NCBI RefSeq assembly: GCF_016865425.1
Contig: NZ_AP023355.1
Location: 2,168,198-2,232,197 of the forward strand
Reading direction: 5' to 3'
Source of the DNA: Actinocatenispora thailandica
GTDB taxonomy: Bacteria; Actinomycetota; Actinomycetes; Mycobacteriales; Micromonosporaceae
DNA length: 64,000 nucleotides
A model generated the notes under the pieces. It made no database searches and was not told the DNA's origin. It saw nothing but the letters and a program-made list of their open reading frames with translations. The first letter of the stretch is position 1. Every line of letters begins with the position of its first letter. Positions 1 through 64,000 of the stretch are shown piece after piece. The position numbers and the translations under genes are program-made.

Positions 1-107
1 GGAGCGCAGCGGAGAGCGGGCATGAGTGAGCGTGAGCGAGCGAATCGTGGGCGTCGTGCCCCCGTGCCTCATGGCCGGTCGGAGCGCAGCGGAGAGCGGG
101 CATGAGT
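1..107. repeat. Direct repeat carrying a ready-made RBS and start codon
   Basis: A 27-base string is present twice without mismatch, at 1-27 and 81-107. Each copy contains GGAG followed by CATGAGT. The second copy supplies the Shine-Dalgarno-like bases and the ATG of the TetR gene at 102. The first copy continues as CATGAGTGAGCGTGAGCG, which resembles the sequence around two start codons on the minus strand at 10568 and 10699. Micromonosporaceae genomes often carry dispersed elements of this kind (family knowledge). The rest of the leading segment, 28-80, holds no gene I can support. Confidence 0.75.
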
Positions 108-653
108 CCCCGTTCGGATGCCGCCCGTAACCGGGCCAGGGTGCTCGACGCCGCTCAGCAGGTGTTCGCCGCCGACGGGCTCGGCGCCTCCACCGAGCAG
201 ATCGCGCGCCGGGCCGGGGTCGGCGTCGGTACCGTGTTCCGGCACTTCCCGACCAAGGAGGCGCTGCTGTCCGCGGTGCTCGCCGCCCGGTTGGAGACGC
301 TGGCCGACGACGCCGAGCGGCTCGCCGAGGACCCCGATCCGGGCGCCGCACTGTTCGACTTCCTGGCCCGTACCGTGCAGGCGTCCGGCCTCAAGATCGC
401 CTACGCGGACGCGCTGGAGCGGGCCGGCATCGGTACCGACGAGGTCGTCGCGCCGGTGCGGGAGCGGGTGACGAAGGCGGTCGCCACGCTGCTCGACCGG
501 GCGCAGCGGGCCGGCGCGGTGCGCGAGGACGTCGCGGTCGGGCAGGTCTTCGTGTTCATCCACGGCGCGTCCCGGGCGGTTCCGACGATCACCGACGACG
601 CGCTGCGCGCCGCCACCCTGCGGATGATGTTCGACGGCCTCCGGCCTCGCTGA
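102..653 (+). CDS. TetR family transcriptional regulator
   Basis: 183-residue protein of normal TetR length. Residues about 10-55 form the N-terminal helix-turn-helix domain, with the typical pattern of an alanine-rich first helix, GVGVGTVFRHFPTKEAL as recognition helix and turn, then an all-helical ligand-binding domain. It should act as a cytosolic dimeric repressor. The target is unknown. The start ATG lies in a repeated element that provides GGAG upstream. The gene is followed at once by a strong hairpin, so it is probably monocistronic. The next gene points toward it from the other strand, so no partner is implied by context. Confidence 0.9.
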   Translation: MSPRSDAARNRARVLDAAQQVFAADGLGASTEQIARRAGVGVGTVFRHFPTKEALLSAVLAARLETLADDAERLAEDPDPGAALFDFLARTVQASGLKIAYADALERAGIGTDEVVAPVRERVTKAVATLLDRAQRAGAVREDVAVGQVFVFIHGASRAVPTITDDALRAATLRMMFDGLRPR

Positions 654-654
654 C

Positions 655-686
655 GTGGATCCGCCGGCCGTCGCCGGCGGATCCAC
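655..686. terminator. Rho-independent-type hairpin after the TetR gene
   Basis: Perfect 14-bp inverted repeat, GTGGATCCGCCGGC (655-668) and its complement (673-686), around a 4-base loop, starting two bases after the TetR stop codon. There is no T run, as is common in high-GC actinobacteria. It lies between convergent genes and could serve both. Confidence 0.75.
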
Positions 687-757
687 GAGGCGGTCTCCGG
701 GCGGAGGCCGCTTCGACGACGAGCCCAGGAACAGGGTCCCGGCCTGGCTTCGCGGGG

Positions 758-2029
758 TCAGGACAGCGGGAAGGCACCGATCCGGGCGTGGTACTCGTGG
801 CCCATGTGTTCGGTGTCGCTGCCGACCAGCAGGCCGCCAGGATGGCCGGTGCCGGCCGGGTAGGTGCGCAGCACGTCGACGCCGTTGCCGCGGTCGTGGG
901 TGGGGTTCCAGCCGAGCGCCTTGCCGGTGGCCGGGTCGATCGCGCCGATCCCGGGCCGGGACACCGCGCCGGCGCCGGCCGACTTGTCGCCGTACGGGTT
1001 GTCCAGCCACTGCTGGTGCCCGCCGACGTAGACCGCGGCGCCGGTGCAGGCCACCGACAGCAGGGTGTTCCCGCCGGTGCGGTTGACCCAGGCCGGGTGG
1101 TGCCGGCCGGCGCCGGCCAGCTCGAACTTCGCGGCGGAGTTGCACATCGCCTTCGGCCCCGCCTGGTGCCCGGTGCTGACCACCACGAACGACGACCCGT
1201 CCGGGGCGAAGTCGATGTCGCGCAGGTAGCTGTTGTACGCCTCGTTGCACTGCGGCCGGTACGCGTCGGTGTACCAGTTCCGCACCGCACCGGTGCCCGC
1301 CGACACCACCGCCAGCTGGTTCCGCGACTGCCCGCCGACCTGCGTGAACGTACCGATGATGCCGAGCGCGCCGGTGCCGGAAAGGGCGAGCCGGCTGACC
1401 CGCAGCCGGCCGGAACGCTGCTGCGCGACGGCCGCGTCGAAGCCGGTGTCGACGGCGCCGGTTCGGGTGGACAGCCGGGCCAGTGCCGGCCGCGCGGTGC
1501 CGCCGACGGCGCCGAAGGTACCCCCGGCGTACAGTCCGGAGCCGTCCGTGGCGAGAGTGAGGACGGTTCCGGTGTCGATGCCGGCGGTGAATCCGGCTGT
1601 CGCGGTCCCGTCGGTGACCGACAGTCGCGCGAGGCCGTGGTGCGCCCCGCCGGCGAGTTCGGTGAACGAGCCACCCACGTACACCGTGCCGTCCGGCCCG
1701 GCGGCGAGGGCGCGCACGGTGCCGTTCGGTTGCGGGTCGAAGCTCGCGGAGATCGCGCCGGTGCCGAGCTGGAACGCGAACAGGCCGGACCGGGTCAGCT
1801 CGATGTCGCCGTCGGCGCTGCGTACCCGGTGGAAGTCGCCACCGACGATCGCCTCGTCGCCGACCACGGCGACCGCGTACACGGTGCCGTCGAGCACGTT
1901 CGGCGTCCAGTCGACCGGGTCGGCGGAGACCACGCTGGACTGGGCGCCGCCGGCGCTGGCTCCCGCGGCCGGTAGCGCGGCGACCAGCAGCGCGGCGAAC
2001 AGTCCGGCGACGACGGTGGCTCGACGCAT
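758..2029 (-). CDS. Secreted beta-propeller-like protein
   Basis: 423 residues from an ATG at 2029, chosen because GAGGAG sits 8 bases upstream and because the first ~27 residues form a clean signal peptide (MRR, hydrophobic core, ASA). A longer reading upstream adds low-quality sequence. The mature part repeats blocks of the type DGTVYVGGSFTEL, YAGGTFGAV and GIIGTFTQVGG, the signature of delta-60/WD-like propeller repeats found in secreted bacterial proteins. It is likely an extracellular or cell-wall protein with no enzymatic residues that I can point to. It is divergent from the HpnB-like gene with about 65 bases between starts. Confidence 0.75.
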   Translation of the reverse strand: MRRATVVAGLFAALLVAALPAAGASAGGAQSSVVSADPVDWTPNVLDGTVYAVAVVGDEAIVGGDFHRVRSADGDIELTRSGLFAFQLGTGAISASFDPQPNGTVRALAAGPDGTVYVGGSFTELAGGAHHGLARLSVTDGTATAGFTAGIDTGTVLTLATDGSGLYAGGTFGAVGGTARPALARLSTRTGAVDTGFDAAVAQQRSGRLRVSRLALSGTGALGIIGTFTQVGGQSRNQLAVVSAGTGAVRNWYTDAYRPQCNEAYNSYLRDIDFAPDGSSFVVVSTGHQAGPKAMCNSAAKFELAGAGRHHPAWVNRTGGNTLLSVACTGAAVYVGGHQQWLDNPYGDKSAGAGAVSRPGIGAIDPATGKALGWNPTHDRGNGVDVLRTYPAGTGHPGGLLVGSDTEHMGHEYHARIGAFPLS

Positions 2030-2096
2030 CGATGCACCACTCCTCATTGCGATGTGATGATCACGTAGGGTACCCAACGATGCGCGCCGACCGTGG

Positions 2097-3284
2097 ATGC
2101 GTACGCTGCTCGCCGTGTTGGCGCTGATCGTGGCGGCCGCGACAGCGCTCGCCGCCTGGCTGTGGCTCGCGGTGGCCCGTGGCGGCTTCTGGCGTACCGA
2201 CCAGCGGCTGCCGCCGCCCACCGACCCGCCCGAGCGCTGGCCCAGCGTCGTCGCCGTGGTGCCGGCCCGGGACGAGGCGGCGGTGCTCGCCGACAGCCTG
2301 CCGAGCCTGCTCGCCCAGCACTATCCGGGCCCGGCGCGGGTGCTGGTGGTGGACGACAACTCCACCGACGGCACCGCCGAGCTGGCCGCGAAACTCGCCG
2401 CCGCGCCGACCGCCCGGCTGCCGCTACGGGTACTGGCGCCGGGGGAACCGGCGGCCGGCTGGACCGGCAAGCTGTGGGCGCTGCGCGCCGGTGTCGCCGC
2501 CGCGACCGCCCGCACCGAGCCCGGCGCCGGCGCCGAGTACCTGCTGCTGACCGATGCGGACATCGCGCATCGGCCGGGTGCTCTGACCGCGCTGGTCGCC
2601 GCCGCCGAAGGGCACCGGCTCGACCTGGTGTCGCAGATGGCCCGGCTGCGGACCGTCTCGGCCGCCGAGCGGCTGGTGGTCCCGGCGTTCGTCTACTTCT
2701 TCGCGCTGCTCTACCCGTTCCGCTGGGTGAACCGGCCGTCCGCGCGGACCGCCGCCGCGGCCGGCGGCTGCACCCTGGTACGGGCGGACGCGCTCGCCGC
2801 CGCCGGCGGAGTGACGGCGATCCGCGGCGCGGTCATCGACGACGTGTCGCTGGCCCGCGGCGTGGCCCGAGCCGGCGGCCGGATCTGGCTCGGGCTGGCC
2901 GACGGCACCGACTCGGTACGGCCGTACCCCACGCTGCGCTCGCTGTGGCGGATGGTGGCCCGCAGCGCGTACGCCCAGCTGCGGCACGACCTTGCGCTGC
3001 TCGCCGGTACCGTGCTCGGCCTGCTGCTGCTGTTCGCGGTGCCGGTGGTCGCCACCGTGGTCGGTGCGGTCTCCGCGCACTGGCTGCCTGCCGGGCTCGG
3101 CGCCGCGGCCTGGCTGCTGCAGGCGGCGACGTACCTGCCGATGCTGCGCTACTACCGGCAGCCGGCGGTCGCCGCGCTGCTGCTGCCGGCCACCGGCCTG
3201 CTGTACGCGGCGATGACCGTCGAGTCCGCCGTCGCGCACTACCGTGGCCGCGGCGCCGCGTGGAAGGGCCGTACCTACGGCTGA
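2097..3284 (+). CDS. hpnB: HpnB-like family 2 glycosyltransferase
   Basis: 395 residues. An N-terminal membrane helix (about 5-27) is followed by a GT-A glycosyltransferase domain with VVDDNSTDGT (residues 85-93) and TDADI (152-156) as the nucleotide-sugar and metal-binding acidic motifs, GKLWAL near 125-130, and a hydrophobic C-terminal third with several membrane segments. The domain order and the GGFWRTDQRL start region match the hopene-associated glycosyltransferase HpnB family, thought to act on hopanoid or related lipids. No squalene-hopene cyclase or other hpn gene is in the window, so the lipid acceptor is not shown. A cyclase-fold-like orphan follows 251 bases later on the same strand. 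Confidence 0.75.
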   Translation: MRTLLAVLALIVAAATALAAWLWLAVARGGFWRTDQRLPPPTDPPERWPSVVAVVPARDEAAVLADSLPSLLAQHYPGPARVLVVDDNSTDGTAELAAKLAAAPTARLPLRVLAPGEPAAGWTGKLWALRAGVAAATARTEPGAGAEYLLLTDADIAHRPGALTALVAAAEGHRLDLVSQMARLRTVSAAERLVVPAFVYFFALLYPFRWVNRPSARTAAAAGGCTLVRADALAAAGGVTAIRGAVIDDVSLARGVARAGGRIWLGLADGTDSVRPYPTLRSLWRMVARSAYAQLRHDLALLAGTVLGLLLLFAVPVVATVVGAVSAHWLPAGLGAAAWLLQAATYLPMLRYYRQPAVAALLLPATGLLYAAMTVESAVAHYRGRGAAWKGRTYG

Positions 3285-3535
3285 CCGGCACGGTACCGCC
3301 AAGCGGCTCCCCGCCGACGTCGTCGCGTCCGACCAGCACCGCGCGGCGGGCCGCCGACCATGGCGGTGCCGACCGGCCCCGCACCGATCCTGGGGGTCGA
3401 GCGCGCGCCGGTCCGGCCGGGTCGGCCGGCCGCGCGTGACGCCGGGGCCGTCTGCCGGCGCTGTCGGGCGGATCGTGCGGTGGCTGTCGGTGCCGACCGC
3501 TACGGTGTGGCGAGCCGGCGGGGAAAGGACCTCCG

Positions 3536-4393
3536 ATGGACGAGACCGTGGCCTTCATCCGGCGCAACGCCAGGCCGCTGGAGCTGTTGCTGTTCGAGCA
3601 CTCCCGCGGCCAGGACCGGCGCGTCCAGGTCCTGACGGTGCTCGCGGCGTACCAGAACGAGGACGGTGGGTTCGGCTGGGCGATCGAGCCGGACAACTTC
3701 TCACCGCACTCGACCCCGATCGGCACCTGGCGGGCCACCACCGTGCTGCGCGAGATCGACTGCTACGACCGGAACGTGCCGCTGGTCGGCAAAGCCGTCG
3801 ACCACTTGCTCGCCACCCGCCGTCCGGACGGTCGCTGGAACGCCACCGATCCGTCCACGAACGCGTACCCGCACGCGCCGTGGTGGCAGGACACCGGCCC
3901 CGAGGACCGGGTGTGGGGGATCAACCCGACGGCGTCGCTGCTCGGCTTCCTGCTGCGGGCCGGCCTGCCGGTCGCCGACGACGCCACCACCCTGATCGAG
4001 CGGTACGTGGCGGGCGGGCCGGTGACGATGACCGAGCTGCCTTGCGCGTTGGACCTGTACGACGACCTGCGCGCGCTCGGCGCCGAGGCGCCGGCCGGGT
4101 TCGCCGCGCGGCTGGCGGCCGACGTGGCGGCGCTGCTGGAGCGCGATCCGGCCCGGTGGAGCGAATACGTGGTGCGACCGTCGTCGCTGTTCGCCCGGGG
4201 CCGCGACGAGTTCGCCGCGCCGTACGCCGAGCTGATCGCCGCTGAGCAGGACCAGCTGCGGCGCACCGTGAACCCGGACGGCAGCTGGGAGCCGAACTGG
4301 CAGTGGGACGCCCACCCGCAGGAGTGGGCGATCGCACGGAACTGGTGGAAGGCCATCCTGGCCCGGGAGTACCTCGATTTCCTGTCCCGCTGA
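3536..4393 (+). CDS. Squalene-cyclase/prenyltransferase-like protein, function unknown
   Basis: 285 residues starting at an ATG preceded by AAAGGA with 8 bases spacing. It contains short QW-type stretches such as QNEDGGFGWAIEPD and PDGRWNATDPS near residues 40-105 and PDGSWEPNWQWD near 255, which resemble the alpha/alpha-barrel repeats of terpene cyclases and prenyltransferases. It lacks a recognisable DXDD or DCTAE catalytic motif and is less than half the length of a true squalene-hopene cyclase. It has no signal peptide or membrane helix. It may be an enzyme of the terpenoid-toroid fold or a binding protein; the neighbouring HpnB-like gene makes a link to isoprenoid lipids possible but unproved. 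Confidence 0.7.
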   Translation: MDETVAFIRRNARPLELLLFEHSRGQDRRVQVLTVLAAYQNEDGGFGWAIEPDNFSPHSTPIGTWRATTVLREIDCYDRNVPLVGKAVDHLLATRRPDGRWNATDPSTNAYPHAPWWQDTGPEDRVWGINPTASLLGFLLRAGLPVADDATTLIERYVAGGPVTMTELPCALDLYDDLRALGAEAPAGFAARLAADVAALLERDPARWSEYVVRPSSLFARGRDEFAAPYAELIAAEQDQLRRTVNPDGSWEPNWQWDAHPQEWAIARNWWKAILAREYLDFLSR

Positions 4394-4545
4394 GACGTCC
4401 CGCACCGCCGCACCGAGGTGTCAGAGCGGGCGGCGGCGTTTCAGACAACCGGCCAGCTGGTCGTACCCGCCACCCGGGTCGGCGAACAGCACGGTGGTGC
4501 GCGCCGCTTCCGGCCACGGCCGGTCGACGGCCCCTCACCCGGTGA

Positions 4546-5514
4546 TCACGCGGTGAGCAGCCGCAGCGTGGTCCAGGCGCCGACATGGATCCGATCGCCG
4601 TCGTGCAGCGGCACCGGGTGGTTCGCCGCGATCGGCTGGTCGGAGTCGTTGAGGTAGGTGCCGTTCGCGGAATCCAGGTCGACCACCGACCAGCCGTCGG
4701 CGCCGCGCACCAACATCGCGTGCGAGCGGGACACGCCCGGATCCTCGGGCGGGCCGGTCAGGTCGATCTGCGGTTCGATGCCGCGAGACCGGCTGGCCCG
4801 GCCGACCAGCACCTGATCGTGCTGCAGCGCGAACTGCCGCTCCGGGGCGAACTTCGGGAACTCCATGTGGTCCGCGTCCGGCCCGTTCATCGCCAGCACC
4901 CGCAGGTGGTAGTCGTGGTCGGCGCGCACCGCGAGGCGCCAGCGCGTCCCCGCCGGCGCATCGCCCGCCGTACTGGGGTGGCCGGCACCGCCCTCGCCGT
5001 CCCCGGCGGCGCCCTTGCCCTCCGCGACGTCGCCGGCGGCGGTACCCGCGCCGCCGGTGCCGGCGTCCTGCCCGCCGGCTGGACCGGTGTCGTTCGCACC
5101 CGCACCGGCACCGGTCGGGTGGGCGCCGCCGTTCCCGGCGTTCGGGCCGGCCGCGGCCCCGCCGCCGGCCGTGTCGCCGGCGTCGGTACCGCCGGAGCCG
5201 GCACCGCCACCGGCCTCCCCGCTGCCGGCACCGCCGCCACCGGCCTGCCCGCTGCCGGAATCGCCGGTAGCGGCGGCCGGCTGGTCGCCACGCAGGTCGG
5301 CCGCGACGAAGTCGTACCCGTCCACCTCGCAGAACCGCCCGGTGCGCGTCGCGCCGCACTGCGGGCAGGTCTGCGGGGCCGGCGCCGCCGACGCCTCGGT
5401 CGCCACCGCGGTCGCCCCGGCGGACGCCGCGGCACCACCGATCGCCGCACCACACTCGTCGCAGTAGTCGGCGTCGGTCGAGTTGTGTCCGTTCGGGCAG
5501 ATCGGCATGTGCAT
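4546..5514 (-). CDS. FHA domain protein with N-terminal zinc ribbons
   Basis: About 322 residues from ATG 5514, which has AAAGG 4 bases upstream; a second ATG lies two codons in. Order: a zinc ribbon (CPNGHNSTDADYCDECG, residues 5-21), a second CPQCG...FCEVDG pair near 42-60, a long Gly/Ala-rich linker, then a C-terminal FHA domain (about residues 215-320) with VGRASRSRG, VSRSHAML and SANGTYLND motifs that bind phosphothreonine. It is the last gene of the GlnX-GlnH-PknG operon, 58 bases after the VWA gene. The likely role is as a reader or substrate of PknG phosphorylation, as GarA is in mycobacteria, though the architecture differs from GarA. This role is inferred from motifs and linkage. 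Confidence 0.85.
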   Translation of the reverse strand: MHMPICPNGHNSTDADYCDECGAAIGGAAASAGATAVATEASAAPAPQTCPQCGATRTGRFCEVDGYDFVAADLRGDQPAAATGDSGSGQAGGGGAGSGEAGGGAGSGGTDAGDTAGGGAAAGPNAGNGGAHPTGAGAGANDTGPAGGQDAGTGGAGTAAGDVAEGKGAAGDGEGGAGHPSTAGDAPAGTRWRLAVRADHDYHLRVLAMNGPDADHMEFPKFAPERQFALQHDQVLVGRASRSRGIEPQIDLTGPPEDPGVSRSHAMLVRGADGWSVVDLDSANGTYLNDSDQPIAANHPVPLHDGDRIHVGAWTTLRLLTA

Positions 5515-5572
5515 GCAGCCTTTCGAATCCGTACCGGCCGGTCGTGCCGGCGCCGCCACCGGGCGACCGCCG

Positions 5573-6859
5573 TCAGGACCGCTTGACCCGGATCGTCTTG
5601 GTGGATCGGACGTTGGTCAGCTCGGCGTCCAGCGACGACGCGTCCCGGCGCAGCCGGACCGTACCGGTCGCCGCGTCCTCGACGTCGACCACCCGACGCA
5701 GCAGCTTCGCGGTCTGCTCGTGCCCGGACTCGTCGGCCAGCTGCACCGCCCGGCCGAGCTTCGCGGTCGCGGTGGCGTCGTCGCCGGACTCTCGTGCCTC
5801 CAGGCCCTGCTGGATCACCTCGGCCAGCTCCGCCTGCCCGGTGTAGTGCGCCACCCGGTCGTTGATCTGGGTGGACAGCGCGTCGTCCTCGGTCCACCGG
5901 GCGAGCACCAGCGACTGCGCGATCACGTTGTCGTCGGAGACCAGGCTGACCCGGGCGGCGAGCCGCTCCTCGCCGAGCGTGCCCGGCGGCACCTGCACCG
6001 AGACGTGGTAGTCGCGGCTCTCCGCGCCCCAGGCGCCGGTCGGGTATTCGCCGATCCGGTCGCTCACCGGGACCCGGCGCCCGGTCAGCTCCTCCACCTG
6101 CGGGAAGACCTGCTTGACGAACCTGATCGTGGACCCGGCCGGGGTCCACAACCGCAGCTTCACGTCCGCGACCGACTTGCCCATCGCCTGCTCGGTCATC
6201 GCCCGGAACGCGGCCGGCAGCTCGGCCGGCTCCTCCAGCCCGTCCGCGCTGCCCAACAGGGCGGACGCGATGGTGCGCAGCTCGCTGGCCGCCCAGTCCT
6301 CGCCGACCCCGCGGCAGTCGCAGCTGAACCGGCCCTCGCACTCGGCCAGCACCTGCCGAAGCGCCTCCGGCGTCTCGTGCTGGTTTCGCCCGTCGGTGAG
6401 CATGATGCCGTGCTTGACCTGCGCCGGAACGTCGGCGAACAGCCTGTTCGCCAGCGCCAGCCAGCTGCCCATCGCGGTCCCGCCGCTCGGGGTCAGGCCG
6501 GAGATGGCCCGCTTCGCCGCCGCCCGGGTCTCGGCCGAGGCGGCGACCATGCCGTGGCTCGGGTAGACCTGCTCGGCCCGGCTGCGGCCGGCGATCACCG
6601 CGAACAGCACGCCGTCGCGCAGCGTGTCGACCGCGACGCCAGTGGCCTTGATCGCCTCCATCATCCGGCTGCGCGGGTAACCCATCGAACCCGAGCAGTC
6701 GATCATGATGGCCTCGGCCGCGCTCGGCGTACCGGTCGGAGCCGGCGCCGCGCCGCCCTCGCCGGCGGTCACCGTGATCACCGCGTCGACGGTCTCCGCG
6801 CCAGCGGCGAGATAGGGGTTCTGGTACACCTCGGCGGTGAAGCCGGACTGCGGGCTCAC
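5573..6859 (-). CDS. von Willebrand factor A domain protein
   Basis: 428 residues from a GTG at 6859. This start shares a 4-base GTGA overlap with the stop of the PP2C gene and has GAAGGGAG upstream. A complete MIDAS metal-binding motif is visible: DCSGS near residue 50, the threonine in SGGTAMGSW, and LTDGRNQHE. The C-terminal half continues as a beta-rich region and an alpha-helical tail with no membrane segment or signal peptide, so it is cytosolic. VWA proteins usually act as scaffolds in multiprotein complexes. Tight coupling to the PP2C and PknG genes suggests an assembly role in this signalling system, which is an inference. Confidence 0.88.
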   Translation of the reverse strand: MSPQSGFTAEVYQNPYLAAGAETVDAVITVTAGEGGAAPAPTGTPSAAEAIMIDCSGSMGYPRSRMMEAIKATGVAVDTLRDGVLFAVIAGRSRAEQVYPSHGMVAASAETRAAAKRAISGLTPSGGTAMGSWLALANRLFADVPAQVKHGIMLTDGRNQHETPEALRQVLAECEGRFSCDCRGVGEDWAASELRTIASALLGSADGLEEPAELPAAFRAMTEQAMGKSVADVKLRLWTPAGSTIRFVKQVFPQVEELTGRRVPVSDRIGEYPTGAWGAESRDYHVSVQVPPGTLGEERLAARVSLVSDDNVIAQSLVLARWTEDDALSTQINDRVAHYTGQAELAEVIQQGLEARESGDDATATAKLGRAVQLADESGHEQTAKLLRRVVDVEDAATGTVRLRRDASSLDAELTNVRSTKTIRVKRS

Positions 6860-7872
6860 TGAGCGCTCCCTTCGGCCGGTGCCGCCGGCGGGTACGGCAC
6901 GACCACGACGGTGATGTTGTCGACGCCGCCGGCGTCCAGCGCCAGCTGGGTCAGCTGGCGGGCCACCGCGAGGGGTGGCCCGGTCGGGGTGGCCGACGCC
7001 AACGCCTCCGGCGCCGAACGGTAGCGGGACAGCCCGTCGCTGCACACGATCAGCCGTCCCGGACCCTCCGGCGTGAACGTCAGCACCTTCGGCGGGCCGT
7101 CGTCGGCGTCGACCCCGATCCAGCGCACCAGCGCACCCGAGTGCGGCTGGGCGCGGGCCTCGTCGGCGGGCATCCCGGACGCGATCAGCTCGTTCGCCAG
7201 CGAGTCGTCCACCGTCAGCTGGCGCGGCACGGCGCCGTCGGGCAGCCAGTACGCCCGGCTGTCGCCGACCCAACCGACGGTGATCGCGCCGGCTGCCACC
7301 ACCGCGGCGACGAAGGTACAGCTCGGCGGGTTGCCCTGGTCCGGCCCGGCGACCGCGGCGACGGCCTCCCGGGCGGCGTGCACCGACCGGCCGATCGCCC
7401 GCTCGGGATGCGAACCCTCGGTCAGCGCGGTCCGCAGCACCGGCAACGCGGCGTCGACCGCGGCATGCGAGGCGGCGTCGCCGCGCGACGACGAGGACAC
7501 CCCATCGCACACCGCGACCAGCGCGGTGCCCGGCAGGCCACCGAGAGCGAAGGCGTCCTCGTTGCGCTCGTGCCGGTGCCCGATGTCGCTCACCCCGGCG
7601 ACCAGGCCGAGGTCGAACTCGCTGTGGTCCGGGCCGGTCGGCCCGCGCTGGCCGCACTGCTCGCAGTACCCGTCCGGGGTGAACGCGGTGTGCCCACACG
7701 CCTCGCACCGTTGCGGCGCGGTGGACGACGACACCCACTCGACCGCGAGTTGTGGCGCCGGTACGCCGTGCAGCGGCGTGCCGCACGCCTCGCAGAACCG
7801 GAACCCGGCGGACGCGGGCGCCCCGCAGGCCGGGCAGTCGATCGTCGGCGCCATGGCCGGATTGCCTACCAC
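6856..7872 (-). CDS. PP2C-family serine/threonine phosphatase with zinc ribbons
   Basis: 338 residues from GTG 7872, chosen because AGGAGG lies 4 bases upstream; the next ATG (7854) is too far from it. Two N-terminal zinc ribbons (CPACGAP...FCEACG and CEACGHTAFTPDGYCEQCG, residues about 10-65) precede a PP2C domain. That domain has all usual metal-site motifs: RNEDAFAL, VCDGVSSSSRGD, WVGDSRAY, CSDGLSRY and GGVDNITVVVV. It should remove phosphate from Ser/Thr residues, likely opposing PknG encoded just upstream (8 bases between genes). It overlaps the VWA gene by 4 bases. The second ribbon closely copies the ribbon style in the PknG N-terminus. Confidence 0.92.
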   Translation of the reverse strand: MVGNPAMAPTIDCPACGAPASAGFRFCEACGTPLHGVPAPQLAVEWVSSSTAPQRCEACGHTAFTPDGYCEQCGQRGPTGPDHSEFDLGLVAGVSDIGHRHERNEDAFALGGLPGTALVAVCDGVSSSSRGDAASHAAVDAALPVLRTALTEGSHPERAIGRSVHAAREAVAAVAGPDQGNPPSCTFVAAVVAAGAITVGWVGDSRAYWLPDGAVPRQLTVDDSLANELIASGMPADEARAQPHSGALVRWIGVDADDGPPKVLTFTPEGPGRLIVCSDGLSRYRSAPEALASATPTGPPLAVARQLTQLALDAGGVDNITVVVVPYPPAAPAEGSAQ

Positions 7873-7880
7873 GTGTCCTC

Positions 7881-10568
7881 CTAGACGAGCGTCCTCGGCC
7901 GGACCGCGTTCGCGCGGTCGACCAGCGCGTAGCGCGCGAGCGGGGTGCGTTCCAGACTGGCCAGGGCACGGTAGCCGGCCTCCAGGCCGAGCCGCAGCTC
8001 GCGCTCCACCAGCCGCCGACCGAGCACGGTGCCCGAGGCCTGCCGCGGCGGACGCCCGGGCGTGCTGCGAGGTGCGGCGTCGGCCGGCACACCCAGCCAC
8101 TCCAACGCCGCGACGAAGACCTCCACCGACAGCTGCGCGTGCGTACCGGTGTCCAGCCCGAGCTTCTCCAGCCGGGCCGCGGCGTCGACCAGGTCGGTCT
8201 CGGCCCACGCGCCGGCGGTCCGGTCCAGGCGGGCCCGGATCGCGGCGATCTGCGCCCGGGTGTGCCGGCTGGACGAGTCCGGCACCTCGTCCAGCACCGC
8301 GATCGCGCCCTGCCGGTCGCGGGCGGCGAGCAGCAGCCGGGACACCCCGAACGCGGCGCTGACGTACCCGTGGTCGACCCGCCAGACCCGGGCGTACCGG
8401 GCCAGTGCCAGGTCGGTGTGACCGGACAGCTCCGCGGCCACCGCCTCGGCCAGCAGCGCCGCCGGCTCGCCCGGCAGCGCCGCCGCCACCGCCTCGAACG
8501 CGCCGAGCGCCTCCCGGGGCGCCCCGGCGGCGAGGCCGAGCAGACCACGATGCCAACCGTGCCGCCAGTCCGCGTCCGGGGTGTCCAGCCGGCGCAACTC
8601 GGCTTGGGCCGCCGGCACGTCACCGGTCTCGATCAGCGCCCGGATCACCCGGTACGCCACCTCGACGGTGCGCGCCGGCGCCTGCCGCATCGCCTGGATC
8701 GCCTCGGCCGGCGCGGCGGCGTCGACGGTGGCGAGGAACGCCGCCGCCGGGTCGGCCGGATCCACCAGCGGCAGCGGGAGCGCGGCCACCACTTCCCGCC
8801 CGTCCAGCCGGGCGCCACCGGCAGCCGCCGGGCTGGTGGACACGTCGCCGGCGCCGGTCCCGAACGGCTGGCGCTCCGCGGTGAACAGCGTCGACATCGA
8901 CGGTCGGGGTATCCCGTCCGCTGCCGACAGCACCTCCCGCAGCACGCCGAGCAACTGGTCGGCCATCTCCGCCGCGGAGGCGAACCGCCGCTCCGGCTCC
9001 GGGTGGGTGGCCCGGACCAGCAGCCGGTGGAACGACGGCTCCTGCGCGAACAGCGGGATCTCGGCCGGCGACGGCAGCGAGGTGGCGTACCTGCTGGAGA
9101 AGCCGGTGAAGGTGAAACTGAGCACCGCCAGCGCCCGGCCCACCGTGTACAGGTCGGACTCCACCGACGGGCCGCGGGTGGCCACGTCCGGGGCCTGATA
9201 GCCCGGGGTGCCGTAGATGGCGCCGTCCGGATCGTCCAGCCGGCGCACCGCACCCAGGTCGATCAGTTTCAGCTGCTCCTCGGCCTGGATCACGTTGTCC
9301 GGCTTGAAGTCGCAGAACACCAGCCCGCGACCGTGCAGGTAGCCCAGCGCCGGCAGCACCTCCAGCCCGTACGCGAGGACCTGCGGCAGCGGCAGCGGGG
9401 CGCGCTGCCCGGCGGCGTCGCGGTGATCCAGCGCCAGGTCCTTCAGCGACTGGCCGCCCACGTACTCCATCACGATGTAGCCGATCAGCTCACCGGTCTT
9501 GGGGTCCGGGTGCCGGGCGAAGTCGTGGATCTTGACGATGTTCGGGTGGTCGACCTCCACCAGGAACCGCCGCTCGGCGACCGCGGACTCCATCGCGTCC
9601 GGGTCGCCGGTGTTGATCAGGCCCTTGAGCACCACCCAGCGGTCCGCGCCGCCCTCCGACACGTGCCGGTCGCGGGCCAGGTAGATCCAGCCGAGCCCGC
9701 CGTAGGCCAGGCAGCCGAGGATCTCGTACCGGTTGTCGACCACCTCGCCGGCGGACAGGCCCGGGAGGAACGAGAACTCGGTACCGCACTGCGGGCAGAA
9801 CCCCTCGGCCCGACCCGGCTGGCCATCCCGCGAGCGGCCGACCGGCTGGTCGCACTTGCCGCAGTAGCGGCGCGACTCCGACACCTTCGGGTCGGCCATC
9901 ACGGCGGTGGTCGGATCGCGCAGCGGCACCGGCGGTACCTCGACCAGGCCGGCACCCAGCCCACCGCGCGCGGTGGCCCGGCTGCGGCTGCTGCGGGTAC
10001 CGGTGCCGGAGGCGCCGCCGAGGCCGGCTCCGGTGCGACCGGAGAAACCGGCGGTCGCACCGGTCGGCCGCCAACCGCCGGTCATCGCGCCGGTCGGCAC
10101 GCTCGGGTCGCCCGGCAACGGCGGCGACACCGGAGCTCCGGGCAGCCCGCCACCTGCGGCCGGTGGCCCGGAGGTCGGACGTGCCGGGCCGGGCACCGAG
10201 GCCGGGGGAGCGGCGGCCTTCGATCCGCACTGGTCGCAGTAGCCGTCCGGGGCGTAGTGGCCGGCGCAGCCCGGCTGCTGGCAGCTCGCGCCGGCCGGCC
10301 AACCGGTCGGCGCGGCAGCACCGGGACCGCCGGCGCCCGGGACGGTCCCGGCGGCCGGCGGCGCGCCAACGGACGGCGCCGGGTTGCGCTGGCTCGGCGG
10401 CCGGGCGGCGGCCTTCGACCCGCACTGGTCGCAGTAGCCGTCCGGGGCGTACTGGCCGGAGCAGCCCGGCTGCTGGCACGGCGCGGCACTCGTGCGGGCC
10501 CCTTCGCCGGTACCGGCACCAGGCACGAAGGCGCCCTCCCCAGGATTCGCCCGCTGGCGCTCGCTCAT
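7881..10568 (-). CDS. pknG: PknG-type serine/threonine protein kinase
   Basis: 895 residues. Order: two near-identical Cys modules, each CQQPGC(S/A)G(Q/H)YAPDGYCDQCG (about residues 30-49 and 94-113); a low-complexity linker; a rubredoxin-like CGKC...CPQCG pair (about 236-262); a kinase domain (about 275-530) with AYGGLGWIYLARD, the lysine in VVLKGL, CDFKPDN catalytic loop, IDLGAVR and GTPGYQAPD; then a TPR-like helical domain to the end. This is the soluble PknG architecture, known in mycobacteria to control glutamate metabolism via an FHA protein. Upstream GlnX and GlnH genes support the identity. The ATG overlaps the stop of a 44-codon ORF (ATGA). The duplicated N-terminal Cys modules are unusual for PknG. 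Confidence 0.93.
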   Translation of the reverse strand: MSERQRANPGEGAFVPGAGTGEGARTSAAPCQQPGCSGQYAPDGYCDQCGSKAAARPPSQRNPAPSVGAPPAAGTVPGAGGPGAAAPTGWPAGASCQQPGCAGHYAPDGYCDQCGSKAAAPPASVPGPARPTSGPPAAGGGLPGAPVSPPLPGDPSVPTGAMTGGWRPTGATAGFSGRTGAGLGGASGTGTRSSRSRATARGGLGAGLVEVPPVPLRDPTTAVMADPKVSESRRYCGKCDQPVGRSRDGQPGRAEGFCPQCGTEFSFLPGLSAGEVVDNRYEILGCLAYGGLGWIYLARDRHVSEGGADRWVVLKGLINTGDPDAMESAVAERRFLVEVDHPNIVKIHDFARHPDPKTGELIGYIVMEYVGGQSLKDLALDHRDAAGQRAPLPLPQVLAYGLEVLPALGYLHGRGLVFCDFKPDNVIQAEEQLKLIDLGAVRRLDDPDGAIYGTPGYQAPDVATRGPSVESDLYTVGRALAVLSFTFTGFSSRYATSLPSPAEIPLFAQEPSFHRLLVRATHPEPERRFASAAEMADQLLGVLREVLSAADGIPRPSMSTLFTAERQPFGTGAGDVSTSPAAAGGARLDGREVVAALPLPLVDPADPAAAFLATVDAAAPAEAIQAMRQAPARTVEVAYRVIRALIETGDVPAAQAELRRLDTPDADWRHGWHRGLLGLAAGAPREALGAFEAVAAALPGEPAALLAEAVAAELSGHTDLALARYARVWRVDHGYVSAAFGVSRLLLAARDRQGAIAVLDEVPDSSSRHTRAQIAAIRARLDRTAGAWAETDLVDAAARLEKLGLDTGTHAQLSVEVFVAALEWLGVPADAAPRSTPGRPPRQASGTVLGRRLVERELRLGLEAGYRALASLERTPLARYALVDRANAVRPRTLV

Positions 10569-10699
10569 GGCCTGTCCTCCATCGTCGGGGCGCCGACGAG
10601 ACGCCGAGCCGTGCGATGCCCACGGCGTGCCCGCCGCCGCGTGCTCCGCGGGTACCGAGCCGCGCCGGGTCCGTGGTCCGCTCGTTGGCGCTCGCTCAT
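10565..10699 (-). CDS. Possible 44-residue coupled micro-ORF before pknG
   Basis: This short ORF begins at an ATG that overlaps the stop of the helical-protein gene (ATGA, 10699-10696) and ends at a TGA that overlaps the pknG ATG (10568-10565). It therefore bridges the two genes without a gap. Its first residues, MSERQRA, are identical to those of PknG, and 15 bases around both start codons match, so it may be a duplicated start-region element. The product is very arginine-rich. It could be a real leader peptide for translational coupling or only a by-product of the repeat. I do not recognise the product. Confidence 0.4.
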   Translation of the reverse strand: MSERQRADHGPGAARYPRSTRRRARRGHRTARRLVGAPTMEDRP

Positions 10700-11919
10700 G
10701 CCGAGCCCTCCCTCTGCCGTGCCAGCTCGGACAGCGCCTGCTGGTAGCCGTACACGGCGCGGGTCGCCGCCGGCAGGTCGCACGGCGCGGTGTAGAGCAG
10801 CCGCTCGGCAGCGCCGTAGCGGCGGGCCACCTCGGGGTCCTCCAACCGGCCCAGGGCGGCCGCCTTCGCCCGGTAGGCGGTGAGCCGGCCGCGCAGCTCC
10901 TCGCGCCGGGCGAGCAACCCGTCCGCCGCGCCGTGCAGCTCCCGCGCCCGGTCGGCGGCCGCGGCGATCTCGCGCTCGGTCGCGGCCACCGCGTCGGCGA
11001 GGGCCGGCCAGGCCGCGCCCCGGTGCAGCTCGTCCAGGTTGGCCAGCCGACCGCGCAGGCGTTCCGCCGCGGCCGGCACCGGCGGCAGGCCCGGATCGGC
11101 GATCTTCGCCGCCGTCGCCCGGTACGCCGCCGCGGCCGCGTGCTCCGCCTCGGCCAGCGCGGTCAGCGCGTCGGTCCAGGCCGCCCGGCGGCCGGCATAG
11201 TCGTCGCGCAGCGCGACCAGCCCGGACAGCCGGGACCGGGCCGCCGCCGCGGCGGCGTCGAGCCGGCCGAGCCGGGCGGTCACCGCCGCCGTCGGCGTAC
11301 CGTCCGGCGCCCCGGCCAGCGGGTCGCCGAGCGCCTGGCCGCGGACCGCGTCCAGCTCGTCGGTCAGCGGCCGGACCAGGTCGGTCGCCCCGAACTCGGT
11401 GCCCAGGGTGGCGACCGCGTCCACCGCGTCCGCGGTCGGGGACAGCAGGTCGGTCAGCGCGGTCAGCGCGCCCTGCACCGCGGCCAGCCGGTTGCCGGCC
11501 GCCTCGGCGTCCGCCAGCACCATCGGGATCAGGTCGACCAGGCACAGCCGGCGGGCGACCGGGCCGCCGGTACCGTCGGCGGGCAGTCCGGCCTCGTCCA
11601 GCGCCACCATCGGCTCGCGCAGCAGCGCGGTCAGCTCTGCCAGGTCGTCGTCGGTGGGCCGGCCGTGTCTCGCCCGCGCCGCCCGGGCGGCCTCCAGCAG
11701 GTCGCCGGCGACGCTGAAGTGCGCCCACAGCACGCTGACCCGCTGGGGCAGATCGGCGAGCCGCTCCGCGGTCGCGCCGGTCGCGCCGCCGGCCCGCAGC
11801 CAACGCAGCGCCGGATGCGAGTCCAGCGCATACATGGCGGCGGCGAGCCGGTCGTACTCCGCGCCGATCGCGGTGAGCCGCTGGTCGGCCTCCTCGCGCC
11901 GCAGTGGTGCCGTGGCCAT
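10696..11919 (-). CDS. Helical (coiled-coil-like) protein in the pknG operon, unknown
   Basis: 407 residues from ATG 11919, 5 bases after the glnH stop; an upstream reading would overlap glnH. The protein is almost wholly Ala/Leu/Arg/Glu-rich with long heptad-like helices and no signal peptide, membrane segment or cysteine cluster, so it is probably a cytosolic elongated helical protein. No enzymatic motif is visible. Its place between glnH and pknG suggests an adaptor linking the sensor to the kinase, or a substrate. This gene is not part of the three-gene mycobacterial glnX-glnH-pknG set as I know it. Confidence 0.75.
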   Translation of the reverse strand: MATAPLRREEADQRLTAIGAEYDRLAAAMYALDSHPALRWLRAGGATGATAERLADLPQRVSVLWAHFSVAGDLLEAARAARARHGRPTDDDLAELTALLREPMVALDEAGLPADGTGGPVARRLCLVDLIPMVLADAEAAGNRLAAVQGALTALTDLLSPTADAVDAVATLGTEFGATDLVRPLTDELDAVRGQALGDPLAGAPDGTPTAAVTARLGRLDAAAAAARSRLSGLVALRDDYAGRRAAWTDALTALAEAEHAAAAAYRATAAKIADPGLPPVPAAAERLRGRLANLDELHRGAAWPALADAVAATEREIAAAADRARELHGAADGLLARREELRGRLTAYRAKAAALGRLEDPEVARRYGAAERLLYTAPCDLPAATRAVYGYQQALSELARQREGSA

Positions 11920-11924
11920 CGCGG

Positions 11925-12923
11925 TCAGTCCCGGTACTGGGCGGCCGGCGGTTTCGGCGCCGGTCCGAGCACCGTCAACCACTGGTCGTAGAGCTTCTTC
12001 CAGGTGCCGTCGCCGCGGATCTTCGCCAGCACGCCGTTGACGAACCGGACCAGGTCGACGTCGTCGAGGTTCGCCGCGATCCCGTACGGCTCGTCGGTGA
12101 ACTTGGGGCCGATCACCTTCGTGTTCGGGTCCTGCTTCTTCAGTCCGGCGAGGATCGTGTCGTCGGTGGAGATGGCGGCGACCTGCCGCTGCTGCAGCAT
12201 CACCAGGCAGTCGGTCCAGTCGTCGACCGCGACCGGAACCGGCTTCGCCGGGTCGGCCGCGATCGCCCGGATGGACGTGGACCCCTTCGCCGCGCAGACC
12301 TTCTTGCCGCCCAGATCACCGAGCTTGCTCGCGGTCGACCCGGACGGCACCAGCACCCGCTGCCCGGCGTCGAAGTAGACCGAGGAGAACGCCACCTGCT
12401 TCCACCGCTCGCAGTTGACGGTCATCACGTCGGCCACCAGATCGACCTGGTGCTTCCGCAGCACCGGGATCCGCTGCGCGGAGGTGATCACCTTGAACTG
12501 GATCTTGTCCGGATCGCCGAAGATCGCCCGCGCCACCTCGCGCAGCATGTCGATGTCGAAGCCCTGCAGGTCGTTGTTCTGGTCGCGGAAGCCGAACAGG
12601 TAGGTGTTCTGGTCGACACCGACGACCAGCCGGCCGCGCTTCCTGATCCGGGACACCGCCGGCCCGTGCAGCATGTCGGCCGGCGACCCGTGCGGCCGGT
12701 AGCTGTCGGCCGCACAGGAGGTGTCCTGCGAGTCGGCGCCCGGGATCTTCGCCGGGTCCTGCACCCCGACCGGCCGCGGCGGCGCCGCCGGCGTGCCGGC
12801 ATCGGGCAGCGTGGACGCCCCGCAGCCGGCCACCACCAGCAGCGCGGCCAGCGCAACCCCCGCCGCCAGAACCCCGCGCACGCGTCGCCGCACCGGTGTG
12901 CCCTCCCGCATCGTCTGCCTCAT
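11925..12923 (-). CDS. glnH: GlnH-like amino-acid-binding lipoprotein
   Basis: 332 residues from ATG 12923, which shares ATGA with the stop of glnX. A lipoprotein signal ends in LLVVAGC, with lipidated Cys at about residue 34. The rest is a family 3 solute-binding domain: RGRLVVGVDQNTYLFGFRD, LQGFDIDMLREVARAIFG, VDLVADVMTVNCERW and KWKKLYDQW-like C-terminus. In mycobacteria GlnH binds aspartate/glutamate-type amino acids and signals through GlnX to PknG, rather than only feeding an ABC transporter. No ABC permease or ATPase is nearby here, which fits a sensor role. Confidence 0.88.
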   Translation of the reverse strand: MRQTMREGTPVRRRVRGVLAAGVALAALLVVAGCGASTLPDAGTPAAPPRPVGVQDPAKIPGADSQDTSCAADSYRPHGSPADMLHGPAVSRIRKRGRLVVGVDQNTYLFGFRDQNNDLQGFDIDMLREVARAIFGDPDKIQFKVITSAQRIPVLRKHQVDLVADVMTVNCERWKQVAFSSVYFDAGQRVLVPSGSTASKLGDLGGKKVCAAKGSTSIRAIAADPAKPVPVAVDDWTDCLVMLQQRQVAAISTDDTILAGLKKQDPNTKVIGPKFTDEPYGIAANLDDVDLVRFVNGVLAKIRGDGTWKKLYDQWLTVLGPAPKPPAAQYRD

Positions 12924-14245
12924 CGGTACTCCGCGACCCGGCGCTGCAGGCCGACCGTGGTGCCGAGCACGCACACCGCGGCCAGCAGGCCGAGTCCGAT
13001 CGCGGCCCCGGTCTGGCTCGACGCGGCGGCGCTCGCCTGGTCGGTGAACCGACCGTTGGCGGCCTCGATCGCGCTCGCGGTGTGCCGGTCGAGGTTGCCG
13101 AACGCATCCGCGGCGCTGCCCGCACCGGAGCCGATCGCGACCTGCACCGCCTCCGGGTACCGGCCGCCGTCGTCGAGCGAGCGCACCTTGGCGTGCGCAG
13201 CCTGCCAGTCGCGGACATCCCTGCGGACCGTGTCGAGCTGGCGGCGCTGCGCGTCGTTCGCACCGCTGCGGGCGGCGCCGATCAGGCCGCCGCTGCCGTT
13301 CGTTCCGACCAGATCGGTCATCCGCTGCCGGAAGTCCTTCTCGAAGGCGGCGCCGTTGCCGCGGGCCACCAGGGTCAGCGACTCGTCGGCGCGCGCCTGC
13401 AACGCGGTCAACCGGATCTGCGCGAACGCCTCGACCTGCGCCGAACCGGTGTCCCGGGCCGAGCCGAGGTGGCTGGCCAGCGCACCCCAGGAGGCGGTCA
13501 GCCAGAGCAGCGACACCACCGCCGCGGCGCAGCCGACCAGCAGCCCGCGGTTGAACACCCGGTTGGTCCGGCGGCTGAGGTGGACCTGCCCGACCATCAG
13601 CCCGGCCAGCAGCAGCAGGCCGACCGGGATCGCCACCCAGGGGAACCCGGCCGCCGCCGACCGGTCGTCGGTCAGCCGCGCGGTCTCCGCCTGGTACAGC
13701 GACTTCGCCGCCGGCAGCAGCTTGTCGCGCATCAGGCCGGAGGCCTCGCGCAGGTACGCGGCGCCGAGCGGGATGCCGAGCCGGTTGTACACCCGGGCGG
13801 TTTCCACCAGCCCGGTGTAGACCGGCAGCTGGCTGGTCAACTGCTGCACCACCCGGGCGTTCGCGCCGCCGGAGTTGCTCGCGGTCGCGAGCGCCTTGCC
13901 GGCTTCGGCGATGTCCTGCTGGTAGCGCCGGGCGGCGCTGGCCGACTCGACCCCGCCGGTCAGGAAGGACGACGCCGCCGTCGCGTCCGCGTCGGACAAC
14001 GAGCGGTAGAGCTGCTGGGCCTGCACGGTGAGCGGGCCCGAATGCGAGCGCACCTCGTCGAGCCGACCGCCGCGCTGCTGCACCCCGACCACCATCGCGG
14101 TACCGAACGCGAGCCCGAGCACGACGAGCAGGGCGAGCAGGATGGTCAACCGGCCCGGCGTGGTGCGGGCCAGGGCGCCGAGCCCGGGCCTGGTCGGGTC
14201 GACGGCGGGCGCGGGCGGCGTCGGCGCGGTCGGGGCGAGCGTCAT
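12920..14245 (-). CDS. glnX: GlnX-like membrane sensor protein
   Basis: 441 residues. Four membrane helices are visible: near residues 32-55, 205-225, 235-255 and 410-430. The segments between helices 1-2 and 3-4 are helical, likely extracytoplasmic four-helix-bundle sensor domains (residues about 60-200 and 260-405). Position directly before GlnH and PknG and the topology match GlnX of the mycobacterial glutamate-sensing system, where it contacts GlnH outside and passes the signal to PknG. The start ATG at 14245 has a weak ribosome site. It is the first gene of the operon, so the promoter should lie in 14246-14621. Assignment rests on linkage and topology, as the sequence family is variable. 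Confidence 0.8.
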   Translation of the reverse strand: MTLAPTAPTPPAPAVDPTRPGLGALARTTPGRLTILLALLVVLGLAFGTAMVVGVQQRGGRLDEVRSHSGPLTVQAQQLYRSLSDADATAASSFLTGGVESASAARRYQQDIAEAGKALATASNSGGANARVVQQLTSQLPVYTGLVETARVYNRLGIPLGAAYLREASGLMRDKLLPAAKSLYQAETARLTDDRSAAAGFPWVAIPVGLLLLAGLMVGQVHLSRRTNRVFNRGLLVGCAAAVVSLLWLTASWGALASHLGSARDTGSAQVEAFAQIRLTALQARADESLTLVARGNGAAFEKDFRQRMTDLVGTNGSGGLIGAARSGANDAQRRQLDTVRRDVRDWQAAHAKVRSLDDGGRYPEAVQVAIGSGAGSAADAFGNLDRHTASAIEAANGRFTDQASAAASSQTGAAIGLGLLAAVCVLGTTVGLQRRVAEYR

Positions 14246-14621
14246 CGCGGCACCGGCCCGTCGGCCCGGGCCGTGCGCCGACCGGTGGGGTGGGCACAGA
14301 CCCTGTCCCGGCCCGTTCGGCCGGTGCCCGACGTGCTGCCCAGCATCGATGCCCTCCGTCGTGTTTTCGGGCCAACATAGCCGGTCGTGTCAACCGGCGC
14401 GATCGCGCCGCCGTGCCCCCGGCGGTACCGAGCTCGGCCGGGTCCGGGCCGGTCGGTGCCGATGTCCGGCATGTCCCGCCGGGGTGGGACGCGGCCGGCC
14501 CGGCTACCGCCGGAGTAGGGGGTCGGTTCTGGCTCCGCCGCGGGACGTGCCGCCCGCCTTCCCGCTCCTACCGTCCCGTCGTCACTGCCCGGACCAGCGG
14601 TAACAAGGGGGCGAAGCGGTC
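14246..14621. promoter_or_regulatory. Divergent intergenic region upstream of glnX and a methyltransferase gene
   Basis: This 376-base region separates the first gene of the glnX-pknG operon from a rightward methyltransferase gene. It should hold both promoters. I see TTGACA-like bases on the minus strand near 14385-14395, but no correctly spaced -10 box, so I do not name a promoter. No supported gene lies here. Confidence 0.4.
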
Positions 14622-15305
14622 GTGCTGACGATCGACGACGCGATAGAGCTCTACGTCAAACACCACGAACCACTGCAGGCGGTACGCGACGAGCAGCGCC
14701 GGCTGCTCGCCGACCGGCCGGGAATGCGGGCGCAACTCGACGACATCGAGGCGGAGCTGACCTACCTGCTGGTGCGCCAGCAGCGGCCGGAGCGGGTGGT
14801 GGAGATCGGCTGCCTGCACGGCTGGTCGACCAGCTGGCTGTTGCGGGCGCTGCGGGACAACGAGACCGGCACGCTGACCAGCTACGACCGGATCGAGAAC
14901 GCCCGCCGCAACGTGCCGGCGGCGCTCGCCGCCGGGCGCTGGCGGTTCGTCGCCGGTGACGTCCGCCGGCAGCCGATGCCGGACGGGATCGACTACCTGT
15001 TCCTGGACGCGGCGCACTCCGCCCGGTTCGCCCGCTGGTACCTGGACCGGCTGCTGCCCGCGGTCCCGGCCGGTACGCCGGTCAGCGTGCACGACGTGTT
15101 CCACGGTCGCCGGGCCAGGCCGTACTCGGAGGGCTCGGTACTGCTGCGACACCTGCGCGGCGCCGGCGCCGGGTACTTCACCGCGGCGGCCCGGCGCGCA
15201 CCGGAGGCGTACCGGCGGTTGCAGGAGTGCCGGGCCGACCTGGGATTCGGTGACCCGGTGCACCCCGGTCGGCACAATCCGATGATCTGGTTCCGGCGCC
15301 CCTGA
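14622..15305 (+). CDS. Class I SAM-dependent methyltransferase-like protein
   Basis: 227 residues from GTG 14622, preceded by AAGGGGG about 9 bases upstream. It has a Rossmann SAM-binding motif VVEIGCLHGWSTSWLL (about residues 63-78), an acidic second-strand motif SYDRIENARRN, and DYLFLDAAHSARF as motif IV. The C-terminal HDVFHGRRARPYSEG region resembles macrocin-O-methyltransferase or MDMPI-like methyltransferase_24 enzymes that act on secondary metabolites or sugars. The substrate is not evident. It is followed by a membrane protein gene 43 bases later on the same strand. Confidence 0.75.
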   Translation: MLTIDDAIELYVKHHEPLQAVRDEQRRLLADRPGMRAQLDDIEAELTYLLVRQQRPERVVEIGCLHGWSTSWLLRALRDNETGTLTSYDRIENARRNVPAALAAGRWRFVAGDVRRQPMPDGIDYLFLDAAHSARFARWYLDRLLPAVPAGTPVSVHDVFHGRRARPYSEGSVLLRHLRGAGAGYFTAAARRAPEAYRRLQECRADLGFGDPVHPGRHNPMIWFRRP

Positions 15306-15348
15306 GCGGCGGCGCCCGGGCCGGTGTGGCGGCGGCCGGTTTCGTAGG

Positions 15349-16722
15349 GTGTCCGCCATGCCGCCGAACGATCCCGCGCCCGCCGCCACGCCGCAGCCCG
15401 CCGCGCCGGCGTCCGGGTTGACCCAGCTGCCGGGCCGCGGGCTGTCCCGGTGGCTGCTGGTGCGTGGCCTGCCCCGGGATCCGCAGGCCACCGCGCACCT
15501 GACCGCGATGCTGGTCGCCGCGGTCAGTACCGTGCTGCTGGTCCGCGGTGGCCTGGCACTGGCCGGGTACCCCCAGGTCGGTGGCGGTGGCCTGCACATC
15601 GCGCACGTGCTGTGGGGCGGGCTGCTGATGATCGTCGGCCTGGTGCTGCTGCTGTCGTTCGTCGGGCCGGTGATCCGGCCGCTCGCCTCGGTGCTGGCCG
15701 GGATCGGGATCGGGCTGTTCATCGACGAGGTGGGCAAGTTCGTCACCAGCGACAACGACTACTTCTACCGGCCCGCGACGGCGATCATGTACGTGCTGGT
15801 CGTGGTCCTGGTGCTGCTGGTGCACGCGCTGCACGGGCGGCGGCCGCACCACCCGTCCGAGCACCTCGCGGCGGCGGTCGACCAGGCGGTCGCCGGGGTG
15901 GTCGGCGGGTTCACCCCGCGCCGCCGGGCCGCGGCCGGCCGGCAGCTGCGCCGGTCCGGTCGGGCGCCCGGCCGGACCGAGGCGACCGCCCTGATCGGCG
16001 CGGTACCCGACGACCCGGTCGAGCTGTTCGACCCGCTGCGGTTCGTCGACCCGCACCGGCTGCTGGCCCGGCTGCGGCTGTGGGCCCGCCGCGAGGTGCA
16101 CGGCCAGGGCCGGATCGCGCAGGCGTTGCCGGCCATCACCCTGGTCGTGCTGCTGGCCCAGATCGCGTACTCCGGTGCGCAGTTCGGGGTTCGGTTGGTC
16201 GGCCGGCTGGACGGCCCGGCCGGGGCCGTCTGGCGGGGCGCGCCGGGACCGATCCCGCTGGTCCTCGGACTGGCCTCGACGGTCACCTGCCTGGTACTGG
16301 TGATCGGCGGCTGGCGTCGGCTGGGCCGCGACCGGCTTCGCGCCTTCACCTGGTTCCACCGCAGCCTGCTGGTGAACCTGCTGTTCACCCGGGTGTTCGA
16401 GTTCGACGTCACGCAGTTCGTGGCCACCGTGTCGGTGCTGGTGGACGTGCTGATGCTGGTGGTCGTCGGCGCCGAGCTGGGGCGGCTGAACCGGCTGGCC
16501 GACGCCGCGGAGGTGCAGGTGGCGATGGCCGCGCCGGCCAGGGACGCGACGGACCCGGCCAGCGACGCGGCGGTCGCGGCGACCGGCGACGCGGTGGCGA
16601 TGCCGGAGTCGGCGGCGGGGCCCGGCCCGGCGGGGGAGCCGGAGCCGGCCGAGGGGGCGCGGGCGGTCGAACACGGAGCCGCCGGCGACGAGACGCCGCC
16701 GGCGGCCGGATCGGGAACCTAG
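15349..16722 (+). CDS. Multi-pass membrane protein, unknown
   Basis: About 457 residues, or a few fewer if the in-frame ATG at 15358 is used. Hydrophobic segments lie near residues 50-70, 82-105, 110-128 and 138-160, then a charged cytosolic region, then further segments near 265-285, 305-325, 340-365 and 365-385. The C-terminus is an Ala/Pro/Glu-rich disordered tail. The motif IGIGLFIDEVGKFV, with acidic and basic residues inside a membrane segment, is notable. I do not recognise a characterised family. It follows the methyltransferase gene and may be cotranscribed. Confidence 0.65.
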   Translation: MSAMPPNDPAPAATPQPAAPASGLTQLPGRGLSRWLLVRGLPRDPQATAHLTAMLVAAVSTVLLVRGGLALAGYPQVGGGGLHIAHVLWGGLLMIVGLVLLLSFVGPVIRPLASVLAGIGIGLFIDEVGKFVTSDNDYFYRPATAIMYVLVVVLVLLVHALHGRRPHHPSEHLAAAVDQAVAGVVGGFTPRRRAAAGRQLRRSGRAPGRTEATALIGAVPDDPVELFDPLRFVDPHRLLARLRLWARREVHGQGRIAQALPAITLVVLLAQIAYSGAQFGVRLVGRLDGPAGAVWRGAPGPIPLVLGLASTVTCLVLVIGGWRRLGRDRLRAFTWFHRSLLVNLLFTRVFEFDVTQFVATVSVLVDVLMLVVVGAELGRLNRLADAAEVQVAMAAPARDATDPASDAAVAATGDAVAMPESAAGPGPAGEPEPAEGARAVEHGAAGDETPPAAGSGT

Positions 16723-16724
16723 GG

Positions 16725-16946
16725 TCAACCGTGTTGGGTGGACAGGAACCGGTAGCGCCAGACGGCGTCGCCGGTGGGTGCGTCGTCGCGGCGGTAGTTC
16801 AACCGCCAGATGTCGGGCAGTCCGTCCACGGTGCTGTCCACCGTGGTCATCTCCAGGTGCGGTGCTGGCACCGGATCGGTCAGCGGCACCGTGATGCGTT
16901 CCCCGTCCCGGGGTCCGCCGACGAGTTCGATCTCCACATCAGGCAT
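16725..16946 (-). CDS. Small conserved-looking hypothetical protein
   Basis: 73 residues from ATG 16946, supported by AAGGGG 7 bases upstream. The start MPDVEIELVGGPRDGERITVP has the VGGPxDGE pattern found in many short actinobacterial and phage hypothetical proteins. The rest is beta-rich with WRYRF near the end. It has no cysteine motif or signal peptide. The function is unknown. It converges with the membrane protein gene, with stops only about 2 bases apart. Confidence 0.65.
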   Translation of the reverse strand: MPDVEIELVGGPRDGERITVPLTDPVPAPHLEMTTVDSTVDGLPDIWRLNYRRDDAPTGDAVWRYRFLSTQHG

Positions 16947-17331
16947 GAGTCCGCCCCTTCCCGCGTGGGTGGTGAGCGGCCACCTGCAATGGCGGCCCGT
17001 GCGGCCGGGGCCGGGCGCCCAACGGCAACGCACCGGCCTCCCATCGATCGTAACGGCGCCGTCGGCGCCGGCCAGCGGGAAGCGCGGGCACTGGTACCGG
17101 TCGGGTAACCGGGCGTGGTCCACGGCACGCCGGTACGACCCCGAACGGCTCCGAGTCGTGTATCCTTTTGGCGTTGCAGTCGTAGTTTCCCCGAACGTTT
17201 GATGCGCACGCGGGATTTGTGACAGCGGGGCGTCTCGTTTTTCGGGAAGATCTCTCCGAAGGGTCGATCGGCTCCCGCCGCAACAAGGCGGTCGCCCGCG
17301 CGGCGGCCGAGTAGCTACCACAAGGAGAGTC
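16947..17331. promoter_or_regulatory. Divergent intergenic region and cspA 5' leader
   Basis: These 385 bases separate the small minus-strand gene from the cold-shock gene and contain no supported gene. A TATCCT at 17161-17166 could be a -10 box for cspA; no clear -35 is present. This would leave an mRNA leader of about 160 bases, and long leaders are usual for cold-shock genes. The leader ends with CTACCACAAGGAGAGTC before ATG, an excellent ribosome site. Confidence 0.45.
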
Positions 17332-17535
17332 ATGGCACAGGGTACGGTCAAGTGGTTCAACCCGGACAAGGGCTTCGGCTTCATCACGCCTGACGGCGGC
17401 GAGCCGGACGTGTTCGTCCACTTCTCCGCCATCGAGGGCTCCGGCTACCGGAACCTCGAGGAGAACCAGCGCGTCGAGTTCGACGTGACGCAGGGCGCGA
17501 AGGGCCCGCAGGCCGAGCGCGTCCGCGGCATCTGA
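17332..17535 (+). CDS. Cold-shock protein (CspA family)
   Basis: 67 residues, the full length of a bacterial cold-shock domain. The RNA-binding motifs are clear: KGFGFI (RNP1) near residues 15-20 and VFVHFSAI (RNP2) near 30-37. It binds single-stranded nucleic acid and acts as an RNA chaperone. AAGGAG lies 4 bases upstream of the ATG, and a strong hairpin terminator follows, so it is monocistronic. Nothing is unusual in the protein. Confidence 0.95.
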
Positions 17536-17567
17536 GCCACGGGCCTGGTTACACACCAGACGCGAAG

Positions 17568-17603
17568 CGACCCCCGATGCGATGCGCATCGGGGGTCGTT
17601 TGT
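17568..17603 (+). terminator. Intrinsic terminator of the cold-shock gene
   Basis: Perfect 14-bp stem CGACCCCCGATGCG (17568-17581) with its complement at 17585-17598, a 3-base loop, then TTTGT. It lies 32 bases after the cspA stop. It may also end the convergent desaturase transcript. Confidence 0.9.
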
Positions 17604-17628
17604 CGTTCACTGAACTTTCGTGTCCGGT

Positions 17629-18690
17629 TCAGGCGGTTTCGGCCGCCGCGGCCCGGCGCAGCGGCGCACCCACCTCGTGCAGGTGCCGCAGCGCCTCCCG
17701 GTAGGACCGCAGCAGCCCGGTCTCGCGGTACGAGACGCCGTACTCGGTGCAGAACGCCTGGATCAGCGGCTGGGACCGGCGCAGGTTCGGCCGCGGCATG
17801 CTCGGGAACAGGTGGTGCTCGATCTGGTAGTTGAGCCCGCCGAGCGCGAAGTCGACGAACCGGCCGCCTCGCACGTTGCGCGAGGTGAGCACCTGCCGGC
17901 GCAGGTAGTCGACGTTGTCCTCGCGCCGCAGCGTGGGCATGCCCTTGTGGTTCGGGGCGAAGCTGCACCCCATGTAGAGCCCGAACAGCCCCTGCTGGAC
18001 GGCCGCGAACACCAGCGCGTGCACCGGCGACATGACCAGCAGCAGTATCGTCAGATAGCCACCGATGTGCGCCACCAGCAGCGCCACCTCGGCGATCTTC
18101 GCCTTGCCGGACGGCCGCAGCAGCGCCCGCACGCTCGCCACGTGCAGGTTGAACCCCTCCAGCAGCAGCATCGGGAAGAACAGGTACGCCTGCGATCGGG
18201 TCAGCAGGCCGGCCAGGCCGCGCCGCGTGGCGGTGTGCTCCTCGACGAACACCAGCGCGCCGGGCGCCACGTCCGGGTCCCGGTCCTCGTCGTTCGGGTT
18301 CGCGTGGTGCCGGTTGTGCTTGCTCACCCACCAACCGAACGACAGCCCGACGGCGAAGTTGCCGTGCAGCATCCCGACCAGCCGGTTGATCCGGTGCGAG
18401 CGGAAGATCTGCTGGTGGCCGGCGTCGTGGCCGACGAACGCGAGCTGGGTGAACACCACCGCGAGGGCGGCGGCGACGATCAGCTGGTACCAGGAGTTGC
18501 CGAGCAGCAGGACCGCGACCCAGCCGGCGACGAACAGCACGCCGTTGATCGCCATCTTGGCGCCGTAGTAGCCGGTGCGCCGGCGCAGCAGCCCGGCCCG
18601 GCGGATCCGGCGGGACAGCTCCGCGTAGTCCGAGCCGGTTCGGTGCCATGGCTCCGGTGCGGCGAGCGCTTTCGGGTACGGGACGGTCAT
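17629..18690 (-). CDS. Membrane fatty acid desaturase
   Basis: 353 residues from ATG 18690, chosen because GGAGG sits about 5 bases upstream; an in-frame GTG 17 codons earlier is less well supported. The three histidine boxes of acyl-lipid/acyl-CoA desaturases are present: HDAGH (about 86-90), HNRHH (about 124-128) and QIEHH (about 288-292). They hold the di-iron centre. Hydrophobic pairs lie before the first box and near residues 200-245. It inserts a double bond into membrane fatty acids, using ferredoxin or a similar donor. The gene is next to a cold-shock gene, which fits a membrane-fluidity response, but they are convergent and not an operon. Confidence 0.9.
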   Translation of the reverse strand: MTVPYPKALAAPEPWHRTGSDYAELSRRIRRAGLLRRRTGYYGAKMAINGVLFVAGWVAVLLLGNSWYQLIVAAALAVVFTQLAFVGHDAGHQQIFRSHRINRLVGMLHGNFAVGLSFGWWVSKHNRHHANPNDEDRDPDVAPGALVFVEEHTATRRGLAGLLTRSQAYLFFPMLLLEGFNLHVASVRALLRPSGKAKIAEVALLVAHIGGYLTILLLVMSPVHALVFAAVQQGLFGLYMGCSFAPNHKGMPTLRREDNVDYLRRQVLTSRNVRGGRFVDFALGGLNYQIEHHLFPSMPRPNLRRSQPLIQAFCTEYGVSYRETGLLRSYREALRHLHEVGAPLRRAAAAETA

Positions 18691-19055
18691 CGTGGCCTCC
18701 GGCACGATCCGTGAACGTGCCGCCCAGGCGCCGGACGTCACCGCACCGCAGGCGGAGCCGGTGGGGGACCGGGGGTGGCTCCGCGGTGTGCGCCCAAGTA
18801 TGCCGCTGACCGGCGGGTGAACCTAATCGGCGCCGGCCGCGACCGGTTTTCGCCACGGGCCCGGCGCCCCCCTCCGGCGGCGGAGCCGTCGCCGACTCTT
18901 TACCGGTGAGATTCCCGGATCCTCCCCCGTGCCGGAGGAAAAGCATCGATGATCAAGGATGACTGGCACGCGGATCGTCGGGCTGATCCGGTTCTGTGCC
19001 ATTCTGGTACGGGGAGATCCTTTACGCCTCTCGGTGCGGGACGAGGGTGGTGTTG
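18691..19055. promoter_or_regulatory. Divergent intergenic region between desaturase and penicillin-binding protein genes
   Basis: This stretch should contain the promoters of both genes. It also has a good ribosome site (GGAGGAAAAG) before an ATG at 18949 that opens an ORF out of frame with the penicillin-binding protein. That ORF has shadow-like composition once it enters the PBP gene, so it is not called. No clear promoter boxes are seen. Confidence 0.35.
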
Positions 19056-21146
19056 GTGCGTCGACAGAATTCGCTGCTGGGTGACCTGGCTTCGTTGCTG
19101 GTCTGCGGGGTGCTCGCCGGCATCGTGGTGGCGCTGCTCGCGTTCCCCGGCTTCGGGGTCAGCGGCCTCGCGGTCAAGTCGGGCACCGGGGTGTTCACCA
19201 ACAGTTCCGACCAGCTGAAGATCCCGCCGCCGCCGCAGAACTCCTACCTGTACGCGAACGACGGCAAGACGCTGATCACGACGTTCTACTCGGACAACCG
19301 GACGCCCACCACGATCGATCACATCCCGACGGTGATGCAGCACGCGATCGTGGCCGCCGAGGACACCAGGTTCTACCAGCACCACGGCGTCGACCCGCGC
19401 GGCGTGGTGCGGGCACTTCTGGCCAACCGCAGCGCCGGGCAGGTCTCCGAGGGCGCGTCGACACTGACCATGCAGTACGTGCGCAACGTGCGGATCTACT
19501 CGGCGAAGACGCCGCAGGAGCTGCACGCCGCCACCGAGCAGTCGATGGCCCGCAAGATCCAGGAGATGCGCTACGCGCTCGCGCTGGAGCGCAAGCTGTC
19601 CAAGAAGCAGATCATGCAGGGCTACCTGAACATCGTCTACTTCGGCCACCAGGCGTACGGGATCGTCGCGGCGGCGCGCGTCTACTTCGACACCACGCCG
19701 GACAAGCTGACGCTGGACCAGGCGGCGCTGTTGGCCGGCGTGGTCAAGTCGCCGGACGCGTTCGACCCGGAGTCCGGCGCCGCCGGGCGCAAGGCGGCGC
19801 TGGTGCGCCGTTCGTACGTGCTGGACTCGATGGCCAAGCTGCACTACATCAGCAAGGCGGCGGCGGCCAAGGCGAAGGCGGCGCCGATCGGGCTGCACCC
19901 GTCGAGCACGCCGAACGGCTGCACCGAGGTACCGAGCAAGCACAAGGACTGGGGCTTCTTCTGCGACTGGTTCGTGCAGTGGTGGGACCAGCAGAAGGAG
20001 TTCGGCGCGACCTCGGCGGCGCGGGAGAACACGCTGCGTACCGGCGGCTACAAGATCGTCACGTCGCTGGACCCGAAGGTGCAGGCCTCGGCGCGCAAGG
20101 CGTCGCTCGCGGTGTACTCGAAGACCAACACCAAGGCGCTGCCGATCGCCGCGATCGAACCCGGTAGCGGTCGGGTGGTGGCGATGGCGGTCAACCGCGA
20201 CTACAGCCTGAAGAAGAACCCGTACGGGATGAAGAACCGGCCGAACACCGTGGACCAGCTGGTCGCCGGCGGTGGTGACGTCAACGGGTACCAGACCGGG
20301 TCGACGTTCAAGATGTTCACCATGCTCGCGGCGCTGGAATCCGGGCTGCCGCTGGACACCGGGTTCCACGCGCCGAGCCCGCTGCGTACCAACTACATCG
20401 CCGGCAACGGCTACTACTCGCCGGTGAACGACAACCCGAAGTGGATGGACGGCTACCGGACGATGTGGGACGGCTACGGCCGGTCGGTCAACACCTACTT
20501 CGTCTGGCTGGAGCAGAAGATCGGCGCCGAGAAGGCCGTGAACATGGCCAAGCGGCTCGGCATCAAGTTCCGGGCGCACACCGACGCGATGTACGCGTCC
20601 AAGGGTCGGGCGCACGGCTGGGGCGCCTTCACCCTGGGCGTCGCCCAGACCACCCCGCTGGACCTTGCGAACGCGTACGCGACGGTGGCCGCCGAGGGCG
20701 TCTACTGCAAGGAACTGCCGGTCGAGTCCATCGTGGACGCCCGGGGGCACGGGTCGGACGCGGCCAAGCCGCAGTGCCATCGCGCGGTGTCCAAGGACGT
20801 GGCCCGGGCGGCGACCGATGCGGCCCGCTGCCCGGTCGGCCAGCAGGGCTTCTACCACAAGTGCAACGGTGGAACGGCGCCCGAGGTGGGCCGGATGTTC
20901 GGCTCCCGGCCGCTCGGCGGCAAGACCGGAAGCTCGGAGACCAACGCGACCGAATCGTTCGTCGGGTTCACCCCGCAGATCGCCGCGGCGGCCACCGCCT
21001 GCACCCCGGACAATCCGTGGGACTCGGTCGGCGCCGGCGTCTCCTCGTCGGTGGACGTCGCCGTGGCGAAGACGATGCTCACCGCGCTGTCCGGCGACCC
21101 GATCCGCGGCTTCCACCAACCCTCGCACCACATCGCCTACGGCTGA
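19056..21146 (+). CDS. Class A penicillin-binding protein (glycosyltransferase/transpeptidase)
   Basis: About 696 residues. The start is one of three nearby GTG codons (19047, 19050, 19056); 19056 gives the best spacing from GAGG. A short cytosolic tail and one membrane helix (about residues 8-32) precede the GT51 domain with AAEDTRFYQHHGVDPRG (about 100-116) and EGASTLTMQYVRN, then the transpeptidase domain with catalytic STFK (about 415), SVN (about 476) and KTG (about 622). It polymerises and cross-links peptidoglycan at the outer face of the membrane. There is no PASTA domain, and the C-terminal tail is short. Cysteines in the C-terminal part suggest extracytoplasmic disulfides. Confidence 0.9.
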   Translation: MRRQNSLLGDLASLLVCGVLAGIVVALLAFPGFGVSGLAVKSGTGVFTNSSDQLKIPPPPQNSYLYANDGKTLITTFYSDNRTPTTIDHIPTVMQHAIVAAEDTRFYQHHGVDPRGVVRALLANRSAGQVSEGASTLTMQYVRNVRIYSAKTPQELHAATEQSMARKIQEMRYALALERKLSKKQIMQGYLNIVYFGHQAYGIVAAARVYFDTTPDKLTLDQAALLAGVVKSPDAFDPESGAAGRKAALVRRSYVLDSMAKLHYISKAAAAKAKAAPIGLHPSSTPNGCTEVPSKHKDWGFFCDWFVQWWDQQKEFGATSAARENTLRTGGYKIVTSLDPKVQASARKASLAVYSKTNTKALPIAAIEPGSGRVVAMAVNRDYSLKKNPYGMKNRPNTVDQLVAGGGDVNGYQTGSTFKMFTMLAALESGLPLDTGFHAPSPLRTNYIAGNGYYSPVNDNPKWMDGYRTMWDGYGRSVNTYFVWLEQKIGAEKAVNMAKRLGIKFRAHTDAMYASKGRAHGWGAFTLGVAQTTPLDLANAYATVAAEGVYCKELPVESIVDARGHGSDAAKPQCHRAVSKDVARAATDAARCPVGQQGFYHKCNGGTAPEVGRMFGSRPLGGKTGSSETNATESFVGFTPQIAAAATACTPDNPWDSVGAGVSSSVDVAVAKTMLTALSGDPIRGFHQPSHHIAYG

Positions 21147-21241
21147 TCGGCCTCGCCGCATCGCCCGCGCCCGATCCGCGGCGCGGTGGCTGGCCGGCGG
21201 CATCCGTGCGGCCCGGTGGACTGGCCCGCGGCGAACCGGCG

Positions 21242-21308
21242 GTGGCGTGGCCCGCCGCTGCGCCGGGGCGGCCCCGTGGCGTGGCCCGCCGCTGCGCCGG
21301 GGCGGCCC
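21242..21308. repeat. 34-bp tandem duplication
   Basis: Two adjacent copies of a 34-base GC-rich unit starting GTGGCGTGGCCCGCCGCTGC, at 21242-21275 and 21276-21308/9. It lies between the penicillin-binding protein gene and the convergent PRC-barrel gene. Each unit is rich in self-complementary GGCC/GCCG strings and may fold. Confidence 0.7.
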
Positions 21309-21321
21309 GGTGGCCGCCGGC

Positions 21322-21681
21322 TCAGCGGCGGGCGAGGCGGCGCCCGGACGATGTCGGGGCCGGGGTGTATCCCAGCTGGTAGTGGGCGTAGATCTCCGGC
21401 TCGCGCTCGGCGGGCAACTCCTCGTCCACTGCCAGCGTCGGCGAGTTCTTGATCTGACCCTTGTCGTACGGCACCTGCAGGTCGCTGCGGCCCACCCGGG
21501 CGCCGTCCAGCGGTACCAGGGCGATCTTGCGCATCCCCGGCAGGCCGAGGCGGACCGCCGCGAACATCGGTTCGTCCGTCGCGGCGTCGACGTAGACCGA
21601 CTCCAGCGTGCCGATCTTCCCACCGTCTGGACCCACCACCGGTGCGCCCTTCCACTGCGAGATGTCCTGAATTCCGATCAT
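21322..21681 (-). CDS. PRC-barrel domain protein
   Basis: 119 residues from ATG 21681; an upstream in-frame start adds 10 residues with a poorer ribosome site. A PRC-barrel (residues about 3-75) is shown by WKGAPVVGPDGGKIGTLESV, VRLGLPGMRKIALVPLDGA and VPYDKGQIKNSPTL. The C-terminus has IYAHYQLGY, common in actinobacterial PRC-barrel proteins of unknown role that may bind membranes or stress partners. It has no signal peptide. It is convergent with the PBP gene and divergent from a secreted glycosidase gene. Confidence 0.82.
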   Translation of the reverse strand: MIGIQDISQWKGAPVVGPDGGKIGTLESVYVDAATDEPMFAAVRLGLPGMRKIALVPLDGARVGRSDLQVPYDKGQIKNSPTLAVDEELPAEREPEIYAHYQLGYTPAPTSSGRRLARR

Positions 21682-21837
21682 TCCTGCCCCCGAAGTCCTG
21701 GGTACTGTCACCGATATTCTCCCGCCTTATCCGGTTCTACGTGGCAAAACGTCACGCCCCGTACAGCCAGGCGATCTTGACCGGACCGTCCCATCGGTGC
21801 TGAGATCCATCCGCAGTCGACAAGGACGGAGACTTCC

Positions 21838-23091
21838 ATGCGCCGTATCCGGTCCCACCGATGGCTCGCGGCCGGGCTCGCCGCGGCCGGCCTCGCGCTC
21901 GCCGTACCGGCGTCCGCGGTCGCGGCACCCGCGACGCTCACCCCGGCCGCAGCGGTCGGTGACGTGCAGCTCACCGGTACCCAGCGACTCGCGTCCGGGG
22001 TCACCCTGGCCACCTTCACCGCCACCGTGTCGCACGGCACCGTCACCGGCGAGCTGGTCACCGCCGATCTCGCCGACCGGCACGTGTCGGTGCGGCTGCT
22101 GCGGCCGGACGCGGTGGCCCAGCGCGAGACGGTGACGCAGCTGACCGCGGCCGAGCACGCGGTCGCCGGCGTCAACGCCGACTACTTCAACATCAGCGAG
22201 TCGCAGCATCCCGGCGTCGAGGCGACCGGCTCCTCCGACGGCCCGGAGGTCGACGGTGGCCGCGCCGTCAAGGCCGCGGTGCCCGACTCGCAGCGGTTCG
22301 GCCCGGCGATGGCGCCCGGCACCTCCACCCGCGACGTGATCGGCGTCGGTGTCGACGGGCGGGCCCGGTTGGGCACCCTCACCCTGGCCGGCAGCGTCGT
22401 CACCCCCGCCCACCGGTACCCGCTGGCCGGGCTCAACCAGTACGCGGTCACCGAGGGCGGCATCGACGCGTTCACCAGCGCCTGGGGCGCCACCTCGCGG
22501 GAGCGTGCGGTGTGCGGCAGCGACACCAGGCGGGGCGACCCGTGCAGTACCGACACCGCCGAGGTGACGATCCGGCACGGCCGGGTGGTCGCGGTCGCCG
22601 ACGCGCCGGGCGCCGGTGCGATCCCGGCCGGTAGTACCGTCCTGGTCGGCCGCGAGGCGGGTGCGGACACCCTGCGCGGGCTGCACGTCGGTGACCCGGT
22701 GCACGTCTCGTACCGGCTGGCCGGCGCGCACGTGCCGTTCCGGGTCGCGGTGGGCGGCGCGCCGATCATGCGCGACGGCGCCACCCTGACCGGCGTCGAC
22801 GACAAGGTCGCGGCCACCCGTACCGGGGCCGGGATCAGCGCGGACGGCCGCCGGCTGTACCTGATGACCACCGACGGGCTGGCCGAGTCCGGCAGCGGGC
22901 TGACCCTCGCCGAGGAGGCCGGGCTGCTGGCCGGCTTCGGCGCGACGGACGCGATGAACCTGGACGGTGGTGGCTCCACCACCTGTGCCGCCCGGCTGCC
23001 CGGCAGCGACCGGGTGAGCCTGGTGAACAAGCTGCCCGTCGGCGCGGCCGAGCGCCCGGTGGCCAACGGCCTGGGCATCGTCTCCCGCTGA
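21838..23091 (+). CDS. Secreted phosphodiester glycosidase-like (NAGPA domain) protein
   Basis: 417 residues with a Sec signal peptide (residues 1-~29: MRRIRSHRW, hydrophobic core, AVAA). The mature protein carries the NAGPA/DUF2233 domain. Signature strings are VNADYFNI near 118, ADGRRLYLMTTDG near 335-347, and AMNLDGGGSTT near 375-385, where the family keeps its catalytic acidic residues. Family members cleave sugar-phosphodiester or alpha-GlcNAc linkages in cell-wall polymers. The start ATG follows GGACGGAGAC with suitable spacing. A strong terminator begins 3 bases after the stop. Confidence 0.83.
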   Translation: MRRIRSHRWLAAGLAAAGLALAVPASAVAAPATLTPAAAVGDVQLTGTQRLASGVTLATFTATVSHGTVTGELVTADLADRHVSVRLLRPDAVAQRETVTQLTAAEHAVAGVNADYFNISESQHPGVEATGSSDGPEVDGGRAVKAAVPDSQRFGPAMAPGTSTRDVIGVGVDGRARLGTLTLAGSVVTPAHRYPLAGLNQYAVTEGGIDAFTSAWGATSRERAVCGSDTRRGDPCSTDTAEVTIRHGRVVAVADAPGAGAIPAGSTVLVGREAGADTLRGLHVGDPVHVSYRLAGAHVPFRVAVGGAPIMRDGATLTGVDDKVAATRTGAGISADGRRLYLMTTDGLAESGSGLTLAEEAGLLAGFGATDAMNLDGGGSTTCAARLPGSDRVSLVNKLPVGAAERPVANGLGIVSR

Positions 23092-23094
23092 ACC

Positions 23095-23130
23095 CGGATG
23101 GCCGGGTCCGGACCCGGACCCGGCCATCCG
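23095..23130 (+). terminator. Long hairpin terminator after the NAGPA-type gene
   Basis: Inverted repeat CGGATGGCCGGGT (23095-23107) with its complement at 23118-23130; the loop can pair three more bases, giving a stem of about 16 bp. It starts 3 bases after the stop codon. Its right arm overlaps the first unit of the 16-bp tandem array that follows. Confidence 0.8.
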
Positions 23131-23251
23131 TGTTGCCGGCCATCCGTGTTGCCGGCCATCCGTGTTGCCGGCCATCCGTGTTGCCGGCCATCCGTGTTGC
23201 CGGCCGCCCGGGTTGCCGGTCGCCTGGGTTGTCGGCCGCCCGGGTGGCTGC
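23124..23251. repeat. 16-bp tandem repeat array, 8 units
   Basis: Five perfect copies of CCATCCGTGTTGCCGG (23124-23203) are followed by three diverged copies (23204-23251) of exactly the same length. There is no spacer, so it is not a CRISPR. It is non-coding, between a terminator and the convergent CDP-alcohol phosphotransferase gene. The graded divergence suggests expansion by slippage from the left end. Confidence 0.9.
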
Positions 23252-23316
23252 CCGTGCCGGCGGAGGGCGGGACCGCCCCGGCCGCGCACGGACCGGCGGC
23301 GGGGCCGGGGGAGCGG

Positions 23317-24471
23317 TCAACGGAGGCCGGGCGCGCGGCGCAGGACCATCGCGAACACCCGCGCCGCGTCCGCGTTCACCAGCACCGCGAGTACGGCGAG
23401 ACCGGCCAGCGGCGCCGACACCGCGGCGGCGACCGCGCACAGCAACAGCCGTACGTCCCGGCGCAGCAGCCGCTGCGGCGCGCCCGGCGCCAGGACGTTG
23501 ATGTAGGACACCAGCAGGCTGCCGGCGGCTGCGGCGAACCCGAACGCCCAGTCGACCGGCCGGCCGCCGGCCGCGAGGACCAGCCCGGCGATGATGGCCA
23601 GATCGGCGTAGCGGTCCAGGATCGTGTCCAGCAACGCGCCGCGCCGGGAGGTGCGCAGGCCGATCCGGGCCACCTCACCGTCCACCCCGTCCAGCGCGTT
23701 CCCGGCCTGGACCAGCACGCCACCCAGCAGCATCGTCCACCAGTGCCCGCCGAACCCGATCACCGCCGCACCGGCGACCGCGACCGCGAAGCTCACGCCG
23801 CTGAGCAGGTCCGGCCACACCCCGGTCCGCGCCAGCAGCAGCGTCACCGGCCGAGACAGCGGCCGGTTCAGGTACCGGCAGACCAGTCCGTCGGTGGATT
23901 TCGAGCCGTACCGCTGCCACAGCGCCCGGTGCACCCGGCGCCCGTCCCGGTCGTCGACGAGCGTGGTGGCGAACCCGGCCGCCGGGCGCAACCGCAACCC
24001 GGCGATGCCGGCCAGCGCCGCGTCCGCCGGGCCGGCCGCGAGAACCTCCCGCGCGGTGTCGGCGTCGACCACCGCAAGCGTCGCGTCGGTGCACCGGACT
24101 CCGGTCTCGGTCGCCAGATCACGCACCGTCTCCGCGTCGAACACCGCCGCCGCGCCCACCAGCAGGTACCGGCCGGGCGGCAGGTCGGCGGGTGGCGGGC
24201 ACGGCTCGGCCGGTGGCGCGTGCCGGGCGACCAGCCCGGCCACCAGGTCGGGGCCGCGCCGGCCGGCCGACACCAGCACCCGGCGCACCCCGGCAGCGTG
24301 CAGCACTCGTACCGTCCGGTCGAGCAACGGCCGCCCGCCGACCCGGGTCGACTCCACCGGCGGGCGTGCCGCGGGCGGCTCGGCCGCCAGCACGACCACG
24401 GCCACCACCGGTCCGGCCGGATCGGACCACCGTGCCGTGCCGGGCGCCGGCTCGCCCTTGCCTCGGGTCAT
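23317..24471 (-). CDS. CDP-alcohol phosphotransferase fused to a degenerate nucleotidyltransferase-like domain
   Basis: 384 residues. The C-terminal ~190 residues are a membrane CDP-alcohol phosphotransferase with the full catalytic motif DGVDGEVAR, then 8 residues, then GALLDTILD, and several membrane helices. The N-terminal ~160 residues align in outline with a sugar- or inositol-phosphate nucleotidyltransferase (VVVLAAEPP, GGRPLLDRTVRVLHAAGVRRVLV). The order and linker (GSKSTDGLVCRYLNRPLSRP) recall bifunctional IPCT/DIPPS enzymes that make di-myo-inositol-phosphate-type lipids. The usual GxGxR nucleotide loop after LAA is missing, so the N-domain is probably inactive. The product of the reaction is uncertain. 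Confidence 0.75.
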   Translation of the reverse strand: MTRGKGEPAPGTARWSDPAGPVVAVVVLAAEPPAARPPVESTRVGGRPLLDRTVRVLHAAGVRRVLVSAGRRGPDLVAGLVARHAPPAEPCPPPADLPPGRYLLVGAAAVFDAETVRDLATETGVRCTDATLAVVDADTAREVLAAGPADAALAGIAGLRLRPAAGFATTLVDDRDGRRVHRALWQRYGSKSTDGLVCRYLNRPLSRPVTLLLARTGVWPDLLSGVSFAVAVAGAAVIGFGGHWWTMLLGGVLVQAGNALDGVDGEVARIGLRTSRRGALLDTILDRYADLAIIAGLVLAAGGRPVDWAFGFAAAAGSLLVSYINVLAPGAPQRLLRRDVRLLLCAVAAAVSAPLAGLAVLAVLVNADAARVFAMVLRRAPGLR

Positions 24472-24616
24472 CCATCACCTCCGCCACGACCGGCGTACGC
24501 CGTGGCACAGGCACGGTGACGCCGCAACGGATCCGTGGGATCACCCTCGATCCTAGAGCCGCCGGTGGCATCCGGCGGTGCCGGAAATCGCCACCATGCG
24601 ACGCGCAGGGGTGGGC

Positions 24617-24985
24617 TCAGCCGCGCCGGTACCGGCGCATCGCGGCCGGATAGCCGAGCACACCCGCGTCGTAGAGCGGGGTGTGCAGCTCGGTCGCCAG
24701 CCGGCTGGCGACCTTGGCCGAGCCGACCCGGCGGCGGATCCACTCGCCGTCCGCGGCGACCGCGGCGACCGTGGTGTCGGTGGCGGTGGTCTCCGGCTCC
24801 AGGTAGAACTCGACGCCGGAGCGGCTCGCCACGAACTCGCGCAGCTCGTCCAGGTCGGCGGCGGTGGCCTCCCGGTCCAGCATGGACTGGTAGCCGCCGC
24901 GGTGGGCGCGGATCTGGGCGGTCGACCGGATCCCGCGCGGGCGCGACGGCGAGAACAAGCGGCGCAGCCGCGCTGCCAACCCCAT
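24617..24985 (-). CDS. Conserved actinobacterial hypothetical protein
   Basis: 122 residues from ATG 24985, with GGGGAGG 6 bases upstream. The sequence has RLFSPSRPRG, YQSMLDREATAADLDEL, FYLEPETTATDTTVAAVAADGEWIRRRV and a Tyr/Arg-rich end, a pattern I recognise from short actinobacterial proteins sometimes labelled oxidoreductase without evidence. There is no signal peptide, membrane helix or cofactor motif. The function is unknown. Confidence 0.7.
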   Translation of the reverse strand: MGLAARLRRLFSPSRPRGIRSTAQIRAHRGGYQSMLDREATAADLDELREFVASRSGVEFYLEPETTATDTTVAAVAADGEWIRRRVGSAKVASRLATELHTPLYDAGVLGYPAAMRRYRRG

Positions 24986-25067
24986 CCGGACCTCCCCGCT
25001 TCACCCCGGGCCGGGCAACTGCCCGGGTGCCTTCCCGACCGAGGCTACGACGCCTGGATGGAGCGAG

Positions 25068-25105
25068 CCTGCCGGCAAGCTGGGAACAGCCTGGGTGCCG
25101 GCAGG
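25068..25105. terminator. Possible hairpin between two minus-strand genes
   Basis: CCTGCCGGCA (25068-25077) is complementary to 25096-25105 around an 18-base loop. It lies downstream of the membrane protein gene that ends at 25142 and could end its transcript. The loop is long, so the call is weak. Confidence 0.35.
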
Positions 25106-25141
25106 TGCCGTGCCGTCGCGCGTCGGGCCGAGCGACGTGCG

Positions 25142-25690
25142 CTACGGGTCTCGCCGTGCCGCGCCGAGCGCACCGATGCTGGTCGTCACCGGCCAGATCA
25201 GCCAGATCGCCAGCACCACCCCGATCCGGGGCAGCCAGGACAGCAGCGCCGCGGACCGGTGCGGATCGCCCAACGCCAGCGCCATCAGCCCGAGCAGCGC
25301 GGCGGAGATCGCGGCGGCGAGGACGGCCTTGCCCCATTCACGCCACTCGTACCGAACCCGCGCCGGGCCGGACTTCGGTGGCCTCGGCGGCCGGGGCCCG
25401 CCCGCGAACTTGTGGGCGAACCAGCGGTCCGCCCACCGCACCATCCCGGCGCCGAACACCACCGTGCTGCCCAGGTACACCGCGGCCAGGCCGTGCTGCG
25501 GCCCGGCCACCGCGTGCCGGGCCAGCAGGTCGGCCATGGTGGCAGCCAGCAGCACCAGGTCCAGCACCGGCACCGCGGCCAGCAGCACGGTGCTCACCCG
25601 TCGCCGGCGCAGCAGGTACCGGCAGGTCAGCCCGGCACCGACGAGCACCCAGAACCCGATCTCGCATCCCACGATCACCGCGAACAGCAC
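25142..25690 (-). CDS. Small integral membrane protein, unknown
   Basis: About 182 residues from a GTG at 25690; longer in-frame readings to 25810 add a charged, low-quality N-terminus. Hydrophobic segments occur near residues 2-22, 36-58, 70-90, 125-150 and 155-175. The start LFAVIVGCEIGFWVLVGAGLTCRYLLRRRR is typical of an actinobacterial membrane protein family with no known role (quoted in part; key residues CEIGFW and RYLLRRRR). It is divergent from a two-component system with about 120 bases between starts, so a sensory or stress link is possible. Confidence 0.65.
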   Translation of the reverse strand: MLFAVIVGCEIGFWVLVGAGLTCRYLLRRRRVSTVLLAAVPVLDLVLLAATMADLLARHAVAGPQHGLAAVYLGSTVVFGAGMVRWADRWFAHKFAGGPRPPRPPKSGPARVRYEWREWGKAVLAAAISAALLGLMALALGDPHRSAALLSWLPRIGVVLAIWLIWPVTTSIGALGAARRDP

Positions 25691-25808
25691 CAGTCGATCG
25701 TCCCGGCCGCACACCGGCACCGCATCGTCACGGCAGCCGAACCCGGCATGCACCGAACGATGTACGCGATCGTCCCGGCGGGTCGCCCGGTGATGGTGAG
25801 ATGTGCCC

Positions 25809-27014
25809 ATGGCGGTGACCGGATGGTGGCCGCGGCGCCTGCCGCCGCGGCGCGACGTGGGCTCGGCCGCCCTGTGCGCCGCGGTCGGTGCGGTGCTCTA
25901 CGCGGTCGGGCTGTACGACCCGAAGACGCCCCTGGCCCTGGTGCTGATCCCGTTCGCGGTGATCGTCTGCGCCGACCTGTTCCGCAGTACCGCCCCGCTG
26001 CTCGCCCTCGCCGTCGGGGTCGCCGCCGTAGCCGCCGACCTGCTGCTGGGCGGCTCCATCGGTACCTGGCAGGTGTTCTTCGACCTGGTCTACGCGGCCT
26101 GCGGGTACGGTCCGCGCGGCGCGGTGCGGTGGCTGATCGGCGCCTCCGCGGTGGTCACGTTCGCGGCGCTGGTGGTGACGCTGCTGGTGCTGCGCGCCGA
26201 CGGGTCCGGCTGGCGGCTCGCGGTGCAGGCCGGCGTCGCGGTCGCGATGGCCGTCACCCTGGTGACGGTGCTGCCGGCCACCACCGGTGCGGCCGTGCGC
26301 GCGCACCGCGACCGGCTGGCCGAACACCGCGAGCACGCCCGCCAGCTGGCCCGGCTGACCGAACTCGACCATCGCGCGTCGGTGGCCGCGGAACGCGCCG
26401 CGATGGCCCGGGAACTGCACGACGTGATCGCCGGCCACCTCACTGCCATCGCGGTGGGCTCGGCGGCCGCACTACGGGTCGCCGGCGACTCGGCGCCGGC
26501 GCTGCGCGAGGCGCTGCACCGGGTGCGCAACGACAGCGTGCAGGGACTGACCGAGATGCGCGCGATGATCGGCCTGCTCCGCGAGCCAGACTCCGACGAG
26601 CCGCCGACCACCCGTCCCGGCCTCGGTGGCGTCGCGCGGCTGGTGAACACTGCCGGGGTGGCGGTCACACTGCACGACGAACTCACCGAGTCCGACCGGG
26701 CCGCGCTGCCCACCACGGTCGACCTCGCCGGGTACCGCATCGTGCAGGAGGCGCTCACCAACGCGCTCAAGCACGCCGCGCCCGGCCCCGTCGAGGTACG
26801 GCTCGGCCGCGTCACGGATGCCGTCACGGTGCTGGTCACCAGCCCGCTGGCCGCCGCGGGCCGGGACCCGGCCGCGCCGGGCTCCGGTCACGGCCTGATC
26901 GGCATGCGGGAGCGGGCCGCGCTGCTCGGCGGCACCCTCACCGCGGGACCGGACGGCAACCGCTGGGCGGTCCGGGCCCGGTTGCCGCTGCGCGTGCCCG
27001 AGGCGGCGTCGTGA
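25809..27014 (+). CDS. NarL-type sensor histidine kinase
   Basis: 401 residues from ATG 25809 (a GTG two codons earlier is possible). The N-terminal third has five or six membrane helices, with no large outside domain, so the signal is probably sensed in or near the membrane. The HisKA_3 dimerisation/phosphoacceptor motif [18 protein letters not shown] lies near residue 200 (His in ELHDV). The HATPase domain follows with ALTNALKHA and [16 protein letters not shown]. The stop overlaps the GTG of the response regulator (GTGA), so the two genes form a pair. Confidence 0.92.
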
Positions 27015-27670
27015 TCCGGGTACTGATCGCCGAGGACCAGCCGACCGTCCGCGCCGGCCTGGCGATGATCCTCGCCGCCGAACCTGGGCTGGCCGTCGTC
27101 GGTACCGCCGGCGACGGCGCCGAGGCGATCGCGCGCGCCCGCGAACTGCGCCCGGACGTGACCGTGATGGACATCCGGATGCCCGGCGTCGACGGCATCG
27201 AGGCCACCCGGGTACTGACCGCCGAGCGGCTCACCGAGGTCCTCGTCCTGACCACCTTCGACACCGATCGCCTGGTGTTCGGCGCGCTGCGGGCCGGCGC
27301 CGCCGGCTACCTGCTCAAGGACACCGACCCGCAGCGGCTGGTGGACGCGGTACGGGTGGTGGCCGCCGGTGACGGGATGGTCGCGCCCGGTGTCACCCGG
27401 CGGCTGATCGCCGCGTTCGCCGCCCGGCCGTACCCGCCAGCTGCGCCGCCGGGACTCGACGAGCTGACCCCGCGGGAGCGGCAGGTGCTGGTGCAGCTCG
27501 GCCACGGCGCGTCGAACGCCGAGCTCGCCGCCGCGCTGGGCATCGCCGAACCCACCGCGAAGACACACGTACACCGGGTACTGGCCAAGCTGTCACTGGG
27601 TAACCGGGCCCAGGCGGCGATCCTGGCCCGGGAGCTCGGCCTGGCCGCGGACGGACCGCCGCCGAAGTGA
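27011..27670 (+). CDS. NarL/LuxR-family response regulator
   Basis: 219 residues from GTG 27011, overlapping the kinase stop by 4 bases. The receiver domain shows EDQ (acidic pocket, about residues 8-10), the phosphoacceptor aspartate in [11 protein letters not shown] (about 54), the Thr in LVLTTFD and the Lys in YLLKDTD. A LuxR HTH ([20 protein letters not shown] and [12 protein letters not shown], about 150-205) binds DNA. It should be phosphorylated by the upstream kinase. Its targets are not evident; the Ca-repeat protein gene follows 111 bases later on the same strand. Confidence 0.93.
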
Positions 27671-27781
27671 CCGGGACCGGTGCTGGCACGAATCGGTGAT
27701 CCGGCGGTTGTGCGGCTCACCTAGGGTTACCTCCAACGCGGTGCACGAGGGCGCCGCCTTGGACAACCTGGGGGATCCCCG

Positions 27782-28291
27782 ATGAGCGACTTCGACACCA
27801 GCGACGCCGGCAACGACATCCAGGTCGAGTACACCGACGGCTCCAGTGCCGACATCGTCGACGCCAACCACGACGGCTACGCCGACCAGGTCGACCTCGA
27901 CTCCAACGGCGACGGTCACACGGACACCTGGGAGTACGACTCCAACGGTGACGGCAAGATCGACCAGGTCGACTGGGACGCCAACGGCGACGGCAACCCC
28001 GACCACGGCGAGATGGACACCAACGGCGACGGCCGGGTCGACACCTGGAGCGTGGACACCAACGGTGACGGCTCGCCGGACGAGATGGCGGTCGACAGCA
28101 ACCACGACGGTCGCGTCGACGAGGTGGGTGTCGACAGCAACCACGACGGCCAGATCGACGAGGTCGCAGCCGACACCGACCACGACGGTCACGTCGACGC
28201 GGTGGCCACCGACAGCAACCACGACGGCACCTTCGACACGGTGCACTACACCACCGACGGCGCGACCAACCCGTTCGCGACCGGCGCCTGA
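27782..28291 (+). CDS. Ca-binding-type protein of ten 13-residue Asp/Asn/Gly repeats
   Basis: 169 residues. Residues 27-156 are ten repeats of exactly 13 residues with the pattern D-x-(N/D)-x-D-G-x-x-D-x-x-x-x (for example DSNGDGKIDQVDW), as in EF-hand-like loops of thrombospondin type 3 and dockerin-like calcium binders. The 26-residue N-terminus has no signal peptide, so by Sec rules it is intracellular or exported another way. The protein is extremely acidic. GGGGGATCCCCG precedes the ATG. A strong terminator follows. Ca binding is inferred from the motif. It may act as a calcium buffer or structural protein. Confidence 0.85.
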   Translation: MSDFDTSDAGNDIQVEYTDGSSADIVDANHDGYADQVDLDSNGDGHTDTWEYDSNGDGKIDQVDWDANGDGNPDHGEMDTNGDGRVDTWSVDTNGDGSPDEMAVDSNHDGRVDEVGVDSNHDGQIDEVAADTDHDGHVDAVATDSNHDGTFDTVHYTTDGATNPFATGA

Positions 28292-28328
28292 GCCGACCGA
28301 CCGGCGCGCACGCGCCGACCTCGGTACG

Positions 28329-28359
28329 GGAGGCGCACCGCGCGACGCGGTGCGCCTCC
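28329..28359 (+). terminator. Terminator of the Ca-repeat gene
   Basis: Perfect 14-bp stem GGAGGCGCACCGCG (28329-28342) with its complement 28346-28359 and a 3-base loop, 37 bases after the stop. There is no T run. Confidence 0.8.
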
Positions 28360-28379
28360 GGCGTGTCCGGCTGTCGCCT

Positions 28380-28408
28380 CCCTCGGGTCCGCGGAGCGGA
28401 CCCGAGGG
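28380..28408 (-). terminator. Terminator of the HIT-like gene
   Basis: Perfect 13-bp stem CCCTCGGGTCCGC (28380-28392) with its complement 28396-28408 and a 3-base loop. It abuts the stop codon of the minus-strand gene that ends at 28409. Confidence 0.75.
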
Positions 28409-28972
28409 TCAGGACGCCAGCATCGAGGTGCCGCCCTGGTCGGCCAGCCAGGCCGCCACGAACGACTGGTTCTCCCGCCAGTCGTGGGTGCTGATGGGCG
28501 GCAGGATGTCGTCCCACATCGACAGGAACGACCCGCGTAGTTGCAGCGCGCCGGCCGGCCGCGCCAGGAAGCAGAAGTGCAGGTGCGCCGCGCCGTCGCC
28601 CCACCGGTTGACGTGCACCCGGGCCACGCCCGGCAGCGACCGCATCGCCCGCTCGATGCGTACCGTCAGCAGGCCGAGTTCGGCGGCCTCCAGGTTCGGC
28701 AGGTCGCCCAGGTCGAGATGCATCCGGGGTTCCAGGTAGAGCACCAGCGGCAGGCCGGGCGGCTGGTCGGTGGCCTTCACCCGCCAGCGCTCGTCGACCC
28801 AGACGTACGCATCGTCGTGGGCCTGGCAGGCCCGGCAGGTGGCGATCTCCTCGCCGTCGCGCGGCGGCTCGGGCAGTGCCGGCGGCTCCAGCGGACGCAC
28901 CGTGAGCGAACCGCTGAACGGGAACGTCGGCCAGTTGACGAATTCGGGAAGGGGTGTGTCCACCTGGGTCAC
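28409..28972 (-). CDS. HIT-like domain protein
   Basis: About 187 residues from GTG 28972; other GTG codons a few positions upstream are possible and none has a clear ribosome site. A CRAC pair near residue 48 and VNRWGDGAAHLHFCFLARP near residue 140 resemble the HIT superfamily motif (H-phi-H-phi), in which a histidine attacks a nucleotide phosphate. An HxH pair is present but the third His is replaced by Phe-Cys-Phe, so activity is uncertain. Similar actinobacterial proteins are annotated only as hypothetical. Confidence 0.65.
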   Translation of the reverse strand: MTQVDTPLPEFVNWPTFPFSGSLTVRPLEPPALPEPPRDGEEIATCRACQAHDDAYVWVDERWRVKATDQPPGLPLVLYLEPRMHLDLGDLPNLEAAELGLLTVRIERAMRSLPGVARVHVNRWGDGAAHLHFCFLARPAGALQLRGSFLSMWDDILPPISTHDWRENQSFVAAWLADQGGTSMLAS

Positions 28973-29088
28973 AGTAGTCACTGCGCGCACCGAGCGAACC
29001 GCCCGAGTCCGGTCGTCCCACGGTGATCGACGCCGCTCCGGCCACCGGGTGGTGGCGAACGCAGGTGGTGACTGGGCACCCTGTAGCC

Positions 29089-29727
29089 GTGACCGCTACC
29101 ACCAACTCGCCAGGGCCGGACAGGGTGACTCCGCCGGCCGCCCTCCGCCGGCTGCTCGCCGGCAACCGCCGGTACCTGTCCGGCCGTACCGAGGCCGACC
29201 GTGGGGTCGACCAGGCCCGTCGGGCAGCACCCAGCCAGGCGCCGTACGCGCTGGTGATCACCTGCGTGGACTCGCGCCTGCCGGTGGAGACCATCTTCGA
29301 CCAGGGCTTCGGCGACGTCTGCGTGCTCCGTACCGCCGGGCACGTGCTCGACACCTCGGTGACCGGTTCGGTCGACCTGTCGGTGGCGGTGCTCGGCGTC
29401 TCGCTGGTGCTGGTCCTCGGTCACGAACGGTGCGGCGCGGTCGGCTACGCGATGGAACACGCCGGCTCGGCAAGCGGTGACCTGGGCTACCTGGTCGACC
29501 AGATCGCGCCGGCGATCGAGGAGGTCGACCGGGAGGGTGCCGACGGCCCGGTCCGGCACGGCCTCGGCGCCGACCGGTACGACCGGATCATGTGCCGCCA
29601 TGTCACCCGAACGGTGTCCCAGCTCGCTGCGGTGCCCTCGGTGCGGGACGGGCTGGCCGACGGCAGCGTCGGGCTGCTCGGCGCCCGCTACGACCTGACC
29701 CGGGCCCAGGTCCGGTTGATCGGCTGA
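29089..29727 (+). CDS. Beta-class carbonic anhydrase
   Basis: 212 residues from GTG 29089; upstream in-frame starts exist but the sequence before this codon is of poor quality. The zinc ligands are visible: Cys and the Asp-Arg dyad in ITCVDSRLP (about residue 60), and His/Cys in GHERCGAVGYA (about 113-117). It interconverts CO2 and bicarbonate in the cytosol. The length and the YALVITCVDSRLPVE context are normal for the family. No ribosome site is obvious, so the mRNA may be leaderless. A terminator follows 30 bases after the stop. Confidence 0.88.
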   Translation: MTATTNSPGPDRVTPPAALRRLLAGNRRYLSGRTEADRGVDQARRAAPSQAPYALVITCVDSRLPVETIFDQGFGDVCVLRTAGHVLDTSVTGSVDLSVAVLGVSLVLVLGHERCGAVGYAMEHAGSASGDLGYLVDQIAPAIEEVDREGADGPVRHGLGADRYDRIMCRHVTRTVSQLAAVPSVRDGLADGSVGLLGARYDLTRAQVRLIG

Positions 29728-29756
29728 CCGGGCCGGCCACGCCCGGCCCGGACGCC

Positions 29757-29789
29757 ACGATGCCCCGGCGCACCGCGCCGGGGCATCGT
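29757..29789. terminator. Bidirectional terminator
   Basis: A 15-bp perfect stem (29757-29771 with 29775-29789; core GATGCCCCGGCGC) and 3-base loop between the stops of carbonic anhydrase and the convergent gene ending at 29837. It likely serves both. Confidence 0.8.
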
Positions 29790-29836
29790 CTGCTGTGCGG
29801 TCGGTGCCCGATCGCGTCGGGCACCGACCGGTGGGA

Positions 29837-30160
29837 TCAGGCCTCGCCGAACACGCCGGCGTCGACCAGCCGCTTGGTGGTCACGTCCCAACCGTGGTCG
29901 GGGAAGGCGACCTGAAGGCCCTCGAGTTCGGCCTTGATCTTGGCGCCGTGGCCACCCTCGGCCAGCGACTTGACCTCGTCGACGAACTTGTCCGAGTCGG
30001 TGCGCAGCCGGGTGGTCTTGCCGTTCAGCAGGTTGCGCACGTAGACGTTCTTGCCGCCGTTGAGCGGGATGAGGTACTTGTACTCGCCGAGCACGCTGAG
30101 GGCGCCACCGGACGCCTGGCCAGCGCGAACCGAGGCGCGTGCGGTCTTTGACTGGGCCAC
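29837..30160 (-). CDS. Small hypothetical protein
   Basis: 107 residues from GTG 30160, chosen for AGGAG 8 bases upstream; an earlier in-frame start gives shadow-like sequence. The N-terminus is basic (AQSKTARASVRAG). The middle (LGEYKYLIPLNGGKNVYVRN) is beta-rich, and the C-terminus ends in a helical segment (AKIKAELEGLQVAF, TTKRLVDAGVFGEA). There is no known motif, signal peptide or membrane helix. The function is unknown. Confidence 0.65.
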   Translation of the reverse strand: MAQSKTARASVRAGQASGGALSVLGEYKYLIPLNGGKNVYVRNLLNGKTTRLRTDSDKFVDEVKSLAEGGHGAKIKAELEGLQVAFPDHGWDVTTKRLVDAGVFGEA

Positions 30161-30556
30161 GCGTGGAACTCCTTGCACTCCTCGATCGCCACGCGGCGGA
30201 TCTCCGCCGGGCGATGCTGTCGGGTCGCTGAGCGCCGAGCCGGGGGGCCAGAACACTCAACCTGATGGGGGACAGCGTCGCCGCACGACCCCGTCCGCAT
30301 CCCAGCGTATCCGATGCGGTACGGCACCGGCTTGGTCGGGATGGGGGACCGCCGGGTCATCTTGACCACTCCGGTTACCATTCGGCCCGCCCGTCGAACC
30401 CGACTCCGCTAGCGTTACCACCCGCCGGCAGACAACCACAACATCAAAATCCGCAGAACGCTGGCGCAACGCCAGTGCCACAAGTCATCATGTTTCCGAC
30501 CACCTGGTAGAGCGAGGACGCGGGGAAGGCGCACCTCGTCAACCGGGAGGTCGATC
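30161..30556. promoter_or_regulatory. Divergent intergenic region with a CTGGCG inverted repeat
   Basis: This 396-base gap separates the minus-strand hypothetical gene from DUF3145. It is AT-richer than its surroundings near 30410-30500. CTGGCG-CAA-CGCCAG at 30461-30475 is a perfect 6-bp inverted repeat with a 3-base centre and could be an operator or a small hairpin. No correctly spaced promoter pair is clear and no gene is supported. Confidence 0.4.
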
Positions 30557-31048
30557 GTGCCGACTAGAGGCGTCGTGTACGTCCATTCGAGCCCGCCTGC
30601 CGTGTGCCCGCACGTCGAGTGGGCTATCGCGCGTGTGCTGGGCACGCCGGTTCGACTGGAGTGGACCCAGCAGCCCGCCGATCCGACCACCGTGCGGGCC
30701 GAGTGCTCGTGGTCCGGGCGTGCCGGGACCGGGTCGGAGCTTGCCGCTGCCCTCCGGCAGTGGGCGATGCTCCGGTTCGAGGTGACCGAGGAACCCAGCC
30801 CCGGCGTCGACGGCGAACGCGTCATGTATGCGCCGGGTCGCGGCATCTTCCGCGCCTCGGTCAGCGCCAACGGCGACATCGTCGTACCGGAGGACCGGTT
30901 GCGCTCGCTGCTGGCCACCGCGGCCGGTCCGGAGGCGCTCGCGCACGGATTGGAGCGGCTGCTCGGCGCGTCCTGGGACACCGAGCTGGAGCCGTACCGG
31001 CACGCCGGTGACGGTGCGCCGGTCACCTGGCTGACCCAGGTCGGCTGA
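30557..31048 (+). CDS. DUF3145 family protein
   Basis: 163 residues from GTG 30557, with GGGAGG 7 bases upstream. The whole protein matches the actinobacteria-specific DUF3145 family: TRGVVYVHSSPPAVCPHVEW at the start, LRFEVTEEPSPGVDGERVMY in the middle, and GASWDTELEPYRHAG near the end. The function is unknown. It is cytosolic by lack of signal or membrane segments. A hairpin follows the stop. Confidence 0.88.
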   Translation: MPTRGVVYVHSSPPAVCPHVEWAIARVLGTPVRLEWTQQPADPTTVRAECSWSGRAGTGSELAAALRQWAMLRFEVTEEPSPGVDGERVMYAPGRGIFRASVSANGDIVVPEDRLRSLLATAAGPEALAHGLERLLGASWDTELEPYRHAGDGAPVTWLTQVG

Positions 31049-31058
31049 CCAACCCCCC

Positions 31059-31090
31059 GGTACGGCCGGGCCGTCGCGGCCGGCCGTACC
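31059..31090 (+). terminator. Hairpin after DUF3145
   Basis: GGTACGGCCGG (31059-31069) pairs with 31080-31090 around a 10-base loop, 11 bases after the stop. The stem is strong but the loop is long and there is no T run. Confidence 0.55.
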
Positions 31091-31096
31091 CAGCCG

Positions 31097-31160
31097 TCCG
31101 GCGCCGCCGCGGTCCGGTGCCGCCGCGGTCCGGTGCCGCCGCAGCCCGGCGCCGCCGCCG
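31097..31160. repeat. 16-bp tandem repeat, 4 units
   Basis: Four contiguous 16-base units based on TCCGGTGCCGCCGCGG, at 31097, 31113, 31129 and 31145, with 1-3 differences per unit. They lie between a terminator-like hairpin and the GH3 lipoprotein gene. The unit length equals that of the array at 23124, but the sequence differs. Confidence 0.75.
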
Positions 31161-31225
31161 CGGTACGGGCGGCGGGGGCGACCCCGGTGGAACCCGGCGA
31201 CCGCCCGGCTGGTGTGCTACTCGCC

Positions 31226-32944
31226 GTGACCCGCCCCTCCCGTACCTCCCGGTCGTTGTCCGTGGCCGCCGCCGTGCTGGCCGGCCTGCTGCTCGCCGCC
31301 GGCTGCGGCGCCGACGGTGGCTCCGGCGCCGGCGGCAACCACCCGCACCGATCCGCGGCGCCCACCCCCACCCCGTCCGGTGACCCGGCCGAGCAGGCCG
31401 CCTACCTGGTCCGGCATCTGTCGGACGCCGAGCTGGTCGGCCAGGTGCTGATGCCGGTGGCGTACGGATACCGGGCCGACTCGGTGTCCCGGCAGGCCGC
31501 CGCGCACAACCGCAGCATCGCCGGCGCCGACACCCCGGCGCGGATCGTGCGCAAGTACCACCTGGGCGGGCTGATGCTCGTCAACGAGGGCGGTGGGGAC
31601 GCGGACCCGACCGCGGAGACCAACCCGACCAGCAACATCGCCACGCCGGCGCAGGTCCGGCGGCTGACCGGCGGGCTGCAGCAGGCCGGCCGGACCGCCG
31701 GGTTGCCGATGCTGATCGGCACCGACCAGGAGTTCGGCACGGTGCTGCGGATCGGTACCGGGATCAGCCCGCTGCCGACCGGGCTGGGTGTCGGCGCCGC
31801 CCACGACCCGAAACTGACCCGCACGGCGTGGTCGATGGCCGGCGCCGAACTCGCCGCGCTGGGCGTCAACGTGGACTTCGCGCCGGACGCGGACGTGCTC
31901 GGTGGGCCGGGCAACACGGTGATCGGGTCGCGCTCGTTCGGCTCGGACCCGACCGCGGTCGCCGGCCAGGTGTCGGCGGCGGTCGGCGGGCTGCAGGGCT
32001 CCGGCGTCGCCGCCAGCCCCAAGCACTTTCCCGGGCACGGCCACACCAGTACCGACAGCCACCACGCGATGCCGGTCCTGACGCAGAGCCGGGCGCAGCT
32101 CGACGCGCAGGATCTGCCGCCGTTCCGGGCCGCGGTCGGGGCCGGCAGCTGGCTGATCATGGCCGGGCACCTGGACGTGCAGTCGGTGGACCCCGGGGTG
32201 CCCGCCACGCTGTCCCACAAGCTGCTGCACGACGTGCTGCGCGACCAGCTGCACTACGACGGGGTGGTGGTGTCCGACGCGCTCAACATGGCGCCGATCA
32301 CCGATCGGTACGACGGTGGGCAGGCCGCGGTGCACGCCCTGCTCGCCGGCGACGACCTGCTGCTGGAGCCGCCGAACCTGCCGGCCGCGCAGCACGGACT
32401 GCTCGCCGCTCTGAAGTCCGGGCAGCTGCCCCGGTCCCGGCTGGTCGAGGCGGCGCAGCGGGTGTTGACGCTGCGGGCGCGGCTGGCCCGGTTCGACCAA
32501 CCGGCCGCGTCGAGCGTGCACAGCTCCGGGCACGAGAAGGTGGCCCGGCAGGTGGCCGCGGCCGCGATGACCGTACTGCGGGGCAGGTGTTCGGGCCCGC
32601 TGGTGTCCGGCACGGTGCGGGTGACCGGCGGTACCGAGCAGAAGCGCGCCTGGCTGTCGGCGGCACTGCGGGCCGACGGGGTGTCGGTCGGCGACTCCGG
32701 CGGCACCCAGGTCGCGCTGACCGGATACGGCGACACCACCGCCGACCTGTCGCCCGGCGCCGCGGTCACGGTGGCGATGGACGAGCCGTACCTGGCGGCG
32801 AAGGTGCACTCGCCGACGGTGCTGGCGAGCTTCGGCGCCACCCAGGAGTCGATGGTCGCGGTCGCCGACGTGCTCGCCGGCCGGGCGCGGGCGACCGGCC
32901 GCTCCCCGGTGGCGGTGCCCGGCCTGCCCCGATCCGCCTGCTGA
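31226..32944 (+). CDS. nagZ: GH3-family beta-N-acetylhexosaminidase-like lipoprotein
   Basis: 572 residues from GTG 31226; a longer reading is Pro/Ala-rich and lacks a signal. The N-terminus is a lipoprotein signal with LLLAAGC (Cys27). The GH3 (NagZ-type) domain has GTDQEFGTVLRI, NVDFAPDADV, the diagnostic KHFPGHGHTSTDSH (about 267-280; the His/Asp dyad is the general acid-base) and VVSDALNMAPI, whose Asp is the nucleophile. A C-terminal region of about 150 residues follows. It likely removes GlcNAc from peptidoglycan-derived muropeptides at the outer membrane face or cell wall. Convergent with the response regulator gene. Confidence 0.88.
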   Translation: MTRPSRTSRSLSVAAAVLAGLLLAAGCGADGGSGAGGNHPHRSAAPTPTPSGDPAEQAAYLVRHLSDAELVGQVLMPVAYGYRADSVSRQAAAHNRSIAGADTPARIVRKYHLGGLMLVNEGGGDADPTAETNPTSNIATPAQVRRLTGGLQQAGRTAGLPMLIGTDQEFGTVLRIGTGISPLPTGLGVGAAHDPKLTRTAWSMAGAELAALGVNVDFAPDADVLGGPGNTVIGSRSFGSDPTAVAGQVSAAVGGLQGSGVAASPKHFPGHGHTSTDSHHAMPVLTQSRAQLDAQDLPPFRAAVGAGSWLIMAGHLDVQSVDPGVPATLSHKLLHDVLRDQLHYDGVVVSDALNMAPITDRYDGGQAAVHALLAGDDLLLEPPNLPAAQHGLLAALKSGQLPRSRLVEAAQRVLTLRARLARFDQPAASSVHSSGHEKVARQVAAAAMTVLRGRCSGPLVSGTVRVTGGTEQKRAWLSAALRADGVSVGDSGGTQVALTGYGDTTADLSPGAAVTVAMDEPYLAAKVHSPTVLASFGATQESMVAVADVLAGRARATGRSPVAVPGLPRSAC

Positions 32945-32969
32945 CCGGTCTCGTCCCGGCCGCGGTCAG
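32941..32969. terminator. Weak inverted repeat spanning convergent stops
   Basis: CTGACCG (32941-32947) pairs with CGGTCAG (32963-32969). It includes the last bases of both the GH3 gene and the convergent regulator gene. The stem is only 7 bp, so a terminator function is uncertain. Confidence 0.3.
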
Positions 32970-33583
32970 AGGATGCCGCGCCGGCGGGCCTCGGCGACCG
33001 CGGTGGTGCGGTTGTCGGCCCGCAGCTTCGCGTACACCTGCACCAGGTGCGACTTGACGGTGGCCTCGGTGATGAACAACCGGCGGCCGATCGCCTGGTT
33101 GGACAGCCCGTCGGCGACCATCGCCAGGATCTGCGTCTCGCGCCGGGTCAGCGCCGGTTCCGGAGTTCGGGCGCGTTCCACCAGCCGGGTGGCCACCGAC
33201 GGGGCCAGCACGGTACGGCCGGCCGCGGTGTCGTGCACCGCGGCGAGCAACTGCTCGGGCGTGGCGTCCTTGAGCAGGTAACCGGCAGCACCGGCGGCGA
33301 TCGCCGGCAGGATGTCGGCGTCCCGGTCGTAGGTGGTCAGGATCAGCACCCGGGGTGGGTCGGGCTGGTGGCGGATCAGATCGGTCGCCTGGGCGCCGTC
33401 GATGCCGCCGCCCAGCGCCAGGTCCATCAACACCACGTCGGGGCGCAGTACCGCGGCCTGCTCGACACCGTCCGCGCCGTTCGCCGCCTCGCCGACCACG
33501 CTGATCTCGGGGTCGGCGCCGAGCGCCGCGCGCAGCCCGCCGCGTACCACCGGATGGTCGTCGACCAGCAGCACCCGGATCAT
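32966..33583 (-). CDS. NarL/LuxR-family response regulator
   Basis: 205 residues. The receiver domain has VDDHPVVRGG (acidic pocket), phosphoacceptor Asp in VLMDLALGGGIDG (about 54), the Thr-Thr in LILTTYD and the Lys in YLLKDATP. The C-terminal LuxR HTH reads LTRRETQILAMVADGLSNQA and ATVKSHLVQVYAKL. Its ATG overlaps the stop of the upstream kinase gene (ATGA). That kinase reads through a frameshift in this sequence, so whether the regulator has a working partner depends on that point. It is probably in an operon with the MMPL transporter. Confidence 0.93.
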   Translation of the reverse strand: MIRVLLVDDHPVVRGGLRAALGADPEISVVGEAANGADGVEQAAVLRPDVVLMDLALGGGIDGAQATDLIRHQPDPPRVLILTTYDRDADILPAIAAGAAGYLLKDATPEQLLAAVHDTAAGRTVLAPSVATRLVERARTPEPALTRRETQILAMVADGLSNQAIGRRLFITEATVKSHLVQVYAKLRADNRTTAVAEARRRGIL

Positions 33584-34772
33584 CGGACGTCCTCCTGCCG
33601 CGGCACGGTGAGGTTGACCGCGGTACCCCGGCCGGGCGCGGTGTCGATCGACAGGCTGCCGCCGACCTCGTCGGCGCGCGCCCGCATTCCGCCGATGCCC
33701 AGCCCGGTACCGCTGGTGCCGCCGAGCGGCCGGGCCGGGTCGAAGCCGACCCCGTCGTCGACCACGTCGAGGCTGACCGCGTCCGGCAGGTACGTGAGGG
33801 TCAGCTCGACGCGGCCCGCCGCGGCGTGCGCCCGGGCGTTCGCCAGCGCCTCCTGCGCGGTGCGCAGCAGCGTGACCGCGACCGGGGTGGGCAGCGGGGC
33901 CGGCGCCCCCTCGACGTGCAGCCGGGTACGGTCGCCGGGCTGGTCGGCCACGATGCGGCGGAGCGCGTCGGGCAGCGAGGCGCCGGCGAGTTCGGCCGGG
34001 GTCAGGTCGCGCACCAACCGCCGGGTGTCGGCGAGGGCGCCGCGGGCCGCCCCGATCGCCGTGTCGAGCTGGTCGACCAGCGGCTCCGGTACGGCCGGGC
34101 CGCCCCGGTGACCGCGGACTGGCGGGCGGTGCGCAGCACCAGCACGATGCTGGTCAGGCTCTGGGTGATGGTGTCGTGGATCTCCCGGGCCAGCCGCTCC
34201 CGTTCGGCGAGGACCCCGGCGTCCCGCTGCGAGGCGGCGAGCCGGTCCTGCGCGGCGGTCAGCTCGTCGAGCAGCTCGGCCCGCTGGCGTAGCTGGTCGG
34301 CGAGGTCCCGGTAGACGACCGTGATCATGACCGCGACCAGCGCTCCGACGACCGGACCGACCACCGCGGCGGCGTCCCAGCGGTCCCGGTCGGCGGCGAT
34401 CACCGCGATCGTGCCGGCGGTCAGCGCGGCCACCACCGGCACCGAGGCGGCCAGCGGGAGCAGCTGGGTGGCGAGCAGGAACAGCGGGAACGCCAGCCAG
34501 ACGAAGCTCGCCGAGCCGAGCGCGAGCGCCGCGCACCCGGCGACCAGTACGGCGAGCCAGCCGATCGCGAGCCCCCGGGTGCCGCGGCGCCGGGCCAGCA
34601 CCACACCGGCCGCGTACCAGCCGGCGACCAGCACCGTGCCGGCGAGCAGGACCGGCCAGCCCGGCTCCCCGGCGGTACCGGCGGCGCCGAGCGCCAGCAG
34701 CCCGAGGAACAGGACGTGTTCGCTGCGGCGCAGCAGCAGCAACGCCATCGAGCGGGACGGGCGGACAGCCAT
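33580..34772 (-). pseudogene. NarL-type sensor histidine kinase, frameshifted
   Basis: The N-terminal part (from about 34772, ATG; a GTG at 34784 is also possible) has membrane helices and the HisKA_3 motif [20 protein letters not shown]. The C-terminal part (to 33580) has the HATPase domain with EALANARAHA, VDDGVGFDPA and GTGLGIGGMRARADEVGG. The two parts are in different frames. The switch lies near 34098-34110, where the minus strand reads ACCGGGGCGGCCC. Adding one G to the run of four restores a continuous [17 protein letters not shown] reading. So either one base is missing from the sequence or the gene is recently broken. It otherwise forms a tight pair with the response regulator. Confidence 0.85.
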
Positions 34773-34863
34773 GGTGCTGCTCACGCTAGCCGGCGCTGCC
34801 CGGCGGCCGGGACCGTTCGCCCGCCCCCGGGCGGGCGCGACGGGCGCGTCGCCGGCCCGAGCC

Positions 34864-36942
34864 TCAGCCATTGGCGGCGGCGACCAGCTCGGGTTCGCGG
34901 TCCGGGCGGTGCGGCCGGGACGGCCACCAGATCCGGTCGCCGACCAGTGCGAACACCGCCGGTACCACGATCGTCCGGACCAGCAGGGTGTCGATCAGGA
35001 CGCCGAGGCCGACGATCAGGCCGAGCTGCGCGAGCGTGGTCAGCGGCAGCACGCCGAGCGCGGCGAACACCGCCGCCAGCACCACGCCGGCGCTGGTGAT
35101 CACCCCGCCGGTGCGGCCGATCGCGGCGATCACGCCGGCCCGGGTGCCCCGCGCGGCGGACTCCTGCCGGGTGCGGTGTGCCAGGAAGATCGTGTAGTCG
35201 ATGCCCAGCGCCACCAGGAACAGGAACGCGACCAGCGGGACGTTCACGTCCAGCGCGGGGAACCCGAACAGCCGAGTACCGACGAACGTACCGGCGCCGA
35301 TCGCGGCGATCGCCGACGCCAGGTTGACGGCCACCAGCAGCACCGGCGCGACCAGCGAGCGGAGCAGCAGTACCAGCAGTACCAGGGCGACCGCGAGGAT
35401 CAGCGGCGCGATCGTGCGCAGGTCGTGGTGGAACGCGTCCCGCACGTCCAGGTCCTGCGCGGTCTGGCCGCCCACCTTCGCCTGCGCGCCCGGCACCGCG
35501 TGCACCGCGGCGCGCAGCCGCCGTACGGTGTCCAGGCTGGCGGCGCTGCCCGGCTGGGCGGCGTCGACGACGGTCAGCTTGACCAGCCCGTCCGGCGAGC
35601 TGCCGGCCGGCCGTACCTGCACGCCGGGGAGTTGCCGAGCCGCCGCGGTCACCGCCGGTGCCGCGCCGGCGCGGGCCACCACGACCAGCGGCGCGGACTC
35701 GCCGGCGGGGAAGTGCCGTGCCAGTACCCGCAGCCCGGTGGCGGACTGGGACGAGACGCGGAACTGCTCCAGCTGGCTGAGCCCCACCCGGGTGCCGAGC
35801 AGCCCGCCGGCCAGGATCGCGAGGACGACCAGGGAGGCGGCCACCACCAGGGCGGGCCGCCGGGTGACGCCGCCGGCCGTCCGCCGCCAGAACCCGCCCG
35901 CCCGCGCCGGCGCGGCGCCGGGGTGCGGGACGAACGGCCAGAACAGCCGTCGGCCGCAGACCGCGAGCGCGGCGGGCAGCAGGACCAGTACGAACAGCAG
36001 CGCGATGGCGAGGCCGACCGCGGCGGCGACGCCGAGCCCGCGGGTGTTGGGCATCGTCGCGAGCAGCAGTGTCAGCAGCGCGGCGACCACGGTGACGTTG
36101 CTGGCGAGGATCGCCGGGCCGGTGCCCCGGACGGCGGCGGCGAGTGCCGTCCGGTGGTCGGCGCTGCGGTACAGCTCCTCGCGGTAGCGGGAAATCAGCA
36201 GCAGCGCGTAGTTGGTGCCGGCGCCGAACACCAGCACGCTGATGATGCCGGCGTCGAACTGCAGGTCGGCGGCGGCGCCGAGAGCGGCGGTGACACGGGC
36301 GGCCACCTGGTCGGCGAGGCCGACCACCGCCAGCGGTACCAGCCAGAGGATCGGTGACCGGTAGGTGACCAGCAGCAGCACCGCGACGATCCCGATCGTG
36401 ACGGCGAGCAGGGTGACGTTCGCGCCGTCGAAGGCCGCGGCGATGTCGGCGCCGAATGCCGGTCCGCCGGTGATCTGGACGCTCAGCTGGTCCGGCACGA
36501 CGCGGTGCGCGGTGCCGCGGAGCCGCGCGATGGTGTCGCCGATCTCGGCGTTCGACCGGTCGGCGTCCACCGGCACGTTCACCACGGCCGCCTGCCGGTC
36601 CGCGGACCTGATCGGCCCGGACGCGTGCTGGCCGACCTGGCGGCCCAGCGCGGTACCGAGCCGGTCGGCGGCGGCCAGGTCGGCGCCGGTGAGCCGGCCG
36701 CCGTCGGACCGGCTGACGACCACGACCACCGGGGCGAGTTCGTGCTGCGGGAACCGCTGCTCGAGCTGGCGTACCTGCGCGGACTCGGAACCGGTCGGCA
36801 GCGCCTGCGCGGCGCCGGGCGGCGTCGCGCCGGCCAGCGCGCCGCTCACTGCGGCGGCCGCGAGCAGCCCGAACACCATGACCAGCCACCGGCTCCGGCG
36901 GCCCGTCAGTACCGCGGCGAGCCGCCGCCACGCCTCCGTCAT
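34864..36942 (-). CDS. MMPL-family (RND-type) transporter
   Basis: 692 residues from ATG 36942; upstream in-frame sequence to 37065 is non-coding in style. Two halves each have a membrane helix, a large extracytoplasmic loop and five or six further helices, the MMPL pattern. Motifs include [19 protein letters not shown] and [19 protein letters not shown] in the first half, and [20 protein letters not shown] in the second; GxxxDY residues of the proton relay are visible in both (GAGTNY/GIDYT). MMPL proteins export lipids or drugs by proton motive force. It is followed by a kinase/regulator pair 91 bases later and may be in one operon with it. Confidence 0.9.
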
Positions 36943-37191
36943 CGCACCCCGACCTCGCTCGTTCGTCTCGACCGGTGGCAACGCTAATCGGACATTCGGT
37001 CGGGTACCTGGCGCGAAAGATGGGGCATCGTCCCCAACGAAAGTTGCAGCCGGGCCGTGATGCACCGCCGGTAATCGGTGCTCTGCGTCTTACGTGGTGA
37101 GATGAGTGCTGTGCGGGATAGGCCGGTTCCGACCCGTTGACAACGCTGTCATACGCCGGGGCAGGCCGGCATCCAACCGAGGAGGAGCGTC

Positions 37192-38928
37192 ATGCGGATC
37201 GGACGAGGCGTCGCCGCCCTGGGCGCCGTCGTGCTGGCGGCGGGGCTGACCGGCGCCTGCAGCAAGAACACCGGTACCGACGCGAAACCGGACGCGTCGC
37301 GCACCTACCACGCCACCATCTCCACCGACCCGAAAGACTCCCTCGGGCCGGCGCCGGCGGTCCCCGGCGCCACCTCCGGCGGCACCGTGCACATCCTGCA
37401 GGAGAAGGACTACGAGCACCTGGACCCGCAGCGCACCTACGTGTCCAACGCCGGCATCATCGAGCAGCTGTTCACCCGCACGCTGACCGCCTTCACCCCC
37501 AGCGGCAGGAACGCCAAGCTGGTCGGCGACCTCGCCACCAACCCCGGCACCGACGTGCACGGCGACTGCCGGGTCTGGCGGTACACGATCAAGAAGGGCA
37601 TGCGGTACGAGGACGGGTCGGCGATCACCGCCGCCGACGTGGCACACGGCATCGCCCGGTCGTTCTCGCCCGAGCTGTCCGAGGGGCCGCACTACATCCA
37701 GCAGTGGCTGACCGGCAAGCAGGTCTACAACGCCGACTACCGGGGGCCGTACGACGGTGGGCAGGCGCTGCCGCCCAACCTGACCGTCTCCGGCGACACC
37801 CTGACGTTCCACTTCCCGCAGTCGCACTGCGACCTGCCGTACGCCGCGGCGATGGCCGAGACCGTGCCGGTACCGGCGAGCAAGGACACCGGCACGAAGT
37901 ACGACCGGCATCCGTTCTCGTCCGGGCCGTACAAGATCGAAAGCTACCAGCGGGACAGCAAGCTGGTGCTGGTGCGCAACAGGTACTGGGACGCGAAGAC
38001 CGACCCGGTGCGGCACGACTACCCGGACACGATCGAGGTCGATCTGGGTGCGAGCGACGTCGAGCAGACCAACCGGCTGGTCGCCGACAACGGCACCGAC
38101 CGGACCGCGCTGTCGACCGCGCAGGTGCCGCAGTCGCTGATCCCCGAGGTGCAGAAGAACCCCGCGGCGATGAAGCGATCGCTGACCGGCTCCAACGGCT
38201 TCACCTTCTACTTCGCGATCAACTGCGAGCGGATCACCGACCCCACCGTGCGCAAGGCCATGTCGTACGCGGTGGACCGGGGCGCGATCGTGCAGGTACT
38301 CGGCGGGCCGCGGGCGGCGCGGCCGGCGACCACGCTGCTGTCGCCGACGGTCGCCGGCTGGCAGAATTTCGACGCGTTCCCGGCCGGCGCGCACGGCAAC
38401 CTGGCGAAGGCGAAGAAGCTGCTGAACGGCCGCCACCCCACCCTCACGTACGCCTACGCGAACAGCGCGGTCAACCAGCGGGAGGCGCCGCTGGTGCAGC
38501 AGATGTTCCAGCGGGCCGGGTTCAAGGTCGTGTTGCGAGCGCTGGATGCCACCAGCTACAACACCGCGCTCGGCAAGCACCCGAAGTACGACTTCTACCA
38601 GACCGGGTGGGGTGCGGACTGGCCGTCGGGAGCGGCGACGATCCCGGTGCTGTTCGACGGCCGCTCCATCCGGCCCAACGGAAACAACGACACCGCCTAC
38701 TTCGAGCAGCCGTCCATCGACAAGCACATCGACGAGCTGAACCAGCTGCCCGCGGCGAAGGCGGGGCCGCGGTGGTCGGCGCTGGAGAAGCAGATGATCT
38801 CCAGCTACGCCCCGGTCGTCCCGCTGTACTACCAGCAGTCGTTCCTGTTGCACGGCTCGAAGATCGGCGGCGCGTTGCTGTCCTCCACCGGCGCCGAGTC
38901 GTTCCTGAACCTCTACGTCCGGCGGTGA
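37192..38928 (+). CDS. Family 5 (peptide-type) ABC substrate-binding lipoprotein
   Basis: 578 residues. Lipoprotein signal with LTGAC (Cys23). The mature protein is a full-length family 5 solute-binding domain: LDPQRTYVSNAGIIEQLFTRTL, KGMRYEDGSAITAADVAHGIARS, FSSGPYKIESY and VRKAMSYAVDRGAIV are typical of oligopeptide- or nickel-type binding proteins (key residues given, lengths cut). AGGAGG precedes the ATG. No permease or ATPase genes are adjacent, so it must partner with a transporter encoded elsewhere, or act alone as a binding protein. Confidence 0.9.
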   Translation: MRIGRGVAALGAVVLAAGLTGACSKNTGTDAKPDASRTYHATISTDPKDSLGPAPAVPGATSGGTVHILQEKDYEHLDPQRTYVSNAGIIEQLFTRTLTAFTPSGRNAKLVGDLATNPGTDVHGDCRVWRYTIKKGMRYEDGSAITAADVAHGIARSFSPELSEGPHYIQQWLTGKQVYNADYRGPYDGGQALPPNLTVSGDTLTFHFPQSHCDLPYAAAMAETVPVPASKDTGTKYDRHPFSSGPYKIESYQRDSKLVLVRNRYWDAKTDPVRHDYPDTIEVDLGASDVEQTNRLVADNGTDRTALSTAQVPQSLIPEVQKNPAAMKRSLTGSNGFTFYFAINCERITDPTVRKAMSYAVDRGAIVQVLGGPRAARPATTLLSPTVAGWQNFDAFPAGAHGNLAKAKKLLNGRHPTLTYAYANSAVNQREAPLVQQMFQRAGFKVVLRALDATSYNTALGKHPKYDFYQTGWGADWPSGAATIPVLFDGRSIRPNGNNDTAYFEQPSIDKHIDELNQLPAAKAGPRWSALEKQMISSYAPVVPLYYQQSFLLHGSKIGGALLSSTGAESFLNLYVRR

Positions 38929-38971
38929 GCGCGGTGCCCGGACGGGTCACCGGACTCGCCCGGGCGACCGG

Positions 38972-39910
38972 TCAACCCAGCACCGCCGACAGCTCCGCCG
39001 GGCCGGCGTTCCCGCCGGTGACGACGATGCCGACCCGGCGGCCGGCGTACCGGTCCGGGTCGGCGAGCAGCGCGGCGAGGCCGGCGGCACCCGCCGCCTC
39101 GGCCAGCGTGTGCGCCCGGGTCAGCAGCACGTGCTGGGCGGCACGCAGCTGCTCGTCGGACACCAGCACGAAGTCGTGCAGGTGGGCGCGCAGCAGCTGC
39201 TGGGTGAGCGGGAAACCGCTGCCGGTGGCGAGCCCCTCCGCGACGGTACGGTTCGGCGCGTCGACCGGCTCGCCGGCGCGCCACGACTCGTACGCGGCGG
39301 GGGAGGCGTCCGACTGCACGCCGATCACCTCGCAACCCGGCGCCAACGCGGCGCCGACCACGCCGGCCGCGGCGGCGCCGGAGCCGCCACCGACCGGGAC
39401 CAGCAGCGCGTCGAGGTCCGGGTGCGCGGTGAACAGTTCGATGTAGGCGGTGCCGACCCCGGCGATCAGGTCCGGCTCGTGGGCCGGCCCGACCAGCCGC
39501 ATGCCGTTCGCGGTCGCCTCCGCGTACCGCTGCGCCGCGGTCAGATCGGCGCCGTGGCAGTCGGCCCGCGCGCCCAACGCCCGTACCGCGGCGAGCTTGG
39601 TCGGGTTCGGATTCGCCGGCATGACGATCCGGCACGGCGCGCCGAAGCGCCGGCACGCGTAGGCGATCGACTGGGCGTGGTTGCCGGTCGAGTAGGTGAC
39701 GACGCCGCGGGCCCGGTCGGCGGCGGACATCCCGGCGAGCAGCGCGACGCCGCCGCGGACCTTGAACGCGCCGGTCGGCTGCACGTGCTCGTGCTTGACG
39801 ACCACCCGCGCCCCGGTCGCCTCGTCCAACAGCGGGTACGACCAGGCCGGGGTCGGTGGCAGCACCCCGGCGATCGCCCGGCCGGCCCGCAGTACGTCGT
39901 TGAGGTTCAT
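38972..39910 (-). CDS. PLP-dependent threonine/serine dehydratase-like enzyme
   Basis: 312 residues, the size of a catabolic serine/threonine dehydratase without the C-terminal ACT regulatory domain. The PLP lysine is in PTGAFKVRGG (about residue 49), the Asn-containing STGNHAQSIAYA follows, and the phosphate-binding loop is GGGSGAAAAG (about 175). It should deaminate hydroxy-amino acids to 2-oxo acids, or racemise them. It is convergent with the binding-protein gene and divergent from the broken EamA gene. No operon partner is evident. Confidence 0.87.
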   Translation of the reverse strand: MNLNDVLRAGRAIAGVLPPTPAWSYPLLDEATGARVVVKHEHVQPTGAFKVRGGVALLAGMSAADRARGVVTYSTGNHAQSIAYACRRFGAPCRIVMPANPNPTKLAAVRALGARADCHGADLTAAQRYAEATANGMRLVGPAHEPDLIAGVGTAYIELFTAHPDLDALLVPVGGGSGAAAAGVVGAALAPGCEVIGVQSDASPAAYESWRAGEPVDAPNRTVAEGLATGSGFPLTQQLLRAHLHDFVLVSDEQLRAAQHVLLTRAHTLAEAAGAAGLAALLADPDRYAGRRVGIVVTGGNAGPAELSAVLG

Positions 39911-40094
39911 CCGCCCAGTCTCGCCGGTCGCGTACCGGCCGGTGCAGTACGGTCCTGATCGCCGCCGCCGAATCCTGATCGGGACGTTTCGGTGCCCGGG
40001 TCATGGGCAGCCGCCAACGGGATACCCGCCGGTTCGGACGAGGCATCCGTTCGGGTCGCCGTGCCGGCGGAGGCGAGCCGGTACCGGGGTGGCC

Positions 40095-40627
40095 ATGGGT
40101 GAACTGTTGGCGTTGGCCGCCGCGGTCTGTTTCGGTACGAACCACGTCCTCAGCGCGCTGCTGGCCCGGCGTTCCGGCAGCTTCGCGGTGGCGCTGACCG
40201 GCCAGATCGGCGGCACGCTGCTGGTGCTCGCCGCCGCCCTGCTGATCGGCGCCCGGCACGTCGCGCCGACGGCACTGGGCCGGGGCGCGCTGTCCGGGCT
40301 GGGTACCGGTGTCGGAATCAGCTACCTGTACCGCGGCATGAGCCGCGGCAACCTGAGCATCGTGGTCCCGCTCAGCGACGTCGCCGGGGTCGCACTGCCG
40401 GTCCTGACCGGCGTCGCGCTGCTGGGCAATCGGCCCTCACCGCTGGCCTGGTGCGGCATCGCCGCCGCGCTGCCCGCACTGTGGTTGGTTTCGCGGGGGC
40501 CGAACGCCGGTCGCCGGCGATCCCGGTGCTGGTCGGGCTGACCCTGATGCGCGAACGACTCTCCCGCGGTCAGGCCGTCGGGCTGGTCGCCGCCGGCGCC
40601 GCCATCGTGTTCATCGCCGCCGGATGA
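40095..40627 (+). pseudogene. EamA/DMT-family transporter remnant with internal deletion
   Basis: From ATG 40095 the first ~140 residues hold about five membrane helices of an EamA (drug/metabolite transporter) protein: AAVCFGTNHVLSALLARRSG, GISYLYRGMSRGNLSIVVPL. After about 40505 the reading changes frame. The last ~33 residues of such a transporter (VLVGLTLMRERLSRGQA and GLVAAGAAIVFIAAG, ending at TGA 40627) follow at once in another frame. A complete EamA protein needs about 280-300 residues, so roughly 100-130 residues between helices 5 and 9 are missing. This is a deletion remnant and probably not functional. Confidence 0.75.
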
Positions 40628-40668
40628 GCCCGGCCGTGGCGCGCCGCGGGTGCACCCGGCGGACCAGT

Positions 40669-41475
40669 TCAGTTCGGTTCGCCGACCGGGGTGGTGGTGA
40701 AGCCGCCGCCGAGCAGCTCGTCGCCGGGCGCCGGGGACGACTCGGCGAGGATCCGCTCGGCGAACCGTTCCGCGTCGTCGCGGGGCGAGTAGCCGAGCGC
40801 CCGCGCCTCGGCCAGCGAGTAGTGCCCGCGGGTGTTCGCGGACGCACCCCACACCACCCGGAAACCCGGGCTCGGCGCGGACAGGCACGCCTCGAACAGC
40901 CGGGCCCCGTCGTCCGGCGACAGCCACGTCGCGAGGCCGCGGATGCCCGGCGGCTCGGGGAAGCAGGAGCCGATCCGGATGCACACCACGTCCAGCCCGA
41001 ACCGGTCGTGGTACAGGCTACCCAGCGCCTCGACCGCCACCTTGCTCACGCCGTAGTAGGTGTCCGGGCGCGGCGTCGACTCGGCCGGGAAGCCGGCGTC
41101 GCCGGCATCGCTGACCGGCCGCATCCCCACCGCGTGGTTGCTGGACGCGAGGATCACCCGAGGTACGCCGGCCAGCCGCGCGGCCTCCAGAACGGTCCGG
41201 GTGCCGTCGATGTTGACCGCGAGGATCTGCTCCCACGGTGCCTCCCGGCTGATCCCGCCCAGATGGATCAGCGCCGCCGCGCCGCGGCACGCCGCCGTCA
41301 TCGCGGCCAGGTCGGTCACCGACGCGGTGACCAGTTCCACCTGCTCGCCCGGGCCCGCCGGCGGCTGCTCGGCGCGGTCCAGCAGCCGCAGCCGTCGACC
41401 CGGGCGGGCCAGCCGGGGCCGCAGCAGCGCGCCCACGGTACCGGCGGCGCCGGTGACAAGTACCGTCTCGGTCAC
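40669..41475 (-). CDS. NAD-dependent epimerase/dehydratase, uronate dehydrogenase-like
   Basis: 268 residues from GTG 41475, with GGAAGGGACGGG upstream. Extended SDR fold: VLVTGAAGTVGALLRP (NAD-binding GxxGxxG, residues 5-20), HLGGISREAPWEQIL, the Ser in ILASSNHAVG, and the YxxxK catalytic pair in YYGVSKVAVEAL. The HLGG and SSNHAVG motifs and length match uronate dehydrogenases, which oxidise glucuronate or galacturonate to the aldarolactone. It is next to an IclR regulator and a sodium:solute symporter gene, which fits a small uptake-and-oxidation unit for a sugar acid. Confidence 0.82.
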   Translation of the reverse strand: MTETVLVTGAAGTVGALLRPRLARPGRRLRLLDRAEQPPAGPGEQVELVTASVTDLAAMTAACRGAAALIHLGGISREAPWEQILAVNIDGTRTVLEAARLAGVPRVILASSNHAVGMRPVSDAGDAGFPAESTPRPDTYYGVSKVAVEALGSLYHDRFGLDVVCIRIGSCFPEPPGIRGLATWLSPDDGARLFEACLSAPSPGFRVVWGASANTRGHYSLAEARALGYSPRDDAERFAERILAESSPAPGDELLGGGFTTTPVGEPN

Positions 41476-41575
41476 GATCGACCCGTCCCTTCCGTTGCCC
41501 GGCAAGCGGGTCCGATCCGTTGCGCGGCAGGCGTTGCCGAGCCGGGCGAGCCGAACCCGGTCGACTCGTACCGGG

Positions 41576-42421
41576 TCATCGGATGCCGGCGCGGCGCAGC
41601 TGGGCGCCGAGCTCCTCGGTGATCTCCCGCAGCAGCCCGCAGACCCGCCGTACCGTGGCGTCGGTGGCCTTGGCGACCGGCATCGAGCAGCTCAACGCGT
41701 CGGTGGCGGGGATCCGGTAGCCGATCGCGACGGCGGCGCACGCCACCCCGGGCGTGCCCTGCTCCGACTCGGTCGCGTACCCCTGGGCGCGGACGCCGGC
41801 CAGTTCGGTGCACAGGCCCTCCCGGCTGGTGACGGTGTGTTCGGTCAGCGCCGGCAGCCGGGCGGGCAGCAGCCGGGCGATCTCGTCGTCGGTCAGCTCG
41901 GCCAGCAGCGCCTTGCCCAGCGCGGTGGCGTGCGCCGGCAGGGTTCGGCCGACCCGGGAGATCAGGTGCACCGAGTGCCGCGACTCCCGGGTCTCCAGGT
42001 ACACCACCTGGTCGCCGCTGCGGCGGGCGTAGTGCGTGGTGAAACCGGACCGTTCGCGCAGCCGCTCCAGCGCGTCGGTGACGTACGGCAGGGCCGGGTC
42101 GCGGTCGAGGTAGGCGGTGCCGCAGATCAGCGCCCGCACCCCGAGCCGGAACCGGGTACCGCCGTCGTCGGACTCGATCCAGCCCAGATCGTGCAGGGTG
42201 CGCAGCAGGCCGTGCAGGCTGGAGCGGGGCACCCCGGTGCGGGCGTGCAGGTCCGACAGCGAGGTCCAGGCGCGGTCCGCGGCGAACGTCTCGAGCAACT
42301 CGATCGCCCGCCGGGCGGACTTCACCCCGGCGCCGGACTCGACCAGCCGATCCCCGGCCGGCTCCGCGCCCGCTGCCCGCTGGGCGCGCTGCGTCGCCGT
42401 ATCCGGTGCCTGCCGTGCCAT
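41576..42421 (-). CDS. IclR family transcriptional regulator
   Basis: 281 residues from ATG 42421, with AAGGGAG 5 bases upstream. A variable N-terminal tail of about 30 residues precedes the winged HTH (SARRAIELLETFAADRAWTS to LHGLLRTLHDLGW, about 33-85). The IclR ligand-binding domain follows, with the effector-pocket motifs HLISRVGRTLPAHATALGKA, GYATESEQGTPGVACAAVAI and SCSMPV. It is divergent from the symporter gene and probably controls it and the uronate dehydrogenase-like gene downstream. Confidence 0.92.
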   Translation of the reverse strand: MARQAPDTATQRAQRAAGAEPAGDRLVESGAGVKSARRAIELLETFAADRAWTSLSDLHARTGVPRSSLHGLLRTLHDLGWIESDDGGTRFRLGVRALICGTAYLDRDPALPYVTDALERLRERSGFTTHYARRSGDQVVYLETRESRHSVHLISRVGRTLPAHATALGKALLAELTDDEIARLLPARLPALTEHTVTSREGLCTELAGVRAQGYATESEQGTPGVACAAVAIGYRIPATDALSCSMPVAKATDATVRRVCGLLREITEELGAQLRRAGIR

Positions 42422-42476
42422 GGCGCTCCCTTCGCGGTCGGACCGCCCATCACCGTGCCCCGGCCCGATTCGTGCA

Positions 42477-42505
42477 TTGACAGGCACGTGACCCAACACT
42501 AGCTT
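42477..42505 (+). promoter_or_regulatory. Sigma-70-type promoter for the symporter gene
   Basis: TTGACA at 42477-42482, a 17-base spacer, and TAGCTT at 42500-42505 make a near-consensus actinobacterial housekeeping promoter reading toward the symporter gene. The predicted transcript start is near 42512, about 80 bases before the coding start. Confidence 0.65.
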
Positions 42506-42534
42506 CTCCGGCAGGATTCTCGTACACGACATTG

Positions 42535-42557
42535 GTTCACAGTTCAGACTTCGTTCA
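42535..42557. promoter_or_regulatory. Triple GTTCA direct repeat in the symporter leader
   Basis: GTTCA occurs at 42535-42539, 42542-42546 and 42553-42557, just downstream of the likely transcript start of the symporter gene and between it and the divergent IclR gene. Spacings of 7 and 11 bases place sites near one helical turn apart. It may be an operator for the IclR protein, but no test of this is possible here. Confidence 0.4.
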
Positions 42558-42589
42558 GATATGTGGACAACCCCGAAGAGGGTGGAATC

Positions 42590-44098
42590 GTGCACGCACT
42601 CGACTGGACGGTCCTCGCCGGCTACTTCGGCGTCATGGTGCTGATCGGCCTGTGGTCGCACCGGCGCATCGGCAACGTCAGCGACTACTTCACCGCCGGT
42701 GGCCGGATGCCGTGGTGGCTCGCCGGGATCTCGCATCACATGTCCGGCTACAGCGCGGTGCTGTTCGTCGCGTACGCCGCGGTCGCCTACACCGACGGGA
42801 TCACCATCTACTTCTGGGGATTCGCCACCATCGGAATCGGCGTCGGCATCGGCAGTTGGCTGTTCGCGCCACGCTGGAACCGGTTGCGCAGCAAGTACCA
42901 CGTGGCCTCGCCGCTGGAGTTCCTCGCCCGGCGGTACAACGTGACCACCCAGCAGCTGCTCGCCTGGAGCGGCGCGCTGCTGAAGGTGTTCGACGTGGCG
43001 AGCAAGTGGGCGGCCATCTCGGTGGTGCTCAACGTGTTCGCCGGGGTACCGCTGACCTGGGGCATCCTGATCACCGGGGTGATCACGCTGGTCTACTGCA
43101 CGGCCGGCGGGCTGTGGGCCGACGCGCTCACCGACTTCGGCCAGTTCGTCATCCAGGCCATCGCCGCGATCGTGATGATCGTCGTGGTGCTCGGCAAACT
43201 CGGCGGCATCTCGGCGATCTGGACCATGTGGGGCCAGCTGCCGCACGGCCACCTGTCACCCACCACCTCCAAGTACACCACCGTGTTCCTGCTGGTGTAC
43301 GTGCTGGAGAAGACGATCGAGTACAACGGCGGGATGTGGAACCTGGCGCAGCGGTACATGGCCGCCGAGGGCGCGCCCGCCGCCCGCCGCACCGCCCGGC
43401 TGTCCTCGCTGCTCTACCTGCTGTGGCCCATCGTGCTGATGTTCCCGATGTTCGCCTCGCCGCTGCTGGTGCACGTCGACGACGCCACCACCTCGTACGC
43501 GGTGATGGCCACGACGTTCCTGCCGCACGGGCTGATCGGGCTGGTACTGGCCGGGATGTTCTCCCACACCATGGCGATGGCCTCGTCCGACGCGAACGCC
43601 ATCTCGTCGGTGGTCACCCGCGACATGCTGCCGGTGATCACCAGCCGGCTGCGACACCGCGCCCACCGCGGCAGCCTCACCACCGCCCGGGTGGTCACCG
43701 TCGTGTTCGTGGCGCTGAGCATGCTGGTCGCGACCCAGTCGGCCAACCTCGGCGGCGTGCTGGCGATCGTGGTGTCCTGGGTGGCCGCGCTGATGGGTCC
43801 GATCTCGATCCCGCTGCTGCTGGGCATGCTGCCGTGGTTCCGGCACAGCGGTTCGCGCGCCGCGATCGCCTCCTGGGCCGCCGGCCTCGCCGCCTACGTG
43901 CTGGTCTACTACGTGATCCCGAGCAGCCAGGTGGTCGTGGTCGCCACCCCGATCCTGACCTCGCTGGTGGTCTACGTCGGGCTCGGGCGGATCGCCTCGG
44001 AACGCCGGCCCGGTACCGACGAGATGCTCGCCGTGGTCGGCCACGACGACACCGGCGAACCCGTCGAGCCGGCCCCCGCGCCCGCCACCGGCGGCTGA
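42590..44098 (+). CDS. Sodium:solute symporter family transporter
   Basis: 502 residues from GTG 42590 (GAGGGTGG 4 bases upstream); a GTG at 42563 would add 9 residues. About 13 membrane helices fill the protein in the LeuT/SSS fold. Typical SSS strings are FTAGGRMPWWLAGISHHMSGYSAVLF in helix 1-2 (cut here to FTAGGRMPWW and HMSGYSA), SPLEFLARRYN, TAGGLWADALTDFGQFVIQ and MAMASSDANAISSV. It imports an organic solute with Na+. The divergent IclR gene and the uronate dehydrogenase-like gene suggest a sugar acid as substrate. Confidence 0.9.
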   Translation: MHALDWTVLAGYFGVMVLIGLWSHRRIGNVSDYFTAGGRMPWWLAGISHHMSGYSAVLFVAYAAVAYTDGITIYFWGFATIGIGVGIGSWLFAPRWNRLRSKYHVASPLEFLARRYNVTTQQLLAWSGALLKVFDVASKWAAISVVLNVFAGVPLTWGILITGVITLVYCTAGGLWADALTDFGQFVIQAIAAIVMIVVVLGKLGGISAIWTMWGQLPHGHLSPTTSKYTTVFLLVYVLEKTIEYNGGMWNLAQRYMAAEGAPAARRTARLSSLLYLLWPIVLMFPMFASPLLVHVDDATTSYAVMATTFLPHGLIGLVLAGMFSHTMAMASSDANAISSVVTRDMLPVITSRLRHRAHRGSLTTARVVTVVFVALSMLVATQSANLGGVLAIVVSWVAALMGPISIPLLLGMLPWFRHSGSRAAIASWAAGLAAYVLVYYVIPSSQVVVVATPILTSLVVYVGLGRIASERRPGTDEMLAVVGHDDTGEPVEPAPAPATGG

Positions 44099-44146
44099 GA
44101 CCGGGACCTCCCGGCGGTGCGGCGCCGTGGGCCGCGCCGGGGCGGT

Positions 44147-44908
44147 TCAGGTACGGGTCAGCACGAGCAGCGTCGCCTCGGTGTCCGGCACCGCGCCGTC
44201 CGGGTCGGCCGCGACCGCCCGCTCCAGCGCCGCGAAACCGGCTGCGAGCTGGTCGGCGGACATCAGCTCGAACACCGACTGGGAACGCTGCCGCAGCTGG
44301 GCGAGCCGCTGCGCCCGGGTCGTGGTGGACGGTTCGGCAACGACCTGCAGGCCGGGCGACGCGGCGAAACCGGCGGCCTCGAACGTCGCGATCTCGTCGG
44401 CCAGCGGCCGGTACATCGTGGCGTCCAGTTCCGGCCCGCCCGGGAAGTGCCGCAGCCACCAGATGTCCGGCATCCGGTCGCTGAACTGGGCGCGCAGCAG
44501 CAGCGTGCCGCCCGGCCGCAGCACCCGGGCGAGCTCCCGGGCCGCGGCGGGCGGGTCCGCCACGTGGTGCCACACCAGAAACAGCAGCCCGAAGTCGAAC
44601 TCGCGGTCGGCGGCCGGGATCGCGGTGGCCGAACCGGCGAGGTAGCGGACGCGCGGGTGGGCCGACTCGCGCTCCGCGACGGAGCGCATCGCGGCCGCCG
44701 GCTCGACCCCGGTGACCGGTCCGAACGCGTCGGCCAGCAGCGGGGCGAACCGGCCCGTACCGGAGCCGAGGTCCAGCCCGGACAGCGGCCGGCGGGCCGG
44801 CAGGGCGGCGGCGAACCGGGACAGCCAGGTGTCGCTCGCCGCCGGGCCGAGCGCGCGACTGGCGTGGTAGTGGCGGTGGATGGGTCCGTCGTAGTCGACG
44901 CGCTTCAT
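44147..44908 (-). CDS. SAM-dependent methyltransferase (class I)
   Basis: 253 residues from ATG 44908, with GGGAG 6 bases upstream. Motif I is LSGLDLGSGTGRFAPLLAD (about residues 43-61), followed by VTGVEPAAAM, FGLLFLVWHHVADPPAA and LRPGGTLLLRAQFSDR, the methyltransferase type 11/25 pattern. The substrate is unknown. It lies downstream of the fab operon but after that operon's terminator, so it is probably a separate unit. Confidence 0.87.
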   Translation of the reverse strand: MKRVDYDGPIHRHYHASRALGPAASDTWLSRFAAALPARRPLSGLDLGSGTGRFAPLLADAFGPVTGVEPAAAMRSVAERESAHPRVRYLAGSATAIPAADREFDFGLLFLVWHHVADPPAAARELARVLRPGGTLLLRAQFSDRMPDIWWLRHFPGGPELDATMYRPLADEIATFEAAGFAASPGLQVVAEPSTTTRAQRLAQLRQRSQSVFELMSADQLAAGFAALERAVAADPDGAVPDTEATLLVLTRT

Positions 44909-44929
44909 CGGTACTCCCGAAACGGGTGC

Positions 44930-44960
44930 GGCGGCCCTGTCCATCGTGGACAGGGCCGCC
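44930..44960 (-). terminator. Terminator of the fab operon
   Basis: Perfect 14-bp stem GGCGGCCCTGTCCA (44930-44943) with its complement 44947-44960 and a 3-base loop, 15 bases after the fabF stop on the minus strand. Confidence 0.85.
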
Positions 44961-44975
44961 GTCGTCGTGCCGCGG

Positions 44976-46211
44976 TCAGACGCGCTGGAAGCAGAGTGCC
45001 GCGTTGTGACCGCCGAAGCCGAACGAGTTGTTCAGTGCTGCCGGCACCTCCATCCGGCGGGCGACGTTCGCCGCGACGTCGAGGGTCAGCTCGTCGTCCG
45101 GGTCGTCCAGGTTGACGGTCGGCGGCACGATCCCGTCCCGTACCGCGAGGATCGTCGCGATCGACTCGATCGCGCCGGCCGCGCCGAGCAGGTGGCCGGT
45201 CATCGACTTCGTCGAGGTGACCACCGGCTGCTCGCCGACCGCCTTGCGGATCGCGGCGATCTCACCCATGTCCCCGATCGGGGTCGAGGTGGCGTGCGCG
45301 TTGACGTGCGCGATGTCGGCCGGGGAAAGCCCCGCGTCGGCGATCGCCAGCCGCATCGCCCGCGCCTGCTGGGTGCCTTCCGGGTCCGGCTGCACGATGT
45401 CGTACCCGTCGGAGGTCAGCGCGGCACCGGCGAGCTTCGCGTACACCGTCGCGCCGCGAGCGGCGGCCCGGTCGGCACGCTCCAGCACCACCACGCCCGC
45501 ACCCTCGCCGAGGACGAACCCGTCCCGGCCCTTGTCGAACGGGCGGGACGCCCGGGTCGGCTCGTCGTTGCGCGTCGACATCGCTCGCATCGCGGCGAAA
45601 CCGGCGATCGGCAGCGGGAACGCCACCGCCTCGGTACCGCCGGCCAGCACCACGTCGGCCCGGCCGGACCGGATGATGTCCAGCCCCAGCGCGATCGCCT
45701 CCGAGGAGGTCGCGCAGGCGCTCGCGGCCGAGTGCACGCCGCCGAGCACCCGGAACTCCAGCCCCACGTAGGCGGCCGGGCCGTTCGGCATCAGCATCGG
45801 CACGGTGTGCGGGCTGACCAGCCGCGGCCCCTTGGCGAGCAGCCGGTCGTGCTGGTCGACCAGGGTGCGCGCGCCGCCGATGCCGGTACCGACGCTGACC
45901 GCCAGCCGTTCCCGGTCCGGGTCGTCCTCGTCCAGGCCGGCGTCCCGCCAGGCCTGCCGCGCGGCGACCAGGGCCGCCTGCTCGGACCGGTCCATCCGCC
46001 GGGCCTTCACCCGGTCGATGTGGTTGGTCGGGTCGTCGACCATCAGCCCGGCAATGCGCACCGGCAGCTCGGCCGCCCAGTCGGCGTCCAGAGCCCGGAT
46101 GCCGGAGCGGCCGGCGATCATGCCCTCCCAGGTGGACGCGACGTCCCCGCCGAGGGGGGTCGTCGCGCCGAGCCCGGTGACTACCACTTCCGGTGTGGAG
46201 TGGCTCGTCAT
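44976..46211 (-). CDS. fabF: 3-oxoacyl-ACP synthase II
   Basis: 411 residues, normal FabF length. The Cys-His-His triad is visible: Cys in SAASACATSSEAIALG (about 168), His in VNAHATSTPIGD (about 308) and His in SMTGHLLGAAGAIE (about 344). It elongates acyl-ACP with malonyl-ACP in type II fatty acid synthesis. It is the last gene of fasR-fabD-fabH-acpP-fabF, 136 bases after acpP, and is followed by a terminator. No second ketosynthase-like chain-length factor gene is present, so this is a primary-metabolism rather than polyketide locus. Confidence 0.95.
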   Translation of the reverse strand: MTSHSTPEVVVTGLGATTPLGGDVASTWEGMIAGRSGIRALDADWAAELPVRIAGLMVDDPTNHIDRVKARRMDRSEQAALVAARQAWRDAGLDEDDPDRERLAVSVGTGIGGARTLVDQHDRLLAKGPRLVSPHTVPMLMPNGPAAYVGLEFRVLGGVHSAASACATSSEAIALGLDIIRSGRADVVLAGGTEAVAFPLPIAGFAAMRAMSTRNDEPTRASRPFDKGRDGFVLGEGAGVVVLERADRAAARGATVYAKLAGAALTSDGYDIVQPDPEGTQQARAMRLAIADAGLSPADIAHVNAHATSTPIGDMGEIAAIRKAVGEQPVVTSTKSMTGHLLGAAGAIESIATILAVRDGIVPPTVNLDDPDDELTLDVAANVARRMEVPAALNNSFGFGGHNAALCFQRV

Positions 46212-46263
46212 CGTGATGTCGCCTCCAGCGTTTCGATCGTCACCGGCCTGCCTGTGCGGCCGG

Positions 46264-46302
46264 CGTACCAGCCGTGGAATCCGGCCGTACCAGCCGTGGA
46301 AT
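46264..46302. repeat. Direct repeat in the acpP-fabF spacer
   Basis: CGTACCAGCCGTGGAAT occurs at 46264-46280 and again at 46286-46302, a 17-base direct repeat with 22-base period, inside the 136-base gap between acpP and fabF. It could affect the relative expression of the two genes through RNA structure. Confidence 0.6.
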
Positions 46303-46347
46303 GCGGACGGGACGGCGGTCCGCCGGCTGCCATCCTGGCGGTGCGGG

Positions 46348-46590
46348 TCAGGCCGCGTTCTTCTCGATGTAGGTGACCGCGTCGCCGACGGTCTTGAGGT
46401 TCGGGACCTCGTCGTCGGGGATCTTCACGCCGAACTTCTCCTCGGCGGCGACCACGACCTCCACCATCGACAGCGAGTCGACGTCCAGTTCCTCGGTGAA
46501 CGACTTCTCGTCGGCGACGTCGGACTTGTCCACGCCGGCCACCTCTTCCAGAATGTCGGCCAGGCCGGTGCGAATCTCGTCGCGGGTCAT
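46348..46590 (-). CDS. acpP: Acyl carrier protein
   Basis: 80 residues from ATG 46590, with AAGGAAGGAA upstream. The phosphopantetheine-attachment serine is in DVDSLSMVEVV (about residue 41). The acidic, four-helix composition and PDDEVPNLKTVGDAV match fatty-acid ACPs. It carries the growing acyl chain for FabD, FabH and FabF encoded around it. Confidence 0.96.
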   Translation of the reverse strand: MTRDEIRTGLADILEEVAGVDKSDVADEKSFTEELDVDSLSMVEVVVAAEEKFGVKIPDDEVPNLKTVGDAVTYIEKNAA

Positions 46591-46698
46591 GCGGTGTTCC
46601 TTCCTTGTCCTGTCGGGTGTCGCGGCGCTTGTCGCCGTACCCGACGTCTCATGGTGCCGCACCCGGGGTGCCGGGTCGGCGACGGTCTACGAAATCGG

Positions 46699-47664
46699 CT
46701 ACGGGCAGCGCACGATCTGCCCGGCATAGGTGAGCCCGCCGCCGAAGCCGAACAGCAGCACGGGCGCGCCGGAGGCGATCTCGCCGCGCTCGATCAGCTT
46801 CGACAGCGCCAGCGGCACCGATGCGGCCGAGGTGTTGCCGGACTCGACGATGTCGCGGGCGACCACCGCGTTGGTGGCGCCGAGCTTGGCCGCGAGCGGC
46901 TCGATGATGCGCAGGTTCGCCTGGTGCGCGACGAACCCGCCGAGCTCGGCCGGCTCGACACCGGCCCGCCGGCAGGTCTCGGCGATCAGCTTGGGCAGCT
47001 CGGTCTGGGTCCAGCGGAACACCGTCGGCCCGTCCTGCTTGATGTACCCGCGGCGCCCCTCGATGGTCAGCACGGAGCCCTTGCTCGGGTCCGAACCCCA
47101 CAGCACCGGGCCGATGCCCGGCTCCTCGTCGTCCGCGACCGCCTCGACCACCGCGGCGCCGGCGGCGTCGCCGAACAGGATGCACGAAGTGCGGTCGGTG
47201 TAGTCGGTGACGTCGGTCAGCTTCTCCGAGCCGATCACCAGCGCCCGCCGGGCCGCACCGGCCCGGATCGCGTGGTCGGCGGTGGCCAGCGCGTACTCGA
47301 AGCCGGAGCAGCCGGTGTTGAGGTCGAACGCCGCCGGCGCGGTGATGCCGAGGTTGTTCGCCACCCGGCAGGCCACGTTCGGGCACCGGTCGATCGAGGA
47401 GCAGGTGGCCACGATGACCTGGTCGATGTCGTACGGGGTGAGGCCGGCGTTGGCGAGCGCCTTGCCCGCGGCGGCGGTGGCCATGTCGGCGACCGTCTCG
47501 CCCTCCGCGACCCGGCGCTCCTTGATGCCCACCCGCGTGGTGATCCACTCGTCGGTGGTGTCCACGATGCGGGTCAGGTCCTCGTTGGTGAGCACCTTCG
47601 CCGGCTGGTAGTGGCCCATCGCGACGATCTTGGTACCGCGTGCGGGACCTGCGGGGATGGTCAT
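46699..47664 (-). CDS. fabH: 3-oxoacyl-ACP synthase III
   Basis: 321 residues from ATG 47664, which overlaps the fabD stop (ATGA). The Cys-His-Asn triad is visible: Cys in LNTGCSGFEYAL (about 120), His in FVAHQANLRIIE (about 250) and Asn in ESGNTSAASVPLAL (about 280). It starts fatty acid synthesis by condensing an acyl-CoA with malonyl-ACP; in actinobacteria it prefers branched primers. It lies between fabD and acpP in the conserved order. Confidence 0.95.
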   Translation of the reverse strand: MTIPAGPARGTKIVAMGHYQPAKVLTNEDLTRIVDTTDEWITTRVGIKERRVAEGETVADMATAAAGKALANAGLTPYDIDQVIVATCSSIDRCPNVACRVANNLGITAPAAFDLNTGCSGFEYALATADHAIRAGAARRALVIGSEKLTDVTDYTDRTSCILFGDAAGAAVVEAVADDEEPGIGPVLWGSDPSKGSVLTIEGRRGYIKQDGPTVFRWTQTELPKLIAETCRRAGVEPAELGGFVAHQANLRIIEPLAAKLGATNAVVARDIVESGNTSAASVPLALSKLIERGEIASGAPVLLFGFGGGLTYAGQIVRCP

Positions 47665-48614
47665 GCGTTGTCTCCCGTCGAGGCGTTGCGGGCCGGCTCG
47701 CCGTGCCGTGCGATCAGGTCGCGGGCGGCGGGCAGGTCGTCGGGGGTGTTGAGGGTGACGATCTCGGGCACCCCACGGGTCTTGAGCTCGCGCTTGACCA
47801 GCCCGGCCAGGGTGCCGGCGGGCGGCAGCTCCAGCACCGCGGTGACGCCCAGGTCGGCCAGCGTGGCCATGCACAGGTCCCAGCGCACCGGGCTGGTCAC
47901 CTGGCGGACCAGCCGGCGGACCAACTCGGTACCGGAGCCGACCGGGGCGCCGTCGGCGTTGGACAGCAGCTGCCGGCGCGGGTCGCTGGGGGTGATGCCA
48001 CCGGCGAGACGCTGCAGCGCCTCCTCGGCCGGCGCCATGTACCGGGTGTGGAACGCCCCGGCCACCGCGAGCGGCCGCACCCGGGTACCGGCAGGCGGCT
48101 CGGCGGCGAACTTCTCCAGCGCGGCCAGCGCACCGGCGGCGACGATCTGCCCCGCGCCGTTCCGGTTGGCCGGGGTCAGCCCGGCCGCCTCGATCGCCGC
48201 GGCCACCTCGTCCGGGTCGCCGCCGAGTACCGCGCTCATCCCGGTCGGCTCCAGCGCGCAGGCGGCCGCCATCTCACGGCCCCGGACACCGGCGAGCAGC
48301 ATCGCCGACTCGGCGCTCAGCGCGCCGGCCAGCGCCGCGGCGGTCAGCTCGCCGATCGAGTGCCCGGCGACGACCGCGGCCCCGGCCAGCGGCAGCTGCC
48401 CGGCGGCGACCAGCCCGGCCGCCACCAGCAGTGGCTGGGTGCGTGCGGTGTCCTTGATCTCGTCGGCATCGGCGTCGGTACCCAGGTGCACCAGGTCGGC
48501 GCCGGCAGCGGTGGACAGCCAGCGCAGCCGCGCCTCGACGCCGTCCACGTCGAGCCACGGAGCCAGGAACCCGGGCTTTTGCGACCCCTGTCCCGGGGCG
48601 AGTATCGCGAGCAC
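47661..48614 (-). CDS. fabD: Malonyl-CoA:ACP transacylase
   Basis: 317 residues from GTG 48614; no strong ribosome site is seen. The motif LAPGQGSQKPGF starts the domain, the catalytic serine is in AGHSIGELTAA (about 93), and the catalytic histidine is in AGAFHTRYMAPAEE (about 190). It loads malonyl groups onto ACP. First structural gene of the fab operon after fasR, with 93 bases between stop of fasR and this start, which should hold the promoter under FasR control. Confidence 0.94.
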   Translation of the reverse strand: MLAILAPGQGSQKPGFLAPWLDVDGVEARLRWLSTAAGADLVHLGTDADADEIKDTARTQPLLVAAGLVAAGQLPLAGAAVVAGHSIGELTAAALAGALSAESAMLLAGVRGREMAAACALEPTGMSAVLGGDPDEVAAAIEAAGLTPANRNGAGQIVAAGALAALEKFAAEPPAGTRVRPLAVAGAFHTRYMAPAEEALQRLAGGITPSDPRRQLLSNADGAPVGSGTELVRRLVRQVTSPVRWDLCMATLADLGVTAVLELPPAGTLAGLVKRELKTRGVPEIVTLNTPDDLPAARDLIARHGEPARNASTGDNA

Positions 48615-48707
48615 GCGTTGACTCTGACCGATCCGGCGCTCTTCGCGACCGGTTCTGATCAACCAAACCCGACCACGGACGTTGTGGAGAGTCGACAAAA
48701 CGAGCGT
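48615..48707 (-). promoter_or_regulatory. fabD upstream region, likely FasR-controlled
   Basis: A 93-base gap between fasR and fabD. It is AT-richer than the genes, with minus-strand GTTTTGTCGACTC and GGTTTGGTTGATC strings that are candidate activator sites. In Streptomyces the fab operon promoter between fasR and fabD is bound by FasR; its place here is by analogy. Confidence 0.4.
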
Positions 48708-50141
48708 TCAACCCGCGTGATTGGCGGTACGCGGGTCCTCCGGCGGCGCTGTGAGTTGTGTCGCCTGGGCATCCGATCCGTCGCCTTGCGTGCCGCTTTC
48801 CACCGCATCGGGTAGTGCCGTCGGGTCGACGGCGCCGGCGCGGCCGTCGGCCAGCGCCGGCGCCGGCAGCGGCGGCCGCGGCGCGGCCTGGTCCAGCCGG
48901 CCCACCACCAGCGCCACTCGCAGCGCGAACGAGTCCCGCGGCTGCGTCGCGGTGAACCCGGTCAGATCGGCGATCCGGCGCAGCCGGTAACGGACGGTGT
49001 TCGGGTGCACGTACAGGGCGCGCGCGGTGGACTCCAGCACGCCGCCCGCGGCGAAGAACGCGTCCAGGGTGTCCAGCAGGTCACCGGCCCGCTGCAGCGC
49101 CCCGTACACGTTGGTGCGCAGCAGCCGGCGCGCCTCCGGGTCGCCGGCCAGCGCCCGCTCCGGAAGCAGGTCGCCGGCCGAGACCGGGCGCGGCGCGTCC
49201 GGCCAGGTGTGCGCCGCACGGTAGCCGGCGATCGCGGCTCGGGCCGACTCGGTGGCCTCGTCCAGCGACGGCACCGCGGGCCCGACCACGATCGGACCGT
49301 CGCCGAAGTCCTCCAGCAGCTTCGCGGTTGCCGCGACCGGGTCCGGTGCGCCGCCGAGCACCGCGACCAGCCGGTTGCCGTGCACCCCGCCGAGGACCTC
49401 GACGCCGATACGGCGCGCGGTGCGGTGCAGCCCGTGCAGTACCGAGGTGGCGTCGCCGGCCGGGGAGCGGCCCACCGCCACCGCGACCGGCGTCGCGTCC
49501 GACCAGCCCAGCGCGGCGGCGCGGCTGGCCATCGCGTCGCCGACCTCGCCGCGCAGCAGCGCGTCGACGAGCATCGCCTGCAGCCGCGCGTCCCAGGCGC
49601 CGCGCGACTCGGCGGCCCGCGCGTACACCCGGGCGGAGGCGAACGCGACCTCCCGGGAGAACCGCAGCAGCGCCTCGGCCAGCGCCGACTCCTCACCGGG
49701 CGCGGCCAGCTCCGGTACCCGTTCCTCGACCACGTCGATGGTCACCTTGATCAGGGCGACGGTGTGCTGCAACGAGATCGACCGGGCCAGCTCCCGGGGC
49801 GCACCGGCGAAGACCTCGTCGCCGAACTCGGGCGGCTTCGCCGGATCCCGGGTCCAGGCGGCGAACGAGTTGACCCCGGACTGGCAGATCAGCATCACCC
49901 AGCTGCGCCGGTCGGCACTCAGCTCGCGGAACCACGGCAGCGTCGCGTCCATCCGGGCGACGCTCTCGGCGGCCAGCCCGCCCGCCGCCCGCTCGATCCG
50001 GCGCAGCGTCGCCTCCAGCGCGACGCCCCGCGGCGGCTCGCCCGGCCGCGGTCCGCCGGTGCTGCGGGACGGCGACGAGACGGGCTCGCCGTCGCGCGGT
50101 TGCGCCTCGTCCGGCACCGGCCGGTCCGCTGAACTGCTCAC
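48708..50141 (-). CDS. fasR: FasR-like PucR-family regulator of fatty acid synthesis
   Basis: 477 residues from GTG 50141. The middle is a GGDEF-like regulatory region, and near residues 350-400 lies a PucR-type HTH (HTH_30): AGGVLESTARALYVHPNTVR followed by YRLRRIADLTGF. Both tails are Pro/Ala-rich and disordered. Position directly upstream of fabD-fabH-acpP-fabF matches FasR of Streptomyces, an activator of that operon. The family assignment is from the HTH, the function from context. Confidence 0.87.
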   Translation of the reverse strand: MSSSADRPVPDEAQPRDGEPVSSPSRSTGGPRPGEPPRGVALEATLRRIERAAGGLAAESVARMDATLPWFRELSADRRSWVMLICQSGVNSFAAWTRDPAKPPEFGDEVFAGAPRELARSISLQHTVALIKVTIDVVEERVPELAAPGEESALAEALLRFSREVAFASARVYARAAESRGAWDARLQAMLVDALLRGEVGDAMASRAAALGWSDATPVAVAVGRSPAGDATSVLHGLHRTARRIGVEVLGGVHGNRLVAVLGGAPDPVAATAKLLEDFGDGPIVVGPAVPSLDEATESARAAIAGYRAAHTWPDAPRPVSAGDLLPERALAGDPEARRLLRTNVYGALQRAGDLLDTLDAFFAAGGVLESTARALYVHPNTVRYRLRRIADLTGFTATQPRDSFALRVALVVGRLDQAAPRPPLPAPALADGRAGAVDPTALPDAVESGTQGDGSDAQATQLTAPPEDPRTANHAG

Positions 50142-50252
50142 ACCCTGCAGCCTGCCACGCCGTACCGGTGCTGCCGGTCGCCAGCCCAGCGGCGGTGACG
50201 GTCGGCATCCGGCGCACCGCGCGCCGGGGTCGCGGGGTGCCCGGTCGGGCGA

Positions 50253-50258
50253 TAGGTT
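50253..50258 (+). promoter_or_regulatory. -10 box for a leaderless transcript
   Basis: TAGGTT ends 7 bases before the ATG at 50266, the spacing expected when transcription starts at the start codon. The hydrolase gene has no Shine-Dalgarno sequence, which supports this. No good -35 is seen. Confidence 0.5.
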
Positions 50259-50265
50259 CCCAGTT

Positions 50266-50877
50266 ATGACTGATACGTCCGACTCGGTGTCCGGTGGCGT
50301 TTCCCGGGCCGCTGTCCTGGTTCCCGGTCGCCGCTACCCCGTCGAGTCGCCGCTGCTGTTCTTCGCGCAGGAGGCCGTCGAGGTACGCGACGCGTACGTG
50401 GAGCCGGTCCGCTGGACCGCGCCGGAACTCGACCAGGCCGCCACCCGCGCCTGGCTGACCGGCGCCGAGTCCGAGGCCTGGGTGTGCGGCCAGGTCAGCG
50501 ACGCGATCGCCCGGGTGGAGAAGAGCCTGCCCGGCGCCCAGACCGTGCTCGTCGGCAAGTCCCTCGGCACCCGGGCCGCCTCGGTCGCGGCCGACCGGGG
50601 GCTGCCGGCGATCTGGCTCACCCCGCTGCTGCACACCCCGCGGGTGGTCGCCGAACTGGGCCGCAGCGAGGCGCCGTTCCTGCTCGTCGGCGGTACCGAG
50701 GACGAGGCGTGGGACGGCGCCGAGGCACGCCGGCTGACGCCGCACGTGGCGGAGATCCCGGGCGCCGACCACGGCATGCTGCTGCCCGGGCCGTTGGCCG
50801 CGAGCCTCGCCGCGCACGCCGTCGTCGCCACCGCGATCGAACAGTTCCTGGACACCGTCGTGTGGCCCACCGGCTGA
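50266..50877 (+). CDS. Alpha/beta-hydrolase-like protein
   Basis: 203 residues. The nucleophile elbow is VLVGKSLGTRAA (about residues 95-106; G-K-S-L-G), with a later EIPGADHGMLLPG holding the catalytic His, and an Asp/Glu-rich GGTEDEAWDG between. This is the small dienelactone-hydrolase/BioH-like fold. No signal peptide. The start is likely leaderless. The substrate is unknown. It is divergent from fasR with about 120 bases between. Confidence 0.75.
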   Translation: MTDTSDSVSGGVSRAAVLVPGRRYPVESPLLFFAQEAVEVRDAYVEPVRWTAPELDQAATRAWLTGAESEAWVCGQVSDAIARVEKSLPGAQTVLVGKSLGTRAASVAADRGLPAIWLTPLLHTPRVVAELGRSEAPFLLVGGTEDEAWDGAEARRLTPHVAEIPGADHGMLLPGPLAASLAAHAVVATAIEQFLDTVVWPTG

Positions 50878-50910
50878 CCGACCCGAGCCACCGGCCACCC
50901 GACGCACCGG

Positions 50911-51345
50911 TCAGAGCCGCGCGGTCAGCCGCCTGCCGTCGTGCAGCCGTACCGGTGCCTCGACGTCGGCCAACGCGTCGAGGATCCGGCCGGCGAAGAT
51001 CTCGGGCATCCGTTCGCGGACCTCGTCCGGTGTCATCCAGCGGAACTCGCTGGCCTCGTCGTTGACCGTGAGCCGGCCGCCGAGCACCCGGCACCGGAAC
51101 GTCAACACGATGGTGCCGGTCGTGGTGTTCTGGTAGACCGCGCCCAACCGCACCGGGGCGACCTCCAGCCCGGTCTCCTCGCGAACCTCGCGACGCAGAC
51201 CGTCCGGAACGGTCTCGCCGATCTCCAGCATGCCGCCGGGCGGTTCCCACCGCCCGTCCTCGGGCCGGCGCAGCGCGAGCACCAGGCCGTTGTCGTCCGT
51301 CACGGCCGCCGCGACCGCGACCGGATGCCGGGGCAGATCCGCCAT
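50911..51345 (-). CDS. NUDIX hydrolase
   Basis: 144 residues from ATG 51345, with AAGGAG 8 bases upstream. A complete NUDIX box is present near residues 38-60: G, five residues, E, seven residues, REVREETGL. The first strand VAVAAAVTDDNGLVLALRRP is typical of nucleotide-diphosphate hydrolases such as MutT-like enzymes. It hydrolyses nucleoside diphosphates linked to another group; the substrate is not determined. It is divergent from the GntR gene with 107 bases between, so it may be under that regulator. Confidence 0.9.
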   Translation of the reverse strand: MADLPRHPVAVAAAVTDDNGLVLALRRPEDGRWEPPGGMLEIGETVPDGLRREVREETGLEVAPVRLGAVYQNTTTGTIVLTFRCRVLGGRLTVNDEASEFRWMTPDEVRERMPEIFAGRILDALADVEAPVRLHDGRRLTARL

Positions 51346-51452
51346 CTTCTCAACTCCTTCGACAGGTACGGGGTGCGCGGGATTCGTCGGTAGCGGGGGC
51401 ACGTCCAGAGGTGTACCGTCCGGCGGGAACCTCGATCGACAGGGAGTGGCTG

Positions 51453-52214
51453 GTGGCTCGGCCCCGGACCTTGAAGCCGGGTCGGCCGGCGTACCAGCAG
51501 ATCGCCGATGAACTGCGTGCCTCGATCCGGTCGGGGGAACTCGGCGATGGTGACCAGCTCCCTTCCGAGACCCAGCTGATCGAGACGTTCGGCGTCGCAC
51601 GGATGACGGTACGAGCCGCCCTCCAGGTGCTGCAGCACGAAGGGCTCGCGGTCGCCGAACACGGGCGAGGTGTCTTCGTTCGACAGCGGCGTCCGTTCCG
51701 CCGTCGCAGCGTCCAGCGGTTGTCCCGCAGCCAGTGGGGTAGCGGGCGGGCGATGTGGGAAGCCGACACCGCCGACGATCGGACGTTCGCCGCAACGATC
51801 GACGTCACGCGCGAGCGCGCCACCGACGACGTCGCCGAACGCCTCCGGATCCCGTCGGGTACCGACGTCGTCGTGCGGCGCCGGCTGCACTCCGTCGACG
51901 GGCAGCCGCTCCAGCTCTCGGCGGCACACCTGCCTGCCGACATCGCGGCCGGGACGGCGATCGCCGAGCCCGACGCGGGGCCGGGCGGTACGTACGCGCG
52001 GCTGGAGGAGCTGGGGCACCCACTGGAGCGGTTCGTCGAGGAGGTCCAGGCTCGGATGCCGAGCCCGGACGAGGCGCGGCTGTTGGTGCTGCCGGCCGGT
52101 GTCCCGGTGATCACCGTCGTTCGCGTGGCGCACACCTCCGAGCGGCCGGTCGAGGTCAACGAGATCGTGGTGAATTCGGACCTGTACGTGCTGGAATACG
52201 AGATCCGGCCCTGA
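51453..52214 (+). CDS. GntR-family regulator with UTRA domain
   Basis: 253 residues from GTG 51453 (AGGGAG 6 bases upstream). The winged HTH spans about residues 12-75 (YQQIADELRASIRSGEL, LPSETQLIETFGVARMTVRA, EHGRGVFV). A HutC-type UTRA ligand-binding domain follows to the end (LRIPSGTDVVVRRRLHSVDG, LYVLEYEIRP). The region downstream has a promoter with two ATCTAGAT sites, a suitable operator type for HutC-family proteins, so it may repress the small gene that follows. The ligand is unknown. Confidence 0.9.
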   Translation: MARPRTLKPGRPAYQQIADELRASIRSGELGDGDQLPSETQLIETFGVARMTVRAALQVLQHEGLAVAEHGRGVFVRQRRPFRRRSVQRLSRSQWGSGRAMWEADTADDRTFAATIDVTRERATDDVAERLRIPSGTDVVVRRRLHSVDGQPLQLSAAHLPADIAAGTAIAEPDAGPGGTYARLEELGHPLERFVEEVQARMPSPDEARLLVLPAGVPVITVVRVAHTSERPVEVNEIVVNSDLYVLEYEIRP

Positions 52215-52228
52215 CGTCCCGAATACCT

Positions 52229-52271
52229 TTGACTCATCTAGATATGAGTCCTACCGTATCTCATCTAGATA
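52229..52271 (+). promoter_or_regulatory. Promoter with two CTCATCTAGATA operator sites
   Basis: TTGACT (52229-52234), a 17-base spacer and TACCGT (52252-52257) form a promoter toward the small gene at 52298. CTCATCTAGATA occurs at 52233-52244, inside the spacer, and again at 52260-52271, over the start of transcription. Each contains the 8-base palindrome ATCTAGAT. A bound repressor would block the promoter twice. The segment is strikingly AT-rich for this genome. Confidence 0.7.
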
Positions 52272-52297
52272 AGCTGTATCTCTGGGGGTGTTGTCCT

Positions 52298-52564
52298 GTG
52301 TTACCTACCGAAGCGGTGCCCGGCCTGCTCGTCGGCTCACGCGCCCGGATCCGGGACTTCAGCGACCTGATTCACGGCTCGATCGCCTGCCGGGACGTGG
52401 CGATCTACCGCGCGCACCGGCGCGGAGCAACCGATGCGCAACTCGCCGCCTGGGCCGAACTCGAGGTGGCCGAAGTCCGGGCCATCGTCCAGGACGTCCA
52501 CGCCGACCGCGAGGGCATCGAGCTGGACCGGGACGGGCCGCACTGGCGGGTGTTGCAGTGCTGA
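52298..52564 (+). CDS. Small protein with possible HTH, unknown
   Basis: 88 residues from GTG 52298, with GGGGG about 10 bases upstream. The middle (DVAIYRAHRRGATDAQLAAW and AELEVAEVRAIVQDVHADRE) could form a helix-turn-helix. The end is WRVLQC. No signal peptide or membrane helix. Promoter evidence just upstream supports it as a real gene. It probably follows the GntR regulator as a controlled target. Confidence 0.6.
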   Translation: MLPTEAVPGLLVGSRARIRDFSDLIHGSIACRDVAIYRAHRRGATDAQLAAWAELEVAEVRAIVQDVHADREGIELDRDGPHWRVLQC

Positions 52565-52589
52565 GCGACGGCCGGCCAGCCGCGTGGCC

Positions 52590-53405
52590 TCAGTTGTTCG
52601 GGGTGGGGCTGGGGGAGGGGGAGGACGGCGGCTCGGACGGGCTGACGGCGCCGCTGGGGGTCGGCGAGGCGCCGGCGTCGACCTGGAACGGTTGCGACAC
52701 GGTACCCACGGTGCCGCCCTGCTCGTCCTGCGCGGTCACCGTGACGGTGCCGCCGGCCGGCGGGGCCGCCGACGCGAAGGTGCGCAGGTACGACAGGGTG
52801 CCGGTGACCGCGCGCTCGGCACCGGGGGCCAGGTCGTGCAGCGTGCCGAGCTGGCAGCCGTTCGCGTCGCACGGGCTGTCGCCGTGCACCGACAGGCCGT
52901 CCGGCGGCTGGATCACGACGACCGCGTTCGCGATCGGCTCGGTACCGGTGTTGCGGACCGTCACGGTCAGCTGGGTGTCGTGGCCGGGGCCGGTGGTGGT
53001 CGCCGGCCCGGAACCGACCGACACGGCGAGCGTGCCGCTGCCGGCGGTCGGCGTACCGCCGGAGCCGCTGTCGCCGGTCGGCTCGCTCGGGCCGGCGGTC
53101 CCACCGAGCGACGAGGTGGCGCTGGGGGCCGGGGTGGTCGGGTGCGCGGTGGACGGTGAGCTCGCCGCGGTCACCTGCTGCGGCGAGTGGCCCCGCTGGG
53201 TGGCGAGCAGCGCCCCGCCGCCGCCGAGCACCAGCACCAGGCCGGCGGCCGCGGCGGCCACGATCTGGTGCACCCGCCGCCGATGCCGGGCTGCCTGACG
53301 CACCGCGTCGGCGCCGGGTGCGGGCAGGTCGTGCAGCGCGGCGTCACGGAGGCTGTCGAACGCGGCACGCAGTTCGCGGTCGTCGTCGGGGCCTGCGTCA
53401 GGCAT
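52590..53405 (-). CDS. Membrane-anchored anti-sigma-like protein with an outside CARDB/DUF11-like domain
   Basis: 271 residues. Residues 1-~45 are charged and cytosolic (DDDRELRAAFDSLRDAALHD), like the sigma-binding end of ECF anti-sigma factors. One membrane helix (about 48-70) follows. The outside part has a Ser/Thr/Pro-rich stretch and a beta-sandwich of CARDB/DUF11 type (TLAVSVGSGPATTTGPG, LTVTVRNTGTEPIANAVV). A Cys pair (DSPCDANGCQ) likely forms a disulfide. The C-terminus is Pro/Ser-rich. The gene overlaps the end of the sigma gene by 8 bases. The cysteine HxxxCxxC zinc motif of classic ZAS anti-sigmas is absent. Confidence 0.75.
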   Translation of the reverse strand: MPDAGPDDDRELRAAFDSLRDAALHDLPAPGADAVRQAARHRRRVHQIVAAAAAGLVLVLGGGGALLATQRGHSPQQVTAASSPSTAHPTTPAPSATSSLGGTAGPSEPTGDSGSGGTPTAGSGTLAVSVGSGPATTTGPGHDTQLTVTVRNTGTEPIANAVVVIQPPDGLSVHGDSPCDANGCQLGTLHDLAPGAERAVTGTLSYLRTFASAAPPAGGTVTVTAQDEQGGTVGTVSQPFQVDAGASPTPSGAVSPSEPPSSPSPSPTPNN

Positions 53406-53916
53406 CGTTCACCTCCCCGCGGGGTGTGTCGGTCAGTTGCTGGGCGAGTGCGTTGCGCGCCCGGTACAGCCAGGACTTGACGGTGCCGGGGGCGACACCC
53501 TCGCGCTCGGCGATCTCCGCGACGCTCTGGTCGGCCAGATAATGCAACACCACCGCCCGGCGCTGCCGGTCGGGCAGGGTGCGCAGCGCGTCGGTGAGGG
53601 CGACGTGGTCGGGGCCCGGCCCGGGGATGTGCTCCTCACGCTGCTTGCGGGCGAACTTCATCGCGGTGCGCATGCGCCGCCACTTGCTGGTGGCGAGGTT
53701 CCAGGCGACCCGGCGCACCCAGGCGACCGGGTCGTCGTAGCCACGGAGCGTCTCCCAGCGCGGGTACGCCCGGCAGAACGCCTCCTGCACCACGTCCTGA
53801 GCATCGGAGATGTTGCCGAAGTATGCGTAGATCTGCACCGTGATGCCACGGACGTTGGCCGCGTAGAACTCGTCGAAGCTGCGTTCGGCGCTCGACGCGG
53901 AATCCGTGGCACTCAC
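53398..53916 (-). CDS. ECF sigma factor (SigE-type)
   Basis: About 172 residues from GTG 53916 (or 53919). Sigma region 2 is shown by FDEFYAANVRGITVQIYAYF and AQDVVQEAFCRAYPRW, and region 4 by LRTLPDRQRRAVVLHYLADQ and SVAEIAEREGVAPGTVKSWL. It directs RNA polymerase to a small regulon, usually held inactive by the membrane protein encoded just downstream and overlapping by 8 bases. The start is probably leaderless from TAGGCT at 53924-53929. Promoter target is not visible. Confidence 0.9.
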   Translation of the reverse strand: MSATDSASSAERSFDEFYAANVRGITVQIYAYFGNISDAQDVVQEAFCRAYPRWETLRGYDDPVAWVRRVAWNLATSKWRRMRTAMKFARKQREEHIPGPGPDHVALTDALRTLPDRQRRAVVLHYLADQSVAEIAEREGVAPGTVKSWLYRARNALAQQLTDTPRGEVNDA

Positions 53917-53923
53917 CACCCGT

Positions 53924-53929
53924 AGCCTA
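53924..53929 (-). promoter_or_regulatory. -10 box for leaderless ECF sigma gene
   Basis: On the minus strand TAGGCT ends 7 bases before the GTG at 53916. No ribosome site is present, so transcription probably begins at the start codon. Confidence 0.45.
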
Positions 53930-54105
53930 GGGGTGCGCGCCAGCGCGCCCGACGCCGAGGTCGGACGTACCGCGATTCCAGGCGCATTCATCCCGTTGGG
54001 CTCCCCGTGGGTGGCGGTGCTGCTGCCACAACACGCCACCGCCCGATCGCCGGTTGCGTCGCCCCGGCCACTTCGGACGAGCGGCGGCCGGCTCCCGATT
54101 CGTGG

Positions 54106-54136
54106 TTGACCTGGAGTGCGCTCCAGGTGGGATCCT
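54106..54136 (+). promoter_or_regulatory. MerR-type promoter with 19-bp spacer and operator palindrome
   Basis: TTGACC (54106-54111), a 19-base spacer, and GATCCT (54131-54136). The spacer contains the perfect inverted repeat ACCTGGAG-TGCG-CTCCAGGT (54109-54128). An over-long 19-base spacer with a palindrome in it is the classic arrangement acted on by MerR-family activators, which twist the DNA. The gene starts 6 bases after the -10, so it is leaderless and self-controlled. Confidence 0.85.
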
Positions 54137-54142
54137 CGGCGG

Positions 54143-54511
54143 GTGAGCGAGTACCTGACCCCCGGCGAGGTGGCGGCGCGGTTCGACGTCAGCCACGACA
54201 CCCTCCGCTACTACGAACGCGCCGGCGTGCTCGGCGCGGTGGAGCGCTCGGCGAGCGGCCACCGCCGGTACCGCAGCTCCGACGTCGAACTGCTCGACCT
54301 GGTCCGCTGCCTGCGCGAGACCGGCATGCCGATCGCGGCGCTGCGTACCTTCGCCGACCTGGTCCGGGCCGGCGACGGCACCGTGGACGAGCGCATCGAC
54401 CTGCTGGTCGAGCACGACGCCGAGCTCGGCGAGCGGATCGAGGTGCTCACCGCCCGCCGCCGGCACATCCAGGGCAAGATCGCCTATTACCGCTCGATTC
54501 GCGACGCGTAG
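54143..54511 (+). CDS. MerR-family transcriptional regulator
   Basis: 122 residues from GTG 54143, fixed by the promoter position. The winged HTH opens with YLTPGEVAARFDVSHDTLRY and YERAGVLGAVERSASGHRRY, the MerR signature, and a long dimerisation helix follows (to about 115). The C-terminal part is short and lacks metal-binding cysteines, so it likely responds to an organic ligand or has none, as in the TipA-like short forms. It regulates its own promoter by the operator just upstream. No partner gene follows it on this strand. Confidence 0.9.
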   Translation: MSEYLTPGEVAARFDVSHDTLRYYERAGVLGAVERSASGHRRYRSSDVELLDLVRCLRETGMPIAALRTFADLVRAGDGTVDERIDLLVEHDAELGERIEVLTARRRHIQGKIAYYRSIRDA

Positions 54512-54609
54512 CCGCCGGCGGGCGAACCCACCGGTCGCGTTCGCTCCGGGGTGGATCGCTGCGGTCGGGTCGGCACTGGGCCCGCTCCCGTCGCGGGTGG
54601 GCCCGCGGG

Positions 54610-55373
54610 TCACAGCAGGGCGGTGCGGGTCCAGCCGCGCCGCATCCGCACCGCGACGACGACGCCGGCGGCGAGTGCCAGGCCGAGCAGTACCGCGGCG
54701 TCTCGTACCGTCTCGCCGGCGTCACCGGCCAGCGCGGCGCGCAACCCGCCCATCGCCCAGTACCCGGGGAGACCGGCGCCACCGCCCGCGCCCAGCCCGG
54801 CATCGCGGACAGCGGCGCGAGCGCGCCGCCCAGGCCGGCCAGTAGCAGCCCGCCGACGTCGCACGCCGCGGACAGCTGGCCGTGCCCGCGGACCAGCACG
54901 GCCAGGGCGGCGCCACCGGCGAGCAGCGCGGCGCCCCAGCACAGCACCGGGACCGCCAGCAGCACCGGGTGCGGGCCCAGCCGCAGCCGCAACACCCCGG
55001 CCCCGAAGCCGAGCAGCACCAGCTGCTGCAGCAGCAGCACCGCGAACACCGCGGCGGCCTTGCCGACCATCAGCTCACCGGCGCCGGCCGGGGTGGCGCG
55101 CAGCCGGTCCCAGGTGCGCCAGGTGCGTTCGGCGAGCACCGCGTTGCCCACGATCGACAGGGCCAGCAGCGAGAACATCACCAGCATCCCGGACACCACC
55201 TGGGTGGTACCGGCCACGCCGCGCAGCGCCCGCTGGTACAGCGGGGCCTGCACGGCCATCAGCACCATCGGCATCACCAGGTAGGCGATGAGGTGACCGG
55301 GGTCGCGGGCGACCAGGACGAGGTTGTGGCGCAGCAGCACGCCGACGCGGTGCAGGCGGTCAGGCAGCGACAT
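54610..55373 (-). pseudogene. ABC-2 type permease, frameshifted near its C-terminus
   Basis: From ATG 55373 (14 bases inside the end of the ATPase gene) the first ~200 residues are an ABC-2 membrane permease: DPGHLIAYLVMPMVLMAVQAP, NAVLAERTWRTWDRLRATPAG and several helices. At minus-strand TCTCCCCGGG (54766-54769 is the run of four) the frame is lost. The true C-terminus (PGYWAMGGLRAALAGDAGET... to WTRTALL, stop at 54610) continues in another frame. One added C in the run restores VSPGYWAMGG. So the gene is either broken by a 1-base deletion or misread at this run. Confidence 0.85.
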
Positions 55374-56223
55374 GGTGGGCCTCCCGGCTCAGTGCGTGGT
55401 ACAGGTCGTCCAGCGACGGCCGCCGGATGTCCACGGTGGACAGCCCGGCGGTACGGGCCGGGTCGGTGACGGCGGCGGCGAGCGCGGCGCGCGGGTCGGT
55501 GCTGCTGATCCGGCGTTCGGTGCCGTCCGCGTAGCCGAGCAGCAGCTCGCCGGGCAGCCCGGTGAGCAGCTCGTCGCGACTGCCGCGGGCGATGACCCGG
55601 CCGGCCCGCAGCACCGCGAGGGTGGCGCCCAGCTCGTCGAGTTCGGGCAGGTAGTGGGTGGTGTAGCAGACGGCGGCGCCGGCGTCGGCGCGCTGCCGGA
55701 CCACGGCGAGCATCGCCTGCCGGGTCTGCGGGTCGGCGCCGACGGTCGGCTCGTCGAGCAGCAGGACGGCGGGGCGGTGCAGCAGCGCCGTGGCGGTCTG
55801 GGCGCGCCGCTGCTGGCCGCCGGACAGCAGCCCGACCGCCCGGTCCAGCACGCCGGCCAGCCCGGTGGCGGTGGCGACGTCGTCGACCGCGGCGCGCAGC
55901 GCGCGGCGGCGCAGGCCGGCGAGCCCGCCGAAGACGGTGAGGTTCTGCCGGACGGTGGCGCTCGGGTAGAGAGCGAGGTGTTGCGGCGCGAGGCCGAGAT
56001 GCCGGCGGGCCGCGGCGGGGCGCCGGACGGCGTCGACGCCGGCGATCTGGACGGTCCCGGCGTCCGGCCGGGTCAGGCCGGCGGTGATCTCGACGAACGT
56101 GGTCTTGCCGGCACCGTTGTGACCGATCAGCCCGACGATCTCGCCCGCGCCGACCGTCAGGTCGAGACCGGCCAGGGCGGTGGTCGACCCGTACCGCTTG
56201 GTCAGGCCGGTGGCGTGCAGCAT
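55360..56223 (-). CDS. ABC exporter ATP-binding protein
   Basis: 287 residues. Walker A is GHNGAGKTT (about 35-43), the ABC signature LSGGQQRRA (about 133), Walker B AVLLLDEPTVGADP, and the switch His in CYTTHYLPE. This is a DRA/NatA-type exporter ATPase working with the ABC-2 permease encoded downstream. A divergent TetR gene with tandem operators between suggests control by a toxic or small-molecule ligand. The permease frameshift would make the pump inactive if real. Confidence 0.93.
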   Translation of the reverse strand: MLHATGLTKRYGSTTALAGLDLTVGAGEIVGLIGHNGAGKTTFVEITAGLTRPDAGTVQIAGVDAVRRPAAARRHLGLAPQHLALYPSATVRQNLTVFGGLAGLRRRALRAAVDDVATATGLAGVLDRAVGLLSGGQQRRAQTATALLHRPAVLLLDEPTVGADPQTRQAMLAVVRQRADAGAAVCYTTHYLPELDELGATLAVLRAGRVIARGSRDELLTGLPGELLLGYADGTERRISSTDPRAALAAAVTDPARTAGLSTVDIRRPSLDDLYHALSREAHHVAA

Positions 56224-56241
56224 GTCTGCCTCCCGTAAATG

Positions 56242-56277
56242 ATCTACGCCGTATAAGACGAAGATCTACACTGTATA
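56242..56277. promoter_or_regulatory. Tandem TetR-type operators between divergent genes
   Basis: TACGCCGTA (56245-56253) and TACACTGTA (56267-56275) are short palindromes, each inside ATCTAC-N3-GTATA, with 22 bases between equal points (two helical turns). They lie in the 78-base gap between the ABC ATPase gene and the TetR gene and include TATAC/TATAG strings that may be -10 boxes of both. They are likely sites for the TetR protein encoded next to them. Confidence 0.7.
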
Positions 56278-56301
56278 GCGGGTCTGGCGAGAAGGGAAGA
56301 G

Positions 56302-56949
56302 ATGATGTTCTACGGTGTCGAGATGACCGATCGGCGGCGCGAGATCCTGACCGAGGCGCTGGCCCTGGCGGACGAGCGGGGTCTCGCGGCGGTGTCCATG
56401 CGGGCGGTGGCGCAGCGCGTCGGTGTGACGCCGATGGCGCTCTACCCGCACGTCGGAAGCAAGCAGGACATGCTCGACGGGCTGGTCGAGCTGCTGATCA
56501 CCGACCTGCCGATGCCGGCCGCCGGGCTGCCCTGGCCGGACCGGTTCGCCGGGTTCGCGCGCGCCGCGCGCCAGAGCGCCCGGCGCCATCCGACCGCGTT
56601 CGCGCTGCTGTTCGACCGGCCGGCGGTCACCGCCGACTCGCTGCCGGTGATCGACTTCCTCTACCAGCTGCTGCTCGACGCCGGGGTGCCGCGCACCGAG
56701 ATCGCCCGGGCCGAGCGGATGCTCTCGACCTTCGTGCTCGGGTTCGCCGTCAGCGAGCAGGGCGGCCGGTTCGCCGGCGGCAGCCTCCCGGCGACCTCCC
56801 GCCGCGCCCAGCTCCCGGCCGACCACCTGCCCGCGCACCACGAGCTCGCCGCCGAACTGGACCAGCCGCTGGACCTCGACGCCGAGTTCGACGCCGACGT
56901 CGCCGACCTGATCGCCTTCGTCGAGCACGTCCTCGCCGCACCGCGCTGA
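56302..56949 (+). CDS. TetR-family regulator of the adjacent ABC exporter
   Basis: 215 residues; GAAGGGAAGAG precedes the ATG. N-terminal HTH (ILTEALALADERGLAAVSMR, AVAQRVGVTPMALYPHVGSK) and a TetR_C type ligand domain (FARAARQSARRHPTAFALLF) similar to that of TetR/TetR-like antibiotic sensors. It is divergent from the ABC exporter genes with tandem palindromes between, so it likely represses both directions until a ligand binds. Confidence 0.92.
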   Translation: MMFYGVEMTDRRREILTEALALADERGLAAVSMRAVAQRVGVTPMALYPHVGSKQDMLDGLVELLITDLPMPAAGLPWPDRFAGFARAARQSARRHPTAFALLFDRPAVTADSLPVIDFLYQLLLDAGVPRTEIARAERMLSTFVLGFAVSEQGGRFAGGSLPATSRRAQLPADHLPAHHELAAELDQPLDLDAEFDADVADLIAFVEHVLAAPR

Positions 56950-56995
56950 CGCCCGCCGCCGGGGCGACCGGCGAGTTCCGCGGCGAACCCGGAAG

Positions 56996-57643
56996 TCAGC
57001 TCAGCAGGACCACATCGAGATGGCGAGGGCCGTGCACGCCCTCCACCCGGTCGAACTCGATGTCGCTGGTGGCCGACGGGCCGGCGACGAACGTCAACGG
57101 CCGCACCGGATCCAGCCGGGCCAGCGCCTCCGGCACGGTACCGACCACCTGGTCGGCGCCGACCACGCAGACGTGATGGTCGGGCACCAGGCTGATCGCC
57201 CGCCGGCCCTGCGCCATCCCGGCATCCAGCACCAGGGTGCCGGTCGCGGCGATCGCCACCGCGCAGCCGGTCAGTACGGTGTCGGTCGCGTCCAGCGTGG
57301 CCAGCGGGTACGGGAAGTTCGCCGAGTCGCGGTAGATCGTGCCGGGGTAGCCGGCATGCCAGTCCTCCGGCAGGTCGTGCGGGACGAGCAGGGTCGAGGT
57401 CCGGTGCTCGGCGAGGATCGTCCCGACGGTGCCGGCGAGGTCGTCGGCGGCGCAGCGGTGCACGGTGGCCCGGTAGTCGGCGACCCGCTCGGCGAGCAGG
57501 TCGCGCAGCTGCGCCGGCCCGGCGCCGGTGCCGTCCCGGTGGTAGTCGCGCGCCACCGGCACGTCCTCGATCGTCTCGTCGGGGGGCACGTCGCGCAGCG
57601 CCGCCCGCAGCCGGGCCATGATCTCCGCACGGGCCTCACTCAT
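56996..57643 (-). CDS. lutC: L-lactate utilisation protein LutC
   Basis: 215 residues from ATG 57643 (GAGGAG 8 bases upstream; the start overlaps the lutB end by 8 bases). LUD domain (LutC/YkgG): VADYRATVHRCAADDL, TDTVLTGCAVAIAATGTLVL, GRRAISLVPDHHVCVV and ATSDIEFDRVEGVHGP are its conserved blocks. With LutA and LutB it forms the non-flavin iron-sulfur L-lactate oxidase complex that makes pyruvate. Last gene of lutA-lutB-lutC. Confidence 0.92.
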   Translation of the reverse strand: MSEARAEIMARLRAALRDVPPDETIEDVPVARDYHRDGTGAGPAQLRDLLAERVADYRATVHRCAADDLAGTVGTILAEHRTSTLLVPHDLPEDWHAGYPGTIYRDSANFPYPLATLDATDTVLTGCAVAIAATGTLVLDAGMAQGRRAISLVPDHHVCVVGADQVVGTVPEALARLDPVRPLTFVAGPSATSDIEFDRVEGVHGPRHLDVVLLS

Positions 57644-59375
57644 CGGCGTGCTCCTCACTCGGCGCGGGCCGCCCGCTGCCCGACCCCGCCGGCCCGGCCG
57701 AGCTTCCCAGGGCCGCCGGCCCGGCCGGGGTGCCGGGATCGGGCGGCCCGGCCGGGGTGCCGGGATCGGGCGGCCCGGCCGGGGTGCCGGGATCGGGCGG
57801 CCCGGCCGGGGTGCCGGGATCGGGCGGCCCGGCCGGAGTGCCGGGATCGGGCGCGGCGGAGCGGCCCGGTCGATCGTCCCGGGCGCGCCACCAGTCCCGG
57901 AACGACTGGCGGGCCGGCAGCGGTGCGTCCCGGGAGGTGGTCCAGGCCGACAGCGGCCACGGCAGGTGTGCCAGGCTGCCGGCCGGCCCGCCCGGGCGCC
58001 GGCGCCGGCCGCGGCCGGTCAGCGCGGCGACCGGGCCGGTGGAGATCCGGGCCGCGCGCAGCGCGTTCTCGTACCGGCGCTGGTCGGACATCACCCAGGA
58101 CAGGGTGCGCATCGCGGTGCGCTCCGCGGACGGGCGGTCCCGGGCCCCGTCCACACCGGACTGTCGCAGGTGGACCAGCACCTCCGGGATGTCGATCTTG
58201 ACCGGGCAGACCTCGTAGCAGGCGCCGCACAGCGACGACGCGTACGGCAGCGACTTGTTCGCCGCGATGCCGGTCAACTGCGGCGAGATGATCGCACCGA
58301 TCGGTCCCGGATACACCGAGCCGTAGGCGATCCCGCCGGTCCGCTCGTACACCGGGCAGACGTTGAGGCAGGCCGAGCAGCGGATGCAGGCCAGCGCCTG
58401 CCGGCCCACGGTGTCCGCGAGCGTGGCCGACCTCCCGTTGTCCAGCAACACGATGTGCACGTCGCTCGGCCCGTCGCCGGGGACGCTGCCGGTCCACACC
58501 GAGGTGTACGGGTTCATCCGCTCCGCGGTCGAGCTGCGCGGCAGCAGCTGCAGGAACACCTCCAGGTCGGCGAAGCTCGGCACCAGCTTCTCGATGCCGA
58601 CCACGCTGATCAACGTCTCCGGCAGGGTCAGGCACATCCGCCCGTTGCCCTCCGACTCCAGCACCACCAGGCTGCCGGTGTCGGCGACCGCGAAGTTGGC
58701 GCCCGAGATCGCCACCCTGGTGGACAGGAACTTGCGCCGCAGGTGCCGCCGCGCCGCCTCGGCCAGTACCGCCGGGTCGTCGGTGAGGTCGGCCGGCGCG
58801 TCGGCCATCTCGCGGCGGAAGATCTCGCGGATCTCGGCCCGGTTGTAGTGGATCGCCGGTACCAGGATGTGCGACTGCTCGCCGTCGTCGAGCTGCACGA
58901 TCAGCTCGGCGAGATCTGTCTCGGACGCGGTGATGCCGGCGCGGGCCAGCGCGTCGTTGAGTTCGATCTCCTGGGTGACCATCGACTTGACCTTGACCAC
59001 CTCGTCGCTGCCGGTGGCCCGGACCAGGTCGGTGACGATGCGGTTGGCCTCGGCGGCGTCCCGCGCCCAGTGCACGGTCGCGCCGGCCGCAGTGGCCGCC
59101 CGCTCGAACCGCTCCAGCAGCTCCGGCAGGTGCCGGGCGACCCGGCGCTTGATGGTCCGGCCGGCCTCCCGCAGCTGCTCCCAGTCGTCCACTTCGGACA
59201 CCGCGGCGGCGCGCTTGTCCCGGATGGTGCGGGTGGCGCGGCGGATGTTCGCCCGCAGCTGCGGGTCGGCCACCGCGGCCCGGGCCCGCTGCGGGAACGG
59301 CTGCGGCGGCGCCAGGTGCCCGGATCCGTGCGGCAGCACCGGAAGCAGCCGCCTGCCCTGCGGTGCAACGCTCAT
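57636..59375 (-). CDS. lutB: L-lactate utilisation iron-sulfur protein LutB, with a repeated tail
   Basis: 579 residues from ATG 59375 (GGGGGAG 6 bases upstream). LUD domain in the first ~300 residues, then two [4Fe-4S] ferredoxin motifs CIRCSACLNVCP (about 325) and CGACYEVCP (about 375), and a C-terminal LutB/LldF extension. The last ~65 residues are not part of the family: five tandem PDPGTPAGP units encoded by a 27-bp DNA repeat (57723-57853), then Pro/Gly/Ser-rich sequence. The tail is probably disordered. It is the electron-transfer core of the LutABC complex. Confidence 0.92.
   Translation of the reverse strand: MSVAPQGRRLLPVLPHGSGHLAPPQPFPQRARAAVADPQLRANIRRATRTIRDKRAAAVSEVDDWEQLREAGRTIKRRVARHLPELLERFERAATAAGATVHWARDAAEANRIVTDLVRATGSDEVVKVKSMVTQEIELNDALARAGITASETDLAELIVQLDDGEQSHILVPAIHYNRAEIREIFRREMADAPADLTDDPAVLAEAARRHLRRKFLSTRVAISGANFAVADTGSLVVLESEGNGRMCLTLPETLISVVGIEKLVPSFADLEVFLQLLPRSSTAERMNPYTSVWTGSVPGDGPSDVHIVLLDNGRSATLADTVGRQALACIRCSACLNVCPVYERTGGIAYGSVYPGPIGAIISPQLTGIAANKSLPYASSLCGACYEVCPVKIDIPEVLVHLRQSGVDGARDRPSAERTAMRTLSWVMSDQRRYENALRAARISTGPVAALTGRGRRRRPGGPAGSLAHLPWPLSAWTTSRDAPLPARQSFRDWWRARDDRPGRSAAPDPGTPAGPPDPGTPAGPPDPGTPAGPPDPGTPAGPPDPGTPAGPAALGSSAGPAGSGSGRPAPSEEHADE
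57723..57857. repeat. 27-bp in-frame tandem repeat in lutB
   Basis: Four perfect copies of a 27-base unit starting GGCCGGGGTGCCGGGATCGG at 57723, 57750, 57777 and 57804, and an imperfect fifth from 57831. The period is 9 codons and keeps the lutB frame, so copy number can change without a frameshift. Confidence 0.9.
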
Positions 59376-59433
59376 CGGCTCTCCCCCTTCGTCGCGATGC
59401 CGGCGTGGCACCGCGCCCGGTGTCGGCGCCGGC

Positions 59434-60165
59434 TCACCGGGTACCCCCGGTGCTGGCGAGGATCTCGGCGTAGTGCATGGCCCGGACCCCGGTACGCATC
59501 CGGCTCAGACCGCCGGCGATGTGTGCCAGGCAGGAGTTGTCGGCGGCGGCCAGCACCTCGGCGTCGGTGTCCAGCACGTGCCGGGCCTTGTCGGCCAGCA
59601 TCGCGGTCGACACGTCCGGGTTCTTCACCGCGAACGTACCGCCGAAGCCGCAGCACTGCTCGGCCGCGTCCAACGCCACCAGCCGGATGCCGGACACGCC
59701 GCGCAGCAGCCGCAGCGGCTTGTCGCCCAACCCCAGCATCCGCAGCCCGTGACAGGTCGGGTGGTACGTGACCCGGTGCGGGAACTCGGCGCCCAGCTCG
59801 GTCACGCCGAGCACATCGACCAGCAGCTCGGACAGCTCGTACACCCGGGGAGCCAGGGCGGCGACGCGCTCGGCGAGGGCGGGATCGTCGGCCGCGAGCC
59901 GCGGGTAGGACTCGCGCACCATCGCGGCGCAGGAGCCGGACGGTGCGACGATCGCCTGGTACGGCTCGAACACGTCGACGAACCGGCGCAGCAACGGCAT
60001 CGTCTCCGCCCGGTAGCCGGAGTTGGCGTGCATCTGGCCGCAGCAGGTCTGCGCGGCGGGGAAGTCCACCTCGTGCCCGAGCCGCTGCAGGATGCGCACC
60101 ACCGCCTGCCCGGTACCCGGGTACATCAGGTCGTTGACGCAGGTCACGAACAGGCCGATGCGCAC
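59434..60165 (-). CDS. lutA: L-lactate utilisation protein LutA (cysteine-rich CCG domain)
   Basis: 243 residues from GTG 60165 (AAGGAG 8 bases upstream, 4 bases after the GntR stop). Two CCG cysteine-rich domains: TCVNDLMYPG with QTCCGQMHANSGY (about 40-52), SGSCAAM, then TYHPTCHGLRMLG and AEQCCGFGGTFAVKN. These bind iron-sulfur clusters in LutA/GlpC-type oxidoreductases. It is the first lut gene after the regulator and works with LutB and LutC to oxidise L-lactate. Confidence 0.93.
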   Translation of the reverse strand: MRIGLFVTCVNDLMYPGTGQAVVRILQRLGHEVDFPAAQTCCGQMHANSGYRAETMPLLRRFVDVFEPYQAIVAPSGSCAAMVRESYPRLAADDPALAERVAALAPRVYELSELLVDVLGVTELGAEFPHRVTYHPTCHGLRMLGLGDKPLRLLRGVSGIRLVALDAAEQCCGFGGTFAVKNPDVSTAMLADKARHVLDTDAEVLAAADNSCLAHIAGGLSRMRTGVRAMHYAEILASTGGTR

Positions 60166-60169
60166 TGCC

Positions 60170-60847
60170 TCACTCCTTGCCGGTCTCGGTGATGCTGAAC
60201 GCGACGATATGCCGCGCCCGGGTCGCGGACAGGTGTTCGGCCATCGCGGTCGCCGCCACGTCGGGCCGGCCGCCGGCGATCGCGGCGGCGACGGCGCGGT
60301 GCTCGGCGACGGTGTCGGTGGTCGGCCCGGCCGGCAGGTACAGCCGGTGCAGGTGCAGGTGGGCGTGCAGCCGGACGATCGAGTCGGCCAGCATCGGGTT
60401 GCCGGACAGCCGGGCGAGCCGGTCGTGGAAGGCCGCATCGTGCGCGGTGAACGGCGCGTACCGCCGGTAGTTGCTCGGGTCGATCTCGGCCGACGGCGGC
60501 GTCACCGCGGTCGCCAGCGCGGCTCGCGCCGCCGCGTCCGGGTGGCCGGCGGCCAGCCGCGCGGCCGGCACCTCCAGCAGCGCGCGCAGCTGGCACAGCT
60601 GCTCGAACTGGTCGGCGGTGAGCAGCGGGGTGGCGGTGTAGCCGGACATGGCGCGTTTGCGCACCAGGCCGTCGGATTCCAGCCGCGCCAGCGCCTCGCG
60701 TACCGGGGTGGGGGAGACGGCGAGGTCGCGCGCCAGCGCCTCGATGTTGACCCGCGCGCCCGGCTCGATCACCAGGTCCATCAGCTGGCCCTTGATCGAC
60801 TCGTACACGTCGTCGACCAGCGTGGTGCGCTGCGCCGGCGGGGTCAC
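60170..60847 (-). CDS. FCD-type GntR (FadR subfamily) regulator
   Basis: 225 residues from GTG 60847. N-terminal winged HTH (LVDDVYESIKGQLMDLVIEP, NIEALARDLAVSPTPVREAL, ESDGLVRKRAMSGYTATPL) and an FCD ligand domain with the metal-binding Asp/His pattern (FTAHDAAFHDRLARLSGN, LHAHLHLHRLY, EHRAVAAAIAGG, MAEHLSATRAR). FCD proteins sense organic acids such as lactate or sugar acids. It opens the lut operon and faces the fucose operon across a palindrome, so it likely controls both. Confidence 0.92.
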   Translation of the reverse strand: MTPPAQRTTLVDDVYESIKGQLMDLVIEPGARVNIEALARDLAVSPTPVREALARLESDGLVRKRAMSGYTATPLLTADQFEQLCQLRALLEVPAARLAAGHPDAAARAALATAVTPPSAEIDPSNYRRYAPFTAHDAAFHDRLARLSGNPMLADSIVRLHAHLHLHRLYLPAGPTTDTVAEHRAVAAAIAGGRPDVAATAMAEHLSATRARHIVAFSITETGKE

Positions 60848-60873
60848 CGGTGCCGGTCCAGGATCGTCGCCAC

Positions 60874-60896
60874 GGCAGAATCCTATAGGATCTGCC
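60874..60896. promoter_or_regulatory. Shared operator palindrome between lut and fucose operons
   Basis: ATCCTATAGGAT (60880-60891) is a perfect 12-bp palindrome, extended to GGCAGA...TCTGCC on the flanks with one base offset. The core contains TATAGG on the plus strand (60884-60889) and TATAGG on the minus strand (60887-60882), each suitable as a -10 box for one of the divergent operons. Size and symmetry fit an FCD-GntR operator. Confidence 0.75.
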
Positions 60897-60919
60897 GGCA
60901 CCGGCACGAGGAGGAACGC

Positions 60920-61915
60920 ATGGACCCGACCGGCACCATCCGGCTCGGCCGCACGAACCTGCAGGTCACCCGGCTCGGGCTGGGCACCGCGCCACTCGGC
61001 GGGCTGTACGACGCGGTCGGCGACGAGGCCGCCGTCGACACCGTCCGCCGGGCCTGGCAGCTGGGCCTGCGGCTGTTCGACACCGCCCCGCTGTACGGTG
61101 CGGGCCTGGCCGAGCGCCGCCTCGGCGCCGGGCTCGCCGGGCTCGACCGCGACCGGTACGTGCTGGCCACCAAGGTCGGCCGGGTGCTGGTAGCGCGCGG
61201 GAGCACCGCCGGCGCCGACCCCGCCGGGCAGGACATCTACGTCGAGGACTCGGGGTTGACGCCGGTGTTCGACTTCTCCTACGACGCGACGCTGCGCTCG
61301 CTCGACGACAGCCTGCGCCGGCTGGGCGTCGACCGGATCGACATCGCGCACATCCACGACCCGGACGAGCACTACGCCGCCGCGCTCGACGGCGCGTACC
61401 GGGCCCTGCACGAGCTGCGCGAGCAGGGGGTGATCGGTGCGGTCAGTGCCGGGATGAACCAGTCGGCGATGCTCGCCGACTTCGCCCGGGACGGTGACTT
61501 CGACTGCTTCCTGCTCGCCGGCCGGTACACGCTGCTGGACACCGGTGGGCTCGCCGACCTGCTCCCGGTTGCGGCGGCGAAGGGCATCGCGATCATCGCC
61601 GGCGGGGTGTACAACTCCGGGCTGCTGGCAGACCCCCGGCCGGGCGCCACCTTCGACTACGCGCCGGCGTCCGACGAACTGGTGGCGCGGGCCCGGCGGA
61701 TCGGCGCGGTCTGCGCCCGGCACGGGGTGCCGCTGCCGGCAGCGGCGATCCAGTTCCCGTTCGGGCATCCGGCGGTGGCCTCCGTGGCGATCGGTGCGCG
61801 CAGTGTGGTGGAGATCGAAGAGAACGCGGCCATGTTCACACATCCGATCCCTTCCGCGCTATGGTCCGAGCTGAAAGCGGAGAAGCTGCTGGAAGAGGGG
61901 GTGCCGACGCCGTGA
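60920..61915 (+). CDS. Aldo/keto reductase, L-fucose (D-threo-aldose) 1-dehydrogenase-like
   Basis: 331 residues from ATG 60920 (GAGGAGGAACGC upstream). TIM-barrel AKR with the Asp/Tyr/Lys/His tetrad: Asp and Tyr in LRLFDTAPLYGAGLAERRLG, Lys in LATKVGRVL, His in DIAHIHDPDE. This group oxidises the C1 hydroxyl of L-fucose, D-arabinose or L-galactose to the lactone with NAD(P). It is the first gene of an operon with a lactonase, hydrolase and fuconate dehydratase, which makes L-fucose the most likely substrate. Confidence 0.88.
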   Translation: MDPTGTIRLGRTNLQVTRLGLGTAPLGGLYDAVGDEAAVDTVRRAWQLGLRLFDTAPLYGAGLAERRLGAGLAGLDRDRYVLATKVGRVLVARGSTAGADPAGQDIYVEDSGLTPVFDFSYDATLRSLDDSLRRLGVDRIDIAHIHDPDEHYAAALDGAYRALHELREQGVIGAVSAGMNQSAMLADFARDGDFDCFLLAGRYTLLDTGGLADLLPVAAAKGIAIIAGGVYNSGLLADPRPGATFDYAPASDELVARARRIGAVCARHGVPLPAAAIQFPFGHPAVASVAIGARSVVEIEENAAMFTHPIPSALWSELKAEKLLEEGVPTP

Positions 61916-62814
61916 CGCCGGCAGATACATCCGATCACCCAGCGGCGACCTCTCGGCACGTCGTGATCGATGCACACCACCACCTCTGGGACCCCGACCT
62001 GGGCTACAGCTGGCTGGACGCGCCCGAACTCACCGCGATCCGGCGCCCGTTCACCGCGGACGACCTGCGTGCCGAACTCGGTGCGCACGGTGTGTCGCGC
62101 ACCGTGCTGGTCGAGGGCGGCTGCTGCCGGGCCGGCGAGGTGCCCCGCCACCTCGCCATCGCCGCGGCCACCCCGGAGATCGCCGGCGTCGTCGCCTGGG
62201 CCGACCTGACCGACCCCCACCTCGCGACGACCCTCGCCGGCTACCGCACCCTGCCCGGTGCGGACAAGCTCGTCGGCATCCGAGACCAGGTGCAGGGGCG
62301 GGCCGACGCCGACTTCCTGGACACCGCCGAGGCCCACGCCGGGCTCGCCGCGATCGCCGCCAGCGGACTCGCCTTCGACCTCGTCGTCCGGGTCGACCAA
62401 CTGCCCGCCGCCGCCCGCGCCGCCGCCGCCCATCCCGACCTGCGGTTCGTGCTCGACCACCTGGGCAAGCCGCGCATCAGCGCCGGGGCGGCCGGGCTCG
62501 CCGAATGGCGTACCGCGATCGCGCCGCTCGCCGCCTGCGGCAACGCCACCGCGAAGCTGTCCGGGCTGGTCACCGAGGCGGACTGGGGCCGCTGGAGCGT
62601 CGCCGACCTGCGCCCGTACGTGGCCGCCGCGATCGAGGCGTTCGGCGCCGACCGGCTGATGTTCGGCTCCGACTGGCCGGTGTGCACCACCGCCGCGAGC
62701 TACGGCCAGGTGCTGACCGCGCTGCGCGCCGCGCTGCCCACCGAGACGACCGACACCGAGCGCGAGGCCATCTTCGGCACCACCGCGCGGACCACCTACC
62801 GACTGGAGGCATGA
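61912..62814 (+). CDS. Amidohydrolase-2 family lactonase (L-fuconolactonase-like)
   Basis: 300 residues from GTG 61912, overlapping the AKR stop (GTGA). Metal ligands: HxH in VIDAHHHLWDPDLGYSWLD (about 22-26), a central His in FVLDHLGKP, and Asp in LMFGSDWPVC. This subgroup (with DAHHHLWD and W-L-D after it) hydrolyses sugar lactones. It would open L-fucono-1,5-lactone made by the upstream dehydrogenase. Confidence 0.9.
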   Translation: MTPADTSDHPAATSRHVVIDAHHHLWDPDLGYSWLDAPELTAIRRPFTADDLRAELGAHGVSRTVLVEGGCCRAGEVPRHLAIAAATPEIAGVVAWADLTDPHLATTLAGYRTLPGADKLVGIRDQVQGRADADFLDTAEAHAGLAAIAASGLAFDLVVRVDQLPAAARAAAAHPDLRFVLDHLGKPRISAGAAGLAEWRTAIAPLAACGNATAKLSGLVTEADWGRWSVADLRPYVAAAIEAFGADRLMFGSDWPVCTTAASYGQVLTALRAALPTETTDTEREAIFGTTARTTYRLEA

Positions 62815-62818
62815 CAAC

Positions 62819-63670
62819 GTGAAGCTGATGCGGGTCGGCGCACCCGGCGCCGAACGCCCGGTGCTGCGTACCGACGACGAACGCCACCTCGACCTGACAC
62901 CGGTCACCGCCGACATCGACGGCGCGTTCCTCGCCGCCGGCGGCGTCGAGCGGGTCCGCGCCGCCCACGTGGCCGGCGAACTGTCCGAGGTGGACGTCGC
63001 CGGGCAGCGGGTCGGCGCGCCGATCGCCCGGCCCGGCGCCGTGCTGTGCATCGGGCAGAACTACGCCGCGCACGCCGCCGAGTCCGGCTCCGAACCGCCG
63101 ACCGTGCCCATCCTGTTCTACAAGGGCAGCAACACCGTCGTCGGTCCGTACGACGACGTGCGGATCCCGCGCAACAGCGCCAAGACCGACTGGGAGGTCG
63201 AGCTCGGCGTGGTGATCGGACGCGAGGCGTCCTACCTGGACTCGCCGGAGCAGGCACTGGCGCACGTCGCCGGGTACGCGGTGTCCAACGACGTGTCCGA
63301 ACGTGCCTTCCAGAACGAGCAGTCCGGCGGGCAGTGGTCCAAGGGCAAGAGCTGCGCCACGTTCAACCCGCTCGGGCCGTGGCTGGTCACCGCCGACGAG
63401 GTCGGCGACCCGCAGCAGCTGGGGCTCCGCTCGTACGTCAACGACGAGCCGCGGCAGGACTCCACCACCGCCGACATGATCTTCACCGTCGGATACCTGA
63501 TCTGGCACCTGTCGCAGTACCTGGTGCTGGAGCCCGGCGACCTGATCAACACCGGTACGCCACAGGGGGTCGCGCTGTCCGGCCGGTTCCCCTACCTCGC
63601 GGCCGGCGACACGATGCGGCTGTCCATCGATGGGCTCGGCGAGCAGCGCCAGTCCCTCACCAACGCATAA
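62819..63670 (+). CDS. Fumarylacetoacetate hydrolase family; 2,4-diketo-3-deoxy-L-fuconate hydrolase-like
   Basis: 283 residues from GTG 62819 (GGAGG 9 bases upstream, inside the end of the lactonase gene). FAH fold: IGQNYAAHAAESGSEPPTVP, FYKGSNTVVGPYDDV, DWEVELGVVIG, SNDVSERAFQ and NTGTPQGVALSG supply the metal-binding Glu-Glu-Asp and active-site His/Lys. In the known L-fucose pathway this enzyme splits the diketo acid into pyruvate and L-lactate. The dehydrogenase that makes the diketo acid (an SDR) is not in view and may lie past the right edge. Confidence 0.9.
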   Translation: MKLMRVGAPGAERPVLRTDDERHLDLTPVTADIDGAFLAAGGVERVRAAHVAGELSEVDVAGQRVGAPIARPGAVLCIGQNYAAHAAESGSEPPTVPILFYKGSNTVVGPYDDVRIPRNSAKTDWEVELGVVIGREASYLDSPEQALAHVAGYAVSNDVSERAFQNEQSGGQWSKGKSCATFNPLGPWLVTADEVGDPQQLGLRSYVNDEPRQDSTTADMIFTVGYLIWHLSQYLVLEPGDLINTGTPQGVALSGRFPYLAAGDTMRLSIDGLGEQRQSLTNA

Positions 63671-63679
63671 GGCGGCACC

Positions 63680-64000
63680 ATGGCGACGATCACCGCGGTG
63701 GACACCGTGGACATCCGGTTCCCCACCTCGCGGGAACTGGACGGCTCCGACGCGATGAACCCCGATCCCGACTACTCCGCCTCGTACGTGGTGCTGCGCA
63801 CCGACGACCCGGCGGTACCGGACGGGCACGGGTTCACGTTCACCATCGGCCGTGGCAACGACGTGGTGTGCGCCGCGATCGGTGCGCTGGCACCGCTGGT
63901 GATCGGCACCGACGTGGCCGCGCTGTGCGCCGACCCGGGCGAGTTCGGGCGGCGGCTGACGCACGACTCGCAGTTCCGCTGGCTCGGCCCGGAGAAGGGC
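63680..64000 (+). CDS. L-fuconate dehydratase (enolase superfamily), 5' part only
   Basis: The first 107 residues are present; the gene runs off the window. The start [20 protein letters not shown], then [16 protein letters not shown] and [20 protein letters not shown], are the N-terminal capping domain of L-fuconate dehydratases (human ENOSF1 and bacterial homologues). It dehydrates L-fuconate to 2-keto-3-deoxy-L-fuconate. AAGGCGG lies upstream of ATG 63680. Fourth gene of the fucose operon. Confidence 0.9.

Follow-up and report, generated by a model that had tools for sequence, protein, structure and literature searches.

The window, the whole stretch of 64,000 nucleotides of Actinocatenispora thailandica DNA analyzed here, carries eight ORFs on the minus strand. 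They run from 14,245 to 4546 and either overlap by 4 bases or are separated by gaps of at most 58 bases, and re-reading of the coordinates confirms this tight same-strand spacing as described in an earlier note. Seven of the ORFs are genes, arranged in the order GlnX-GlnH-HEL-PknG-PP2C-VWA-FHA. The divergent intergenic region (14,246–14,621, unstranded) is the likeliest site of the operon promoter, by position only. A crude scan for the sigma-70 consensus—weak evidence in a GC-rich genome—yielded no match in this region or in the whole stretch, and thus none of the separate distal promoters that the earlier note had asked about. A promoter and terminator scan of the stretch likewise gave nothing exceeding shuffled sequences.

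GlnX-GlnH-PknG is an established amino-acid signaling system of mycobacteria, and the PknG of Corynebacterium lacks the rubredoxin domain. The operon of the window features the same genes in the same order as in Mycobacterium and Corynebacterium, and a PknG with kinase and TPR domains and, Corynebacterium excepted, the rubredoxin; it differs by four more conserved genes and by extra zinc knuckles in PknG. The membrane sensor GlnX (12,920–14,245; 441 residues) passes the NCBIfam GlnX subfamily model NF058618 with 428.6 bits (cut-off 250) and stays below the narrower equivalog NF041460 (221.6 bits versus 780 required). GlnH (11,925–12,923; 332 residues; SBP_bac_3) is an amino-acid-binding lipoprotein with a lipobox-like LVVAGCG in its translation, and its gene overlaps that of GlnX by 4 bases. 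Its best solved relative is Mycobacterium tuberculosis GlnH (6h2t; E 3.5e−88). In the alignment, the equivalents of R147, R169, W232, and D250 of the Asp/Glu pocket are retained, whereas those of T162 and K161 of mycobacterial GlnH are Val and Asp; the ligand preference may differ because of these two replacements.

HEL (10,696–11,919; 407 residues) follows GlnH after a gap of 5 bases, with an alternative GTG start at 11,982. The protein is all-helical in its AlphaFold2 model (pLDDT 96.5, pTM 0.82) and has no match in Pfam or NCBIfam; the model has no PDB fold match at E ≤ 0.001. The best PDB sequence match (E 0.0024) was read as coiled-coil noise, and a profile comparison of the HEL alignment (45 of 52 proteins plus the window) with the PknG alignment gave no similarity. 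In a variant clade, HEL is fused to a Trypsin_2 domain. We know of no archaeal counterpart. Between HEL and pknG lies a micro-ORF of 44 codons (10,565–10,699) that overlaps both by 4 bases. Its start duplicates the pknG start in 16 of 18 bases. The close relative L064 has, in the same slot, a 27-codon ORF that shows both 4-base overlaps and begins with a different sequence. The more distant congener L061 has no micro-ORF, and its HEL gene directly overlaps pknG. The micro-ORF had been counted as a component of the operon; this does not hold, and it would rather be a translational-coupling leader than a conserved protein.

PknG (7881–10,568; 895 residues) contains rubredoxin (PF16919), kinase (PF00069), and TPR (PF16918) domains, all over the Pfam cut-off, and matches M. 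tuberculosis PknG (2pzi) with E 4e−152. The residues K315, D420, N425, and D437 are invariant in 19 of 19 sequences (18 relatives and the window). Two extra N-terminal zinc knuckles are visible in the translation, at 10,419–10,478 and at 10,224–10,283, the second of which aligns with a knuckle of the relatives. The kinase matched 29 PADLOC models (best PD-T4-6 and mad6), read as generic kinase matches. The phosphatase gene (6856–7854) follows after 26 bases, or after 8 if it starts at the GTG at 7872. Its product combines an N-terminal double zinc ribbon (PF12773) with PP2C_2 (PF13672), both over cut-off; D100, D117, D273, and D312 are invariant in 20 of 20 sequences (19 relatives and the window), and PADLOC gave one weak match (E 7.7e−4).

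The operon had been called "expanded". It is not peculiar to this genome but a common form, and the same order is directly observed in other genomes: in 32 of 60 PknG loci of the window's family (window counted), in 7 of 7 loci fetched from the Streptomyces-like genus, and in 66 of 80 named VWA-selected loci, with 0 of 12 in the Mycobacteriaceae-like group. The 60 family loci derive from 62 PknG places (a split match and a weak match uncounted; G041 and G063 left out), the Mycobacteriaceae-like loci from 10 of 14 genomes with PknG, and the Streptomyces-like loci from 7 of 11 genomes; the taxon labels of these genomes are inferred, and only the 80 VWA-selected loci carry names. The conserved operon is thus common to many Streptomyces and relatives beyond this soil bacterium. 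HEL and PknG overlap by 1 to 20 bases in 40 of 52 loci (by exactly 4 in 37), GlnX and GlnH overlap in 49 of 67, and PP2C and VWA in 29 of 44, with start codons chosen by script. Because other genomes show exactly this order and overlaps are common, the tight arrangement is not due to chance. The claim that sensor, kinase, eraser, and reader form one genetic unit is supported: HEL, PP2C, VWA, and FHA could have proved unconserved beside pknG, and they are conserved there across genomes.

PknG is patchy in the window's family, present in 50 of 101 genomes and absent from 51; hence, the system does not belong to a fixed core. Co-occurrence with the extra genes is observed directly. VWA is found in 44 of 50 genomes with PknG and in 1 of 51 without, the latter holding a decayed PP2C-VWA-FHA remnant. 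HEL is found in 41 of 50 and 2 of 51, respectively, the two being a match on a contig fragment (G005) and a weak match (G016). In a draw of 396 genomes from the phylum, VWA occurs in 13 (E ≤ 1e−50), all 13 with a PknG_TPR match, and 78 of the 80 VWA-selected loci hold PknG, the other two lying on contigs that stop short of it. GlnX, not VWA, accompanies PknG most constantly (57 versus 50 of the 60 family loci); among 80 PknG loci, 75 have GlnX and 69 GlnH. For HEL with VWA, the PknG tree offers only 4 independent pairs, too few for a test; loci cut by contig ends were excluded from the co-variation table. On the same unrooted tree, the short form of mycobacteria appears to result from loss.

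The VWA gene (5573–6859) overlaps that of PP2C by 4 bases and encodes a protein with VWA_3 (PF13768) and VWA_3_C (PF18571). Its MIDAS residues are invariant in 23 of 23 sequences (22 relatives and the window). The predicted structure (pLDDT 93, pTM 0.90) is closest, in fold and in sequence, to 4fx5—the VWA protein caci_2163 of Catenulispora acidiphila—with a TM of 0.93 as the best Foldseek match and 52% identity over the whole chain. Next comes chain A of archaeal ArnAB (8s05; TM 0.66 by query and 0.74 by target), together with the ArnB paralogue 5a8j; whole-chain alignment of the model to 8s05 and 5a8j gives a common layout of a VWA domain, a split β-sandwich, and a C-terminal helical domain. 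By sequence, the match to ArnB covers the VWA domain only (E 3.1e−9), and mussel PTMP1 (E 3.2e−17) and human ITIH4 (E 8.7e−12) score higher. The loop between modeled strands 1 and 2 is conserved in the family (consensus QNEYLPxG, N14 at ≥90%). An excerpt of one paper notes a similarity of 4fx5 to vWA2, a paralogue of ArnB (PMC6509490), and an excerpt of another places 4fx5-type architectures mostly outside multi-phosphorylation processes (PMC12852372).

The FHA gene (4546–5514), separated from VWA by 58 bases, encodes two zinc-ribbon-like stretches, a long linker, and an FHA domain (PF00498). A zinc finger and an FHA domain thus lie in one adjacent protein, the FHA domain over cut-off and the ribbon seen as Cys columns. 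In 20 of 20 sequences (19 relatives and the window), G238, R239, S262, H265, N284, G285, and T286 are invariant; in the same set, Cys columns 6, 18, 50, 53, and 62 are conserved at ≥90%, and column 21 is invariant. The double-zinc-ribbon match stays below the Pfam cut-off (17.7 versus 27.3 bits), and a simple knuckle pattern matches only 17 of 47 and 1 of 8 FHA proteins, though most of the Cys columns are conserved nonetheless. Against PDB sequences, the FHA profile ranks ArnA second (8s05_C, E 1.6e−11; FHA domain only), below a plant FHA protein, and places ArnA (8s05_C, 5a8i) above GarA and OdhI. The label "VWA scaffold" in the earlier note can be sharpened: taken together, the two proteins, VWA and FHA, resemble ArnB and ArnA.

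The VWA protein ends in a conserved Thr-bearing tail, RSTKTIRV (5585–5608), a candidate phosphosite. The tail pattern was set after the sequences had been viewed, a narrow version matching 25 of 58 loci and the widened one 37 (36 with FHA, 1 without). By the widened pattern, the tail is present in 36 of 48 loci with FHA and missed in 12, and its position differs from that of the ArnB helix pair. Among the 10 VWA loci that lack an FHA gene, the tail is missing in 9, and a zinc-ribbon ending like that of the FHA protein is found in 8 by pattern and 9 by eye. The zinc-ribbon-ended VWA protein is a natural fusion of the VWA and FHA partners. As this fusion arose once on the PknG tree, tail and FHA vary non-independently; only 2 independent pairs remain, too few for a test.

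ArnAB is an archaeal, nutrient-controlled phospho-switch of Sulfolobus that answers starvation and is served by the kinase ArnC and the phosphatase PP2A. In excerpts of the literature, TPR motifs precede the kinase domain of ArnC (PMC5300886), the ArnA zinc finger touches the β1–β2 loop and the C-terminal domain of ArnB, and the ArnA FHA domain binds phospho-Thr in the ArnB C-terminus once ArnC has phosphorylated ArnB (PMC12852372). The operon resembles this system (8s05, 5a8j, 5a8i) in four respects: a three-domain VWA protein and a zinc-finger FHA protein are encoded by neighboring genes, the Hanks kinase bears TPRs, the MIDAS is intact, and the input is nutritional. It differs in being bacterial, in encoding sensor, kinase, and phosphatase alongside, and in having PP2C in place of PP2A, with VWA–FHA binding a matter of analogy. 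Because of the VWA fold match, the match of the FHA profile to ArnA, and the TPR kinase common to both, an ArnAB-like switch is proposed. We give somewhat better than even credence to an amino-acid-sensing phospho-signaling operon whose output is a VWA–FHA switch that PknG drives and PP2C resets, HEL serving as adaptor.

In such a scheme, GlnH would bind its amino-acid ligand on the outer side of the membrane and signal through GlnX to PknG, as established in mycobacteria. HEL, its translation coupled to that of PknG, may place the kinase in a putative complex. Unphosphorylated VWA would hold the FHA protein loosely through the zinc ribbon; upon phosphorylation of Thr residues in the VWA C-terminus, the FHA domain would clamp VWA, both steps as for ArnA on ArnB, and PP2C would reset the switch. 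The phosphorylation and binding steps are drawn by analogy, next to conserved catalytic and binding residues that are directly observed. Counted against the switch are the domain-limited sequence matches of VWA to ArnB and FHA to ArnA, with other proteins scoring higher, the PP2C-type phosphatase, the FHA zinc ribbons under the Pfam cut-off, and the patchy PknG. Seven loci retain PP2C and FHA without VWA or HEL. Two genomes have an additional VWA gene that stands alone, with none of its six operon companions in the 17-kb stretches fetched. A pure ArnAB scheme leaves both cases unexplained.

GarA acts on 2-oxoglutarate dehydrogenase. It was expected to be encoded elsewhere, and the window genome indeed has four GarA-like copies at E ≤ 1e−25 outside the operon, one over the curated cut-off. 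Were GarA still the main output, the four extra genes would tune PknG: PP2C would reset it, and FHA, VWA, and HEL would hold it at the membrane. Such a role is consistent with GarA-like proteins in 33 of 33 genomes searched, with or without PknG (24 over the curated cut-off), and with the sufficiency of three genes in mycobacteria, seen in the loci here and in an excerpt of published work (PMC6069109). The PknG-target Thr—the first Thr of ETTS—is, however, replaced in the GarA of 21 of 21 family genomes read (17 with PknG, 4 without), DVTS or similar standing there in the window genome and in the others read, whereas it is present in 6 of 6 Mycobacteriaceae-like genomes read. In addition, ETTS is absent from the 13 operon FHA proteins examined, and the tie of VWA to PknG in the family speaks against GarA as the main output. 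By sequence, the classical GarA output looks altered in the window's family, and GarA as the main output is unlikely. It may remain a target in the Streptomyces-like genus, since ETTS is kept there (3 of 3 read) alongside the full operon.

Two further readings concern defense and trafficking. TerY-P is a defense triad with VWA and phosphatase. In an excerpt of Kaur et al. 2020 (PMC7159879), some GAP1-N2 conflict systems place genes for PP2C and a standalone vWA next to an actinobacterial kinase that often bears a zinc ribbon, and the operon shares these elements. PknG-PP2C-VWA-FHA as a relative of such defense-like neighborhoods, with GlnX and GlnH as secondary additions, would suit the HEL–Trypsin_2 clade and the patchiness of PknG. 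The operon differs by a PknG that comes with GlnX/GlnH and FHA; a Pfam scan of the six flanking ORFs gave no GAP1-N2 component, VWA matches no PADLOC model at E ≤ 0.01, and the order is kept across genera with GlnX and GlnH at most PknG loci, all of which makes this origin improbable. Sec23/24 chains among the VWA fold matches could point to a structural or trafficking machinery with a Sec23/24-like core, in which phosphorylation is incidental. These chains score below ArnAB, with a TM of about 0.5 by query, and the near-constant PknG at VWA-selected loci leaves very little room for such a function.

The PknG literature found covers mycobacteria and corynebacteria, with kinase output through GarA/OdhI, and the search yielded no paper tying the PknG operon to ArnAB. 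The ArnAB-like switch allows a bolder and rather doubtful extension: that setting an ArnAB-type VWA–FHA switch is the ancestral and main task of PknG in actinobacteria, the GarA pathway of mycobacteria being a reduced version from which the switch was lost. The conserved operon partners suggest where the PknG signal goes. If the switch reading is true, an output of the PknG pathway has been overlooked in antibiotic-producing actinobacterial genera, 4fx5 acquires a likely role, and archaeal ArnAB has a bacterial counterpart with sensor, kinase, and phosphatase encoded alongside. The targets of an ArnAB-type switch would become testable in genetically tractable Streptomyces, and if the switch is ancestral, bacteria and archaea would share a logic of TPR kinase, FHA, and VWA for nutrient state.

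The operon on the minus strand of the window consists of eight ORFs, the coordinates and spacing of which were verified in the sequence as the earlier note had reported them. Domain searches bear out GlnH, PknG, PP2C, VWA, and FHA; the reading of the membrane sensor as GlnX holds at the subfamily level only. PknG retains K315, D420, N425, and D437 in 19/19 aligned sequences, PP2C its aspartates in 20/20, VWA the MIDAS residues D54, S56, S58, T128, and D156 in 23/23, and FHA the G-R, S, H, and N-G-T positions in 20/20, all of them catalytic or ligand-binding residues. Elsewhere in the window, at 34001–36000, the AT skew reaches 0.241, which is strong compared with the remainder.

The micro-ORF between the gene of the all-helical protein HEL and pknG had been counted as a part of the operon. 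This was abandoned because its start repeats the pknG start in 16/18 bases, because the same slot in the close relative L064 holds a 27-codon ORF overlapping both the HEL stop and the pknG start, and because the more distant congener L061 lacks it, with HEL directly overlapping PknG. From sequence, the micro-ORF would be an inserted coupling leader rather than a component.

PknG (PF16918) is present in 50/101 genomes of the Micromonosporaceae, and its distribution is therefore patchy. Of 62 PknG places in the family, 60 were fetched, the window's own included, and gene content and order were assigned by profile search. The full order GlnX-GlnH-HEL-PknG-PP2C-VWA-FHA on one strand occurs in 32/60 loci. 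The variants are GlnX-GlnH-PknG-PP2C-FHA (7 loci); GlnX-GlnH-HEL-PknG-VWA (4); HEL-PknG-VWA-GlnX (4); PknG-VWA-FHA-GlnX-GlnH (3); and GlnX-GlnH-PknG-PP2C (2); four further loci are cut by contig ends and four are singletons. By gene, the 60 loci carry GlnX 57 times, GlnH 51, VWA 50, FHA 47, PP2C 46, and HEL 44. From a phylum-wide draw of genomes, 20 further PknG loci were fetched: a Streptomyces-like genus has the full seven-gene order in 7/7, and one locus of a further family reads HEL-PknG-PP2C-VWA-FHA with GlnX/GlnH on the opposite strand. The expectation that the additional genes neighbor pknG in relatives is thus upheld by the family and the Streptomyces-like loci. HEL, PP2C, VWA, and FHA are all absent from the 12/12 Mycobacteriaceae-like PknG loci, of which 10 read GlnX-GlnH-PknG and 2 hold PknG alone. 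A VWA-based search of named genomes covered the best 80 of 540 relatives: 66 loci show the full order, while three Actinoallomurus loci and one of Actinomadura read HEL-PknG-PP2C-VWA-FHA-GlnX-GlnH. Of the remaining ten, nine lie on contigs ending close to the match, and that of Phytohabitans maris is GlnX-PknG-VWA. Streptomyces predominates among these best 80, which also include Plantactinospora, Phytohabitans, Actinoallomurus, Actinomadura, Streptantibioticus, Actinacidiphila, and unnamed actinobacteria. According to excerpts of PMC6069109, Actinomycetales and other Actinobacteria having PknG conserve the three-gene operon of GlnX, GlnH, and PknG; in the portions of the open-licence literature covered, no paper linking the PknG operon with these additional genes was found.

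The additional genes also follow PknG across genomes. VWA (E ≤ 1e-20) is found in 44/50 family genomes with PknG versus 1/51 without (Fisher p 7e-21, kinship ignored), and HEL (E ≤ 1e-6) in 41/50 versus 2/51 (p 5e-17, kinship ignored); of the two HEL cases without PknG, one (G005) is on a contig fragment and the other (G016) is a weak match. The sole genome with VWA and without PknG (G067, locus L259) holds a PP2C-VWA-FHA remnant with a split PP2C and a VWA lacking its middle, from which this set may decay after PknG loss. At E ≤ 1e-50, VWA occurs in 13/396 genomes of the phylum draw, all 13 with a PknG_TPR match, and in 0/14 Mycobacteriaceae-like genomes with PknG. Complete loci comprise 50 with both HEL and VWA and none with HEL and no VWA. 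On an unrooted PknG tree, made by a quick method and having long branches, VWA presence switches four times and the mycobacterial clade is placed among VWA-bearing lineages, which suggests that mycobacteria lost VWA. In three Streptomyces-like genomes (G293, G228, and G123), a second, more distant PknG_TPR match adjoins a second, more distant VWA gene.

HEL of the window has no match in Pfam or NCBIfam; among its relatives, Pfam hits at E ≤ 0.01 occur in at most 8/46 scanned, and these are to scattered coiled-coil models. The predicted structure is almost all-helical (pLDDT 96.5, pTM 0.82), and no PDB fold matches it at E ≤ 0.001. Invariant residues lie mostly in the C-terminal part of the protein, which one clade carries as a fusion with a Trypsin_2 domain (4/4 scanned). 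HEL would work as an adaptor. The relatives with N-terminal Trypsin_2 (L067, L073, L077, and L081) lie beside PknG-VWA, with GlnX after VWA.

GarA is encoded elsewhere, as the earlier note had stated for mycobacteria: four GarA-like proteins (E ≤ 1e-25) lie outside the window, and one of them passes the curated cut-off. Four such paralogues occur in the window genome (L220–L223) and in two congeners; 17/21 family genomes searched have one. The best GarA match was read for 30 of the 33 genomes searched, the only further copies read being the window genome's three. The ETTS motif is kept in 6/6 Mycobacteriaceae-like and 3/3 Streptomyces-like sequences. Its first Thr is presumably Thr21 of GarA, as counted in a mycobacterial sequence (L228). 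The residues targeted by PknG are Thr21 of GarA and Thr14 of OdhI (excerpts of PMC8546545). In the best match of 21/21 family genomes read, ETTS is replaced by DVTS, DVTA, or DATA—the first Thr is gone and the second retained. Since 17 of these genomes have PknG and 4 do not, the Thr loss is a family trait. GarA of the Streptomyces-like genus (L253, L254, and L256) has a zinc-ribbon-like stretch at its N-terminus, similar in kind to that of the operon FHA protein.

The VWA and FHA proteins resemble the archaeal phospho-switch of Sulfolobus. According to excerpts of PMC6509490, PMC12852372, and PMC5300886, ArnA combines a zinc finger with an FHA domain, and the VWA protein ArnB bears an inserted β-sandwich and a C-terminal helical bundle; unphosphorylated ArnB is held by the ArnA zinc finger at the β1–β2 loop and the C-terminal domain, and after phosphorylation of the ArnB C-terminus by ArnC (TPR plus kinase), the FHA domain of ArnA binds. 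The best fold match of the VWA model (pLDDT 93, pTM 0.90) is 4fx5, from Catenulispora (E 2e-61, TM 0.93), described as structurally similar to an ArnB paralogue (excerpts of PMC6509490), followed by the ArnAB complex 8s05 (E 6e-20, TM 0.66/0.74); the ArnB paralogue 5a8j scores E 1e-17. The sequence profile match to ArnB (E 3.1e-9) is confined to the VWA domain and is outscored by PTMP1 and ITIH4. In the FHA profile search, a plant FHA (E 1.4e-12) outscores ArnA (1.6e-11 and 1.1e-10), which in turn outscores GarA and OdhI (2.6e-9 and weaker).

An RSTKTVRV-like tail ends the VWA protein in 36/48 FHA-bearing loci by pattern and in 75/80 named proteins (best 80 of 540). The ten VWA loci without FHA have the tail in 1/10 and a terminal zinc ribbon, resembling the second ribbon of the FHA protein, in 8/10 by pattern and 9/10 by eye (adding L067). 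A zinc-ribbon pattern occurs in 53/54 PP2C proteins, and an extra N-terminal PknG knuckle was found by pattern in 44/60 family, 7/8 Streptomyces-like and further, and 0/12 Mycobacteriaceae-like loci. The FHA ribbons fall under the Pfam cut-off and are visible as conserved Cys columns, a simple knuckle pattern finding them in only 17/47 and 1/8. Similar zinc modules are therefore common to PknG, PP2C, and FHA of one operon. The VWA–zinc ribbon fusion would fit the contact of the ArnA zinc finger with ArnB; as the fusion is one event on the PknG tree, it is no more than suggestive. VWA architectures like those of ArnB and 4fx5 are elsewhere placed mostly outside multi-phosphorylation processes (excerpts of PMC12852372); the operon context argues against this view in actinobacteria.
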